A stretch of DNA of 64,000 nt from Owenia fusiformis. Its lineage: Eukaryota; Annelida; Polychaeta; Sabellida; Oweniidae. The position numbers and the translations under genes are program-made. The stretch covers positions 26,280,166 to 26,344,165 of the forward strand of contig CAIIXF020000011.1 of assembly GCA_903813345.2 (NCBI GenBank), given 5' to 3'. The notes under the pieces are model-generated. The model had not been told where the DNA came from, searched no databases, and saw only the letters and a list, made by a program, of their open reading frames with translations. The stretch's first letter is position 1. Every line of letters starts with the position of its first letter. Shown here one piece after another: positions 1-64,000 of the stretch.

Positions 1-636
1 CTAGAATTCGTACCTTCTCCTTTGAAGAAGGAGGTACGAGTTTGGGAGGCGTGTGTTCGGGAGGATGAGGATTAAAAAATGATAAGGTAATACGTGTTGC
101 ACTTTCAATGATGTTTTCACGGATATTGACCCACAAAGTATACTTCCCACGCGCATTACGTCCTGCAAAAATATTAAAAAATATATAGATGGTATAATAT
201 TGCCCTCCATTGAATGCAATATTTGCTGTATACGTCATGGCCTTCATTCTTTCACTAAATGTTGTTTTAGTAAGTTGCATGCATCTTCTCACGATAGAAT
301 GTCTTGTATATGTCTTACATACAGAAGTCTTTCCTGACATAAACCATACGTATTCAGTAATTCAGCTTCAATATCCGATGCTTTGTTTCTAACTGCGTCA
401 TTCTCAATGGGATTTAATTATAAGGCGTTATGTATAAAATAAAGATTACTCGCTATAATCTCTTATGTTTCGTATCACATTGAGGGTCACTGCTCGTCAG
501 GAATCACAAGCCCTTATTTATGGGGATATTGACCAGGAAATAAAGATACAAATTTACTCCTCTAATCTTTAGAGATTTTCTTGTTTTGAGATGAAATTGC
601 TACAGATCGCAGAATGACGTTATCAGGGGGTAGAAA
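1..636. other. No gene seen; short hairpin at the left edge
   Basis: No convincing coding region. An imperfect inverted repeat near 9-38 (GTACCTTCTCC against GAAGGAGGTAC) could form a hairpin and may be the end of an element that continues outside the window. Open frames here are short and composed like the AT-rich background. Confidence 0.5.
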
Positions 637-1021
637 CGCGTCCAGTATTTCCCTCTGGTACAAACCTCCATATTTGATCCAGAGAGAGGTAGGTATGGTT
701 TTACTCGGTAGCGTGTGATCGTTTTACAGTGTTTCCTTATCTAAAAACAGGCTCATCAGATTCCTTGTATCTTGAAGAACACACAATCCTTATAAAATGA
801 CAGTCATTCATTTAGGTTTTTTGTAATGTGGGGTTAAGCACGGAACTACTTTGATTTTTTTCCCAGGAAATTCACAAATCGAGTAAGATTTCTTTTTATT
901 TCGCATTTCATTGACAAGATATCAAAGCATACCGAGTAAAATTACACCTTCCTCTCTCTGGATAAAAATGGAGGTCTTCGTCCAGTATTTCCAGTTGTAC
1001 CAGACGAAAATACCGGACGCG
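637..1021. mobile_element. Small TIR element (MITE-like), ~385 bp
   Basis: The left end reads CGCGTCCAGTATTTCC and continues through ACCTCCAT, ATCCAGAGAGAGG and TTTTACTCGGTA. The reverse complement of 936-1021 carries the same blocks in the same order (CGCGTCCGGTATTTT, ACCTCCAT, ATCCAGAGAGAGG, TTTTACTCGGTA). The arms are about 90 bp; the right one has about 20 extra bases. No coding capacity and no clear target duplication, so the superfamily is not assigned. Confidence 0.7.
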
Positions 1022-1560
1022 GGTTATAGCACTATATCTTACAACTATCATAACTTATAGTCTAAAATGATTGAGTTAACTTTGTCATGGTAGTCTCGTT
1101 TGGTCGATCCAAAGAGAGTAGTAGTGTAGTTGATTGTTGTTTAGATAGATTGTTTTGTTTGAGAAGTCGGGACTGTACGAGATAATAATTACCAAGTGGA
1201 ATTCAAAGATCTATGAGTTTAGTACGTGACAAACCTGCTATTTCCTACAAATGCCCTTGGTCATTCGAAATTGCGAGCTTAGATGGTGGGGACTTTGTTA
1301 TTTATTGTTAAACTTAATCCTCTGGCTAGATTTATCCAATAATTTGTTAGCATACCTGGACAATTATAAGCTCCTAAACACTGGATAAATGGCATTAAGA
1401 TAGTCGTCGAGTTAATAGCTACATTTATCAAACGCACACTGGAGTATTTCATGGGTTTCAGGAACAGATACATGAACAAATACTTTCGTTAAATGATGAA
1501 TTCAAAAGTCAGTTGTTCTCTTACGATGATGATGGTACGCAACAAATGATTTAAACTAAG
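1022..1560. other. No gene or repeat recognised
   Basis: AT-rich sequence with frequent stops in all frames. Nothing identifiable was seen. Confidence 0.5.
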
Positions 1561-1830
1561 TTTCTTTTAACCCACTGCCCCATACCGTTCCATTGGACGT
1601 GCTCCTTTTAATTGCCCTCTACTTCAATCAAGTCCAACTGAGTTTCATTGGACTTGATGGGATCCCATGGCATGGGGCAAAGTCAGTCCATCAGAGCCAG
1701 ATAACATCGGGGGTCGGGGGTCAGGACTTTTTGGATCGAACATGGCGGTGGCAAGGCTTTCGAAACTGCGATATGACTCTATGGGGCAATGGCAACGATG
1801 TCTCTTGGGACTTTTTGTGGATCAACTAAT
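1561..1830. repeat. Possible decayed relative of the 39.5-kb GGGGCAA repeat element
   Basis: This GC-richer patch holds an inner inverted repeat (AAGTCCAA near 1630 against TTGGACTT near 1651) and the words GATGGGATCCCATGG, ATGGGGCAAAG, CTATGGGGCAATGG and CTTGGGAC. These resemble the repeated words GACTCGATGGGGCAAGATGGGGC of the element at 39507-39915. Termini are not recognisable, so this is a suggestion only. The two overlapping frames open across it (78 and 76 residues) look like by-products of repetition. Confidence 0.3.
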
Positions 1831-2750
1831 ATTTGATCATATCGTATATCAATTTTTGACATTAGTCATTTGCATAAGTCGGATCATAGTATTCTGACAT
1901 CATTACTCATAAAATAATTTGTAAACAATTCTTCGAGTTTAAAACTTCGTTAAGAAAGTTTTACCACTTTGCATGTACAAAACTGTAAAAGAGATTTTCG
2001 AAATGAATAATGAATGAATTACCACTTGGTGAAATCGATAAAATAATATATAAAAAGATGTTTTATTTTCGGATATTTGTGTAAAAAGATGCGTAATAAT
2101 ACAGTATTTCCATTCAGTATTGTAATTATTATATTATATTATGAAGGAAAAAAATATAATCAGCATAATATACTACATTATATAGAGATTAATATAATAT
2201 AATTAGAAATAAGTGAGATCCAAATATATTATTTGTACATATAAACATTTACCAAATCCGATTATCTCAATAAGAAAATGTAGCAGAATGTTTTATTCCC
2301 GGTATAATATTCTTTTTTAGAATTATTTGCGCCAATTTATATTTATCCCGTCTTTCTAAAATATTATTTGGTCATATTTATCAATCCAAACTGATGATTG
2401 CAGTCTATTTCGATTTTTTCTATTCTAAAAAATATTATTTTCTAGTATTTTCCAATCAAAGCAGAATATATCAAATTATATTGTATTATTTGGGTTCTAA
2501 AAAATATTATACTCGATTATTCTCGTCCAACTTGATGTACAATCCATCTGGTTAATTACTTAACCAAACAAAACAAAGAATGCACAGCATGGCATGCAGT
2601 TAATAGGATTAACCGTTCTACTGGCCTTCTCATCTCTATTACTTACACATGTCACACATATTTTATTTTGACTGTTCTATTTCTATTTGAAAAATATTTA
2701 CAAATAAATGTTTAGAAGAAAGAAATTTAACTTGTTTTAAATTAATGTTA
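1831..2750. repeat. Very AT-rich spacer with one dispersed repeat copy (2144-2209)
   Basis: The stretch is dominated by ATATTATT-like words. Positions 2144-2209 match the reverse complement of 62321-62390 with only a few differences, sharing GGAAAAAAATAT, ATCAGCATAATATACT and TATATAGAGATTAATATAAT. This is therefore a copy of a dispersed AT-rich element of unknown class. No gene is seen. Confidence 0.5.
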
Positions 2751-5238
2751 ACAATGGAGTAAAAATGTGCAAAAGTCATCAATTAAAAATCAAATAATTA
2801 ACTTTCCAATGAGTTAATCGATTCAATCCAAATTTTAACACAATGTTAATCATAGAAAGAGGGATTTTATACAATAAAACAAATATGAAAAACTTAATTT
2901 GCAAATTATTGTTTTTGTGGAAAATAAAACAATCGGCTCTAGATATTAATACATTCACTCTAACAAACGGATTAACTCTAACAATCGGATTAGTTATCAG
3001 TGAACAAAACTCATTTCATAGAAATTGAAAAAACTTAGAGATTAAAGTATTACTTATATTGCTCTGTAATCAATACATGTACATGTATGTGAATGGTGAA
3101 AATCTTCATGATTTTGAAAGAATTGTTGGCCAAGGGGAGGGGATCGTTACTCGTTACACGGGCCTGTATAAAATGCGTAATGCTTTTAGCTAAAATTTGA
3201 GCAGTTCTGTGTCAAGACTATTTTTGTGGTTGGCAGAGTGAATACGGGTGGTTGTTTGTGCCTGTGTAAGAGTGGCGCTTAAATGTTGTTTGTTGTTAAC
3301 TTTATATGGCAGAGAAACAATGGAGTAAAAATGTGAGGAAACCCATTGATTAAAAATTAACTTTCCGTTGAGTCAATCAATTTAATCCAAATTTTAACAC
3401 AATGTTAATCATAACATAAGGGACATTATAGAATCAAATAAATATGAAAAACTTGGTTTTTAAATTATTTTTTGTGGAACTTAGAACTGTTGGCTGTAGG
3501 AAATTAATCCATCGCCTCCAACAAACGGATAAGCTTTCAGTGTTAACAAAACACAATTGAATAATTGGGGATTAAAGTTTTACTTATCATATTGCTCTGA
3601 CATACATGTACTGTATGTCAACATGTTATTTACATCAGTTTGTTCTACCATGCACCAATTTGCTCAAAGCGTAATCATCGCTATGTCAGATGAAACATTA
3701 GGAATAAATATAAAATGTGCCCGCTTCTTTATTTTCATTATCAAACAACTAAACATACCGAATATACATTTGAAAATGGAAAACAAAAAATTAATTAAAA
3801 CCAGCTTTAAATGGTCCAATTGTAGTAGAAACAAATGTATTACATCATGGACTAATCTGTTGTTTATATCCCCAGTTTATATCTCAGATATATGGATAAC
3901 AGAAAACGCATGAATTGTGAAATGTGAGAGAATACACGTTTTAATTTTGTTTTAGCATGGCTTAACATCACTTGTATCAGTTAACCTAATGTACCTTTCT
4001 TATTTATTATCAGCGATTTGCCAGAAGAAATCGGAGCAATACATGTACATCCAATATAATACAGGCTCGGAATAAGTTTTAGCCCAGGAGATCAATTTTC
4101 AAAACAAACCAAGGGGTCACACTTGATCATTTTGGCCCGAAATCACTTAACAGTGCTCAGATTGGTAAAAAATGTAGGATTTTGAAAGAATTTTGGCAAG
4201 GGGGGGGGGGGGATTTACTTGAACCCCCCCCCCTCTCTGGCCATGGACCTATACCAAATTCGTAATGTATTGATATACATGTACAGCAGTTTCGTGTCAT
4301 AAATGTTTTTTGGTGTTTGTGAAATGATTAAAGGTGTTTGTGTCTGTGTAAGAGGGGGCTTTAAGTGTTGTTTGTTGTAAACTTAATTTGACAGAAAAAC
4401 AATTGAGTTAAATTGTGAGGAAACCCAATAGAGTAAAAATGTGAGGAAACCCATTGATTAAAAATTAACTTTCCGTTGAGTCAATCAATTAAATCCAAAT
4501 TTTAACACAATGTTAATCATAACATAAGGGACATTATACAATCAAATAAATATGAAAAACCTAATTTGCAATTTATTTTTCAGTTGAAATTAGAACCATT
4601 GGCTGTGGAAATTAATCCATTAACTCAAACAAACAGATTATTTATCATTGTGAACAAAACTCAAATCATGGAAATTGAATAATTAGGGATTAAAGTTTGA
4701 CTTATTATATTGCTCTGGAATGTCAATACATGTATGTGAATGGTGAAAAACTACATGATTTTGACAGAATTGTTGGCCACGGGGAGGGGGTCCTCAGCTA
4801 CGGGTCTGTATAAAATGCGTAATGTGTTTATTGAATATTGAGCAGTTCCCTGCCATGCCTGTTTTTCCGGTTTGCAAAGTGAATACAGGTGGTTGTTTGT
4901 ACCTGTGTAAGAGGGGATCGATTTAAATGTTGTTTGCTATAAACTTAATGTGACAGAGAAACAATGGATTAAAATGTGAGGAAAACAAATTAATTAAAAA
5001 TTCAAAAATTAACTTTACAATGAATTAATTGATTGAATCAAAAATTTAACACAATGTTAATCATAACATGAGGGACATTATACAATCAAATATGTATGTA
5101 AAAACTTATTTTGCAAATTATTTTTGTGGAATTAAGAGCCATCAGCTGTAGAGATTAATCCATTAACCCTAACAAACAGATTAATTATCAGTATGAATGA
5201 AACTCATTTCATAGGAATTGAATAATTAGGGATTAATG
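2751..5238 (+). repeat. Tandem array of a ~566-bp unit, about 3.5 copies
   Basis: Unit starts carry ACAATGGAGTAAAAATGTG or a close variant at about 2751, 3317, 4399 and 4961. Within each unit the order is constant: TTAACACAATGTTAATCAT, then AATATGAAAAACTTA, then a TACATGTA-containing block, then GGATTTTGAAAGAAT or similar with a G-rich run, then GTGTAAGAG. Unit 1 is 566 bp and unit 3 is 562 bp. Unit 2 is about 1.08 kb because it carries an extra ~520-bp segment (about 3625-4165). Unit 4 is cut off near 5238. Unit 2 also holds a G14 run near 4200 followed by C11. The 118-residue frame in unit 2 does not recur in the other units and is not considered a gene. Confidence 0.75.
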
Positions 5239-5628
5239 GCTCGAAAATAACCGCGTATAATAGGTTTTTGATTGCAAATGCCAACATATTATTTGCTCCT
5301 GACAGGAATATTATTCTATATTATTTGGCATTATATGTTGTTCCCTCTAAATAATACACGAATAATATTATTAAATCAAAAATAATTCTTAAAAATACGT
5401 ATTATATTTTTTTCCGTTATAATAAAAGAAATAACTGCCTATTATACAGGAAAAAATATTCTCTACGATTCTCTCTTAATGCAACTTATTTAGCAGTATA
5501 TTAAACATTTTATTCTATATTATTTTTACTTTTTTACCAAGTGTACGAGGCAGAATATTGATGAATTGAAAGACACAACACAAAAGTAAGGAAGATACAT
5601 ATATAACTTAAAATCATCGCAGCTGAAA
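5239..5628. other. AT-rich spacer, no gene
   Basis: Similar in composition to 1831-2750, with ATTATT and TATATTATT words. It directly flanks the 566-bp array on its right as that region does on its left, but no clear inverted or direct alignment between the two flanks was found. Confidence 0.4.
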
Positions 5629-5630
5629 TA

Positions 5631-6417
5631 CAGGGCGTCCACAAAAAAGTATACCCAACTTCAAATCCAAATTACTACAATCCTTAGCAGTTTTTATAAA
5701 ATGCAAAGGTAGAAGTAAAAAGCCTGATTTATTCTCCATCAAATGGTACCAAGATCATTATGTAACTGTCATGTATGACTGAGCAATCTTGACCATTATG
5801 AGAGGTGGTAAAATTAGTGCCAACAAAAAGTTCTAAAAAGCAAGTCCCACGTACTGTGTATAGAACCCCTATTCTTACTATTGAAATGGATTCTAGCAAT
5901 ACTGACCCACATGAACTACTTGTTAAGACTCATCAAACTTGAGTTCTTCTGAGAAAATGAGGATTTCAACAAGGGATATTGAGTTTACATGGGATACAAT
6001 TGACTTCAAAGCTGCATATCGTCAAGTAGAAGTTTCATTGCTGATCAAGAAGCTCTTCAGATCCAATTTCTTGAGAGGGGGTACCAACTAAAAGTTATGG
6101 AAAGTTATGCAAAAGTATGAAGAACATGAAACAAGTTTGAATTTGAACATTAATAATGTTTTGAACACAAAAAACATCCACTGTGTCATTCCTACTTGAA
6201 TGCTAACTTGGCACAGTTCTGATTATCACACCTTTCATAAAAGTCATGATTGCTCAGTCATCCATGACAGTTACATAATGATCTAGGTACCATTGGATGG
6301 AGGACAAACTAGGCCTTTTACTGCTACCTTCATATTTTTTTAAAAATTGCTCAGAATTCTAGTAGGCTATAGTATCCTGGCTTTGAAGTTGGGTATACTT
6401 TTTTTGTGGACGCCCTG
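5631..6417. mobile_element. Non-autonomous mariner/Tc1-like element, 787 bp, TA duplication
   Basis: The termini are CAGGGCGTCCACAAAAAAG on the left and its reverse complement, with one extra A, on the right. TA lies immediately outside both ends (5629-5630 and 6418-6419). The inverted repeats extend to about 190 bp each and share GTATACCCAACTTCAAA, TGGTACC.AGATCATTATG and GTAACTGTCATG.ATGACTG. The ~400-bp centre has no long frame. TA target duplication and CAGGG-type ends are typical of the IS630-Tc1-mariner superfamily; the transposase source is not in the window. Confidence 0.85.
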
Positions 6418-6419
6418 TA

Positions 6420-7670
6420 GAAAAATAATGGTTATGTAGTTATTGCAATTGAACTGTGAGTCAAGCATCGGAAATCTTTAAAAATTCTAATGACCTGGAG
6501 GCCAGTATGGTATTTGACAGTAGGTAGTTTGAGAAAATGTGAATTGTATGACGTGTTTGTATTCGATCCATTGTTTTTCAAAAATATTCGTCCAATATCA
6601 AGGCGATGGGAATGATTTTTCTTCAGGTATGCCAACAATTTATCGTAAAAGTCTCGCCTGAGGATTAAGTTATTATATCCTCACAATCTTTAAGGTTTCA
6701 ATTTCGAGTATCAAAGTGCAGCAAGAACGCTAGTATGTCATGTGATAAATGAATACGTAGATCTTTTTAATTTCACGTTCAATATCATGGCGCATTCAAT
6801 ATTTTCATGATGTAGAATTACGACATCACAAGGACGAAAAAGAACAATTCCTATCTAGTCTACAGTTGACTACACTGCGATGATAAATCAACGATACATC
6901 TCCGTGATTTGACCAAAATAGAATTACGTCAATTAATCACATCACGTGAATATCATTCTAATGAGAAAAGGCCCTCTGTATGATGAAATCACCAGTCGAG
7001 TGAGATTATTGCAAGTGTTCTTACTTTATAGATGTTTTCCAAATGAATTTCATTAAGAATGTCACAGTTGAATTAACTTGTCGAATATGACCCAAAATGT
7101 ATGAGCAAAGGCTTTAAATGTATATTCGAAAATTGAATTGAATTGAAACATTGATATGGATTGAATTGAAACACGATTGCTATGTTAAAAGAAATAATGC
7201 GATTTTAACGTGTTAATGTCTATTAAAAAAATCAAATGTCTCTACGATCTTACGACATCCTTGCACTTAGTGAATTTAGTATCTAGCAGAAAACGTTAAC
7301 TTCTTTTATGATATCCGTAGGTCGTGATGCTCTGATGGGTTTCAAAGAGTGTGACTATTTCCTTGATTTTCTTGTACAATTAATGGAATTTTTTTCCAAT
7401 TATGATTCTATTTTTGGCACTGGAACGTGTCCACTCCTCATTTTGATCTCTTGAGTGTGTAGATTTTTTTTAATTAAATAGTTTATCTCCCTGGAGAAAT
7501 AGACTGTACGATACAGGATATGCACATATCACCTATTCACACTGATATGCTATACTAAATTTTCTTTGATCTGATTTCATTGATCTAAGAGGAGAAATAC
7601 CTCCCATTGTACAACGATCATATCTTTGGGCCTACATCTGACTGACATCACCATTATCATCATTGCTGAT
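6420..7670. other. No gene or repeat recognised
   Basis: About 1.25 kb of AT-rich sequence. Nothing beyond short chance frames was found. Confidence 0.5.
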
Positions 7671-7673
7671 TAC

Positions 7674-7799
7674 ACACCCTACACATAGAGAGCGAGCAAA
7701 TTACTACGCTGGCTGCATTTGAAGAGACTATCTGGCTATTTCAAACATGGCTGAAGAGAGGTAAGTTTTCTTATTGCGTGCTTTCTATGTGTAGGGTGT
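7674..7799. mobile_element. Short MITE, 126 bp
   Basis: The ends are ACACCCTACACATAGA and TCTATGTGTAGGGTGT, with further pairing AGC..GCAA against TTGCGTGCT, giving arms of about 26 bp. TAC flanks both sides (7671-7673 and 7800-7802), consistent with a 3-bp duplication; TTAC is possible if one terminal base is reassigned. It contains no coding region. Confidence 0.7.
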
Positions 7800-9051
7800 T
7801 ACAGTAGCTAGGCAAGGTGTGTCTTATTCTAGCCAATCGGAACACAGCATTTCATGATCATATATTTTCAACCCACCCAGGTCATTTTCCGATTACACCT
7901 ATTTTAAAATTTCAAGTTGGCTGTTCTATTTACCCCCTCACATCTTGTATATTCAACAAAATGCAGACGGATACACATCAAAATGGAGAAGTTGCTATTC
8001 GAAGTTGGGAAATAAGTTCTGTTTAAGAATGAACTGACTCAAATTGAAAGAATATCTGAATATATCTGAGTAAAATTGAGATGCTGACAACATGACCCTT
8101 GGAAAAAGTTTCCTTGAAAACATGATCTTAAAAGTAATTTCGTATCTTTTAAGTGATATCGTATAAAATATTTGCAAGAATCTAAGCCCAAGACCCAATG
8201 AATTGTGGCTGATCCATTCCACCCAAGCGTTGTCATCTAAACTTAGCACTCGATGCTACGCATCTCGTACAAAGTTTGAAACAGCACCTTGAGGAATGAT
8301 AATCAGTCCACAATGCACTTAAAGATTCTCGCAATCTTTATCCAATCAGCGTTTGCGAGTGTGTCGGCTCACGTATAAAAGGCGAATCCAACTCAAATCC
8401 ATGCAGGGGTGTATGAGGTACTCGAATAGGAAAGAGCTCATGAAATCTGAATTTATATGCACATGGTCAATGTTTACACATGTTTGGAGTTATTGAAGAA
8501 AATGTGATATGGGTGTGGTTCCGAACTTGAAGTCATTGCTGGAAAATATGATTTTAATACGTGAAATTATATCTATAAATACAGCACTAAAAATAACAGT
8601 ACACATGAAGTACATGTATGATTGTGTTCAGAAATGTTTGAAACCCTTACGGAAAAGTCTGTCTGCATTTTGTCACCATTGCTCTTTCTTCCCGCATTCT
8701 AGTGCTGTTTGAATGAATATATTAATTAATGTATTTCTAACTAAAATATATCACATTTTTTTATAAACCACAAACATTTAGATCATAAAAAAATTATTCA
8801 ATACTTGAGTGAGCACAATATGCAAGGGTTACTAAGTTGACACAGTAAATGACCACTGATATTGTGCTAGTCCATGCACACAGCGTACACCCCTCACTTT
8901 CATAGTGAAGTGACTAATTGGTTTATGTTTATGTTTGAATGTGTTTTGGGTTCCTTGTTACAGCAAGGGGGGCCAGTAAAGTAGACTAACATGTTTGCAT
9001 GGCAAATTTTGATCGAATATGTGAGACACTTTAAGTGAATAACTTTTAATT
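7800..9051. other. No gene recognised
   Basis: Frames of up to 84 residues on both strands overlap each other and lack family features. No RNA gene or repeat was identified. Confidence 0.45.
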
Positions 9052-9188
9052 ATTTCCCAATTAAACAGTCTTCACCACAAACCACACAACATAATATCAC
9101 ATATATTATAGGATTAAATTCGAGCCAGCAGCCCGCGTTTATTGGAATAGCATTAAGTACATCGGATACAAAGAATGAGTGAAAAAAA
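9052..9188 (+). repeat. Dispersed repeat A, copy 1
   Basis: This ~137-bp block begins AATTATTTCCCAATTAAAC and ends in GAATGAGTGAAAAAA. It is nearly identical to copy 2 at 9758-9898 (about 706 bp downstream), and its first ~85 bp recur at 13689-13774. The segment between copies 1 and 2 (9189-9757) holds no gene; it has a short GC-richer patch near 9200-9340 with repeated GGCCACGATGCC words. Confidence 0.75.
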
Positions 9189-9757
9189 GAAAAAACGTAG
9201 CCAGGTCGCGATGCATCCAGGTACCCATGACGGCCACGATGCCAATGTCATAGCGGCCACGATGCCGATGGCATTAATGCCAGAAACCTCTGAGGTTCAA
9301 ATATACCCAACATCCATCCTCGGCTCCCAACCTCGCTGCTGATTTACGATGTTTAACTGCCTTCAAGGCATCAATAAGGCACCGTGTGCTTAATTAAAAC
9401 ATCTAAATACAACAACCCATATCTAATGATCAACTGTCATTAAAACCATTGTGGCTACACGTTTGTTAACATGTCAAAGACCTCAAATTAATTCACAAAT
9501 TTCGGAATAAACCAATTCTAAATTGTGACTATCTGTCAACTTGCAATATAAAAAACTTGTATAAGGACCATACATGTATATAGTGCCTTCTAGCACTATG
9601 CAAAATCTGTGAGTAACATGCCTCACTATCTAATACAGTAATCACGCACTGTCATAATACATAACAATAATCTAAATCACTGTCTACAGACTTGCACTTT
9701 AACCATAACATTGCCTTTTGGCAAAACACGTAACTCAGAAAGTTAATGAAACTTCCT

Positions 9758-9898
9758 TATTTCCTAATTAAACAGTCTTCACCACAAACCACACAACATA
9801 ATATCACATATATTATAGGATTAAATTCGAGCCAGCAGCCCGCGTTTATTGGAATAGCATTAAGTACATCTGATACAAAGAATGAGTGAAAAAAAAAA
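9758..9898 (+). repeat. Dispersed repeat A, copy 2
   Basis: A near-perfect direct copy of 9052-9188, differing by a few substitutions and the length of the terminal A run. It is followed directly by repeat family E (9899 onward), so A and E may be parts of one larger repeat unit; at 13691 the order is E then A. Confidence 0.75.
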
Positions 9899-9948
9899 GC
9901 AAAAGAACAATTCTTCGAAACGTTGTAAATCTAAATACTATCTGTTTA

Positions 9949-12821
9949 TAGTCTGGCAGAAACTTCAAAGCTAATCGTTTTCTTCGGATTACAATGTTTT
10001 TTTTAACTTATCAGCATGAATATAGGGTTGGGACCTCAAAACCATTGGATGCCGGAGCGGCACCCTTGGGCAACTCTCTACAGAGCATTTCTTATACCCC
10101 CCTGATAAAATATACAGGGGGTACTATATTAACTTGAAATTTTCAGGAATTGGTTTTAGTATGATGCTTGACACATGTGACAAAAATCAAGAAAAAATCT
10201 TAATCTGTTGCTATAGCAACAGAAATAGACACTATTTGTTACTGTAGAAATGCATTATTTTGCTGATTTTCAAAATTTTCTTCATATTCTTGATTCTTAA
10301 AGCACCTGAAGTATATACGTATCTGTTATGTACATGATTAGAAGTAAAGACGAAATAATTCATCATATGGTTTATGTAATATATCTAAAATTTCAGTTGC
10401 TATGGTAACATCACTTAATAATCAGGTTTTTACTTTTCACTTTCTTTAAAAAGGTGGTCCAAAATAACACTTCTTGAAAAGGTTATGCACCCTAGGTAAA
10501 AAAGTGCTGCTTTAGAGATAAATAGTCACATGAATTTGAAAAAAAAATTATAATTTAATTTTACCCCACCTCGACAACCACCAAATCTGGCAAAATAGAT
10601 TAATTTTCAAGGTTCAAATAAAAAATGCCCCCAGTGGCCCCCAGAAGCTATACCATGGACCCCAGTGGCCCCAGAAGCTATACAAGGCCCCCAGTAGCCC
10701 TAAGATGCTATAAGGTGGCCCCCAGAAGCTATACAGGGACCCCTAGTAGCCCCCAGGAGCTATATGGTAGCCCCCAGAAGCTATACAGGGGCTCCAAATG
10801 GCCCCTAGAAGCTATATGGTGACTTCCAGAAGCTATACAGGGGCCCCCAGTAGCCCCCAGAATCTATACAGTGGCCACTAGTGCCCCCTTAAAGCTATAC
10901 GGTGGCCCCAGAAAGCTATATGGTGGCCCCCAGAAGCATATCCAGCGGCCCCTAGTAGCCCCCAGAAACTATATGGTGGTCCCCAGTGGCTCCAAGAAGC
11001 TTTACAGTGGCCCCGAAAAGCTATACAGGGGCCCCTAGTGGCCCCAGGAAGCTATATGGTAGGCCCCAGAAGCTATATGATGGCACCCAGAAGCTATACG
11101 GTGGCCCCAAGTAGCCGCCAGAAGCTATAGGATGGCACCCAGTGGCCCCCAGAACCTATATGGTAGCCCCCAGAAGCTGTAAGGTGGCCCCCAATGGCCC
11201 CAAGAAACTATACAGGGGCCCCCAGAAGCTATACGGTGGCTCCCAAAAACTATATGGTGGCCCCCTGTGTCCCCAAGAAGCTAAACAGGAGCCCCCAGAA
11301 GCTATACGGGGACCCCTAGTAGCCCCCAGAAGCTATATGGTAGCCCCCGGAAGCTATACAGGGGCTCCAAATGGCCCCTAGAAGCTATATGGTGACTTCC
11401 AGAAGCTATACAGGGGCCCCCAGTAGCCCCCAGAATCTATTCAGTGGCCCCTAGTGCCCCCTTAAAGCTATATGGTGGCCCGGAAAGCTATATGGTGGCC
11501 CCCAGAAGCATATCCAGGGGCCCCTATTAGCCCCGAGAAGCTATGTGGTGGTCCCCAGTGGCTCCAAGAAGCTTTACAGTGGCCCCCAAAAGCTATACAG
11601 GGGCCCCCAGTGGCCCAAAGAAGCTATATGGTAGGCCCCAGAAGTTATATGATGGCACCCAGAAGCTATACGGTGGCCCCCAGTAGCCACCAGAAGCTAT
11701 AAGATGGCATCCAGTGGCTCCCAGAAACTATATGATAGCCCCCAGAAGCTGTACGGTGGCCCCCAATGGCCCCAAGAAACTATACAGCGGCCCCCAGAAG
11801 CTATACGGTGGCTCCCAAAAACTATATGGTGGCCCCCCAGTGTCCCCAAGAAGCTAAACAGGAGCCCCCAGAAGCTATACAGGGGCCCCTAGTGGCCCAA
11901 AAAAAGCTATACGGTGGCCTTAGAAGCTATACAGGGGCCCCTAGTGGACCCCAGAAACCATACGAGGGCCCCCAGTGGCCCCAGAAGTAAGCCCAAATTT
12001 TCACTGACAAAAAATTCACGATGTTGTCAATCTGAAATGTTTCATGGCCATTAAGTTTCACTGTTAGAGAAATATCCAATTGAATTCAATGTTAAATCAA
12101 ATATTCACAGTGCCTTTAAAAGCTATACGATGGTCCCCAGTGGCCCCCAGAAGCTATACAAGGCCCCCAGTAGTCTGATTGCTCAGATGAGGAAAGCCAA
12201 TGCTTAAAATTTAGACATTATGCCAAAATCTAGACTATGCCAACCTCTCTATTGTATAATTACATTAGATTTTATTATGATGCATGTTCTAAATGCCAAA
12301 GTCTAGACTATATGCCAACCTCTGCTACTGTATGAATTCATTAGATTTCACTTGATATACATGTATATACTAAATATAAAATATGCAGTGTCCTATATAT
12401 ATACTAGTGTAATACTTTATACTAGTTGAAGAATCAACTATATGAAGAAATGTTGAAAATTAGCAAAATAATGCATCTCTATGGTAACAAATAGTGTTCT
12501 GTTACTGTTGCTATAGCAACGGATTAAGATTTTTTCTTGATTTTTGTCATACATGTCAAGCATCATACTAAAACTAATTCCTGAAAATCTCAAGTTAATA
12601 TATTTATCAGTATCTGAGATATGAGGGTGTCTTATAGTACCCCCTGTATATTTTATCAGGGGGGTATAAGAAATGCTCTGTAGAGAGTTGCCCAAGGGTG
12701 CCGCACCGGCATCCGGTGGATTTGAGGTCCCAATCCTATATTCATGTTGATAAGTTAAAATAACATTGTAATCCGAAGAAAACGATTGAATGTCAAAATA
12801 CCCTATATTTCTGCCAGACTA
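9949..12821. mobile_element. 2873-bp TIR element carrying a minisatellite (PIF/Harbinger-like by TSD)
   Basis: The termini are TAGTCTGGCAG and CTGCCAGACTA. The inverted arms run about 350-390 bp (9949 to about 10300, and about 12421 to 12821), sharing for example GGGCAACTCTCTACAGAGCAT and GTTGCTATAGCAAC as inverted counterparts. TTA flanks both ends (9946-9948 and 12822-12824). The paralogous sequence at 24740-24820 runs through the same flanks with a single TTA (24787-24789) and no insert, so this is a pre-integration site. A 3-bp TWA duplication is typical of PIF/Harbinger, though the ends are not a textbook match. No transposase is present. The interior is a GC-rich tandem array plus a direct repeat of about 90 bp near 12215-12360. 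Confidence 0.9.
10625..11990 (+). repeat. GC-rich minisatellite (AGAAGCTATA-CCCC units) with higher-order period
   Basis: There are dozens of variants of a short unit built from CCAGAAGCTATAC, GGTGGCCCC and CAGTGGCCCC. A larger period of about 575 bp is visible: distinctive variants such as CCCAAAAACTATATGGTGG (near 11236 and 11811) and TGACTTCCAGAAGCTATACA (near 10820 and 11394) recur at that spacing. An outlying fragment lies at about 12115-12175. Open frames across it give repetitive Pro/Tyr/Gly-rich peptides in more than one frame; this is a property of the repeat and is not treated as a gene. The array lies wholly within the TIR element 9949-12821. Confidence 0.9.
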
Positions 12822-13691
12822 TTAATATAAAATGCAAATAGTTGACAAGCACTTCTCCTAATGTGTTTGTCACACTGATATAACACAACTACTGTAAATG
12901 TTGTAAAGAAACACAACTATCAACTAAATTACCAAAATTGATGCCCTTCTGGAAATAGATATTACATATCTAAAAATATGAAGGACTTTCGGATATAATC
13001 AATATCTTTAAAAGCAAAACTTTGTGCCTTCCTCGAAACAATATGACAGAAACGCACTTAAATACATATTTATTTAATTAGATTCAATGCGCTGTCAGTA
13101 AAAAGCCATGCCTTGAGTTTCAGATGTATATGCACATTACATAATTGCTTCTTAGAAACCTAATATCTAAATGTTTTAATTAACTTAATTAACATCCTAT
13201 GCTATGCAATGCTTTGTAATAATTGCAGAAAAATATACTTCCCAAAATAGTAATTATTGGGAACAGGTTACATCAACGTCAGCACACGTATACTTCATTC
13301 AAAAACGTTGGTTTGGTCAATAGCACTAAAGAAAGTGTTCGTTGACTTCAATATGAAAAACTTTAGTTTATCGACCTGACACCGTTAAAACCCAGATCAA
13401 AATCTTTGTGACTTTCGAAAGGGAAAAAGGTATGCCTCCTCGAACAATAAAACTAAATTTTCGAATCGGTTGTATGACAACTTACAACATTAACTAAAAC
13501 TGTGTATAAACGCTTCGGTTGCTACTCGCAGAATAACACGATCCCATCGTGCATCCACTCACATAACCTACTCATGATCACATCATGTTATCCAATCAGT
13601 TGAAATCGCGTTCGATTTCACTAACGCTAAGACGTTATATCAACCGGAAATAAAATAATTCAACTCTAATTTCAAACGTGTTGAATTTTAA
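12822..13691 (+). repeat. Dispersed repeat E, copy 1 (right part; left part 9899-9948)
   Basis: With the TIR element removed, 9899-9948 joined to 12822-13691 aligns with 24740-25516. Compared with that copy, this one has an extra ~145 bp (about 13122-13266). The 3' segment from ACTGTGTATAAACGC to GTGTTGAATTTTAA is present a third time at 24384-24583. It includes a perfect stem GAAATCG/CGATTTC with a 4-base loop near 13602-13620. Function and class are unknown. Confidence 0.75.
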
Positions 13692-13774
13692 TTATTTCCT
13701 AATTAAACAGTCTTCACCACAAACCACACAACATAATATCACATATATTATAGGATTAAATTCGAGCCAGCAGC
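13689..13774 (+). repeat. Dispersed repeat A, copy 3 (truncated)
   Basis: It matches the first ~85 bp of 9052-9188 up to GAGCCAGCAG, then diverges. It begins exactly where repeat E ends. Confidence 0.7.
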
Positions 13775-13854
13775 TACGCCAGAACCTCCTAAAAAACGGG
13801 CAAACTAGTGTCCAAAGCTCGAAATGTCTCTTCCTTGAGACTTCCAGCAAAGGT

Positions 13855-14232
13855 AGTCTTCCTTGAATCAGTCGAAGGCATCTTCTCTGTATCACACGTA
13901 CATGTATCTATCTTATATGGATCTCAATTCAACAAAGTAAAGTCTTCTATTAATCAGCTCAAAGCATCTAACCTATATCACGCTTGTATCTTTCTTGTAT
14001 GGACAAAATGTGTTCCAGAGTTCACTTAGGCTTGTGTCCATATCCTACTATGGGTTGTATTTCTTGTATCTGTCTTTTATGGATCTCAATCCAACCAAGT
14101 AGTCTTCTTGAATCAGTCCAAAGCATCTTATTTATATCACACTTGTATCTATCTTATAAGGACAACTTGTGTTCCAGTGTTCATTTAGGCATGTGTCCAT
14201 ACCCTACTATGAGTTGTATTTCCTGAAATTAC
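13855..14232 (+). repeat. Tandem repeat, ~165-170-bp unit, 2+ copies
   Basis: The block TATGGATCTCAATYCAAC, then AATCAGTCCAAAGCATCT, then TTGTATCTATCTTATA, then TGTTCCAG.GTTCA, then GTGTCCATAYCCTACTATG occurs twice in full, with a partial copy before it (from about 13855). Frames across it are by-products of the repetition. Confidence 0.7.
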
Positions 14233-14354
14233 ACAGAACTAGCATTAAAAACATGCAAATATCGCATTGTCGCTCCAAGCGACTAACCCCTTTTGAGGTT
14301 GCTAAACTGTACCTGCGTTCGACGCATTATATGAATCCGTCAACCAACGATACA

Positions 14355-14890
14355 AATAGACTTTTACGTCAGAGTTCGAACTGTACTGCATCAGAACAAC
14401 TGCTCGACGTAATGGCTACAATGCCAAACATGATAACAATTTTTACGTCGGAGTTCCAACTGTACTACAACAGAACAACTATTCGACGCACTGGAAATAA
14501 TGCCAAACATGACAACAATATTTACGTCGGAGTTCCAACTGTACTTCAACAGAACAACTATTCGACGTTCTGGTAATTATGCCAAATATGATAACAATTT
14601 TTATGTCGGAGTGCCAACTGTGCTTTAACAGAACAACTACTCAACGTAATGGCCATAATGCCAAACATGTTCAATATAGAATGCAATTAGCTGATGAACA
14701 CTTCTCTAATGTGTTCGTCACACTAATATCATAAATGTTGTTAGGAACACAACTATCATCTTAAAACCATATTAACTACTATTCGACGTCATGGCTATAA
14801 TGTCAAGCATGACAACAATTTTTATTCAACAGAACAACTACTCAACGTAATGGCTATAATGCCAAACATAATAACAATCCTCAGTCCGAG
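14355..14890 (+). repeat. Minisatellite, ~79-bp unit
   Basis: TTTACGTCGGAGTTCCAACT and variants recur near 14361, 14440, 14519 and 14598, each followed by CAACAGAACAACTATTCGACG and ATGCCAAACATGA. The array is interrupted at about 14674-14765 by a fragment of repeat E (compare 24785-24895) and resumes to about 14890. The 135-residue frame 14169-14576 runs through this array and the previous one, and is repeat-derived. Confidence 0.75.
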
Positions 14891-16410
14891 TTCAAATATG
14901 TAATTTTACCAAGTGTATTTCTTGTCGCTGCAGGTAAAACATAACGATCACGTAGTCTATCTGAATTGACAACTTCAAAAATCAATTCACAACAATTCGT
15001 TTGATTCTTTAAAATCTAAAAATGTAATATTTCAATTTCACTCTGCATTCTAAATACATCCGTGAATATGCCAGATTAAAATAGTTTCTTGGCATTTCAT
15101 CTTTCTTCTTAAAGATTTTATCATCTTTCAAATAACTTGCTCAATTTTAACCAAAATTATATGCAGTAATAAATTTTAAACATCAATGTTTGCAAAAACA
15201 TGGATCATCCAGGAAACATACCTGGATCAAAATACCCAATGTGTAAACTCAAACCATTGTCTATCTTACATCGATTTCTCTATGCTATATACAGTAAACT
15301 CTAGAAATGTACAATTATCATTTGGACCAGGAATGACACACTAAGCTCTCGCTTATTTCAAAATGTCTCAAGTATGGAGCAATTCCACAAGTTTTTATTT
15401 AATCTTCGATAAACTATTCAACATGCAATAATCATGCATTTATCTAACAATGTAACCAAAGTAAATGTCCAAATCTGTCTACTCCCAGTCTCGAATCAAG
15501 ACAAATCAACTATCTTCTAAAAAATAGTCCAGGTTTTAAACCTAAATGATTATATTCGGGAAATCAATTCACCTGCCCAGACTATTTAAGTATTCATTCA
15601 AAATCTTCTAATCGCTTTAGAAAAGTATCCATCGATTTTCAAACAAATCGAAAACAAGAGTGTTAAAGACGAAAAGTAAGCAAATACAACCATTATTGTA
15701 AAGTATGCGTACCAAGCATATGTCTGAACCCATGTATCGATTCACAACATACCATCAAAGATAACCACCCTATTCATCAATGTTATAAACAGAGATACTA
15801 GACCAAACTGTTGGTATAAACACCTTATTAGTAAACTTAAAATGCTGATATTATACAATGCACTTTTATAGACTAGCATTTCACTTCTATTTCACATAAC
15901 CAGTATTCAAAGATATCGCTCCCCGATATTTTAAGCAAAAAAGCTATTTATGAACATGCAAATTAAAAATATTCTAATAACCTTTTTGCATCTATCAACA
16001 TTAACTGTTTGAGCCTGAATACGACTACTCTTAGAACTCATTTGATCAAGCAGTTTATTTAACTGAATCAGTCAAATAAAATATTCTCCATAATTAGCAA
16101 CTTATCTTTGAAGAAGAAAAGTTCTGAATATAGAAACTTATACAGTATGCAATTTATTCTTGTACGGATATTCGGTATCTAAAACATATGCCTGAACCTA
16201 CCCTCCTGGCAACGATTCACGACATTTCCCAACCAAAAAGACTGTTATGATTACTCTCAGAGCCCTTTAAAGTAACTTTCCATGATTTCAACTAAAAATT
16301 AAAACACTTGGAAATACTAAATATGGTTTGAGTGCCATATACAAAATTTATTTTAGAAATATTGTGGATCAAAATAAAAAAATAAATTAAATAAAGAATA
16401 AAAACATAAT
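14891..16410. other. No gene; weakly repetitive AT-rich sequence
   Basis: A motif of the form CATATGTCTGAACC...CGATTCACAACA recurs loosely near 15717, 16186 and 17570, which suggests very old duplication. No frame, RNA gene or TIR could be supported. Confidence 0.4.
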
Positions 16411-16452
16411 CCACCCGTGGGATTTGAACCCAGATCTTTTGGAATAAAAGTC

Positions 16453-16984
16453 TAATTGACCTTTTGCGATCAGAATTCAGGAATTTTGTTTATGGATACT
16501 GTTGTCACGTATTTCGTCTTATTGGTATGACGTCATATAGAAATGATATTAGACATGATGGAATCACGAAATGGCGGACACGTCGTGGCAGTTTTGAGCT
16601 AAAAATATTGTCGTTTCTTATATAAAAACCATGGGTCGGATATTTACCAGGTATGCCTATTTGACTAGATCATGAGTATGTCTATATATATGCGAAGTTT
16701 GGGTGAAATTCATACTAAACATCGATGCCTATAAGCGCCCCCCGTTTTTGTCAAAATCGGGGGGCGCTAAACCGCTATCTAAATCATGTCAGTAAGACCT
16801 TAGACTTGGTATGTGCTTAGCATGAATGTTGATCTAGTCAAATAGAACGCTTTCGTGAAAAATAAATCAATAAAGCACGAAATATAGAAGATAATCTCTC
16901 AAAATCAAGCATCTAAAGCTGGGTGACCTAATTGTGACGTCACTAAAAGACAGAATCCATTCGGTGATCGCAAATCATCAATTG
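16453..16984. mobile_element. 532-bp TIR element inserted in the anticodon loop of the tRNA-like sequence
   Basis: AGTC lies on both sides (16449-16452 and 16985-16988), consistent with a 4-bp target duplication; ACT alone is also possible. The termini are related inverted repeats: TAATTGACC-TTTTGCGATCA on the left and CAATTGATGATTTGCGATCA as the reverse complement of the right. The interior has the strong hairpin at 16734-16768. A part (about 16566-16775) has a diverged inverted copy at 53819-54029. No coding region. Confidence 0.6.
16734..16768. repeat. Perfect GC-rich hairpin, 11-bp stem
   Basis: AGCGCCCCCCG and CGGGGGGCGCT flank a 13-base loop. The same position in the related copy at 53.8 kb keeps a weaker version (AGCGC.CCCCG), so the structure belongs to the repeat family. 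Confidence 0.85.
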
Positions 16985-17022
16985 AGTCCAAAGCTCTAAC
17001 CACTACACCAAATAGTCAAAGC

Positions 17023-18402
17023 TTACTGATAGAAGTAATTCTTTATCTATATAATCATGGATGAAAAAAGTCTTATTTATATGCTTAATTTTCTTAGAAA
17101 TGATCAGCATTACTACTAATAATAACATTTTGCATGTCTGAGTAAGTTTTTTGATCTACATTTAGGATAAATGTTGTTTTATTCAGTTTCCATTTTGGTT
17201 ATGACTTCCTGTCAAAACAGTGTTAAAAATGCAGGGCTCAACAAAAATTTTCAATTAGAAAATGATATATATCCTTTGATCAGCTGTTTTTGGCACCTGA
17301 ACTCATCCTACTAGATAGGTAAGAGCATTTTCTTGAGACATATGGCTCGAAATCTCATATTTCTCCTTCTAAGTCTTAGAAAGACACTTTAATGGCATTT
17401 TGATATTTCTAAATATGAATGAATGTTTTGAGTAGCAAACGAAGATGTTTGCGATAACATGTAGCTCACAAAAATTCATTATGAATCTGTCGAATCAAAG
17501 TATCCTCTTGATAATAAAAGATATGAAAATACAAGTGTACAATTTCACTTGCAGGATGTGAAGTATCCAAGGTGTATGTCTGAATCCAACCTTCCCAGTA
17601 ACGATTCACGACAATTAATGTCTGTTCTAAATACATAATACGCGTTATTAGCTAATAACTTAAATGGTATACCAATATGGCTCACCAATCGACGACATTT
17701 AACAATTCAATGACTCTTCAGTAACACAACCCGTTAGTTGTTAGTCATGACTTACAACATTAAAATGCTTACGTTGCACAACTTTATACAAAAACTATAA
17801 TTGTAATATCTATCTCTGTATATGCGCAACACAGAGTTCATTTGAAAAACGTTTGCTATAAAATATCATTTTAAAAATCTTTGCCCAACGCTGTTTTTTG
17901 CAAAACTGAGGGAGCATATTTGCACCTTGCTAATACCATGTCTGAAACAACTTAACAATCCTAAAACCGTAACTCCGGTTTAAAAACTGCCACATCTAAA
18001 TAGGATGTTTGTTTGTATGGATCCCATCTCCCTAAAAACACCTAAAATGCAGTTTATACAAATCATCGGAAAACGTACCAGTTTGCGTCGTTACCTAAAC
18101 ATCTGAAAGATTTCAAAAACATGAACATTTTGACAGTCAAGTTACAAATATCCAACGTATGTCGCAGTGTGGCGTCTTGCCCGTGACTGAACAATAGATC
18201 TTGCAATCTTTAGTGCTCCTGCACCTATGACCAATCTAAATATGTTTAGCAAAACCCAGTATCCTTACATTAAAAAAAGGGATATTTGATATACTGAGCA
18301 AATCTGTTAACAACTACTTATCTTATTCATTGCGATAGCTGAACCCTCCTTGTTTAGCGTTACTCACAATCCAAACATTGGCCCTCAGCGTTACTTCTTC
18401 TC
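17023..18402. other. No gene seen; LINE 5' region begins somewhere here
   Basis: AT-rich up to about 18330, where composition becomes more balanced just before LINE ORF1. The 5' end of the LINE was not located: no copy of the sequence following its 3' tail (ACTGGAACTCAAACG) was found upstream. Confidence 0.4.
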
Positions 18403-18477
18403 ATGCACCGGCGCACCTCTCGGGTAGCGTCGCATCTTTCGATGTTACTGGTATACGGCCCAGCCTCAGCTAGGGGA

Positions 18478-20091
18478 ATGGAACAAACTTTGGATATTAA
18501 ACCGAAGAAAAGGCAGGGTGAGACAAAGCTTATCAGTCTTTCTAATGACATTTATGAACTTTACGTCTATGTTAGAGGTCATGTTGAAGATTTTCCTAGA
18601 GGTGTTCTTGGGACTACTAGCAAAATCCCTGAACTAGTTACCCTCGCAATACATCGCGGGAAACAAGTACCACGTCAGAATACTGTCATACAGCCATCGT
18701 TATTGGACTTATCTGCCAAATACACTGAACTCTCAATGGACTTTCGCAAGGTTGTGGCAGATATTGAGATTTTGAAGCGTTCATATCAAGGAAAAATTGA
18801 CAATTTAGAGAAAGAGATTTTGGGCCTTAAACGGGATGTAGGTCAGCATATATGTTCATGTTCGAATTCTGCACCTTGCCTCGGAAGTCAAGGTGCTAAG
18901 GAATCCAATCGGGCCAATCAAGCTAATGAAACCTCTAGAACAGTGCGAACATTCGAACCTATAAAGGCAATTAGCCCACGAAGGCAATCGATTGCCAGCA
19001 ATGATATTGCTATTGCTCAAGAGGAAGTAATAAATCAGTCTGTCTCTACTCACCTGAGGCCGAGAAATGTTAAAAACTTACACGATAAGCCCGCTTTACT
19101 AAATGATGCCAATTTAGCCAATGCCTTGGTGAACAATCGCATTAATATGGACGTAGTTGAATTGCCAGTAGCAAACAGTTTTGCCGCCCTTGCATTCGAT
19201 GAGGAATTAGCACCTCGCGATCAACAGCTAGACTCAGCCGTTCAAAAAACACGGAATGAAGCCAATTTACCCGAGGTACGACCTGGAAGCTCTACATGCG
19301 CTCCAACTGACGGGGACATGGTCCAGTGTAAAAAACAAGATGGCGGTATAGCGAAAATGGGATATGCGGCTCAAGGCGAAACTGTCAGCAGTCTTAATGA
19401 TATTATGGCTCTAGACAAAGCTGATCGTGTATCTAGCAAGGAGTCTGATTGGAATGTGATTTTGTCGCGACGAACTAAAAGAAACAACAGCGCTCCGTCT
19501 TCTAACACCGGCCAGATCACCCCAGCTTTGACATTTGCGGGGGTAGTTAAAAAGCCAAAGCCAAAGCAAGCACCTGTAAAAACGCCGAGCACAAGGATTC
19601 ATAAGGCCGCCAGAAGCTTACGAGGTGCGTTTAATGAAAGGACAATGACATTATATCTCGAAAACATTGCAAAAGATGATGTAGAATCAGACGAAGACAT
19701 TATTCTCCAGGTGAAGGAATGTGCTACTACAAATGGCATATCTATCAGACAGTGTCACGTGGTTCATAATCGGTTCAGCCCCAATCGCGTGGGCTGTAAG
19801 ATAGTTGTCCCACAGGCTGAGGTAGCGAAATCCGTGGACCCAAATACTTGGCCTGATCCGGTTCATTGCCGAAAATGGGAATTTGCTTCGAGACGCAAGA
19901 GAACCACTTACCAGAATTTCAAGCGTAGTTTGGCTAACGAAAATCTGAACGATGTAAATTATGATAACGCGAGTCAGGACCATTTAGACTATGATGACAT
20001 ATATGAATCAACGAATGAATACCAAATGAGGTCAAGGTGGGGCACGCGTGGTAATAACTTTGTTTTAAACCAAGATGAACATGAAAGTTAA
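18478..20091 (+). CDS. LINE ORF1 protein
   Basis: The frame is open from 18403; the ATG at 18478 (codon 26 of that frame, sequence GGGGAATGG) has the better start context and begins MEQTLDIKPKKRQ. Counting from 18403, residues about 105-145 have the heptad pattern of a coiled coil, fitting the trimerising role of LINE ORF1 proteins. The middle (about 150-400) is low in structure and rich in Asn, Ala and Ser. Residues about 405-500 form a compact domain with LYLENI, DEDI, GCKIVVP and WPDPVHCRKW, resembling the RRM-like nucleic-acid-binding region of ORF1 proteins in other invertebrate LINEs. It probably coats the element RNA. The C-terminus is acidic and Asn/Tyr-rich. The stop overlaps the ORF2 start. 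Use of 18478 as start is an inference. Confidence 0.8.
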   Translation: MEQTLDIKPKKRQGETKLISLSNDIYELYVYVRGHVEDFPRGVLGTTSKIPELVTLAIHRGKQVPRQNTVIQPSLLDLSAKYTELSMDFRKVVADIEILKRSYQGKIDNLEKEILGLKRDVGQHICSCSNSAPCLGSQGAKESNRANQANETSRTVRTFEPIKAISPRRQSIASNDIAIAQEEVINQSVSTHLRPRNVKNLHDKPALLNDANLANALVNNRINMDVVELPVANSFAALAFDEELAPRDQQLDSAVQKTRNEANLPEVRPGSSTCAPTDGDMVQCKKQDGGIAKMGYAAQGETVSSLNDIMALDKADRVSSKESDWNVILSRRTKRNNSAPSSNTGQITPALTFAGVVKKPKPKQAPVKTPSTRIHKAARSLRGAFNERTMTLYLENIAKDDVESDEDIILQVKECATTNGISIRQCHVVHNRFSPNRVGCKIVVPQAEVAKSVDPNTWPDPVHCRKWEFASRRKRTTYQNFKRSLANENLNDVNYDNASQDHLDYDDIYESTNEYQMRSRWGTRGNNFVLNQDEHES

Positions 20092-23000
20092 TCAATTAAC
20101 AATCAGCGCATGGAACGCTAATGGCTTGGGGACTTCATGCCCTTATCTTAAAACACTGCTATCTACTTCTGATATTGTATGTTTAAGTGAACATTGGTTA
20201 TATGAGAGTGGACTTGATAAGCTACGTAATTTTGATGATGATTTCGACTGTCTGGCCGTGAGTTGTAGTACGTTGAATTCCCTTGATCAGGGGTATTCGA
20301 TTGGAAGTGGTGGTGTCGCAATATTATGGAGACGCTCATTTTCTAGTATTATCCATCCTCAAAAAAGGTTAACAAACAGTGACCGATTTGTAATTGTAAA
20401 GATAATGGAACCAGGTTGTAAATGTTTATATATTGTCTCTGTCTATTTACCACAACGTAATTGTAAAACTTCAAATTTTGCAGAGGTAATTGATGAACTT
20501 GAGGAGTCTTTGAGCTCAATGAAGCAGGATGGAGATGTATTGCTGATAGGTGATGTTAATGCACATTTAGGGTGCTTATATGGCACTCGAGGTTCTGGTA
20601 AGATGAATAGGCATGGCAAATTACTTCATAACATGTGTATTAGGTGTAATTTAAAGGTAGTAGATCTTACAAACAAATGTACAGGTCCCGAATTTACGTT
20701 CTATAGAGAATATATTGGGAAATCCTATATTGATCACTGTCTAATTTCTGAGGAATGTCTAAATAGAGTAAAACATGTAAAGGTTCTTGATGAGGAACTG
20801 TTAAATACATCCGATCATTTGCCATTGCAGGTTGTTCTGGAGACTTCACCCACGGTGCCAATCACACACTCTACTGACAACACGACGGGTGCCAAACTGG
20901 CCTGGGAAAGATTTGATGCAGACGCAATCATTGAGAGATACACAATACCCCTTGGGAAAAAGGTACTTGACATTGTTGAGCGTTATGAGGCTAGGCATAA
21001 TTTATCAAACGAGGATTTAGATAAATGTTTTGATGAGCTTACTGTTACTCTGAAAGCTGTGTCTAATGAAGCTATTCCAAATAAGCGCTTTCAAAGACAC
21101 TTAAAGCCATACTGGACAGATGTCCTGAATAATCTATCGGGTGAAAAAAAGGCAGCGCACAGGTTATGGAAATCAGAAGGCAGGCCAAGAGATGCGGGTA
21201 ATGCTATTTGGATTAGGTACAAGGATACAAAGCGTAAGTTACGGAAAGAATTGAGGAGGGCGGAATATGCTTATGAGATGGAATGCCAAAATGAGATAGA
21301 CAATGCAAATGAGATCAGTATGAATCATTTTTGGTTTATAGTTAAGAAACGCAGAAAAGGAAAGAATAGTGGGAACTCGATCAGGAGTGACGATGGCACC
21401 ATACTGACGCAGGATGATGAGATTCGTAATGAGTGGATGACGTATTTCAAAACCTTAATGTCTTCTAAAGACGATGATAATTTTGACAGTGAACATCAGC
21501 GATATGTCGATGGGATGGTTAATGAAATGATGGAGCAGAGTAAGTTGAATGAGGATGAAGCCTTTAAGGAACCAATTAGCGAAGATGAAATGATGACGCT
21601 GATCAACTGTCTCTCAAGAAATAAAGCCACCGGATGGGATGGTATAAGCTCTGAGCATATACGGTTTGGGGGGCAGGTTGTAGTCAGATTACTTGTTACT
21701 TTATACAATGGTATTGTAAGTCTGGAGTATATACCAAGCAGCTTCAAATTGGGAGTGCTTTTACCAATTTTTAAAGGTGGAAACAAGGACAGTTTGGATA
21801 AAGACAATCATAGAGGGATTACTCTCATGACTACTTTCATGAAGCTACTAGAGAGGCTTATGATCAATAGGAGTAGGCGTGCACCAAGGAGCGAACTTAG
21901 ATGTAACATGCAAGCTGCAAATGAGAGTCAGGTGTCATGCCTCCATACGGCCTTTCTAACAAGGGAAGCAATAAGTCACGGCCTCGAGAATGGGGAGGAT
22001 GTTATTATCGTGGCTATTGATATTAGAAAAGCATTCGACACCGTGTGGCACAATGGCTTAATGTTTAAAATGTACAATATCGGAATCAATGGGAAATTGT
22101 GGAGACTATTGAGATTGTGTTATAACGATTACAAATGCGCCGTAAGATGCAATGATATGAAGCTCTCTGACCCGTTTAGCATCACCCAGGGTGTCCACCA
22201 AGGCGGACTCTACTCCATGGAGCTGTATGGGCAATACATGAACAGGCTATTGCTGAACATCATACAGTGCTCTAAGGGCTGCTCTGTAGGAGATATAATC
22301 TGTACGTGTCCCTCGTATGCGGACGATACGGTAATTATTGGTTATCACAAGAAGTCTGTACAGGAGGTGTTGAACTTAATGTACGATTATAGTTTGAAAT
22401 GGCGTTTTAACTTCCACCCTGACAAGTGCAAAGTGATTGTGTTTAGCAACAGGAGGGTACATGATCTTAAAATGGACCTTTTCTTTGGTAATAAAAAGCT
22501 TCAAACTGTAAACTCCACCCAACACGTTGGCCTCCCTCTTTCTAACTATAACAGCAACAAGGAGCTGATTGATACAGCTTTATCCAAAGGCAGGCGCGCT
22601 ATGAATGCGTACGTAGGTACTACAACGCATATGAAAAATGCTACAAATCCACTTACAGCCTCTAAATTGTATTGGTCCGTAAGCATTCCGTCGATAACGT
22701 ATGGCATGGAATTGGTGCCTCTTAGTGAGGCAGACTATAGAGCCTTAGACCAGGGCCATCGTAGCATATGTAAAAAGATACAAGGGTTACCAGTTCACAC
22801 ACCTGACGCAGCTGTTCTACCCCAGCTAGGATGGCAGACGATAACTTCAACAATTATAATCGCCAAATTGATGTTTTTGTGGCAGTTATTGTTTCTAATA
22901 TCTGGGTCTGTGTATCGCAGCATTGCTATCAAGAGAATTACAATGTACAGACATGGTGTTAAACTTAACAGACTGTCACCGTTGCGAGACATAATGGAGC

Positions 23001-23566
23001 TTGTGAATCGATATGGAATGACAGACATGATATATCAAGTACTGGACAATGGTGCAAATCCATCAAAATTGACATGGAAACGCCATGTGCAGAATGTGAT
23101 AAGGAATTGCGATTTGGATGGTTGGAGACACGAAGTTAACACATATAAAGAACTAACACTCTATAAGGAAGTTATCCAATGTGTGAAACCCTGTATATGG
23201 TGGACAATAGCTAGGAGTGATTCAAGGTTCATTAAAAGATGCAACTTAATGGTACGCTTAATGGTCGGACAAGGCCGCTTAAGAATTAACACAGGCGAAT
23301 GGGAGGGGATACCGTTGAGAGATAGGTTTTGTGAGAGCTGCTATGAGGAAATTGAAACGCTTGAACACTTTGTCTTAAAATGTAGACTGCACAATAGGGG
23401 CACATTAAATACAATTCTAGATGGAGTACCAAACATTAGTGCAATGTCAAATTCAATGAAACTGCGAGCTCTCTTCGGGGGAGACAACTGTATTAACGAA
23501 AGTGGACTTAAACGTGTGAGCACTATTATACAGAACATGTACCTCGCCCGGATTGGAGTCAATTAG
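20075..23566 (+). CDS. LINE ORF2: AP-type endonuclease and reverse transcriptase, 1163 aa
   Basis: It starts with ATG at 20075 inside the last codons of ORF1 (17-base overlap, different frame), which suggests termination-reinitiation. Residues 8-255 are an exonuclease-endonuclease-phosphatase domain with the expected active-site residues: N14 (SAWNANGLG), E39 (CLSEHW), Y124, D160 and N162 (GDVNAHLG), D220-H221 (YIDHCLI) and S246-D247-H248. The reverse transcriptase spans about 540-830: LPIFKGG near 562, AIDIRKAFD near 646, QGVHQGG near 708 and the catalytic YADD at 748-751. A C-terminal C-x2-C-x8-H-x4-C knuckle begins at C1086. The enzyme would nick target DNA and copy element RNA from the 3' nick. 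There are no stops or frameshifts. Frames on the opposite strand are shadows. Confidence 0.95.
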   Translation: MNMKVNQLTISAWNANGLGTSCPYLKTLLSTSDIVCLSEHWLYESGLDKLRNFDDDFDCLAVSCSTLNSLDQGYSIGSGGVAILWRRSFSSIIHPQKRLTNSDRFVIVKIMEPGCKCLYIVSVYLPQRNCKTSNFAEVIDELEESLSSMKQDGDVLLIGDVNAHLGCLYGTRGSGKMNRHGKLLHNMCIRCNLKVVDLTNKCTGPEFTFYREYIGKSYIDHCLISEECLNRVKHVKVLDEELLNTSDHLPLQVVLETSPTVPITHSTDNTTGAKLAWERFDADAIIERYTIPLGKKVLDIVERYEARHNLSNEDLDKCFDELTVTLKAVSNEAIPNKRFQRHLKPYWTDVLNNLSGEKKAAHRLWKSEGRPRDAGNAIWIRYKDTKRKLRKELRRAEYAYEMECQNEIDNANEISMNHFWFIVKKRRKGKNSGNSIRSDDGTILTQDDEIRNEWMTYFKTLMSSKDDDNFDSEHQRYVDGMVNEMMEQSKLNEDEAFKEPISEDEMMTLINCLSRNKATGWDGISSEHIRFGGQVVVRLLVTLYNGIVSLEYIPSSFKLGVLLPIFKGGNKDSLDKDNHRGITLMTTFMKLLERLMINRSRRAPRSELRCNMQAANESQVSCLHTAFLTREAISHGLENGEDVIIVAIDIRKAFDTVWHNGLMFKMYNIGINGKLWRLLRLCYNDYKCAVRCNDMKLSDPFSITQGVHQGGLYSMELYGQYMNRLLLNIIQCSKGCSVGDIICTCPSYADDTVIIGYHKKSVQEVLNLMYDYSLKWRFNFHPDKCKVIVFSNRRVHDLKMDLFFGNKKLQTVNSTQHVGLPLSNYNSNKELIDTALSKGRRAMNAYVGTTTHMKNATNPLTASKLYWSVSIPSITYGMELVPLSEADYRALDQGHRSICKKIQGLPVHTPDAAVLPQLGWQTITSTIIIAKLMFLWQLLFLISGSVYRSIAIKRITMYRHGVKLNRLSPLRDIMELVNRYGMTDMIYQVLDNGANPSKLTWKRHVQNVIRNCDLDGWRHEVNTYKELTLYKEVIQCVKPCIWWTIARSDSRFIKRCNLMVRLMVGQGRLRINTGEWEGIPLRDRFCESCYEEIETLEHFVLKCRLHNRGTLNTILDGVPNISAMSNSMKLRALFGGDNCINESGLKRVSTIIQNMYLARIGVN

Positions 23567-23995
23567 ATTTACTTGGGATAGCTATGGCCTAGTATAAGTT
23601 AATAGGCATATATAAACAGGCCGCCCCCCCCCCTACAATGAGTGTGTGATGGGTACCGTGTGTGACCAACGGAACGTCAGTTATCATAGAATACAGGTGT
23701 ATTTTCATAAGGAAAATTTTTATTTTGTCAAATCATGTATAGCTCAATGAATTGCATACAATATTTTAACACGTAGCAAGAATGACCTCCTGGTCATGCA
23801 ACATCGACCTTGGGGAAGATGTATGCGGTTCCAAGTATTTCATAGCTTATATTCATATTTGTGTATTATACCTACTCTTATCAATTCTCAGATCTTACTT
23901 ATAATGTTATTGGTGTTTATTAGAGTTCTATTTTGTCTATTGTTTATATTTTGATACGCATCCAATAATACTGTAATATATAATTATTATATTAT

Positions 23996-24040
23996 CTCCA
24001 ATCAATGGAGGGAAAATAAATCTAATAATAATAATAATAA
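23996..24040 (+). repeat. LINE 3' terminus: stem-loop and (TAA)6 tail
   Basis: CTCCA-atcaa-TGGAG (23996-24010) forms a small hairpin just before AATAAATC and six TAA units (24023-24040). LINE reverse transcriptases commonly recognise a 3' stem-loop and a short tandem tail, so this marks the functional 3' end. A C10 run in the 3' UTR near 23622 is also present. Confidence 0.75.
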
Positions 24041-24383
24041 CTGGAACTCAAACGATCACATGGTCACTTTTCGGGTTGACATGTATAAAATCGTTTAAAT
24101 CGTTTATGCAAAGCATTTTCATAAAAGGTCCAACAATCTTTTCTAAACCTTACGAAATTGCAAAAGATTACTTGTTTCAATATAAACTACTTCTTACCCT
24201 TGCCAAATCGTTGGCGTTTTCTTACTGCATCAGCACGAAAGATGAGTATCAATCCAATGTAGAAACACATTGACGGTATTGCAGTACATGCATCCTCTGT
24301 TCATCGTATATTTAGGTATCAATATAAGCATATAACAAGGGCTATATGATAAAGACCGAATGCACCAAAAATAGACGCATCAT
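24041..24383. other. No gene; flank of the LINE
   Basis: AT-rich sequence between the LINE tail and a partial copy of repeat E. Nothing recognisable. Confidence 0.4.
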
Positions 24384-24583
24384 GCTAAAACTGTGTATAA
24401 ACGCTTCGGTTGCTACTCGCAGAATAACACGATCCCATCGTGCATCCACTCACATAACCTACTCATGATCACATCATGTTATCCAATCAGTTGAAATCGC
24501 GTTCGATTTCACTAACGCTAAGACGTTATATCAACCGGAAATAAAATAATTCAACTCTAATTTCAAACGTGTTGAATTTTAAT
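24384..24583 (+). repeat. Dispersed repeat E, copy 3 (3' ~200 bp only)
   Basis: It is almost identical to 13492-13691 and 25318-25516, running from CTAAAACTGTGTATAAACGC to GTGTTGAATTTTAA. All three copies stop being similar at the same point, which marks the family's 3' boundary. Confidence 0.8.
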
Positions 24584-24739
24584 TCCTTAATAGACTGTCG
24601 TAATATGCGACATTGTTGGTCACAAAAGACAAAAATTCCGTGATTATCACAATAATACACGACCGGACTACAAAAATCATACGCTCTTCTAAAACTATTG
24701 TGATGAATTAATACAAATTTATCTCGTATTGCAACAAAA

Positions 24740-25516
24740 GCAAAAGTACAATTCTTCGAAACGTTGTAAATCTAAATACTATCTGTTTAATATAAAATGC
24801 AATTAGTTGACGAGCACTTCTCTTAATGTGTTTGTCACACTGATATAACACAAATACTGTAAATGTTGTTAAGGAACACAACTATCATCTTAAAATACCA
24901 AAATTGATGCCCTTCTGGAAATAGATATTACATATCTAAAAATATGAAGGACTTTCGGATATAATCAATATCTTTAAAAGCAAAACTTTGTGCCTTCCTT
25001 GAAACAATATGACAGAAACGCACTTAAATACATATTTATTCACTTAGATTCAATGCGCTTTCAGTAAAAAGCCATGCCTTGAGTTTACAGGTTACATCAA
25101 CGTCAGAACACGTATACTTCATTCAAAAACGTTGATTTGGTCAACAGCACTAAAGAAAGTGTTCATTGACTTCAATATGAAAAACTTTAGTTTATCGACC
25201 TGACACCGTTAAAACCCAGATCAAAATCTTTGTGACTTTCGAAAGGGAAAAGGTATGCCTCCTCGAACTATAAAACTAAATTTTCGAATCGGTTGTATGA
25301 CAACTTACAACAACATTAACTAAAACTGTGTATAAACGCTTCGGTTGCTACTCGCAGAATAACACGATCCCATCGTGTATCCACTCACATAACCTACTCA
25401 TGATCACATCATGTTATCCAATCAGTTGAAATCGCGTTCGATTTCACTAACGCTAAGACGTTATATCAACCGGAAATAAAATAATTCAACTCTAATTTCA
25501 AACGTGTTGAATTTTA
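24740..25516 (+). repeat. Dispersed repeat E, copy 2 (empty site for the 2.87-kb element)
   Basis: It aligns with 9899-9948 plus 12822-13691. The left 50 bp have one difference from copy 1, and the junction reads CTGTTTAATATAAA with a single TTA at 24787-24789. It also lacks about 145 bp present in copy 1 between GCCTTGAGTTT and CAGGTTACATCAACG. Confidence 0.85.
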
Positions 25517-27590
25517 AGTAATTAAACCGGTAGTGATTTTACGTCATCTTCCCAGTTGGTGGCAAATAATTCAAAATGGTCATCGTTTTTATTGCTGGAA
25601 AATCACATTCGTTATGATGATCACGTACCACACGTTTGAATGTGGTCACGAGAATAGAAAATGTGAGCCCGGTTCGTACTGCTACATAGGCAATTTACTA
25701 ATTTGAAACATAGCAAAATGAAGTTCTTGAATTATTTTGAATTTCAACTATCGAATTCAATATCTTGAATAACTAGCTAGTCGGAGAAATGTTCACAAAA
25801 ACAATGGCTCCAACTTATATAATATAGGGAAGTCCAAATAGGGTTTAATTAAAATATATCATTTATTCAAAAAGAGACAATTCGTACCACACAGAGTAAT
25901 CCACGCCGAGTGTTTTCTGCAGGCCAAATCTGCATAGGGTATTTACAGATGTATCATTCTGTCTGTAATTCCCAAACTGAATTGATAAAAGAATAAAATG
26001 ATTGGTCGACATGCCCCGCCATTATGAGAAATCCTTTAATCGACATAATCTAAAACTACTCATCTAAATAGGGCGAAGTGACTTCCTGAGAAAAATGTAT
26101 TTATTCTTAGTACAATACCAGCTGGCCGTAACCTCACATAATCGTAATCCTTGGTCCGTGACAATGTTTGTATCCGTTTCCTATTATCTGTTGGCCTACA
26201 TCTGAAGGAGTAAAAATGGGCGAAAACCGCTAAATTACAAGTTTCTATTTGAAAATCATATGAGATTTTACAATCGGGTAGATCTTTTCGCAGACAGACC
26301 TAACGAGACCGAATTACGTAAATCCTTTGCTACACAGGGTGTCCCATAAGTAATGATGATTATGGTCTAAAATTGCTATTTGATAAGGAAATAAAACGCT
26401 GAACAGTTTTCAGTAGAGGAGCCTACAAAAAACGATAAGCGTTAATAGGAACATTTCGCGAACGTTTATGAACGTCGAGAAATCACTCTTTAGAGTGAAA
26501 AGAGGAAGATATTCTGAATTTTGACGCTCCTGTGATCGGAGGATGGAGCCTTTCCAAAGCTATAATTTTTCTCGTCTGAAAGAGTATATCAAGTCAAGGT
26601 AGAGCATACAGAAAATGATGATTACGTCGAAAACAATAAAGAGCGAAAAAGATAAGTTGGCAATTGACAGTCACTGACCGTATTACATACTAATAATCTA
26701 AAAACAATTAATTTAGGTTGTGTTCTATGACATTGATCTTGGGGGAATGTCCGAGAGATATTGTCAATTCTCTCGCAAACAAGATTTTCTATTTTAGCTG
26801 ACTTCTACATTAATTACATTACGTTTTCTAAAACCAAGTGGAATTTGCGACGGATACTTTGAATATATAGACTAAAGCTAGAGGTCGATCTAACATTAAT
26901 GCAATGTGAAGAATGTGTTTTTAGCCATATCGAATAGATTTCTTAGATGGCCATTTATTAGTTATAAATATGCTTTCATTACTTGAAAAATTGGAATGAG
27001 AAAACCATGCAGCAGACTATTTGGCAGTCATTACATTATTGTTGGGGATTGGTTAGATGATGGTGGTTGATAATCTGGACCATTGAATCGCCTAGTTTTC
27101 TACGAGCGATAAAATGAATACGTTCGGATAGACAAAACGTTATATCAAAAAAAGTTCGGTTTGTTATCCGTCTCCGTTTTTAGTACCCTTTCATTTTGTT
27201 TTCTATGTTCGTTATGTAAAAATAATTTGCATTAAAAGTTGTACGGAAATTACCACCAACAGTACAAAATCGAAGATATCATTACAATAAAATATTATAA
27301 AGATAACAGAACAAAATCACTTAAAATTAGCATAGGACATTTTTAGTTGAACGTAACCTAATTTGACGTAAATATCCCATTAGTTAACATCTCAATAAAG
27401 GTTGAAGGCAAAACGACACATTCGTCTCTTTGTCACATAACTTTTATTTTCAACATACGATATTAAGGTGATGTCATTCTGGACGATTGTTAATTTACCG
27501 TTTAAAACTAGAAAATACATAAAAGTTTATACCAAGTCAGGTGTATAACACAAATTGATAAATCACATACTTGGGATAGGGATGATATCA
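25517..27590. other. No gene; one solitary mariner-like end at 26335
   Basis: AT-rich sequence. CAGGGTGTCCCATAAGT at 26335-26351 looks like a mariner-type terminus, but no matching inverted end was found downstream, so it is probably a truncated relic. Nothing else could be supported. Confidence 0.45.
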
Positions 27591-27666
27591 GGGATGATAT
27601 TGGAATTAGCGGGATGATATCAGGTTTGATATCGATATCATCCCGCTAGTATTCGGATATCATCCC
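27591..27666. repeat. 76-bp palindrome of GGGATGATATC words
   Basis: The inner stem is perfect: TAGCGGGATGATATC (27607-27621) against GATATCATCCCGCTA (27634-27648). An outer pair GGGATGATATTGGAAT (27591-27606) against ATTCGGATATCATCCC (27651-27666) extends it with few mismatches. It would make a long cruciform or RNA hairpin. Related words occur just outside (27581-27590 and near 27842). Confidence 0.85.
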
Positions 27667-28667
27667 GCCCGAGGAAATCTTTTGAGACTTCGTTTCGTCC
27701 TTTTCACACTCACAACGTTTACTAAATTACTAATTTCCAAACAATATTAACGTTTGTATTTCCAAAATTACTAAATTATTGTTTTCTCATCAAACAAATA
27801 TTTCGATATTTCTCTCGGTCGCTGCATTCCCTCGGAAAATATTGATATCATCCGTGTGATATTCCCCATATCAAATCCCTCCTGGTGAACAACTTTTTTA
27901 TCTGGACATCCAAAGGGGACAATATACGTCGGCATTGTTACTCAGTCTTAAATGTCTCTCGAGTATATGATATCGTTTAACTTCTGTGATCGCTTTCAAA
28001 ATATTTTTGTTTTGTACACAAAAAACCTGTCGTTTCCAGATCAACTTGATTATAGGACTCCCTTCAAATGTCAATACCGCTGTGGCCTATGTAATCATTT
28101 TCTGATAAAGGTTGTCGTTGGCCTAGCTGTTGGGTACGAAAAATAATGTTTGGTATCAACATGTTTACAGAGTTAAACTTGAAGATAAATTTTACCTCGA
28201 CCCTATGCCTGATATCCCCAACGGATTAACTCCCTGGCCATGACCGGCTCCCACTTAGGAGAGCTGTACCTGCGTAGATTTAGACTATCAAGGGCCAGCA
28301 GCACAGGCCCCGGGACACAAGGCAAGGACGTCCATTAGTAGACTTTTACTTACTCTGTACTTAACTTAATCTGTAATTATTTCGACTTTCATCCAATTAG
28401 TCACCACATTATTAACTGAAGTATATTTCCTACTTAATTTAACATTATGATATCAATTTAACAGCAGCAATTTAGCGAATTAACTTCCGGTGAATAACCC
28501 ATGCATAATATTGCAGGTCCCAGGGGCGATTTATTAGACAGGTATGACAAGGAGTTTTAATTCTCGACCTAAGTATTTATTTGACATAGTGATTAGCATC
28601 ATGAGTGATCAATTAACCTGATGATGTTGTTTAACCGTATTTACAGATTAACTAGCTTTAGCAAACT
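27667..28667. other. No supported gene; GC-richer patch at 28200-28340
   Basis: The patch contains a 33-codon frame starting MTGSHLGELYLRRF (ATG near 28240) in a locally GC-rich context unlike its surroundings. It could be a degenerate exon or retroelement fragment, but it is too short to call. Confidence 0.3.
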
Positions 28668-28962
28668 GGAATAGCCTGACAACGGTTAAGTCAGTTGCCG
28701 TTGTCACAAATGGCGGACATAACCGTCGCTTCAACCCTTCAATCACTTGGTCCTCGTTTCATGGGACTTTATCGTCGTTAATCCTGTGTATGTATTAAGC
28801 TCTTGTGATAAAGTATCATATGAAATCCCAATTTCGATCAAATTGGGTCGTGAATCGCCACAATTTAGCGTCTTCGATATCGTCAATGAATGAATTTGGG
28901 ATAATTCACAAAGACAACGGCACATGGTAAATTATTTAAATCGACCGTTGTCAGGCTATTCC
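28668..28962. mobile_element. MITE-like element, 295 bp
   Basis: GGAATAGCCTGACAACGGT on the left is matched by ACCGTTGTCAGGCTATTCC on the right, a perfect 19-bp inverted repeat. No clear target duplication and no coding capacity (a 60-residue minus-strand frame inside is not family-like). Confidence 0.75.
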
Positions 28963-31253
28963 GGTGTGTTTAGGGAAAAGGTCGATAACATTATTATTGA
29001 ACTTCCAAACATGTCATCGCCTTGGATGGGGTGGGGGGGGGGGTGTAATCTGATACGAATTTCGTGAATGCTTTAAGTCCTCTAATTTGAAGCAAAATGC
29101 CAAAAGTTCTTCAATTCTGCAAATCAAATATTGAGATAGTCCCCTAGTGTTGATAAATTGTTGATCCATATACTCAAGTTCATTGGTTCTGGCAAGGGTG
29201 AAGTACAAATCAGGCTTTAAATGATAAATGTTAGATTCCCAACTACATTCGTAAACAACGTTTGTGCTTGGTTATATATAAAGCGATTCAGTGAAGTTGT
29301 TTTACCACATGTCGACATTCTGAGTGCCTCGGCAATTCTACTAGGAGAAACACCATGGAGATAAAAATCAAATTAAAGTCCAGCTGATTCCGTGATCCCG
29401 CCTCGTTTTCATCTCGAAAACGAGCTTCGGCTGTCAAGTTTCCATATATGCTTCATTTGAAACTGACGAGGAATGCGAGCAAGTTGTATTAGACAGGTGC
29501 CAATTACCTTTAAGATCAATTATCTAAGTTTTCACACTTTTAGGAAGAAACAAAGTGCCTAACCGTATCCCTCTAGCCTATTATTTTATTATGCGAGGAC
29601 AATAAAAATCAAAACAAGGGAAGTATGTGATGAACGCTAATCGGACAACAAGTGCTATGCTATCATAATAGTAATGACGGCAACGTTATCTTTGAACTTC
29701 AGGCAAAAGGAAATTAAAAACAAGTTTTTGAAGCCATAGGTTTCCTAGGATGCGTTTGTAAAAAAGAAATGAGGAACAATCTCTTGAAATTCCAATCAAG
29801 TATTATCATTCTATACACTACATCTTGGATAGCGTTATTATTTTATTACGACTAGTTCTCCAGTGGTTGGCTGACAGAAGAGCAGAGAGAGAATTAATTT
29901 ATTTAGTTTCGCGCGAGGCATTGGTCTGGAATGAGGTAAAGTTAGAAAGAGATACCGAAGTACTTGGACTATCAATTAGCAACATAAACAAGGTAGGCTA
30001 CTTTTTTCTTTTAAACCCAAAACAAATTGTGGAAACTAACATACATGTACAGATAACAGTTTTCATCTGTTTTTTTTGCGTTGAGAAATTGTATGAAGTC
30101 GATGAATGAAAATAATGATTTGAATCGATTCCATGATCCAGTTGCATGCAGTCATCAAGATTCTCAATTAAAACCATACATTACTTTGATAGACAGCCTT
30201 AATTAAAGTCATTCAGTTATCTTTAATTGAAGCTGCAGTATATGGATGACTGAAAAATCTCAAAGAACTTTTTTAATTGAATAACCACGTCGATTATGTA
30301 ATTTTTACTGTAAATAATTAATATTTTTAATTGTAATTTTTTATTAAAAGAACAACAAAATTACATTGAAGCATTATCGAAAAATTAAACCGCGGTTTCA
30401 ATCACAGTTTGGATTGGGTTTCCTCAAAGTGTCACTCAAACACAAGTCTTTCAGATTACCTGTAATGTAGACTACATGAAATTGTTAGCACATGAAACTT
30501 AACCTACACTGTATACATGCAGCCATCTGGATAGTATTCAGAACTTACAGCAGTTTACGCCAAAGCAATGAAAACACGCATTGTTTTTTTGTTAGTGAAC
30601 AGCTTCAGCCAGTGGTTGTTCATAAAAAACCATCAGACTGGTTGGTTACTAAACAAGCGTTTTATCAACAGACACCTATAAACTGACACACATATTCGTA
30701 AATGAAGCACACGTTACAATGTATAGAAGTAACCAAACGCTTTAAAACCAAACAAGTGAGATCATATTTAAGAACTTAACAGTCTGACGGATTTTTAGGA
30801 GGAATAGAATTAAGGTGTTCTTGATCAGGAGATTTTAGAATTTAAACAAACCGAGGCATTTCTTGAATTGTGGTTGCCTCTAGAGCCTCTAGTAATGGTC
30901 ATAAACGAAGATATTTTAGGAACTATAAACACATAGCCTGGCAAACGAGTCCCCTTCTTATCAAAGTTACCTTCATAAAAACCCAGCAATAAGAAACTGT
31001 GACGACGTCTAGTGAAATAAACAAGAACCGCTTCATCAGAAAAATATCTTGACTGCGGGAGCAACATAATAGAGAGCATGGCATATAAAATTGAAACGAC
31101 AACGTATGCGTATAAATCACCCATATACATTGCATGTAGCTTTCTCTTCGTTCAGTTACATTTTTTACTTAGACTACACCACAGCATGTTTTATGTCATT
31201 AATAGTTTTCTAGCTTGTTTTCTGATATGTATTTTAAAAATGCTTGTTTCCTA
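28963..31253. other. No supported gene
   Basis: A G-run (G11) lies near 29031. A frame at 29825-29998 on the plus strand (containing LVLQWLADRRAERELIY) ends at a plausible donor AAG|GTAGGC near 29993 and is preceded by a possible acceptor, so it could be an exon. Frames of this length are expected by chance at this base composition. Two overlapping minus-strand frames at 30825-31135 have no family features. Confidence 0.3.
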
Positions 31254-32165
31254 AGACGTGTCGCAAAAAGCTCGCGCACGCATTGTTACACATTTTGTGG
31301 CGTAATCCAGAGGATCCTCGCTTTTAACATGATAGAATGTGACGTTTTTGAGAAAAATGTACACACATGAAAATCCTTTCGTCCTCCACATTTACCTCTA
31401 TATCTCAAAACATTTTAGACGAATAACTCTGATATCATATATATATTGTTAATGGGCTAGGTGCATCATAAAACACGAATCAATTGATATTTTAGGTGAA
31501 ATAAATATACGTGTTGCTGTGCTTGAAAATAGGCGAATGGCGTAAATTAGCCCTATTTTAATGAATTTTGAAAACTTTCGTCCTCCACTTTTCCACATAC
31601 AACAGAAAACACATACTTTTGTGAACAAAATCAACTATTTATTAATAAACTAGAGTTTAGGAGCAAAATAATCATGTATGATTTATTAAAAATTGATCTC
31701 GTATTTTTTGTTTAATGTACACCTGAAAAGTTGAAGGTACCAAAAAATGAGCAAAAAAGGTCGCTGTCAACAGATTCTATTTTTCAGACTCTATGACGTC
31801 ACAATATGGGACGCTAACTAAAATTCATCCTTTGAAATAAAACTTCCATCTACCTTTATCAAGACGAAAAATAAGTATAATAGTCATATATTGTTTGAGT
31901 TATGAGCGTTAAAAGACGAAAAATAATTCAAAATGTAACGTGTCAACATGGGATATTTGCCAGATGTTTTGGTAAAAAACTCTTTTTTAAAAACGAACGC
32001 GCAAAAAAATGTGAACGGAGTGTAGTTGATCTAAAATCTTCATCGAAACAGCTTTAAAATGACATATAACTTTAATTAGAATATTATCTTATAATCCGGG
32101 GAATCAAAGTTACATTCACGCGATACCCTTAAAAAACAAATGCACCACCTTTTTGCGACACGTCT
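31254..32165. mobile_element. TIR element, 912 bp
   Basis: AGACGTGTCGCAAAAAG at 31254 is inverted as CTTTTTGCGACACGTCT ending at 32165. The flanks CTA and AAG extend the near-palindrome without giving a clean target duplication. The interior has no long frame. The superfamily is uncertain. Confidence 0.65.
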
Positions 32166-33297
32166 AAGATATTTGGAGCTAAAACATGAACAACATACAT
32201 CATTTTCATCGGAAAGCATTATCACTGTGCATCGAAATCAAAATTGCTAACATAGTATTCAATAGTCATGAGTACAATGATTTCCGTTGACACCAATGTG
32301 AAATTTCAAATTTTCCGTTCTTAACACGAACTTGTGAAACTGAACAGGTATCTGAAGTAGACTATTAGTAAGTAAAAACGCTTGTTTTGTATGAGCGCCA
32401 GATACACATTCCTATATTGATTCATGGCGTACTTTCCGTTCACGGTTACGTCGTCGAAAAACAGTGCAAGCTTAAAGTCTCCATTTAGGCGTTTGGATTG
32501 TTAGACATAATGAAGTATGATATTGTCCATGAACTTTATCAGATTAAGCCAAAGCCTGAAATGGAGTTCCTAATAACAAAAACTTGTGATTCTATAACTT
32601 GATATTTTCTGTAAATTCTCTTGTTTCCACCTTGCATATTGCATTTTGAAATCTCATCAGTTAAAATACGAACGACGTATTCTTTTCGCTAGTAAACTAC
32701 TTCGTTACCGTAGTGACGTTGGCCGTTAACTATTAAGAGACATGATGTAAAGAACTTAATGTGATGCAAACTACTTCTCTAAATACCATGAAGTATAAGG
32801 TCAATATAAGCTAAGTTTATTATGATCCATATCTGAGAATCGTCACTTGTCGGCATTTAAATGAAATCCTGACATGCCTGATATGGTTTAGTTCTTTAGG
32901 TTCGATCTTGTTGAGTATGTTTCCCTTAAGCTGAATCATGTATCTTTTCATGGCTTTGAAGGCCGCCTAGTCGAATCCTTTTGAGTTTTACTTTTCAAAT
33001 ATATCCAATGGTAGTCGTCTCACACTTTCATGCTAAGTGTGTACTTTCGAATTGAAGACGTTTGGCCTACATACAACTTATTGTTGAATTTCTAAAAAAT
33101 TCATAATCAACCACGAGCCATATATTTGATTTACGTTAGAGCAGCTTAGCCCGGATCAAGATATCTCATATTTTGTCTTTTCGACACATTGATAGTGATA
33201 GTCAAGTTGTTAGAGTTATAACATATTCCGAAATGACCAAAGATTTAAGAACTTTGTTACTTCATTTCATGCTGAATGTCATCACTGCATATCTTAC
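32166..33297. other. No gene or repeat recognised
   Basis: AT-rich sequence without supported features. Confidence 0.45.
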
Positions 33298-33950
33298 GTT
33301 GAATCGTTTGATTGTTGAATTATACCAGTGCATCTATTCGAATTAGATCGTTTGATCGTTGAATGATATAACAACATCAATTGAACATTGAATCGTTTGA
33401 TTGTTAAATGATTGAACATTGGATACCACAACTGCATCAATCAAACATTAGGTCGTTTGATTGTTGAATGATCACTGCATCAAATTAACATCGAATCGTT
33501 TGATTGTTGAATGATCACTGCATCAAATTAACATTGAATCGTTTGATTGTTGAATGATCACTGCATCAAATTAACATTGAATCGTTTGATTGTTGAATGA
33601 TCACTGCATCAAATTAACATCGAATCGTTTGATTGTTGCATGATTACTGCATCAAATTAACATTGAATCGTTTGATTGTTGAATGATCACTGCATCAAAT
33701 TAACATTGAATCGTTTGATTGTTGAATGATACAACTGCATCAATTAAACATAGGACCGTTTGATTGTTGAATGATACAACTGAATCAATTAAACATTGAA
33801 TCGTTTGATTGTTGAATTCACCAATTGAATTATACCATCAATTAAACACTTGATCGTTTGATTGTCAATTAATGATACAACTGCATCGATTGAACATAGG
33901 ACCGTTTGTTTATTGAATGCTACCGCTGCATCAATTGAACATTGGATGAG
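33298..33950 (+). repeat. 43-bp minisatellite
   Basis: The unit is built from TGAATGATCACTGCATC, AAATTAACATTGAATC and GTTTGATTGT. The central copies (about 33436-33720) are nearly identical, with exact 43-bp spacing (for example GAATCGTT at 33493 and 33536). Edge copies are diverged and vary in length (ACAACTGCATCAATTAAAC variants). Scattered decayed units continue at about 34137-34262. It is not a CRISPR: the copies are head-to-tail without unique spacers. Confidence 0.9.
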
Positions 33951-34518
33951 TTTATATTTATGGAATCTGGGTAATCTCAAAGTTGACAAACAATATTTGA
34001 AACCATGTTTTTAGATGTAATTTGAAATGTAAATATCACTTTGATTGAATTTTGAATACTTAATGATGTAAGCCAAAATTATTTCTACTCGCATCTAGTC
34101 TAATGTTGTGTGCTACCACAGCATACTTTGTACATTAACTCATTTGATTCCTGAATGATACTACTGCATCGATTAAACATTTGATCGTTTGATTGTGAGT
34201 TTATTTACCACTTCAATATTTGTACGTTAAATCATTTGACTGCTGAATGATACCCCGATTGCACTGTTGAATGATATGAGGTAATTTACTATTAAAAAGA
34301 GTAACAAATGAAGTGTGGTATTAAACTATCCAAGTGCATAATAACACATTTGTTAGAAACTAAACACGATGAAATAATGGACTAAATCTCCTGTTTCAAT
34401 ATAAATGGTTTTGTAACCCAAGTAGAAAATTAATGACCGTGAAACTTCTATTGCCGTAGTACCTAACACCAACGTTTAACAAAAGACGAATCACAAAATA
34501 CAGTGACAAACAAAACCG

Positions 34519-34579
34519 TACAGGGTGGCCCACAGTATTCTAGATTTAAACCCTGAGCATTGCATTGCCACATGTTTTT
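34519..34579. repeat. Possible truncated mariner-like end
   Basis: TACAGGGTGGCCCACAG at 34519-34535 resembles a mariner terminus after a TA. No partner end was found, and the 3' end of a truncated LINE follows at once. Confidence 0.35.
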
Positions 34580-35475
34580 AATATTATTCAATGCTTTATT
34601 GTACTAAAAATCCCTTTCGGGTAAATGTACAGCAAATAAACATGATAAAAATAAAAACTATACATACAATTACAATAACATACAATGCAAATTTTACATG
34701 GCATACAATGACAATATAATGCGATTGACTGATCATTATTAGATATATATCAACCACTGCTATTTGCCTACATGTATATATTTATAATGTTAATATAGTT
34801 GATCTCTTTTCAATTATTTCATGAAGGTATTTTGCAAAGGTGATACATATGTTACCCCCAGCATTAAACATATAATAAGCCTTTTTTTCGGGAGTCAATA
34901 CAGTTAGATTTGGGCAAATCGAGTTAAACGTATCAAAGTATTCATTTCTCATTTTTCCCAATTTATGGCATTCAAAAATAAAATGAGTTTCCGTACCAGT
35001 GATGATTTTACATAAGTTGCATTTTCTTTGATCTCTCGGAATTATTGGTCTTATATATCTTCCTCGCTCTATTTCTAAATTGTGTGCACTTATTCTTAAT
35101 CGCGTCATAGATTTCCTATGTTCAGCGTTCTTTATTAAATCCAAATATGGTTCTTTTCCCCATCGTTGTTTGATATTATTCAAAAATTCTAATTTCCCTT
35201 TATTATCATGGACAGTTTTCTCCCAATATTTTATATATCTCTTTTCAAAAATTTTCTTAATGTCAAGCGGTTTGCTATTCATGTAATTTGTATCTTGTGG
35301 TTGAACGTATGCCATTATTCTATCAATGTCATAGTACCATGATGGTTGATTATGAACTTTTGATAGTTCAATGCTATCTGCATATGCATTAATTAATATC
35401 AGTTTTATTGAGCATTGGTGCAATAGTTTTTCGGAATCCGAAACGTTTGTTATGTATGTAAGATAGCATGTTAGA
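34580..35475 (-). pseudogene. 5'-truncated LINE: C-terminus of a reverse transcriptase ORF
   Basis: The minus-strand frame is open from an in-frame stop near 35475 to the stop at 34782 (about 230 codons). It resembles the region after the reverse transcriptase in LINE ORF2: SMTRLRISAHNLEIERGRY, then a C-x2-C-x8-H-x4-C knuckle (CNLC...HFIFEC) with exactly the spacing found in the intact LINE at 20-23.5 kb, though the two sequences are clearly different families. A 3' UTR follows, with AATAAA near 34603 on the minus strand. The endonuclease and catalytic domains are missing, as expected from 5' truncation. It is non-functional. Confidence 0.75.
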
Positions 35476-35734
35476 CCAATTTAAAAGAATAATGGGTTAA
35501 TAATCGGGTTCAATCTGTGCGTAAAAAATGTTTTCTTGTTTTGGTTTAGACATGTGTTACAAATAGAAATCGGTACCCTTTTGAAGATTTTCATTTTCTT
35601 TCAGGAAAAAACTAGATTGCATCACAGTCATATTGAAATGTTTGTTACTACATACTGTAACTGTGTAAATGTCTTGTGATCGATTTTGTGAGGAAACCAA
35701 GTGAATCTTGAATCTATAAACTTTAAATTTTAGA

Positions 35735-35960
35735 ACGAAAATAATAGGTGCTGATAAAGAAATAGATCTTGAAGCATCATATTCCGTTTAAATTGATAAA
35801 TCGCACGAGCGTATAATGCGGATGATAGTGATATATAGCTTGAAACATGGGTTTATACTTACTTATAGTTTCATTATTTGTTTATAAAACAAGATAGTCA
35901 TTGAAGCGTGCAATAAGTAATGACAATGTAGTTAAGTTTTATTGTACAAACGGCTTTACT
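35735..35960 (+). repeat. Dispersed repeat F, copy 1 (without insertion)
   Basis: It shares CATATTCCGTTTAAATTGATAAATC, TATAGCTTGAAACA, CTTATAGTTTCATTATTTG and AAAACAAGAT with 40440-41055 in the same order. In this copy the sequence passes directly from GATAAATC to GATGATAGTGATA, where the other copy carries a 326-bp insert. Confidence 0.6.
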
Positions 35961-38381
35961 ACAATACATCAGTCGAGGGTGTTCATCAGCCATGTGGAAC
36001 AATAGTTCCCAGTCTCCGGCTGGTAATATTTTACAAAGAAGACGTCATTATACTCGTATCATTTATCCCTCAAGAAATGTGGTCGATATGATTCGGAAAT
36101 ATACTTCTCCTCAATTAATCAAAATACTACATTGGCTGTTATGCCCGATGCTAAGTAGATTTACTTTATTTGGCGTACGTTTATTTTCTACCTGATTGCC
36201 CCAATATAGGTATCATTTATTGTATGACATTCACAAGACTTTCTGTTTTGGAACGTAAAATGCTCTGATTTCAAAATACATTCCGTGGGGTTATAATCAG
36301 GAGTCCAATCATGCTGGTTTACGTTGAATAAAACCTAGCTACATCCTTGATCCAAATGTAAACCGTTTTAAGTATAGTAGTATCACGTGAAGATCATAGA
36401 TAGAATGTACAAAACCCTCAACATCGGGGCTTTATCTATTACGTGTAGTGATGATCATATATGTTTTATTGCCTTTTAATGATGATGTTTACTGAGATTA
36501 GTCGCTTAGTACCCAAATTGGCTATGATTCTTACGGTTGTTTGATAAACTATAGTTTTCTCTTCCAGTGGTGAGACATTCCAGTCATATTACATGTAATC
36601 AAACCTACTGCTTATCGTGTATAAATTTGCCATAAATATCGCCCCAAAGATATTTCTTATCTTAATATTGAGTATTCATTTTATTCATGCCGCTCTAACC
36701 TTTTAAGATATGAGCTTTGATCATGATGTGGATTAGTACCTATAATGCAAAGTTATGTTCTTTTTCATCACACTACTAGCTTGATATCGTTGTCATGATA
36801 GCGACATTGTTGTTGTCGTGAAGGTGTCCTGTTTTATTGTCATTCCAATTCCGAAAGAAATTCCTCATGATTGAATTAAAGTACAAATGTAAAGGTTTAT
36901 AGCTATTAATCTGGCGGCCATTTTGAATTTCGATGGCCATTTTGGATAATTTTTGAGAATTATGTCGGACATTTTGGAAACAGTTTTGATAAAAATATTA
37001 TCAATAGGAAACCGCTCAGATTTACTTCTTAATTAGTATCAAATTCTAGATTTAGATCTGTTTGACGTTGGACAGACATTTTCAATTCTGATGGTAATTG
37101 GGATATTCATTTCAACATTCGCGTTTATAGAATGATAATCCACTCTTTAAGTGAGGTATTCAGCGTCAATTACTATCCATAACTATCTTTGATTTCATAA
37201 CCTTGGCATTCTCTCTTATCATTTCCTCCAACGTGTTTCCGATAATAATTTGAGGATATCCCATCGTCATTTGGGTTTTGCTTGTCATAATGGGTTGTAA
37301 TTAGATCATTGTGATGCTAGAGTTTATTTCAAAGAAATAGATGTGTTTTCCTTCCTTCCCCTTTAGCATCTAGCGCTTTATTGTTTGGTACAGTCTTAAA
37401 ACAACACCAATAAGACACACGAGACCTCAACTTCACTGTCACTGTCAGCACTGCTGGCTAGAAATCACTAGCTTATTATATTATTATGACTCATTTAAAA
37501 GTAACAATCGCAGCAAATCAAGTTAATGAATATGAGTATCGTGACTAATGTAGAATTATCTTATGGAGTTTCCGGAACTAATAGACAATCAAATCTGATG
37601 AGTAGCCCAAGTCACCTTGTCGTATAACCAGGGTTCTAGGTTGATTATTTAGAATCAGTGTGTTTTTGGTTTAGTTCATGTTAACACAGTTACCTTTAGA
37701 CTCACTAGTCCCTTTAATAAGAATCTGGAGCCAGATGAGGTTGTGGGATGCATTCAGTCTTAATTAAACCCTTTTCGAAACAATAACGACAACGATTTTA
37801 TGATTGATCATGAATATTTTATGATTGAATATCAATTAACAATCAAATTTAAATTTTCTAGATTAATCGGCAATTGTCAATTTATTAATCGTCTAATGTC
37901 AACAGATTAATCAGCTAGTGGCAACGTATTAATAAATTAGTGTCAACAAATTATATTAATCAGCTTGTATCAACAGTTTATTGCCTATAGATAAATGAAA
38001 TAATATCAAAAGATTATTGAGCTAGTCTCTAAAATTAAAGAGTTTTTGTCAAGAGATCAATCGGAAAGCTATTTTATCTCACCAACTAATAATTTAGAGA
38101 TTCTCCCGATCAAGGTAACAACACTGGACACCTCCTAGATAATTGTCCATTACACAAATTACACACTGTCCGTCGACACAAGAACAATGAAGAAAGTTAA
38201 TAAAAATTGTCATTTATGATGAGCATTATACATTAGTGGAATCATATTAGTTACCCTAGATTCAACAATTTGTCATAAAAGCCCATTCTCTTTATGATCC
38301 TGACATTGCATGCTTGGCATAGAGGGCTATCTGGTTACCAAAGTGAGTGGGATAATGAGAAGACTTTATCTGGCATCAATA
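35961..38381. other. No gene; degenerate short tandem repeats
   Basis: GGCCATTTTG recurs near 36916-36975 in three loosely spaced copies. At about 37862-38065 a decayed tandem repeat of roughly 28-30 bp is seen (AGATTAATCAGCTAGTGTCAAC and variants). No coding region could be supported. Confidence 0.4.
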
Positions 38382-38383
38382 TA

Positions 38384-39420
38384 CGAGGGCCGATCCAAAA
38401 GTCTTTGAAGCCCCGCTCTAACTTTGCTATTATTTAATGAAATTGCATGAAACTTTCAGATCATAAAGATCAACATCTTTAACAAGTTTGTTGACAAGTT
38501 TCATCGGAAAATGACTTATATTAGGTACTTTTCTAAATATTTTCTAATATGGGGGCGCTGCCACCCGGAGCGGTATTTAAAAAAGCAAATCACGTCACAA
38601 CTGTTATTATGGTAAATACTTTAGGTGCAGGTACACAACCTAACAACAGTCATTATACGAGATAATTTTCCGATTTTGCAATCTGAGTGTCATCTGCCAT
38701 CATCATCTTCACATTTAGACCTACTTTTCAACACTTTTTTTGTGCCGCGAATGGAAGACATTCATGAGACCGCCTTTGCTTAGGTGATACAAATGCACCT
38801 AGGGTGCCAATCTAAACCTCACATTTCCTTACAACTCTGCTTTCAACTTTTGAGGAAAAGGAAATAATCACACGGGGCCATATCTTGAATGTATGGTGCA
38901 TGTGCTAGCTGCTCAAGTTCAATGATAGTGAGAACATCTTGTAGTATTCTTTGTTTCGCTTTGATTTCTTGAATGTTATGCATTTCAGCAGCCATCTTGG
39001 AGCAAATATGATACAAGAATGAAGCTTACATGTCTGATGTCATTTTCTTTTGACATACAGTATACGGCCATGGTCATATGTGACATTAGAATTAAAACAC
39101 AATCAATTTGTTGCGTGGTTACAAAGGAAGTAAACTAACAATGGTTTAACATTCAAAATTAAAAGAAGGATAGTGGTCAAGACTAGCAAAACAAGTCAAA
39201 TGGAGGCAACATTTAAGGCTTAAAATTGACATATCCGAATACCGTTCCGGGTGACAGGGTCCCTATACTAAAAACTATCTAGAAAAATACATAATATCAA
39301 TTATTTCTCCATGAAATTAATACACAAAGTAGTTAGGTTGTTGGTCTTTATTATTGGAAAGTTTTTAATTTTACCAAAAACCAATAAAATTAGAGCAGGG
39401 CTCATTTGGATCAACCCTCG
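38384..39420. mobile_element. Decayed mariner element, 1037 bp, TA duplication
   Basis: The left end CGAGGGCCGATCCAAAAG and the reverse complement of the right end CGAGGGTTGATCCAAATG lie between TA dinucleotides (38382-38383 and 39421-39422). CGAGGG..RATCCAAAA ends are typical of mariner elements. The interior holds a broken transposase remnant on the minus strand. Confidence 0.8.
38700..38905 (-). pseudogene. Mariner transposase remnant (C-terminal part)
   Basis: Reading the minus strand from about 38895, the conceptual translation gives IQDMAPCDYFLFLKS, matching the catalytic-domain end of mariner transposases (the pattern DLAPCDFFLFPKL in active relatives). The sequence soon meets stops and frame changes. 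The N-terminal DNA-binding region was not recognised. It lies inside the TA-flanked element 38384-39420. Confidence 0.7.
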
Positions 39421-39506
39421 TATAACTATCCAAGATATAATTGAGTACCATAAAATAGAAGTTTTACAATGCTGACTAAACCAAACCCTCTGGTCCAGTA
39501 AAGCCC

Positions 39507-39915
39507 GGTATACACCAATGGGGCAAAATCCCACTTGCCCCATCGAGTCCCATCTTGCCCCATCGAATCCCAACTTGCCAAATCTAATCCCACGAAGTCC
39601 CATGGGACCTTAATGACTTTGACCCATCGAGTCCCATCGCGCGATCGTGCCCCGTGCGCGTCGAATCCCAAATTGCCCCATTGAGCCCTATGAAGTCCCA
39701 TCGGATCCCGTGGGATTTTGCCCCATCTTGCCCCAACTTGCCCCATCGAGTCCCACCGAGTACCACGTGGGACTTCATGGGACTCGATGGGGCAAGATGG
39801 GGCAAAATCCGGTTGAGTCCCATGGAGTTCCACGGACTTCATGGGGCAAAATCCCAAAAGGTCCCACGCAATGTTAAGTCTATGGAGGTCCCAACTTGCC
39901 CCATTGGTGTATACC
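39507..39915. mobile_element. TIR element made of GGGGCAA/CCCATCGAG repeats, 409 bp
   Basis: GGTATACACCAATGGGGCAA begins at 39507 and its exact inverse ends at 39915. Between them, words such as TTGCCCCATCGAGTCCCA and GGGACTTCATGGGACTCG repeat, first in one orientation and then (after about 39757) in the other, so the element is a long imperfect palindrome of a short repeat. Several overlapping open frames on both strands arise from the repeats. No target duplication was identified. Confidence 0.8.
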
Positions 39916-40439
39916 AGACTTATACTCCCCGACGTTTGAATTTTGTTCTGAATGCTTCTGTACGAAGAAAAAAGGAAAAGTGGCCACTATGAGCATATTT
40001 AGTAAGGAACTGTAGTTTTTGACACATTTAACAGATTGTCATCAAACTTTCAGAACAAAATTCACATCAAGTGAACTAAATAACTCAAATTCCAAGGCAA
40101 AATATGCAAAATTTTCCGAATTATTCAACTTTCTTACGGTCCTGTTTTTTGGACATCCTGTCAAAAGCTAGGCCCGAGACTACATGCAAGATAAGTGGCC
40201 CTCGCATAGTTCTTAGTTTACGTTAAACTTTGCTACTTGCTGTAAGTTAGAATCTGATAGAGGGTGACAGAATTGTAATCAACAATTACGATTTAAAACC
40301 AATATGTCATTAACTATTTCAAATAATATTGAAATAGATGGGTATTTTTGACACTAATCACCAAATGGTAGAAATTTATTCGGGATTATAATACATTCCT
40401 AATTTTATCAAAGATTCCTTTCTCAAAAGATACTAATAG
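39916..40439. other. No gene recognised
   Basis: AT-rich sequence. No repeat or coding evidence. Confidence 0.4.
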
Positions 40440-41055
40440 AAAAGTAAATTCCGTTAAATTTCGTATAAACGACAAAAACAGCGAAGAGAAGACTAATTGA
40501 TGATTAAACAAAGACGCATCACATTCCGTATAATTTGATAAATCAAGCCCGGGGGGGGGGGGGGGGGGCTTGGTCAACTTTTTGTACAGGGAGGTGCCGC
40601 TTAGATTAAAAATATCTACTCACATCTAGGGATTTTTTCTCTCAAAATGGACCCACTTGAAGGTAATTTTTGAAAACCAAGACCCACTTCTGGCGATTTA
40701 TTCAAAAACAATTGCAATTTTTAGGATTCCCCAAAGGTAGACCAGTTCTTTCATCAAAATGCATGGGACCCATATCTAGTTTTTTTCTTCAAAATTGGAC
40801 TCATATCTTGTTTTTGGTGAACACGTAACCCACTCTAGCGGCACGTCCCCATATCGACTACTCTCCCACCGCGAAATCAAGTATGTTAATATGAAGTTGA
40901 TAATGATAAATAGCTTGAAACAAGGATTCGTACTTTCTTATAGTTTCATTATTTGTCATAAAAACAAGATGTAATAACAATAATACAATAGTAATGACAA
41001 TGGAGTTACGCTTTATTGTGAAACCGTCTTTTCTCCAATTTATCAGTCTAGGTGC
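40440..41055 (+). repeat. Dispersed repeat F, copy 2 (interrupted)
   Basis: It is homologous to 35735-35960, with the 326-bp element 40548-40873 inserted after GATAAATCAAG. Similarity resumes at TAATGATAAATAGCTTGAAACA. Confidence 0.6.
40548..40873. mobile_element. 326-bp insertion with 8-bp duplication (hAT-like MITE), G18 tract
   Basis: AAATCAAG occurs immediately before (40540-40547) and after (40874-40881) the insert. Sub-terminal inverted repeats are GGGAGGTGCCGCTTAGA and TCTAGCGGCACGTCCCC. The left end is CCC followed by 18 G (40551-40568). An 8-bp duplication is typical of hAT elements; the outermost bases do not form a clean TIR, so the assignment is tentative. No coding capacity. Confidence 0.75.
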
Positions 41056-41119
41056 AATGGTTTTCAGAGGTAACTGAGCTGAATACCGGATGCACGGTCA
41101 CTAGTCACAGTGTCCGATA

Positions 41120-42805
41120 CTACCCAACGTAAATCGTTCCGGACTTGTTTTTCATAACCATTTGGACTTGATTTATGTAAAAAAGTAGAGGTAGGTTTGT
41201 AAATTTGGTTATGAAATTGCTTTCACTTGACTAATTATGTAAATATAATACAATTAGATAACTTACCATACTATATGCCCTATCTTTAGGCACTCACAAA
41301 CGCCTTTTTTGTACGAACCGTTTGCTATAGTCTTGTTATTTCGGGATGTGAGCGATTCTGCCAGTGTTTTCACCTATTTTGCCTGATAATCACCAGCCTG
41401 CCTTATATCCAATGAATACACAGATTCATAATGAAAGTAGCCATATTGTGAACGAAAATCATGATTTAAAATGGTTTAAATGAGTAGCAATTGTCGAAAG
41501 AATATTTTTTAGATTTAACCATTTGGACGTGACCTAAATATTCCAGTTAATGATGTTGACTTGTTATTGGAACGTTTCTGACTTGTGTTATTGGAACGTT
41601 TCTGACTTGTAGAACACAACGAACAGCTCCATAAATTTATAGATTTCCAACAAATCATCAGAGTGGATGAGGACAGTGGAAGAAGTTGTCTGAGTGATAC
41701 TATCTAAATGATCATCATTGATTAAACGTATTAAGAGGTACTTGTCAAGATTGAATTAGGGATTCATTGCAGATACAGTGTTCTATACTTGATATTTTCA
41801 AGGGGCAGGAATGCATGTTGAGAGAAAAGTTGATTTTTACTTTTTCTTGTGTTTCGCCTCTTCGCTTTCTTAAAGACTTCACTCGTCGCTATTTTTAAAA
41901 TTTGCCTATGAAAAATGTTAGCATAAGTTTGCCTCATATGAGACTTTAAAACGCCCTTATTGGCTTTAAACTGACTTTCATGCTTATATTAATGCAAAGG
42001 AAGAAGTTTAGTGAAAGTTGAGAAGAAATAATTGGTTTTAATCGTTATTTACTGTTAAAAGTCTACTGGTTTGCCCCTAGATTATTAACAATTTGATTAT
42101 TATTTGTTATAATTTCATAATTTGCCTCACAGCATGCAGGTTTTTCAAAGAATACATTTCTATCTGCACTTTTAAAAGTACATTCGTTGCACTTGTTTCG
42201 ACTGGGAACTGAATGTGTGAATATTTAGTACAAAAACTCCTCTAAAACATAATCATACTAAATGCAATTTTCCAGAAGCATAGACAATTCATCAAGCAAC
42301 GGAACGTATAAATACCATTACAAGACAATCACGTTGTGTACAATTCACAGTCGTTCACCTAATGATTATAAGACAAGTCCGTGTCAGAATAAGGACCATT
42401 CGCCGTCGTTAACTCCACTTTTTACATTACGGTCATTTATGGAAATTTGAAGGTACAGATAGTTAAAATATTAACACGATCTTTAATGTAGTGAATATTG
42501 TTCCACGTTATAAAATGATTTTTTTGTTTAAACATAGTTAAATGACACTTATGCATATTTAGAGCATATTTCTGGCATTTTGTTATTTAATGCTGATAAA
42601 TATGAACTATGATGGCACGATTGCCAAAATAGATACGTGGGTATGAAAAAGAATGTTTTAGGTAGAAGTTAGTGTATGTATTTTTCTAAACGATTGAATT
42701 ATATTACCCTTTTGAGCCATTCTGAAGAATGTCTCATCTCATTCTCCTACGAAATGAGTCCAAATGGTTGTGAAAAACAAGTCCGGAACGATTTACGTTG
42801 GGTAG
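41120..42805. mobile_element. 1686-bp TIR element with TA duplication and near-identical ends
   Basis: CTACCCAACGTAAATCG...CATTTGGACT (about 49 bp) is repeated inverted at the right end with one difference. TA flanks both ends (41118-41119 and 42806-42807), pointing to a Tc1/mariner-type transposase acting in trans. No transposase frame remains. Inside, GACTTGTTATTGGAACGTTTCT is tandemly duplicated near 41559-41612. The high similarity of the ends suggests relatively recent movement. Confidence 0.8.
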
Positions 42806-45800
42806 TATAGGGCATCGTGCTATTGCAAATTCCCGTTAGAATTCCCGTAACGTATAATTTGATACCATCATCATCATTTTTTATCTAAACGTTCATAAGT
42901 GTTAAAGTGTGATATTCTTATAAATCGTCGTCTATACGTAAGAATATATACCACACTTATACCATGCAGGAAATAGAAACAAGTTACAAGTGGTCTACCA
43001 AAGACAATGTTTAACTTAGTTTTTTTCTAGTTTACGTTTTCTTTATTTGCTGATAATACAGGTACAATACAAGTAGAACAGGGCCTACGCCGAGGCATTA
43101 TTGGCCCTGTTAAAACGCTAGTCTCGGGAATAAAATCAAATGTAATGGTTACTTAATTGTACATTCTTCGGTCGATCGGGACTGATATGTCTGTGTATTG
43201 TTGTTAAAATAACGAACCCCTTGTTGCTTTGGAGAACAACTACGTCACATCCCGTGAAGTACTACGTTCCGTGTCGTGTGCATTGTGCGCCCACATGTTA
43301 GAATGTAGCTTGCTCTCTTTCATTCAAGTGGAACAGGTCGTCTAAAGGAACATTTTTAACAGACAAATCAAGTGTAATCTTAACATTTACGAGAAGAGGC
43401 GGGTTATCATTGTTATGTCAGCAAAGCTGCACTTCATAAATAAACCATAGACACAAGTCCCCGCTGATTTATATGATCTGGTTTTATTTTTTGCATCAGT
43501 CTAACCGTATCGGTTAAAGACCCTCAACACAATGGAGGTAAGTACCTGGAATGCAAAACTAGGACTTTATGTTATTATGAACGGTGTTGGCGAAGGAGAC
43601 GATTTAGTACCACCACCACCACCACCTCCTTTGTTTTTATTAGGTTTGTCTGATCAAACCCAATCCATTGTAGGAACAGAGATTCGATGATAAACAGTGT
43701 TTGCCTTTATCTCAACATGCAAAAGTCTGTAAGATCATTTAGAGTTACATTTAGTATGCTTTAGTAAAACATTTTGTAAAAGAATTCGGGAATGTAAACA
43801 AAACGTACTATTCTGTTTATCATTCCTAATTAATCACTCGTTAAAATAGTCGGACTCTCATTTCCCGACTACAAATACCTTTTAGGATCATTTATATCCC
43901 GTAGACACTAATGAGAAAATGCAAGAACTAACTAAAATGAATGAGATATCTGAATAGAAGGATAGATTACCTGAACATAGCAAAACGTGTACAGAATCTT
44001 GTGTTTAAAATGTAACTTTGAATGAAACACGTTAGAAAAGTAAAATGAGATAAACTATTTGCAATCGAGCATATTATCAACAACTTGCTTTCCCTTATCG
44101 ATCTCACGGAAATGTAAGAATCTTGGAGCTATAAATGTATGAAAATGGGTTAAGAATCACGGCCAAATACTAGATATAGTATATCTAACGAAGGGTAAAG
44201 AGTCTGCTATCATTAATACACGTCCACACCTCTTTCTAAGTACTTGCACTATTTTTGGCCTGAGAATCGTTACAAAACACCCAAAGGCATGCTGAAATGA
44301 TCATGTAATGATTTTGGAATGAGGTATAATGTCAAAAGCTTTACTCTTCAATGTAAACATAACCTTGGACGAGATCGGGAATACTTAGTTACAAGAGGAT
44401 TGCAGTCTTCGTGTTTACTAATATGTCTAAGAGGAAAGAACAATAGATACCGGATTGTAATTAGTTTTTGCAAAAAGTAAACGTCAAAATAATGAGGCTT
44501 GATGTCCCAGGGTTAAAATGTACCAAAATGGAAAGGGGAATATGACAGTAATAAGGATCTAATAATGTTACGGACTTCTACCTGAACAAGTTTGGAAAAA
44601 TATTTTGTAACACTATGAGTAGTTTTCCATAAAATGAATTTTAGAGTGATTATTGCGAGATAGTGACCAAAACATAAATTTTGACGGTTAACTTTTACGA
44701 CCACTACCATTTTACACCGAGCTTTCATGTATCACATTCACGGAAATTCACAAAAATGGAAATTTTAGGTTTAGGCCGATTATTAAGAATTTCGGAAAAG
44801 TATTTTTGAAAGATTACGACCGGAAAGGTAAGTTTTTTTAAATGAGTCCAAAACTTCAAATAAAAACTCGGAACTCACCTTTCAACAATAGGAGGGGAGT
44901 AATGCCATCCAGATCTACCAATTTTGTAAAGAAACACACTGGCAGACTGGGTTTATGTGAAGGTGAAGATGTCAACATATATGCCTAGATTGATCATATT
45001 AGGAAATCAGCTGATTATACTATTATGGTAAAAAGCAACAATTTAGGCAAATGAAGTTAATGGAAATAAGTGTCGTGCCAGAATCAAAATGCAACATCAA
45101 TTCTCCTGTCTTGTAATCAAGGCTCCCTGCCCACATTGCCCTGAGTGTTCTTTTTGTGGCGTTTACATAGTTCTTTCATATTTTCATTAGTTTCTGAGAC
45201 TAGAGTAAGCGTTAAACTAGATGGATGTCTGATTGTACCTTCGATGATTTAATTTTGAAATCTTCAAAATAATTTAAATGTCTAACACAGAGAAATGGAG
45301 AAGAGCATTAGGGATTCAAATGTCAACAGATTAAAAAGTTGTAATATGCATTTTCGCTCTTTAATCAAAGCAAGATTTCCTAGACGCTGTACTTGGCAAT
45401 TACACAGAAATTACTTTCAAGTTTGAACCCTGGATAATTGTCCATTACGCAAAGTGGACGTTTATTGTCATTAAGTAACAGCACGTTATAATAATGTAGC
45501 TTTTGATGGGGCATACGTTATTTTAAGCATATTAGTTATGGGGATATTAGGAAGATTACACAACCATTGTCTTGATTTTACAATAAAGATCTCATTTGTG
45601 TTGCTTTAGAGGTCAAATGTAAAACAATAACGATGCTCTAAACATGATAAAGAGATGCTTAGCCGATGCAAGAATTTTACTCCTATGATAGATATTTTCA
45701 ACGTCAGAGCATTTATTTACTTGAATACAACCTAAAATGCCATTTTTACCATGTTAGAGTTTTGAAATGATTTAGAATTCACAATTAAGACCCATTATGA

Positions 45801-48800
45801 ATACGGCCAAACTTAATAACTCAAAAACGTGGCACAGTTTTTAAACACCATAGTTATGTACAAGATAATTTTAAGAGAAATATTTAAAAATCATTACTAG
45901 AATTTATCGTTCTATTATATTTTCGTGAATTGCAAAATTGTGTTATACTGTTAGTATTAAATGTTTGGAAGAGCCACAATGCTATTTCCATGCATGCAGT
46001 TACTTAAGTGAGCGCCAATAGTGCCTTACTTATCATTACACGAGCATCGCTAGATCTCTAAACGAAACTTATAATGCACATGACCTTCAACCAGAATATT
46101 AAATTTATTATTGATTACTTCACAAATCGAATTGTTTTAGAAAAACCTTATAATTGTCAGGAAATAAAGAATGCTGCAACTAGCAATAACAACATAGAGC
46201 TTTGTTTTCACAATGCTCGACTAAGATTAGAGATCATTGTTAGGAAAATGACTAAATTCATCGTCACAAATGAAAAGGTTGTCGAGACCTACTAACAGTA
46301 GAAAGAAAAGAATCACTTAAGTTTTCCAGGCAAAAGCCGAGAGAAAGTCACCTTGATACAATATGGAATAATTGCCCGGAACAAATTGTGAAGCATACAA
46401 AAGACACTGATGAAGTAAGACCTGACGCTGAATATGCTCGCACTCATTACCACTATTTTTCTACCTAACAACGTTAATTAAAGGTTCATCTTCCGTAATC
46501 TCACACGTCAGCTAAAGTAAACGAACGCCACGAGGACGACACTTAAATTAGACCACGTGATGCGAAACAACCAATGAAAATGGAATAATAAGTGAGATTT
46601 CGTAGTCGAAGTTGGGATTTCAAATAAGTTCTGGTCATTTATCTCATTTTGATAAATGCATCCCGAGCATGTTTCATTAGGATTGTGTTTATCATTTTCG
46701 CCTCGATCACTGACTTCTTTTATTTCACCTTTCATCTTATTGGATTTCATTCCCCGAAATGTCAGTGTCCTATTAGGATTGATTAATTAACTTTGTTTGG
46801 CATAAGAAGAGGCTGGGACATCATTTTCCGTGTTTGATCAAACACGCGTGACACAATGAGATGTGTTAAATGTAAGCAGAACTCAAGCATATTAAACAGT
46901 GTATGTTACATAAGAAATGTATTTTAAGAACTGGGAATTTTAAGAACAAGAAAAATAACCGTTTTTTTCTTTTATTTGTTCTTGCTTGTAAAATTGTAAT
47001 ATTACAATGTAAATAATTATTCATGATGTTGTTGATGCATGACACATTATCTTTTGGGAATTTATGCAGAATCGTGACCATTTTGAGAAATGACTTCAAT
47101 CAGTCTCGTCTGTCATTTTTAAGATAAGTAATGGTATTTTCTTCATCTAGGTGCTACCTCATTTGAGTATAAAAATCAAGTTGACCTATTGGTTAGGGAG
47201 CAAAGAAATAATACCTGAAAAGTCAAAATGGAAAGGGTGATAAAAATGCCGTAAGAATTTGAGATTATTAGCACTTTCCCTCTCATGAAAAACTACTAAA
47301 GAATTTTCAGCTCTACCTAGATGCATTGCAATAGCATCCTCATCAATTCTTTATCAAAATTACTCATTTGCATAAAGAATTGACTTTTTTTTGTAAAAAA
47401 CGTGTGAAAAACGCTGAAAATACTTTTGTTTCACCTGCTTTTGTCAATATACACCTGAAGAGTACGATAAATAGTCTTTCATAAGATATCCTGGATTTTA
47501 AAATTCGAAACAAATCAATGTTTTGTCCCGTCTAAAAATATATTAAGTTTTTGTCGAAGGCTTGGGAATGAGGACTGTCTATCCCCAGATTTGGGTTATC
47601 AAAAACGTGTCAATTTTCAGAAAAGTGGTCGTTTAATTTTCCATAAATGCTGCATACACGTCCCTTATAGTTTGATCATGCTTATTTTTTCTTAATAAAT
47701 ACTCTTGGCCTAGTTATTAATACTAACATCTCGAGCATGAAGATCAAACGATATTCAAAATTGCATTGACATTCTTTCTCATTCATGAATGACATGAATT
47801 ATTTCAGTTGGATTCAAATGACCGTTCAGTGTTATTGAGCTTGCATTTAATATTTCTGAAAACATCGGGCAAATAATCTGAATATTAAAGGCAGATAATA
47901 ATTCCATCATGCAGGTACCATAATTTATATGTTCACCTTGAGTTCAACTTTAAAATGAGAATCAAAAGAAGGAAAACCAATACAATTTCTAAATCATCGA
48001 TTAAAGTAAGTTATGAATTGAAAATGCAGTTCATGATTCAAAAAGACATACTAATACATCTAATTTTCCGTATCGTGATATTCTAATGCCTCGGTACGGT
48101 CACATTTGATCTACGGTAACAATACGGCGACTGTAGCTTCCCAAAATCGAAAGAAACATGTGATGCACCATTTTTGTGAAGCTTGTATGGCAATTGTGAC
48201 CGAGGTTTTAATTAAACTGAACGAAACAAATGCCATTATTGCTAATTTGTGAGTCTTACTACAAAGTCTGGAGCGTTTGCGAAGATACAATAAACAATAA
48301 ACGAGATACATACCATTGATCATGAGTATAGTGCGTTTTGCATCGATAAAATCATTGCAATTTAGAATGAAATTTATTTCAGGTGTCTTTATTTAGTCTA
48401 AAAGGCAAATGGATTTCAGAATTTTTTTTGTAGGTTTGGAAGATGAAAACATACGAAGCCGTTGAAAATACTAAAAACGGTGTAAAAATTTGTTAACATT
48501 TCAAAAAGCCCCACTTCAACATTTATGATCAATGATAACATTGACGAATATTTCGGAATTATGAGCTAAGATAATCTTGTTTTGATTACATGGTCATGTG
48601 GTCATTTAAGGACCTCAATTACAAACCCTTCATCAAAGATAAATCAAACTCGCAGGTGTTGCTTGCTCTCTAATGTCCCGAGTCTATGATTAGCCTTCGC
48701 GATTCAATTAGTTTTATAAAATAATATATCAGTTGTTTGCAACTCTATGATGAACTCAAATGCGAAAGGCGGTTCCTCATGGATTCACTTAGATTTGCAT

Positions 48801-48943
48801 TTGCAATTAAGGCGCAACTAATGGATAAATTTAATAAAAGGATTTTAAATGATATCAATCTAGCTTATTGATTGTAACCTGTTGTTTGTTTATGTTTGCA
48901 TATATTGATCATTTATTTACCAGTATATCATTAATGCTTTCAG
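42806..48943. other. Long stretch without a supported gene; possible leader exon at 43532
   Basis: A hairpin lies at about 42904-42960 (AGTGTGATATTCTTA against TAAGAAT...CACACTT). Near 43050-43140 the minus strand reads AGGGCCAATAATGCC...GGCCCTGT and then TATTGTACCTGTATTATC, resembling a LINE or SINE tail. A (CCA)5 microsatellite is at about 43608. At 43532 ATGGAG is followed by the consensus donor GTAAGT (43538-43543), which could end a leader exon of the downstream GPCR. The remainder, including frames of 60-80 residues near 44.5, 46.1, 46.5, 46.9 and 48.1 kb, shows no family features. Confidence 0.4.
48931..48943 (+). promoter_or_regulatory. Putative 3' splice site upstream of the GPCR start
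   Basis: TTAATGCTTTCAG ends at 48943 and is followed by GATCAGC; the GPCR ATG lies 31 bases further on. A pyrimidine-rich acceptor so close to the start suggests that a 5' leader exon is spliced on. Inferred from sequence only. Confidence 0.4.
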
Positions 48944-48974
48944 GATCAGCATACGTGCGGGGTACTAGGACACC

Positions 48975-50117
48975 ATGGAGGTGGATAGTGTAACCACTGC
49001 AACATTAGAAACATTTGCAGTGCACGAAATGACTGACGATACACTGGAATACAGTAATGATACGGCATATGAAAACTACGCTAGCTATGCCGATGAGTTG
49101 ACTATATCTATTGAGGAACGTGATAAAAGTATCCGAGTGGCGGTATTTTCAACATGTCTCTGTATCACTAGCCTTATCGTCAATGCTGTTGCCATAACAG
49201 CCATAAAACACTGCCCCGGGAAAGCCACCAACAGTCATTTCCTTTTCATAAACTTAGCAGTTGCAGATATGATCGGATCGATTGCATCGTATTTTGAAGC
49301 ATTGTTCTTCGTGTTGTACAATCTTCAGGGCAATGATAACATATTCGAAGCGGGAGCTGTGATGTTCATGTTATTCACACTTGGATATTTAGCATCTGCT
49401 CTGACTCTGTTGGTGTCGGCGATCATCAGATATTTCGCTATCTGTAATCCCCTCAAGTACGTGCATATCACCACATCAAAGGTCTGTTGTTTCATGACCA
49501 TTGCTTGGATTATCTCAGCCGTAGTTGCGGGACCACTAGTGGCCATCGCATTCCTTTTGGTTTCTCCACCAAGTTTATGGAGGCACCTGAAAGCATTCCA
49601 TGAGGGTTATTCCTACGTTTACCCGATTATCGTATTCATTATATTCACTAGTATTATCATACTATACATCCGAGTCTACAAGGAAACTATGGCGTTGCAG
49701 GAACGATCATCTGAGCTCCATCCAGGATTGCAAGTTCCAGAAAACCATAAAGCGTTTGTCACTACATTGCTACTAGCCGGAACGCTTGTTTTCACAGCCA
49801 TTCCTTATATCGTTATAAGGGTTGCCCGTAGTAGAGGCGGTCCACATTCCGACATGATCGACCGTATCTATTGGGATTTTGTCTATTATCTCCCACTTGT
49901 GAACTTTATCACCGACCCTATCATATATGGCTACAGAACACGTGACTTTCAGAAGGGATACGCGGTTTTGCTCAACAGATGTCGCTGTTGCTCACCGAGG
50001 ATTAAGGCGCGTCTGTCATGTTGTCTAAAAACGAACACCAGGGTTTTAAGGAGTCACAAATATATCACTGCCCCTACAACAAGTAATGGCATAACAAGTG
50101 AGAATTCTATGGTGTAA
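48975..50117 (+). CDS. Class A (rhodopsin-like) G-protein-coupled receptor, 380 aa
   Basis: Seven-transmembrane plasma-membrane receptor encoded in one uninterrupted frame. The start is in strong context (GACACCATGG). An acidic N-terminus of about 53 residues carries an N-glycosylation site (N28-D-T). TM1 is 54-77 with N70 (N1.50); TM2 88-112 with LAVAD and D98 (2.50); TM3 127-153 ending IRY (151-153) instead of DRY; TM4 has W178; TM5 has P217; TM6 has P277 without the usual CW; TM7 ends DPIIY (314-318) instead of NPxxY. Helix 8 is RTRDFQKGY, followed by Cys pairs (CRCC, LSCC) suited to palmitoylation. No cysteines are placed for the TM3-loop 2 disulfide. That absence and DPxxY recall the melanocortin/cannabinoid/lipid (MECA) group, but P5.50 is present and the ligand cannot be assigned. 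Confidence 0.92.
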   Translation: MEVDSVTTATLETFAVHEMTDDTLEYSNDTAYENYASYADELTISIEERDKSIRVAVFSTCLCITSLIVNAVAITAIKHCPGKATNSHFLFINLAVADMIGSIASYFEALFFVLYNLQGNDNIFEAGAVMFMLFTLGYLASALTLLVSAIIRYFAICNPLKYVHITTSKVCCFMTIAWIISAVVAGPLVAIAFLLVSPPSLWRHLKAFHEGYSYVYPIIVFIIFTSIIILYIRVYKETMALQERSSELHPGLQVPENHKAFVTTLLLAGTLVFTAIPYIVIRVARSRGGPHSDMIDRIYWDFVYYLPLVNFITDPIIYGYRTRDFQKGYAVLLNRCRCCSPRIKARLSCCLKTNTRVLRSHKYITAPTTSNGITSENSMV

Positions 50118-53100
50118 ATTGAACACATGAAAATGTAGCCTCGTCTGAGTGCTCCATTAACGGATCAAGTTCGAGTATTTGAGGCTCAGCAGAACCGATA
50201 AGCGATGTGTTGGCCCTTGTGTCAACGAGTGCAACCACAGATTGGTGGGCCTAAAAGTATCCCATTGGATTTCATGTTCGTGAAAATATGTACATGTGCC
50301 CGAGTGCGTATATTGTAAATATCTTCCACTTGATAATAAGGGACATAAGTGATTTACGCTACGATATCGACAAAGGTTCTCAAAGACCATGGATGTCTAT
50401 CCCCAGGGATAGAGGTCCATGCAAGGATTAAACATTAAACGAACGATTTTAAGTCTTGAGTCAAGTTAAGAGCGCCTTACAGACACTATCGGATATAAAC
50501 GATAACCTAGCTTCTTTCTTGTTCAGTCTCGTCCTGGAGTCTCGTGATCCTTGACGTCATAGAATCTCGGATAAGGATCATGGCATATAGTCTTACCAGT
50601 TCGATACATCGCTATTACATCTCGCAGAGTAAAGATGGTGATAGTACATTAGAGACGTAGACAAAGCAATCCATGAAAGTGAGATAAGCGGTGCAATCTG
50701 TCAGGGAATTACTTCACTAGAGACGAAAGGATGCTTGAAATATAAAGAATTATTTTCTGCGTATTGATCTATATGGCGGAAAGTTAATATATTATAACAG
50801 GGTGATCAATCAAAAACTAGTTTAAAAATATCTCCGGAACTCAGTCGTTGTGTACATTATTCATCATCAAATTTCTCGATAGAGGTGCATCATAGAACTC
50901 CATCATAGAACCTGGATATACACTTATCGAGGCAAAGAATGCTACAGTTATAAGAATTTATTTAAGATCAACTTTTAAACAAAATGAAAAGCGTAATAAT
51001 TAAGAGCAGGGGAGTTGAACAAATGTAATTTCAGCGGCAGTATTTTGTAATAATTATTGTAACTGATGATTACCATTTAATATTGATGTTGTTCTGTGAA
51101 TGTTGCTCATATATCTTCCACAATGAAATGTCCGACATGTAATTGCTATTCTAGAAATTCCTGTACATAAACGAGTAAAGTTGTGTTTCGTAGTCCTTAA
51201 TAATCGAAGACCTCATGGATACCATAACATTTTAATTTTAGCCATCTTTACAATCCAATATGATTGCTTAAACTGGGTAGATGAATGTCAAAATTTGAAA
51301 CATATTTATTTCACTATTTTCTGGGTATGTACTGGGAGAGTCAGGAACTTCTTGCGTGATTTGTGTCACTTTCTTGAATTAAACAATGATCTATCAAAGA
51401 AGCGTGTTACTTGTTGACAGCAGGCCTATCATTTCCCCCCGGAGCTTGACAACTGACTTGCTATCTGTATAAATGGCTCTAAAGGGGAGGAAATCCTGGG
51501 TTTAATGAGCATTGTGATCTACTGTTCGTCACGTTTGACTTTTTCGTATTTAATTCTCATTATTTTGGATATCACCTCTTATACTGTACCTCTTCCTGAG
51601 TTATTTTGCGGATGGGATCAAGTGAACGATGATCAGTCCCGACTAGCGCATTACCCATAATTATACATACAGCTTTATACATACATGTACATGCATCTCT
51701 CTATAAACAGATAATGCTCACAATAAATGCATCTGGATTCCCAAATAATTATGGGCTTAAAAAAGTTCTAGTCTAATCTACCTCAGTTTAATGGCACGGC
51801 TCAGAAAAATGTGATGGTTAAGATGAGAATATGTTCGTGCTCACTATTTGTAAGAGGGGAGTGTGTAGAAACTGTGACGATATGTTGTGTCTAGGCACGC
51901 CTTTCTAGTTACCATCACGTGGTTGGCTTTAAGCTGATTTATTCATTGATGTTCGTGCAAAATGTCACGTACGATTGGATATCTAAACGACATCGCTGTG
52001 CAGCGAGACCAGAGAAACTATGGACATCGCCCACGCTTCGACGTTGCACAAAGTATATACAATTAACAGTATGATAAATTCATAAATCAGGGAGTGACTT
52101 TTGGCAGTTACGAATCGGTTCAATATCAATTATTAGCAGACCCCCTTGTTTTCATGTTTCGAGGGATTACTATACATGGTTTTAATTGACGGGTGCAATA
52201 TTTCGCGCCCTTTGGAGGATTGTTTTTTGCGTGTTTCTGCTTATCCTCCCAGACAATATCGATGTGTTCATTGAAAAAGAACATGGCTTGTCCATAAACT
52301 ATACTACTGTAGTATAGCGTTTGAGATTGAATTTACGAGCACAAGATTGTCTCAGAAATTATGATTTAGATTCGAAGTATCTGTGGATGAATACAATTTT
52401 TTTCAACAATTTACCTTATGTATCAGTTTACGTCGACATGTCGATCAGATTTCAACATCGGTTACGTCACAAATTGTAATTTGCATCTTCACAATGTTTT
52501 CTCAGTGTATCGTAGATATCGTTCAATCAACAGCATATAGGCAATATCGTGATTTATATAATGTTTACTATTGAACTAATTTATAAAGAGGTGTTATTTT
52601 TAGCAAGAAAAAAAAAATCGTATATTTCTTTTTTTGCTTCTATGTTGTTTTTGTTAACTGAAAAATTCAGAGATATAGCTTAGTTTCCAATGTTTGTTTC
52701 CTGTTACGCCGGGGTTGTTTCTTGGACTTGATGATTGGTGGGGGTCTTATTACCCATTGGCGTCTCCTCTCTCTTTTCTTGCGATTTTTTGTCACAGAAT
52801 GAATTTACTTGTTAATCTATCTAAAGGTTATAGAAAACTGAACAATAGAACAATAGCATTTAATTCATAAATCTTCATATCGTTAGTGCATCTAGTCGGT
52901 CTATAATCATTGAATTAATGGGAGACAGTATTTTTAACTGCTCCTTCTATTTCGGTTGGCCAAATATTTCTATGACACTCAGTCCAGAGTCCGGAATAGC
53001 ATCCCCATGTCTGTCATTAAGCCAGGTTGATTAATGAACGAATCGGGAATTGTATAGAATTTGTAGAACTGATCGGAAAACGTGTTTTTAACATCGTCAA

Positions 53101-53818
53101 GCCAATATTTAGAGATCTGTTAATCAGGTGGAACACTGATACAAATACCTGGAATCTCCATTTTCTTTTTCAATCCCTGAAAAGTGAAGCTGATCTGAAA
53201 ACTGAAGGATTTATCACTACACCAATCAGGAAAAACATACCTAGTTTGTCAAAATTATTTCTTGATTTGAAAATGCTTATAAATAAAGTATTTAGCGGGT
53301 TGAATACTGTAAGTTTTATTTTATGTTACGCATAAATGTGAAACTATTAAAAGATTTATTTTAGAACCAATAATCAGTTTCCTGAAATCAGGACATGTGT
53401 ATTAGCTCATGAAATGTAATAAAATAGTGTAATATATCAAAAATAAATGGTGGTATTCAAATAATTAACCGAGTTTCTATTCTTCTTTCTGGAGCAAATT
53501 GCAACAAAAACGATAATTTCAGCTATAAATCTATACTTGTATTTTGGTTGCGGCCTGTGTACGTTGGTGTCATTTTAAACTATCAAGGGAAATGACATAC
53601 AAGTATTGCTTTAAAAGGCCGACATACCGAGTTAGTTCTCAAAATCGTCCAATCCCATCGTAAAGAAGGCGGGGCATTTAACACGCAAAATGTCACAACC
53701 TAATGTTTAAATGGGGGGGGGGGGGGGGGCAGAGATCTCCATTTAATGAACAAACATACTGAAGAATGCCATAATGTCATAATGAGTGCCAAGTCTTAGA
53801 TCTTACTATATTATTTAT
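50118..53818. other. No supported gene; one weak exon candidate at 53026-53308
   Basis: At 53026-53308 an open frame (containing EFVELIGKRVFNIVKPIF) is preceded by an acceptor-like TTAAGCCAG and followed by a consensus donor GTAAGT. It could be an exon, but about six frames of 100 codons or more are expected by chance in a window of this composition, and no family is recognised. A G-run (about G19) lies near 53712. No AATAAA signal was seen close behind the GPCR. Confidence 0.35.
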
Positions 53819-54029
53819 ATAGCGCTTTAGCGCCATCCAGTTTTGAAAAAAACGGGGAGCGCTTATAGGCATCGTTGTTTCGTATGAATTACACCGACAC
53901 TTCACACACATAAAGATAAACTTACGATGTAGTCAAAACGACAAACCTGGTAGAAATCCGACCAATAGTTTGCAATAAGAAACGATACTTTTTTTCAACT
54001 CAAAACTGCCACGTGTCCGCCATGGTAGA
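53819..54029 (-). repeat. Diverged copy of the 16.5-kb repeat
   Basis: The reverse complement of this block matches 16566-16775 in order: GGCGGACACGT, GGCAGTTTTGAG, ATCGTTTCTTAT, GGTCGGAT.T.TACCAGGT, then CGATGCCTATAAGCGC and the hairpin remnant. Similarity is moderate with small indels. The TIRs of the 16.45-kb element were not found here, so this may be a core shared by two elements. Confidence 0.7.
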
Positions 54030-54251
54030 AATTAAAAAAATATGCGATATTGGTTAACACGCCAGAAGTGAACAAAATATTATTCGAAAATTCTGAAGCC
54101 GCCATTGATGACGCCATTTGTATGTCGATTTTTGAATAATCAGAGATGTATGCCATCTCAATACAGGCAAGGAGGGTTGGCTGCCAGGATCGAAACTCGA
54201 TATTTTCAAATAATGAAAACGTCTAAATGTCGTTATTTTCTGAAATTATAA

Positions 54252-55208
54252 CCCTACTATTACACCAAACTAGTTCTCAATAAGTTCTCGAAAATGGGCT
54301 TCAACTGTGTACGAACGGACTGGACGTACTTAGAACCGTTTGGGGTATATTTACAAACTTCATCGAACGTACTCGAACGGGTAGGTTCTCTAGAACTTAG
54401 AACATGCTCAAAATGTTCTCTTGATCGTCACGTTCTACAATTAGAACGAGTGACAACCTACTAATGCCTTGGTCACATAGGCTCCGATTTTCACTACGGC
54501 GCCCGGCCGATTGAGTATTTTGTTCAAAATTGAATACAATATTGAACAAAACACTCAATCGGCCGGGCGCCGGCCGATGGATCGGAGCATACGTGTATGT
54601 GACCCAGGCATAACGACGAGCTAGACATACTACGAACGAAACCGTCGTACTTCAATCCTACTAGGGACGTTTTTACAACGAGTTGAACTGTCTGAGGACG
54701 TATTGAGAACGAGGTAAAACTAATTGCAAACGGGTTAAAACTGATTAAGAACGTATTTATCAACGAGTTGGCAAAAATATAGCTATCACACCAAGCAAGT
54801 TTCCACTGCGTTCTTCAAAACTGGTTTTAAACTGTGTGCGAACGGAATGAACGTAGCTATAACATTCTACGGTCTCTTTACGAACTTCATGGACTTCATC
54901 GGACTTCATCGGACGGGAAATGGGATTTAGAATTTTGAATCGATTCAAGTTGATGGCGACCATACCGTTCTGTAATCAGGTCATGATGACCTTATAGACT
55001 AAGGGACGCGTTATACGACGTTGCACACCGATGTGGTGCGACCTGAACGAAATGCGAATGAGATGGACGTATTAAAGACTGTTTATGAACGAAGTATAGC
55101 TAATTATTTTAGACATATTTCCCGACCACAGCCAGATTGAGCCCGTTTTACGACGTTTTCGTAGGACTGGCAAGAACGGGCAAGAACTAGTTTGGTGTGA
55201 TATAGGGG
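54252..55208. mobile_element. 957-bp TIR element with TAA duplication
   Basis: The left end CCCTACTATTACACC runs into AAACTAGTTCT; the right end inverted reads CCCCTATATCACACC and AAACTAGTTCT. TAA flanks both ends (54249-54251 and 55209-55211). The paralogous repeat copy near 55478 runs GATAACCGTCTATGAATTC without the insert, agreeing with the rejoined flanks. A 3-bp TWA duplication is PIF/Harbinger-like. Two internal direct repeats (AACTGTGTRCGAACGG near 54306 and 54829) are visible, and a second element is nested at 54465-54610. No transposase. Confidence 0.75.
54465..54610. mobile_element. 146-bp palindromic MITE nested in the 957-bp element
   Basis: TGCCTTGGTCACAT opens and ATGTGACCCAGGCA closes, with TAA on both sides (54462-54464 and 54611-54613). 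The inner arms GCGCCCGGCCGATTGAGT.TTTTGTTCAA are nearly perfect inverted copies, so almost the whole element folds on itself. It is GC-rich in the middle, unlike its surroundings. Its position shows it arrived after the 957-bp element. Confidence 0.85.
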
Positions 55209-55700
55209 TAACCGACTATAAAATCAAAATATAGTTGAGTTTTGGAATTTTTCATTAGAAAATAAGACCAACATTTACCATTCAAATGTTGAAGTGAACA
55301 AAATGGCGGCTGTTTGAATTCGAATTTTGTATCACGACATGCATAGTCAGTACGAGACAGAATATCGATTTTGGACTCTGGAAGCAAATCAGGGGGACGT
55401 CAAATCCTCCTTGCCAGCCGCAAACCAACATTTTCAAACAATGAAAACGTCAAAGTGTCGTTATTTTCTAAAATGATAACCGTCTATGAATTCAAAATAA
55501 ACAGTCCAAAAGATAAGAACCAATATCTCGATCATTTCTTGCGAGTTTTGGAATTTTTCGTATAGAAACAAGTCCAAATTTCACGATTCAAAGGTTGAAG
55601 TGAACAAAATGACGGCTGTTGGAATTCGAATTTTGTAATCACGACATGCCCATATATGGCAAAAATAAAGATTGGAGTCAATCCTCCTTGAAAACAGGTT

Positions 55701-57775
55701 TATATTATAAGCGTGTCATCTTTTAACTCTGAGGGTCTTTGAACAAAGAGGCCGATGTTATCAAAATTACTGAAATGATTAGCCCACAATGACTGAGCGA
55801 CAGAATGTTTAATAAAAACCGTACTTTTGCCACTATATTGAAAGACATTTTAAACATTAGTCATCATCACGGAGGTTTAGTGCGACTATGTAATAGGCCT
55901 CGAAATAATCCTTTTTAGAATCTGAAAATTGAGATGTAGGTACTTAAGTTTTACAATCAATTAATGGCTGTCTAATATTAGCTGTATCTGACTCTCTGAG
56001 TAGTGACAGATGAGAGAGGTTAGAGTGATAAAATTTTAATTTCAGATAAAATAACAATCACGACCTTTATCCTGAATGGGGCGGTCGCTAGTGATGGCAT
56101 GTCTAATTTCACCAATGGGCATTTGCAAACCAAAGTATCGCCGTGAGGCCTCCCCGCGGCTGCATTGCGCCTATTTCGGTTTTTGTCAAGAAAAACTACG
56201 CCCATCGTATATGCGTACATACGTCGACCGTGCATCGTGATTTATCAGCCGTACGATAACCTTAGGGTTTGTCTCCTAAAAATCAAAAAACGCCGTACGG
56301 CTGGCGGAGCAAATGTGACTGCCAAATAATCCGACTCAAGAAATTTTAAGGCGACCATAAAAATGTAATTGATCGCAGAAATTAAAGGTTCAATGAAGAC
56401 CATAGAAGGAATTAGGGGAGTCATTTTACCTTTCCCGTGCAACGTTTGGCCCAATATCTTCTGCGCCATACCTATTGTCTTAAAATATAAGCACTTGTCG
56501 ACGAAATAAGAAATACATCTAAATTAGCAATTGAAAGGATGGACATCCCGCATTTGTTTTTTGAGATCATTTCTGAATCTCCGCCATTTAAGATTCTTAC
56601 TGCAGCTGAGATTAGATGACCGCATGTCAGCATGTGTACAGTATAACCGCGGTTGTCTGAAGTAACCGTATGCATGATACACGATATGACCGCCGAACTG
56701 ACGAAGTAAAATAAAAAAATCGAAGACTAAAAAAACCTCAAATCTACCCATATTCAAGGTTTTCTTGGCACGTGTATGGTACATAGCAAGCAAAATGTTG
56801 AATAGAACGTTAGGTGAAAATGGGTTTGGAATCCAATGACAACATCACCGGGAAATTATTAAAAGGTACGTGAGCATTTTTTCTGTCAATGTAAAATGGT
56901 TTCGAGAGAAGATTCCCAGGGATTTAGGATGATTAGTGATTCTGAATATCGGCAGAATTTGGGTACGATCGGGGTTTTCTTTGAAGCTAATAAAAAGATG
57001 TTAGGCTTGATGAAATATCCAAACTTCGATGTATCTTGACACCAGGTCCATGATCGTTGGATACATCTCTTCACTTTTTACTCAAGCTTTAAAGATCGTG
57101 CGGTTGCCTCATAGCTTAACAGCTTAATAAACTCGATTTCTTGGCAGAATGAGAGCACGAGAGGATACAATGAAATAGTTTTTTAGCTTGACCTTTTCCA
57201 TCCATTACATTGGCGGATATCGAAGTTGTTCATAATCTCGGGCCGTCATCTCGCGAAATAAATCTCTTCTGGGGAGAATGGAGAATTTTTCTAGTTTCGC
57301 CGGAAACGCGTCGTTATCCCCTGAACTTGCCAAAATGAGACTAACTGGGAGGTATGAACCATCATGTCAAAAAGCAAAATGCTTTCGTTCAATTAAATGC
57401 TTGGGAATTGAATCAGACATCGACATACTTTACAGCCATCAACCCGTAGAATTCAATATATTGTACTGATGGTGGTATTTTTTAACAAAAATTTAACTTT
57501 ACACTAAAAGTGACGGCCATTTGACCATCTTGATTACCATATGTACCATATCAACAAGAATAGCATGTACATGTACGTCATGTAGTTCATGCTATTCAGT
57601 ATTATGAACACTACGTCATGGTCCAAAAACCTTCCTAGAACTATGAAAATTACGTCACTGATGTAACCATAAAAACATATGATGTTGATTATAAATATTG
57701 TCCATTTGTATTTGTTTATGAAGTACGAGTAGTTATTCTTACGATCACACTCAGTTGAAGTCCACAATTAAGAAG
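55701..57775. other. No supported gene; hairpin at 56248-56300; possible first exon at 57278
   Basis: CAGCCGTACG and CGTACGGCTG form an inverted pair around a ~35-base loop near 56248-56300. The ATG at 57278 opens a frame (MENFSSFAGNASLSPELAKM) with balanced codon use and a possible donor GAG|GTATGA near 57350; its phase does not join the gene at 57776 simply. Minus-strand frames at 56.0-56.8 kb lack family features. Confidence 0.35.
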
Positions 57776-58168
57776 ATGACAGCCAGGATTTCACAAAGGA
57801 GTTTCGACATACTCATGTCGGAATTAGACCTCAACATTGACCGTCTTTACACTGGAAATACATACCAAAACGCCGTTAGTAAGGTTTTGAGTAAGCGTTG
57901 GTCTTGTCCGAGGATATACTTCAACCCACGGGATAACCCACACCTTAAGGCGAGACAGGTAACACGATCAAAGAAGTCCAAGGCGGATGGAGAGAAGAAA
58001 ACCAATAAATATGTGAGGGAAACGCTGAATAAAGACTACACCGTTGCCCACCGGAGAAACTGGTTCGACCGAGTGGCAGATAACTCAACAACGAGACATG
58101 TTTCAACAATACCTGTGATAAAAATGTCTCGGAATCGAAGCGCAAATATCACAGTCAACTCGTATTAA
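57776..58168 (+). CDS. Small basic protein of unknown function, 130 aa
   Basis: Not recognised as any family. The frame is upstream-closed by a stop near 57717 and the ATG at 57776 (AAGATGAC) is the first in frame. Codon third positions are far more balanced than the AT-rich background, which argues for real coding. The protein begins MTARISQRSFDILMSELDL, is rich in Lys and Arg (a basic stretch spans about residues 60-85) and ends in a Ser/Asn-rich tail. There is no signal peptide or membrane segment, which is compatible with a nuclear or cytoskeletal location, but nothing specific can be said. AATAAA signals follow at 58427 and 58444. It could be a complete single-exon gene or the terminal exon of a longer one; an internal CAG|GTAACA near 57957 would be a possible alternative donor. 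Confidence 0.6.
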   Translation: MTARISQRSFDILMSELDLNIDRLYTGNTYQNAVSKVLSKRWSCPRIYFNPRDNPHLKARQVTRSKKSKADGEKKTNKYVRETLNKDYTVAHRRNWFDRVADNSTTRHVSTIPVIKMSRNRSANITVNSY

Positions 58169-59222
58169 TGAGTTCATAATTACCCATCGACAAAATGATC
58201 ATGAACATGTTATACAATGTACTTCGAGCATTTTAATCATTTATAATTTTATAAATATAATCGATAAAGGTTTTGGCAACAAGTTGTGAGTCTTAAGCCT
58301 AAAGAGGAGACATTTAAATGTATGTAGTATTGACATGACAGAAAAATAGATATAGAGTACGTAGTTAAGTATAACCCTCGATACATGGCTCAAATATTGC
58401 TATTTACAAAGTTACCGCAGTTACTGAATAAATCTGAATGCTCAATAAAATTACACAATCGTTCATTGTATCATGACCAGATATTGTAGAAATATTTGGG
58501 TCCGAAAGTTGCTGGCCAGTAACCTGGAAAATTGACCACCCTATTGCTCTTCCGAATCCAAGTCTGTTTTCACTTCATTTTCCAGGTGCTTGACAAGTTT
58601 TACTATGTTACTATGGAAACGGGCGATTTAAACATCTCTGCCTCAAAATCTCAATCAAGTACTGATGACAAGATATATATATATATATTATATATGGACA
58701 ATTACTTTCCAGGCCTTTTCAGCTGTGCCTTTTTCATACACAATATAGTCTGAATTTATCAAAAATCTCGATATTAGATAGTTAAATCATGTCTCTATCT
58801 TTTGAATTAAAACATCACAATTACATTTGTATTATTTTACGTATGTTTGACGATGTTTTAAAATGACAATTCATTCAGAGCACATCAATAGGGAAACGTG
58901 ATTTCTATATGATTTTACATCCATTCCATATTAAAACGTGGACTAGCACTAAGTTTTTTAAAATGAACTTGCTGTGAAACATAATCTCAATTTCCGAAGA
59001 GGTTACCATTTTTCATAAAATGGTGATTTATTCCGTATTCGAACATGACTGTATTCACGCCTTCTATAAACTGTAAACAAAGTCAACATTTCACCTGGGA
59101 TATATTCGCGATCAATACCCCAGTTAATACGTGTAATGTGTGACGTCATAACGGTGGGTCGTAGTAATGGCGGACCATGATGAATATATGAGGCAATTTG
59201 GTGAGTTTTCATGTTCGAATCG
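58169..59222. other. No supported gene beyond the 57.8-kb gene's 3' region
   Basis: The 3' UTR probably ends near 58470. An (AT) microsatellite lies at about 58674-58695. Nothing else was recognised. Confidence 0.45.
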
Positions 59223-59392
59223 TAATATAGACCTCAGAGCAGGGGTAATATCGATGAATACACCCCTTGGGGCTAGGCACAAAAGCTTTCGAACCCCTCA
59301 CTCCCTTCGGTCGTTCGGGGTACAGAAAACGTCTGTGCCTATCCCCGCGGGGTGTATTCGACGATATAACCCCTGCTTTTCGGTCTATATTA
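59223..59392. mobile_element. 170-bp palindromic foldback element
   Basis: TAATATAGACC at the left and GGTCTATATTA at the right are exact inverses. Further inside, AGCAGGGGT/ACCCCTGCT, GAATACACCCC/GGGGTGTATTC and AGGCACA/TGTGCCT pair in order, so nearly the whole element is one hairpin with a small loop near 59300. The long frames on both strands across it (88 and 64 residues) are consequences of the palindrome. Confidence 0.85.
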
Positions 59393-60557
59393 TTATTAGT
59401 CACAATATAGACATGACAGATATGAATATGTGATGTCAGTTACATTATTGATTGACCGAAGCGTTAGTGGGAGGGAGACCAATGTTAAAGCTAATGTTCG
59501 GACATATTTCGACCATTCGACTGCTAGGAATTATGGAGCAAATGTCAACCTTCTCCGACCCTAACCATTCCGGTTTGGCCCAGTTATCTACTCATATGAA
59601 TCGGACATGTCGAAAAATGCCATGACCCCTACTCATTTCCTCCCAAAATTTGTCAAATATGTCATTTGAAATATTGTTTTACCAAAGCTAAATTGTTGTC
59701 GTCTATTGATGTAGGGTCCGACAATTAATATACGATATCTTTTATTAGAAAAATTTGAGTGCGATCAGTTAAATATCAGCGTTTCGAATTAGTGTATTAT
59801 TTTTCATCGTAAATGATTTAAATATTAAGCAACTATGTTCAATACGCCTGTGTACTTTGAAGTGCTATGATAATTTATTTTGCGTGTTGAAGGCGATTGC
59901 ATTTGCAAAGTGAGAGTCTCCGAAATTTCTGACGAAAAAAATCTGCATGTTTTGACATAACGGAATTTAATGCCAACAATTGGCTTGGGGGCCTTGCTGT
60001 CATGTTGAAATGAGGTTTGGAGATTTGAAGAGCCTCTTGTCATCGGCGGATTTATAAAGTACCAAAAATGTAATAAAAAGAAAAGGAATAACCTCAAAAG
60101 AATTTTGGCTGAAGAAACGGGACAAATCAATATTGGGTATATGATAAAACAAATAGTGACTGCCTAATTTTGAGCAATAGTGTAAATAATTTTGCTTTGG
60201 GAATTTCATCTAAAATCTACCATACCCTCAGACTGCGGCTTTAGGAATAGTACATTTTAGAGGAAATAGTTTACACCTCAATGGCAGTCACTATTTGTAT
60301 AATATTCGTCATTCTTAAGATGTTGATGGTGTTTTATTATTTTTTTTTACTATTTATCAAAAGTACAGAGTAAATGATCAACAAGCCAATGTTCCATCCA
60401 GTCTTCTTAAATACTTGTATGAACTGCCCTCTATATGACGGAAAATGTGGATTTTTCATGGCTTTCCAGTGTTGATTTCTTTATTCATTTATGTCGAATA
60501 ATCAAAAAATGCGATTTTGTTATCTCATCAACTTTTGCATTGTCCTATTACATGTAG
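59393..60557. other. No gene; one inverted repeat at 60149-60299
   Basis: ACAAATAGTGACTGCC (about 60149) is inverted as GGCAGTCACTATTTGT (about 60283), with weaker pairing further in, so a ~150-bp hairpin or MITE remnant is present. Minus-strand frames of 101 and 69 residues here have no family features. Confidence 0.5.
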
Positions 60558-61024
60558 CTATTTGCAAATAACACCAGCAATGCTGTTGTTACATAAATTG
60601 AAATCTATGTCAAAATCAACATAGCTATGATGAAGTTCGTATTCAGTACAATAGGAATGATGATCATACTGGCCCTGGGCGGCTACGAGAGAAAAGTCCA
60701 GATCGAAATCACATTTTCCAAGATGCGTTTCATCACCTTTACAATTAACATTGGTTATCGATGAACCACCTCCGTGATAGTCAAGATCGTACTCGTTAGG
60801 AGTGTAATCCATAAAATAAACGGATGCATTTTTATATGGAAATCCTAATTGACGGCACACAACCCTTGCATCTTTCTCATCCCAACCAGATCCACAGACA
60901 GGGTGGTTTGGCCATCTTTCTATCAAGTCACTGACCATGACTTCACCCTTAATCTCGGATTCTCTTCCATTTCCTCCAAGTTCAATTGGTAGTTTTCCAC
61001 AAATAACACTGGCTCTTAAACCAT
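60558..61024 (-). CDS. Scavenger receptor cysteine-rich (SRCR) protein, last coding exon
   Basis: SRCR domains are extracellular ligand-binding modules in secreted or membrane receptors. On the minus strand the exon follows an acceptor (TTCTGTTATAG, ending at 61025) in phase 1, as is usual for SRCR exons. It reads GLRASVICGKLP, GGNGRESEIKGEVMVSDL, ERWPNHPVCGSGWDEKDA, RVVCRQLGF, then GGGSSITNVNCKGDETHLGKC and NNSIAGVICK, followed at once by TAG at 60558. These match the conserved landmarks (W..VC...W....A.VVCRQLGF; C.G.E..L..C; GV.C). The region between the last cysteines is unusually long and rich in Asp, Tyr and His, including an insertion of about 25 residues. No transmembrane segment follows, so this form would be secreted or the anchor lies upstream. 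Neighbouring exon: 62016-62172. Confidence 0.85.
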
Positions 61025-61289
61025 CTATAACAGAATAAAATAATTGTAACTATAAATCAAACAAAGGATAGGTATCGATATGGAGAACTGAATTCAACAA
61101 TGTTTTTCTCTTAAACCAATTATTGAGAACATTCTGTAAAAAACACGGTCCTTTATATATATGAAGTGTTGACTGATTGGCAACAATTTAATGCACAAAT
61201 TATTTATATATAATTTTATAACTCTTTTTGTTGACATTTTCTGTTTTTTAGTGCAATTGTTTTTTGTTCCTTTCCACTAATTCTTGAGA

Positions 61290-61577
61290 ATGAAATAAAA
61301 TGTCTTTCCGAACCTTGTTGGAACAAAATAATTTTCTTAGACCTCTCAATATTATAGTTATACAAAGGAAATTTTGGTTGACTTAACAAAAGGTATGCAA
61401 AAACTTAAAACAACCCCCAAAATAAATAAAAACTAAGATAAAACTTTGATTTCATTAACAAGATACTTTTTGAAATCAACCAAACTTCCCTTTGTACAAT
61501 TACAATATTGAGAGACCTAAACACGTTGTGTTTATGTCGTTTTGTTCAAATGAGGTTCGGAGAGATGTTTCATTTCA
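61290..61577. mobile_element. 288-bp foldback/MITE in an SRCR-gene intron
   Basis: ATGAAATAAAATGTCTTTCC at the left matches the inverse of the right end (TGAAATGAAACATCTCTCC). TCCGAACCT, GAACAAAA, CTCTCAATATT.TA.TT.TACAAAGG and TTTGGTTGA also recur inverted in the same order. The arms are about 120 bp. No clear target duplication. Confidence 0.75.
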
Positions 61578-62015
61578 ATCCGAACATATGATACCAAGAA
61601 GAAAAGAAGTTTCTGATGTGTTTTCTAAAGCAATATAGAAAAAGTTATATATAGATGGTTGGGCGCTAGGCGATACGAACGTACCACCTAGAATGGCCAG
61701 TTTTATAGACCCAACTTGTGAATAGAAATATATATTATAATATTATTTACATCTAACACGAATACGTTTTGTTCAATTCACAACAAGCAGTTCTAGGGAG
61801 TATCACAAATACATATATTTCAAATTGTATTTTTACTATCCAAAAGATGACCATTAAATTGACGATGTGTAAAACTTTCAGAACATTTTGATGACTGGTT
61901 TAAGAGAAACGCGCGTTCAAAAAGTTCACCATATCGATACCACTCCTTTCAAAGAAATTAAAATAAATTATTTTGTAATAATATGAAAAGTATTTTTCTT
62001 TAATAAAAAAAATAC

Positions 62016-62172
62016 TTCCCAGGACACGATATATTATTTCCCAGATTGAAACTACACTCTGCTAGACTACGTTCATCTCCAGTACAGTTGACATCACTCA
62101 TTATTATCGTATCGCCCCCGTAACATTGGAGAAATGGAAAGTTGTCCACCGTCGCATCGACTGGGTCGTATC
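62016..62172 (-). CDS. SRCR exon (second half of a domain)
   Basis: On the minus strand an acceptor GAATGATTACAG ends at 62173. The exon reads GYDPVDATVDNFP, CYGGDTIIMSDVNCTGDERSLAEC, SFNLGNNISC. This is the C-terminal half of an SRCR domain (GG..I....V.C.G.E..L..C), entering in phase 1 just after where VCRQLG would lie, so the first half must be in an exon beyond the window. The only nearby GT donor (GGGAA|GTATTT, exon end 62016) leaves phase 2, whereas the exon at 61024 needs phase 1. Either a small exon lies between, the donor is unusual, or this copy is degenerate. Without splicing, the frame stops at about 62000. Confidence 0.7.
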
Positions 62173-62320
62173 CTGTAATCATTCATAATATGGTATGCAA
62201 TATGCATACATCATATCGATTGGCAAATACATGTACAGGGATCTGCAGAAGCAATGACACAACTCCAAATTATATTTTCATCTGTTATGCAGCTAGTTTA
62301 GATACTGCAATATGATTGGT

Positions 62321-62390
62321 TCTAATAATATTATATTAATCTCTATATAATAGAGTATATTATGCTGATAATATTTTTTTCCTCCACAAT
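62321..62390 (-). repeat. Dispersed AT-rich repeat, inverted copy of 2144-2209
   Basis: The reverse complement matches 2144-2209 with few differences. It ends directly beside the TA and left end of the mariner-like element at 62394. Confidence 0.6.
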
Positions 62391-62393
62391 ATA

Positions 62394-63938
62394 CAGGGTG
62401 GGCCAAAAAAACACACCCCTAGCCGATATTCCTGATAAATATTCATTTTTTAACATGTACACCAACAATGATATATCATTTTAAAGACAATTTGCAACAA
62501 AATGATATATAATAGAACCATTTTCAACAACCCAACATAGAAATATAATCAATTATGTGACATGGGGGTCAAAAAACACCTTTTCAATTTTCATCGATTT
62601 CGCGAACAATCGCCTATTTCTACCAAATTTTACCGTTCAATCAAAAATTGCAACATTGTCATGAGTCTTTCATAATTGGATATTATATATTGTTTTCATT
62701 CAGTTTTTGAACCATGCATGCTCAATAAACATGTGTATGCTTATAAAACAAATTCATTTCTTCTTCAGTCTGTCCAAATATGACTCAATAGACCCACCCC
62801 TGGACTCACCTTTTGATCGGATTATTCGCTAAATACGCGAAAGAAATTGGTATAATTGATGGATCTCTGCGAAAGTACCACCAAACTCCTAATTATTTAT
62901 TCTTTCAGTTTGTCTACATCCCTGATAGGCTAGTGATCTTCATAGACCAACTGTTCTAAATGCCTCAAGTACTATACATATAATCAACAGGATAGACTCT
63001 ATATATCAGTAAGCAAGAATAGGGACATTTGCGATAAAAGACTACTCAAATCGATTTTCTGAAAGGATAGTGGTGTCCACTCGGTGTTTCCCAAAAAGGA
63101 AAGACCGTACAGGCCCTGTTTTTGTTGAACCAGGAGCAAAAATATACTCTGAATGTTAATGACATGAGGTGTTAAAAAGGACTCCTCAAAAAACAGGTAA
63201 AAGAAATTTCATTTTCTGATAGGAAAGTGCTTCATCACACAGGTCCAATGCTACCCTGGAGTTTTTGGAGATTCGAAATGACACCATCTCGATCTAGCCC
63301 GGACAAATGGCTTACTGGCAGTCCAGATGCCAATAATGTTGATAACCATACCTGGGGGCATCGAGAACAGTTGGTATTTAAAGATACCCAACCTATCAGG
63401 GATGTGAAGGAACTAAAAGAAAGAATAACTAGCAGTTGAATGGTACTTCCACACACATCCATCAATTATGCCATCAACCAATGGCTTACGCGTCTTAAGC
63501 GAATAATCCGATCAGAGGATGGGTCTGGGGGGTTGGTCTATTGAGCCATATTTGAACAGACTGGAGAAGAAATTAATTTGTTTTATAAGCATACACATGT
63601 TTATTGAGCATGCATGGTTCAAAAACTGAATGAAAACAATATATTATATCCAATTATGAAAGACTCATGACAATGTCGCAATTTGTAACTGGTAAAATTT
63701 GGTAGAAATAGGCTATTGTTCGCAAAATCGATGAAAATTGAAAAGGTGTTTTTTGACCCCCATGTCACATAATTGGTTATATTTCTATATGGGGTTGTTG
63801 AAAATGGTGCTATTATATATCATTTTGTTGCAAATTAAATTGTCTTTAAAATGATATATCATTGTTGGTGTACATGTTAAAAAATAAATATTTATCAGGA
63901 ATAATGGCTAGGGGGGTGTTTTTTTACCACCTCGCCCA
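62394..63938. mobile_element. Mariner-like element with ~430-bp inverted arms
   Basis: The left end CAGGGTGGGCCAAAAAAACAC follows TA (62392-62393). The right end is decayed (GTGTTTTTTTACCACC), so its boundary is approximate. Arms from 62394 to about 62830 and about 63510 to 63938 are inverted copies; shared blocks include GATCGGATTATTCGCT, ATTTCTTCTYCAGTCTGT and GTGACATGGGGGTCAAAAAAC. Between the arms is a broken transposase. The element lies upstream of the 62172 exon, probably in an intron of the SRCR gene. Confidence 0.8.
63070..63439 (+). pseudogene. Mariner-type transposase remnant
   Basis: Conceptual reading in changing frames gives GPVFVEPGAKIYSE, then HRSNATLEFLEI in a second frame, then WLTGSPDANNVDNHTWGHRE and TQPIRDVKELKERIT. 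These correspond in order to the second half of a mariner/Tc1 catalytic domain; active relatives have SPDLNP.D..IWG before the third acidic residue. At least two frame changes and several stops show it is dead. The N-terminal DNA-binding half was not recognised. Confidence 0.75.
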
Positions 63939-64000
63939 ATATATTTTTTCTCGAATAGGTATTCTGCCATATCCAGCTCCTGATCATCCAGTATTTGTTT

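Follow-up and report, generated by a model that had tools for sequence, protein, structure and literature searches.

The segment at 9949-12821 of the analysed window (the whole stretch of DNA, 64000 bases, GC 0.357) is a transposed element of 2873 bp with terminal inverted repeats (TIRs) and a 3-bp duplication of its target, TTA. We hold with high confidence that it is a non-autonomous cut-and-paste transposon of foldback-like structure, mobilised in trans at TTA, and that the minisatellite it encloses was most likely aboard when it landed. The element is real and ordinary in kind, such elements having been reported, in the portions of the literature cited below, from plants, frogs, flies, moths and oysters. 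The merit of this copy is its clean empty site.

Empty site, target duplication and terminal repeats

Both boundaries of the element were fixed to the base by comparing its junctions with an empty paralogue of the host repeat (24740-25520, + strand), identified by BLAST and alignment. The left junction reads GTTTA|TAGTCTGGCAGAAA and the right junction TTTCTGCCAGACTA|TTAATATA. Across the insertion point, the filled copy reads TGTTTA-element-TTAATATA, with TTA on each side (9946-9948 and 12822-12824, neither assigned a strand), while the paralogue reads TGTTTAATATA, with a single TTA at 24787-24789. At this one site the target duplication is of fixed length, TTA being present twice in the filled copy and once in the paralogue, and the TTA parse of the junctions required no additional change at the empty site. 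The first-pass annotation had placed the boundaries at 9949-12821 and had read one TTA in the paralogue and two in the filled copy; the comparison bore out the former to the base, and the alignment agreed with the latter.

The host repeat lies on the + strand to the left (9899-9948, 1/50 mismatches against 24740-24789) and to the right of the insertion (12822-13693), where about 142 bp at 13121-13262 are present in the filled copy and absent from the empty one. Alignment of these flanks with the paralogue at 24740, as the first-pass annotation had suggested, was continuous through the insertion point, with 20 of 779 aligned bases mismatched (97.4% identity; 1/50 in the left part, 12/299 and 7/430 in the right). 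The view that mobility can be seen directly was upheld for one event, one copy having been seen.

The outer 14 bases of the left end (9949-9962, + strand) match 12808-12821 exactly in inverted orientation (14/14 bp), at both exact boundaries. At this base composition the chance of a perfect 14-bp inverted match is about 1e-8, the boundaries having been set independently by the empty site. The element termini are TAGTCTGGCAG; the ends read 5'-TA..TA-3', and the parse that needs no alteration of the empty site makes T the first TIR base. The inverted arms occupy 9949-10301 on the left (353 bp, gapped, + strand) and 12426-12821 on the right (- strand). Inside the 14-bp ends the arms do not match over 10 bases (left) and 20 bases (right), after which pairing resumes at 9973, 9973-10301 pairing in gapped form with 12426-12787. 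The alignment comprised 345 aligned bases with 24 mismatches and 6 gap openings, the left arm being without about 34 bp that are present in the right arm, and it scored 490 as compared to a maximum of 35 among 200 random pairs of window pieces. An earlier description of inverted arms of ~350 bp was fair as to length, but the arms are interrupted and not continuous.

Other repeats lie near the host copies. A three-copy repeat (9044-9191, 9757-9898 and 13686-13774; aligned lengths 83 to 142 bp, identity 97.9-100%) flanks the filled host repeat on either side, an arrangement suggesting that the region has undergone nested or tandem duplication. At 24385-25525, direct repeats of ~206 bp, 98% identical (2/200 compared bases mismatched), flank the empty-site repeat; because they stand on both sides, this repeat may in turn be a mobile element, one that carries direct repeats at its termini. 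At 14362-14766, a 79-bp tandem array is followed by a host-repeat fragment of ~99 bp (14668-14766) and afterwards by array-like sequence. The fragment begins three bases ahead of the position of the element's target TTA; it was rejected as an independent empty site, having the 79-bp array on its left and TCA at that position.

Coding capacity and the mobilising enzyme

One stop-to-stop frame of at least 100 aa overlaps the element; it does so in the right arm, and it gave no Pfam match. The unique stretches of the element (324, 129 and 253 bp) are too short for a whole transposase. The Pfam search covered the 18 stop-to-stop frames of at least 100 aa in the window (ten at E up to 0.001 and eight at E up to 0.1), a set that shorter, broken or intron-split genes would escape. 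No transposase family was among the matches of these 18 frames, and neither a DDE transposase nor a Myb/SANT match was obtained from them; the window's frames include a rhodopsin-family receptor and SRCR, which, with the non-LTR retrotransposon described below, make an animal the likely origin of the DNA, and three more matches were under their family cut-offs and unrelated. Within the frames tested, which were those of at least 100 aa, the element has no transposase gene of its own and is non-autonomous.

The ends would be bound by a transposase provided in trans, which would excise the element and insert it at TTA, cut with a stagger of 3 bp. Gap repair would give rise to the TTA duplication, the duplication itself being observed.

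PIF/Harbinger is the leading candidate for the superfamily of this enzyme, with about an even chance of being correct and with TTA as the single feature behind the label. The first-pass annotation had named a PIF/Harbinger-type transposase acting in trans. In its favour, TTA fits the TWA duplication given for 214 PIF/Harbinger families (PMC4482050), and members with internal tandem repeats exist (PMC2213677). Against it, the 18 frames of at least 100 aa yielded no transposase family, and the first TIR base is T, where the sections consulted of PMC4482050 give A or G as usual (typical, not strict). The same source puts about 93% of PIF/Harbinger TIRs below 60 bp, as compared to arms of ~350 bp here. 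The PIF/Harbinger members of Medicago start with GG or GTG, and the motif G(N)5GTT served to mine them, according to the part of PMC2213677 used here; this motif is absent from the element.

Another group with 3-bp duplications, namely AcademX, Zator or KolobokP, is possible and appreciably less probable than PIF/Harbinger. Duplications are 3 or 4 bp in AcademX and 3 bp in Zator (PMC10045372), and solo KolobokP ends are flanked mainly by 3-4 or 4-5 bp (PMC9587614). For groups without target preference, however, TTA would presumably be a lucky draw, and the KolobokP termini given in PMC9587614 are 5'-RR..YY-3', as against 5'-TA..TA-3' in the element. Among the molluscs covered by one study, Academ, Sola and Zator seem to be confined to bivalves (PMC10294476).

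That the element is Tc1/mariner-like (TA) or ISL2EU-like (AT), its paralogue having since been altered, is very improbable. Shortening the TIR by two bases or one allows TA or AT to be read at both junctions, but the TA parse then implies an empty site that is 5 bases too long and the AT parse one that is 3 bases too long; Tc1/mariner was rejected on the extra 5-base change needed at the empty site, and ISL2EU on the extra 3-base change. A Mutator-like foldback of the Tetris type was rejected on its duplication (3 bp here versus 8-10 bp, PMC4079207), and a Helentron HINE on the TTA duplication and terminal repeats of the element (HINE features as described in part in PMC7492417).

Two further inverted-repeat structures were observed in the window. 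The one at 5629-6419 has the ends TACAGGGCGTCCAC with TA on both ends, and it is probably a Tc1/mariner-type MITE. The other, at 62397-63931, has arms of ~570 bp that are about 87% identical and ends GGTGG..CCACC, at which no clear target duplication was seen.

The minisatellite, its origin and its age

Between the arms, a left unique region (10302-10625, 324 bp, no strand assigned) is AT-rich (GC 0.287) and without an open frame of at least 100 aa. It is followed by the minisatellite (10626-11987, + strand), built of 21- and 31-bp monomers that mostly alternate (a 52-bp dimer), with a GC of 0.566 versus 0.323 in the host repeat. No stop-to-stop frame of at least 100 aa, among the 18 of the window, lies inside the array. 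Motif-anchored searching gave 51 array hits in 10621-12200, and the 48 monomer spacings counted were 20-21 bases in 22 cases, 30-32 in 24 and 53 in two. The enclosed GC-rich tandem array of the earlier description was confirmed by these hits and by the base composition.

At a higher order, a segment of 572/573 bp is present twice in succession (10702-11273 and 11275-11848, both + strand), its copies differing at 30 of 570 bases. A non-repeated spacer of 129 bp (11988-12116, no strand) separates the array from a detached piece at 12117-12172 (+ strand), which contains two of the motif hits. This piece differs from the array start at 7 of 61 bases in a comparison covering part of the array (10641-10702); because of the resemblance, the array or its edge has probably been rearranged once. 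The right unique region (12173-12425, 253 bp, no strand) contains two 24-nt sequences (83%) at a distance of 76 bp, a pair which by eye belongs to a longer imperfect duplication. Elsewhere in the window, at 33270-34250, a 43-bp tandem array was seen at 33431-33817 (8.9 copies with 92% matches), its neighbours being diverged.

The pattern of the minisatellite suggests that it expanded by unequal exchange or slippage, including the duplication of the 572/573-bp segment. A seeding of the array from the hairpin of the TIR arms, with which it has TATACAGGGG in common, is doubtful; a similar arm origin has been proposed for the Tetris repeats. The 10-bp exact match had a score equalled by 7 of 300 shuffles (left part) and by 9 of 300 (right part), these two parts being the same arm sequence, inverted, and a permissive alignment score was equalled by 33 of 1000 shuffles. 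This was, however, the best of eight comparisons (four regions by two strands) and was not significant after correction; the remaining six comparisons were equalled by 119 to 294 of 300 shuffles.

The usefulness of this copy lies in its paralogous empty site, which fixes the ends and, if it was never filled, bounds the time of insertion, so that it becomes testable whether the array is older or younger than the jump. The copies of the array segment differed at 30/570 bases (5.3%) and the arms at 24/345 (7.0%), as compared to 20/779 (2.6%) for the host copies (Fisher test versus host copies, p = 0.0125 for the array and p = 0.0012 for the arms). When the 200-bp host stretch repeated at 24385-24584 was left out, the host copies differed at 18/579, with p = 0.077 for the array and p = 0.0086 for the arms. 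On the assumption that the paralogue was never filled, the insertion cannot predate the separation of the two host copies. Since the divergence of array segments and arms exceeds that of the host copies, the arms very probably diverged before the insertion, and the array segment copies probably did so too, which would make the array a cargo. This dating assumes equal mutation rates, and gene conversion between the host copies would bias the test.

The dating fails if the paralogue was once filled and then lost the element through precise excision, in which case the array may have arisen after the insertion; we consider this unlikely. The higher divergence of arms and array segments would also be expected if the insertion preceded the host duplication, but a footprint-free event is required, and a never-filled paralogue is simpler. 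Going by the divergences, we prefer the reading that the minisatellite was most likely aboard before landing and moved as cargo.

Copies, known systems and the neighbouring retrotransposon

BLAST of the element against the 64-kb window gave no match beyond the element itself, and the exact terminus was present in the window only at the element's own two ends. Scans of viral contigs for one pattern from the arm and two from the array gave no match, nor did one scan of genome contigs. A 16-base terminus pattern had one match in each of 7 viral contigs, with similarity there no longer than the pattern, a 19-base arm pattern matched one viral contig over 21 bases, and a 20-base arm pattern matched two Paenibacillus genome contigs over exactly those 20 bases. 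Other BLAST pieces in the ten matched loci were of 27 bases at most (E 0.57 or worse). We read these isolated short matches as chance. Literature searches with the terminal 11-mers gave no transposon title among the matches listed. It is improbable that the element represents a TTA-targeting lineage not yet described, with TAGTCTGG termini and an arm-hairpin-seeded minisatellite now spread genome-wide as cargo; were this so, it would provide a datable series of mobile arrays.

Array-carrying elements are one route of satellite spread; for the present element, one copy of which was seen, such a role is putative. The PIF/Harbinger-like subfamily MtPH-A6-4 of Medicago truncatula likewise consists of TIR elements and belongs to a group with 3-bp TTA/TAA duplications. 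In the account given in part in PMC2213677, 18 of its 23 members have imperfect 60-bp tandem repeats, numbering 2 to 35, which in extreme cases fill nearly all the space between the TIRs. It differs in its TIR start (GGCTTTGTTTG), in having the repeats in one or both subterminal regions, in being from a plant and in that some members encode the transposase (PMC2213677). In Xenopus, tandem repeats are tied to inverted-repeat elements, as here, in Xmix (Xstir repeats) and the miDNA4 MITEs; the review's table places miDNA4 in Tc1-Mariner and gives Xmix without a superfamily, and its list includes Xstir, miDNA4, the lepidopteran (GTCY)n and others (PMC9659126).

Tetris and the oyster HINEs are looser parallels. 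Tetris of Drosophila virilis has long TIRs, internal tandem repeats and, in the description cited, no conserved open frames, as does the present element, but its duplications are of 8-10 bp, Mutator is its suggested superfamily and its repeats of ~220 bp lie within the arms (PMC4079207). The first-pass annotation had offered it as a parallel, which is loose given the length of those duplications and the central position of the array here. The Cg_HINE Helentrons of the Pacific oyster are also non-autonomous, with a central tandem array and empty sites that were checked, and differ in being of rolling-circle type, with subterminal inverted repeats and, in the passages cited, no target duplication found (PMC7492417).

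The window also holds a non-LTR retrotransposon at 18358-23566, with two long stop-to-stop frames of 577 and 1165 aa, the second of which contains endonuclease and reverse transcriptase domains. The retrotransposon may be young.
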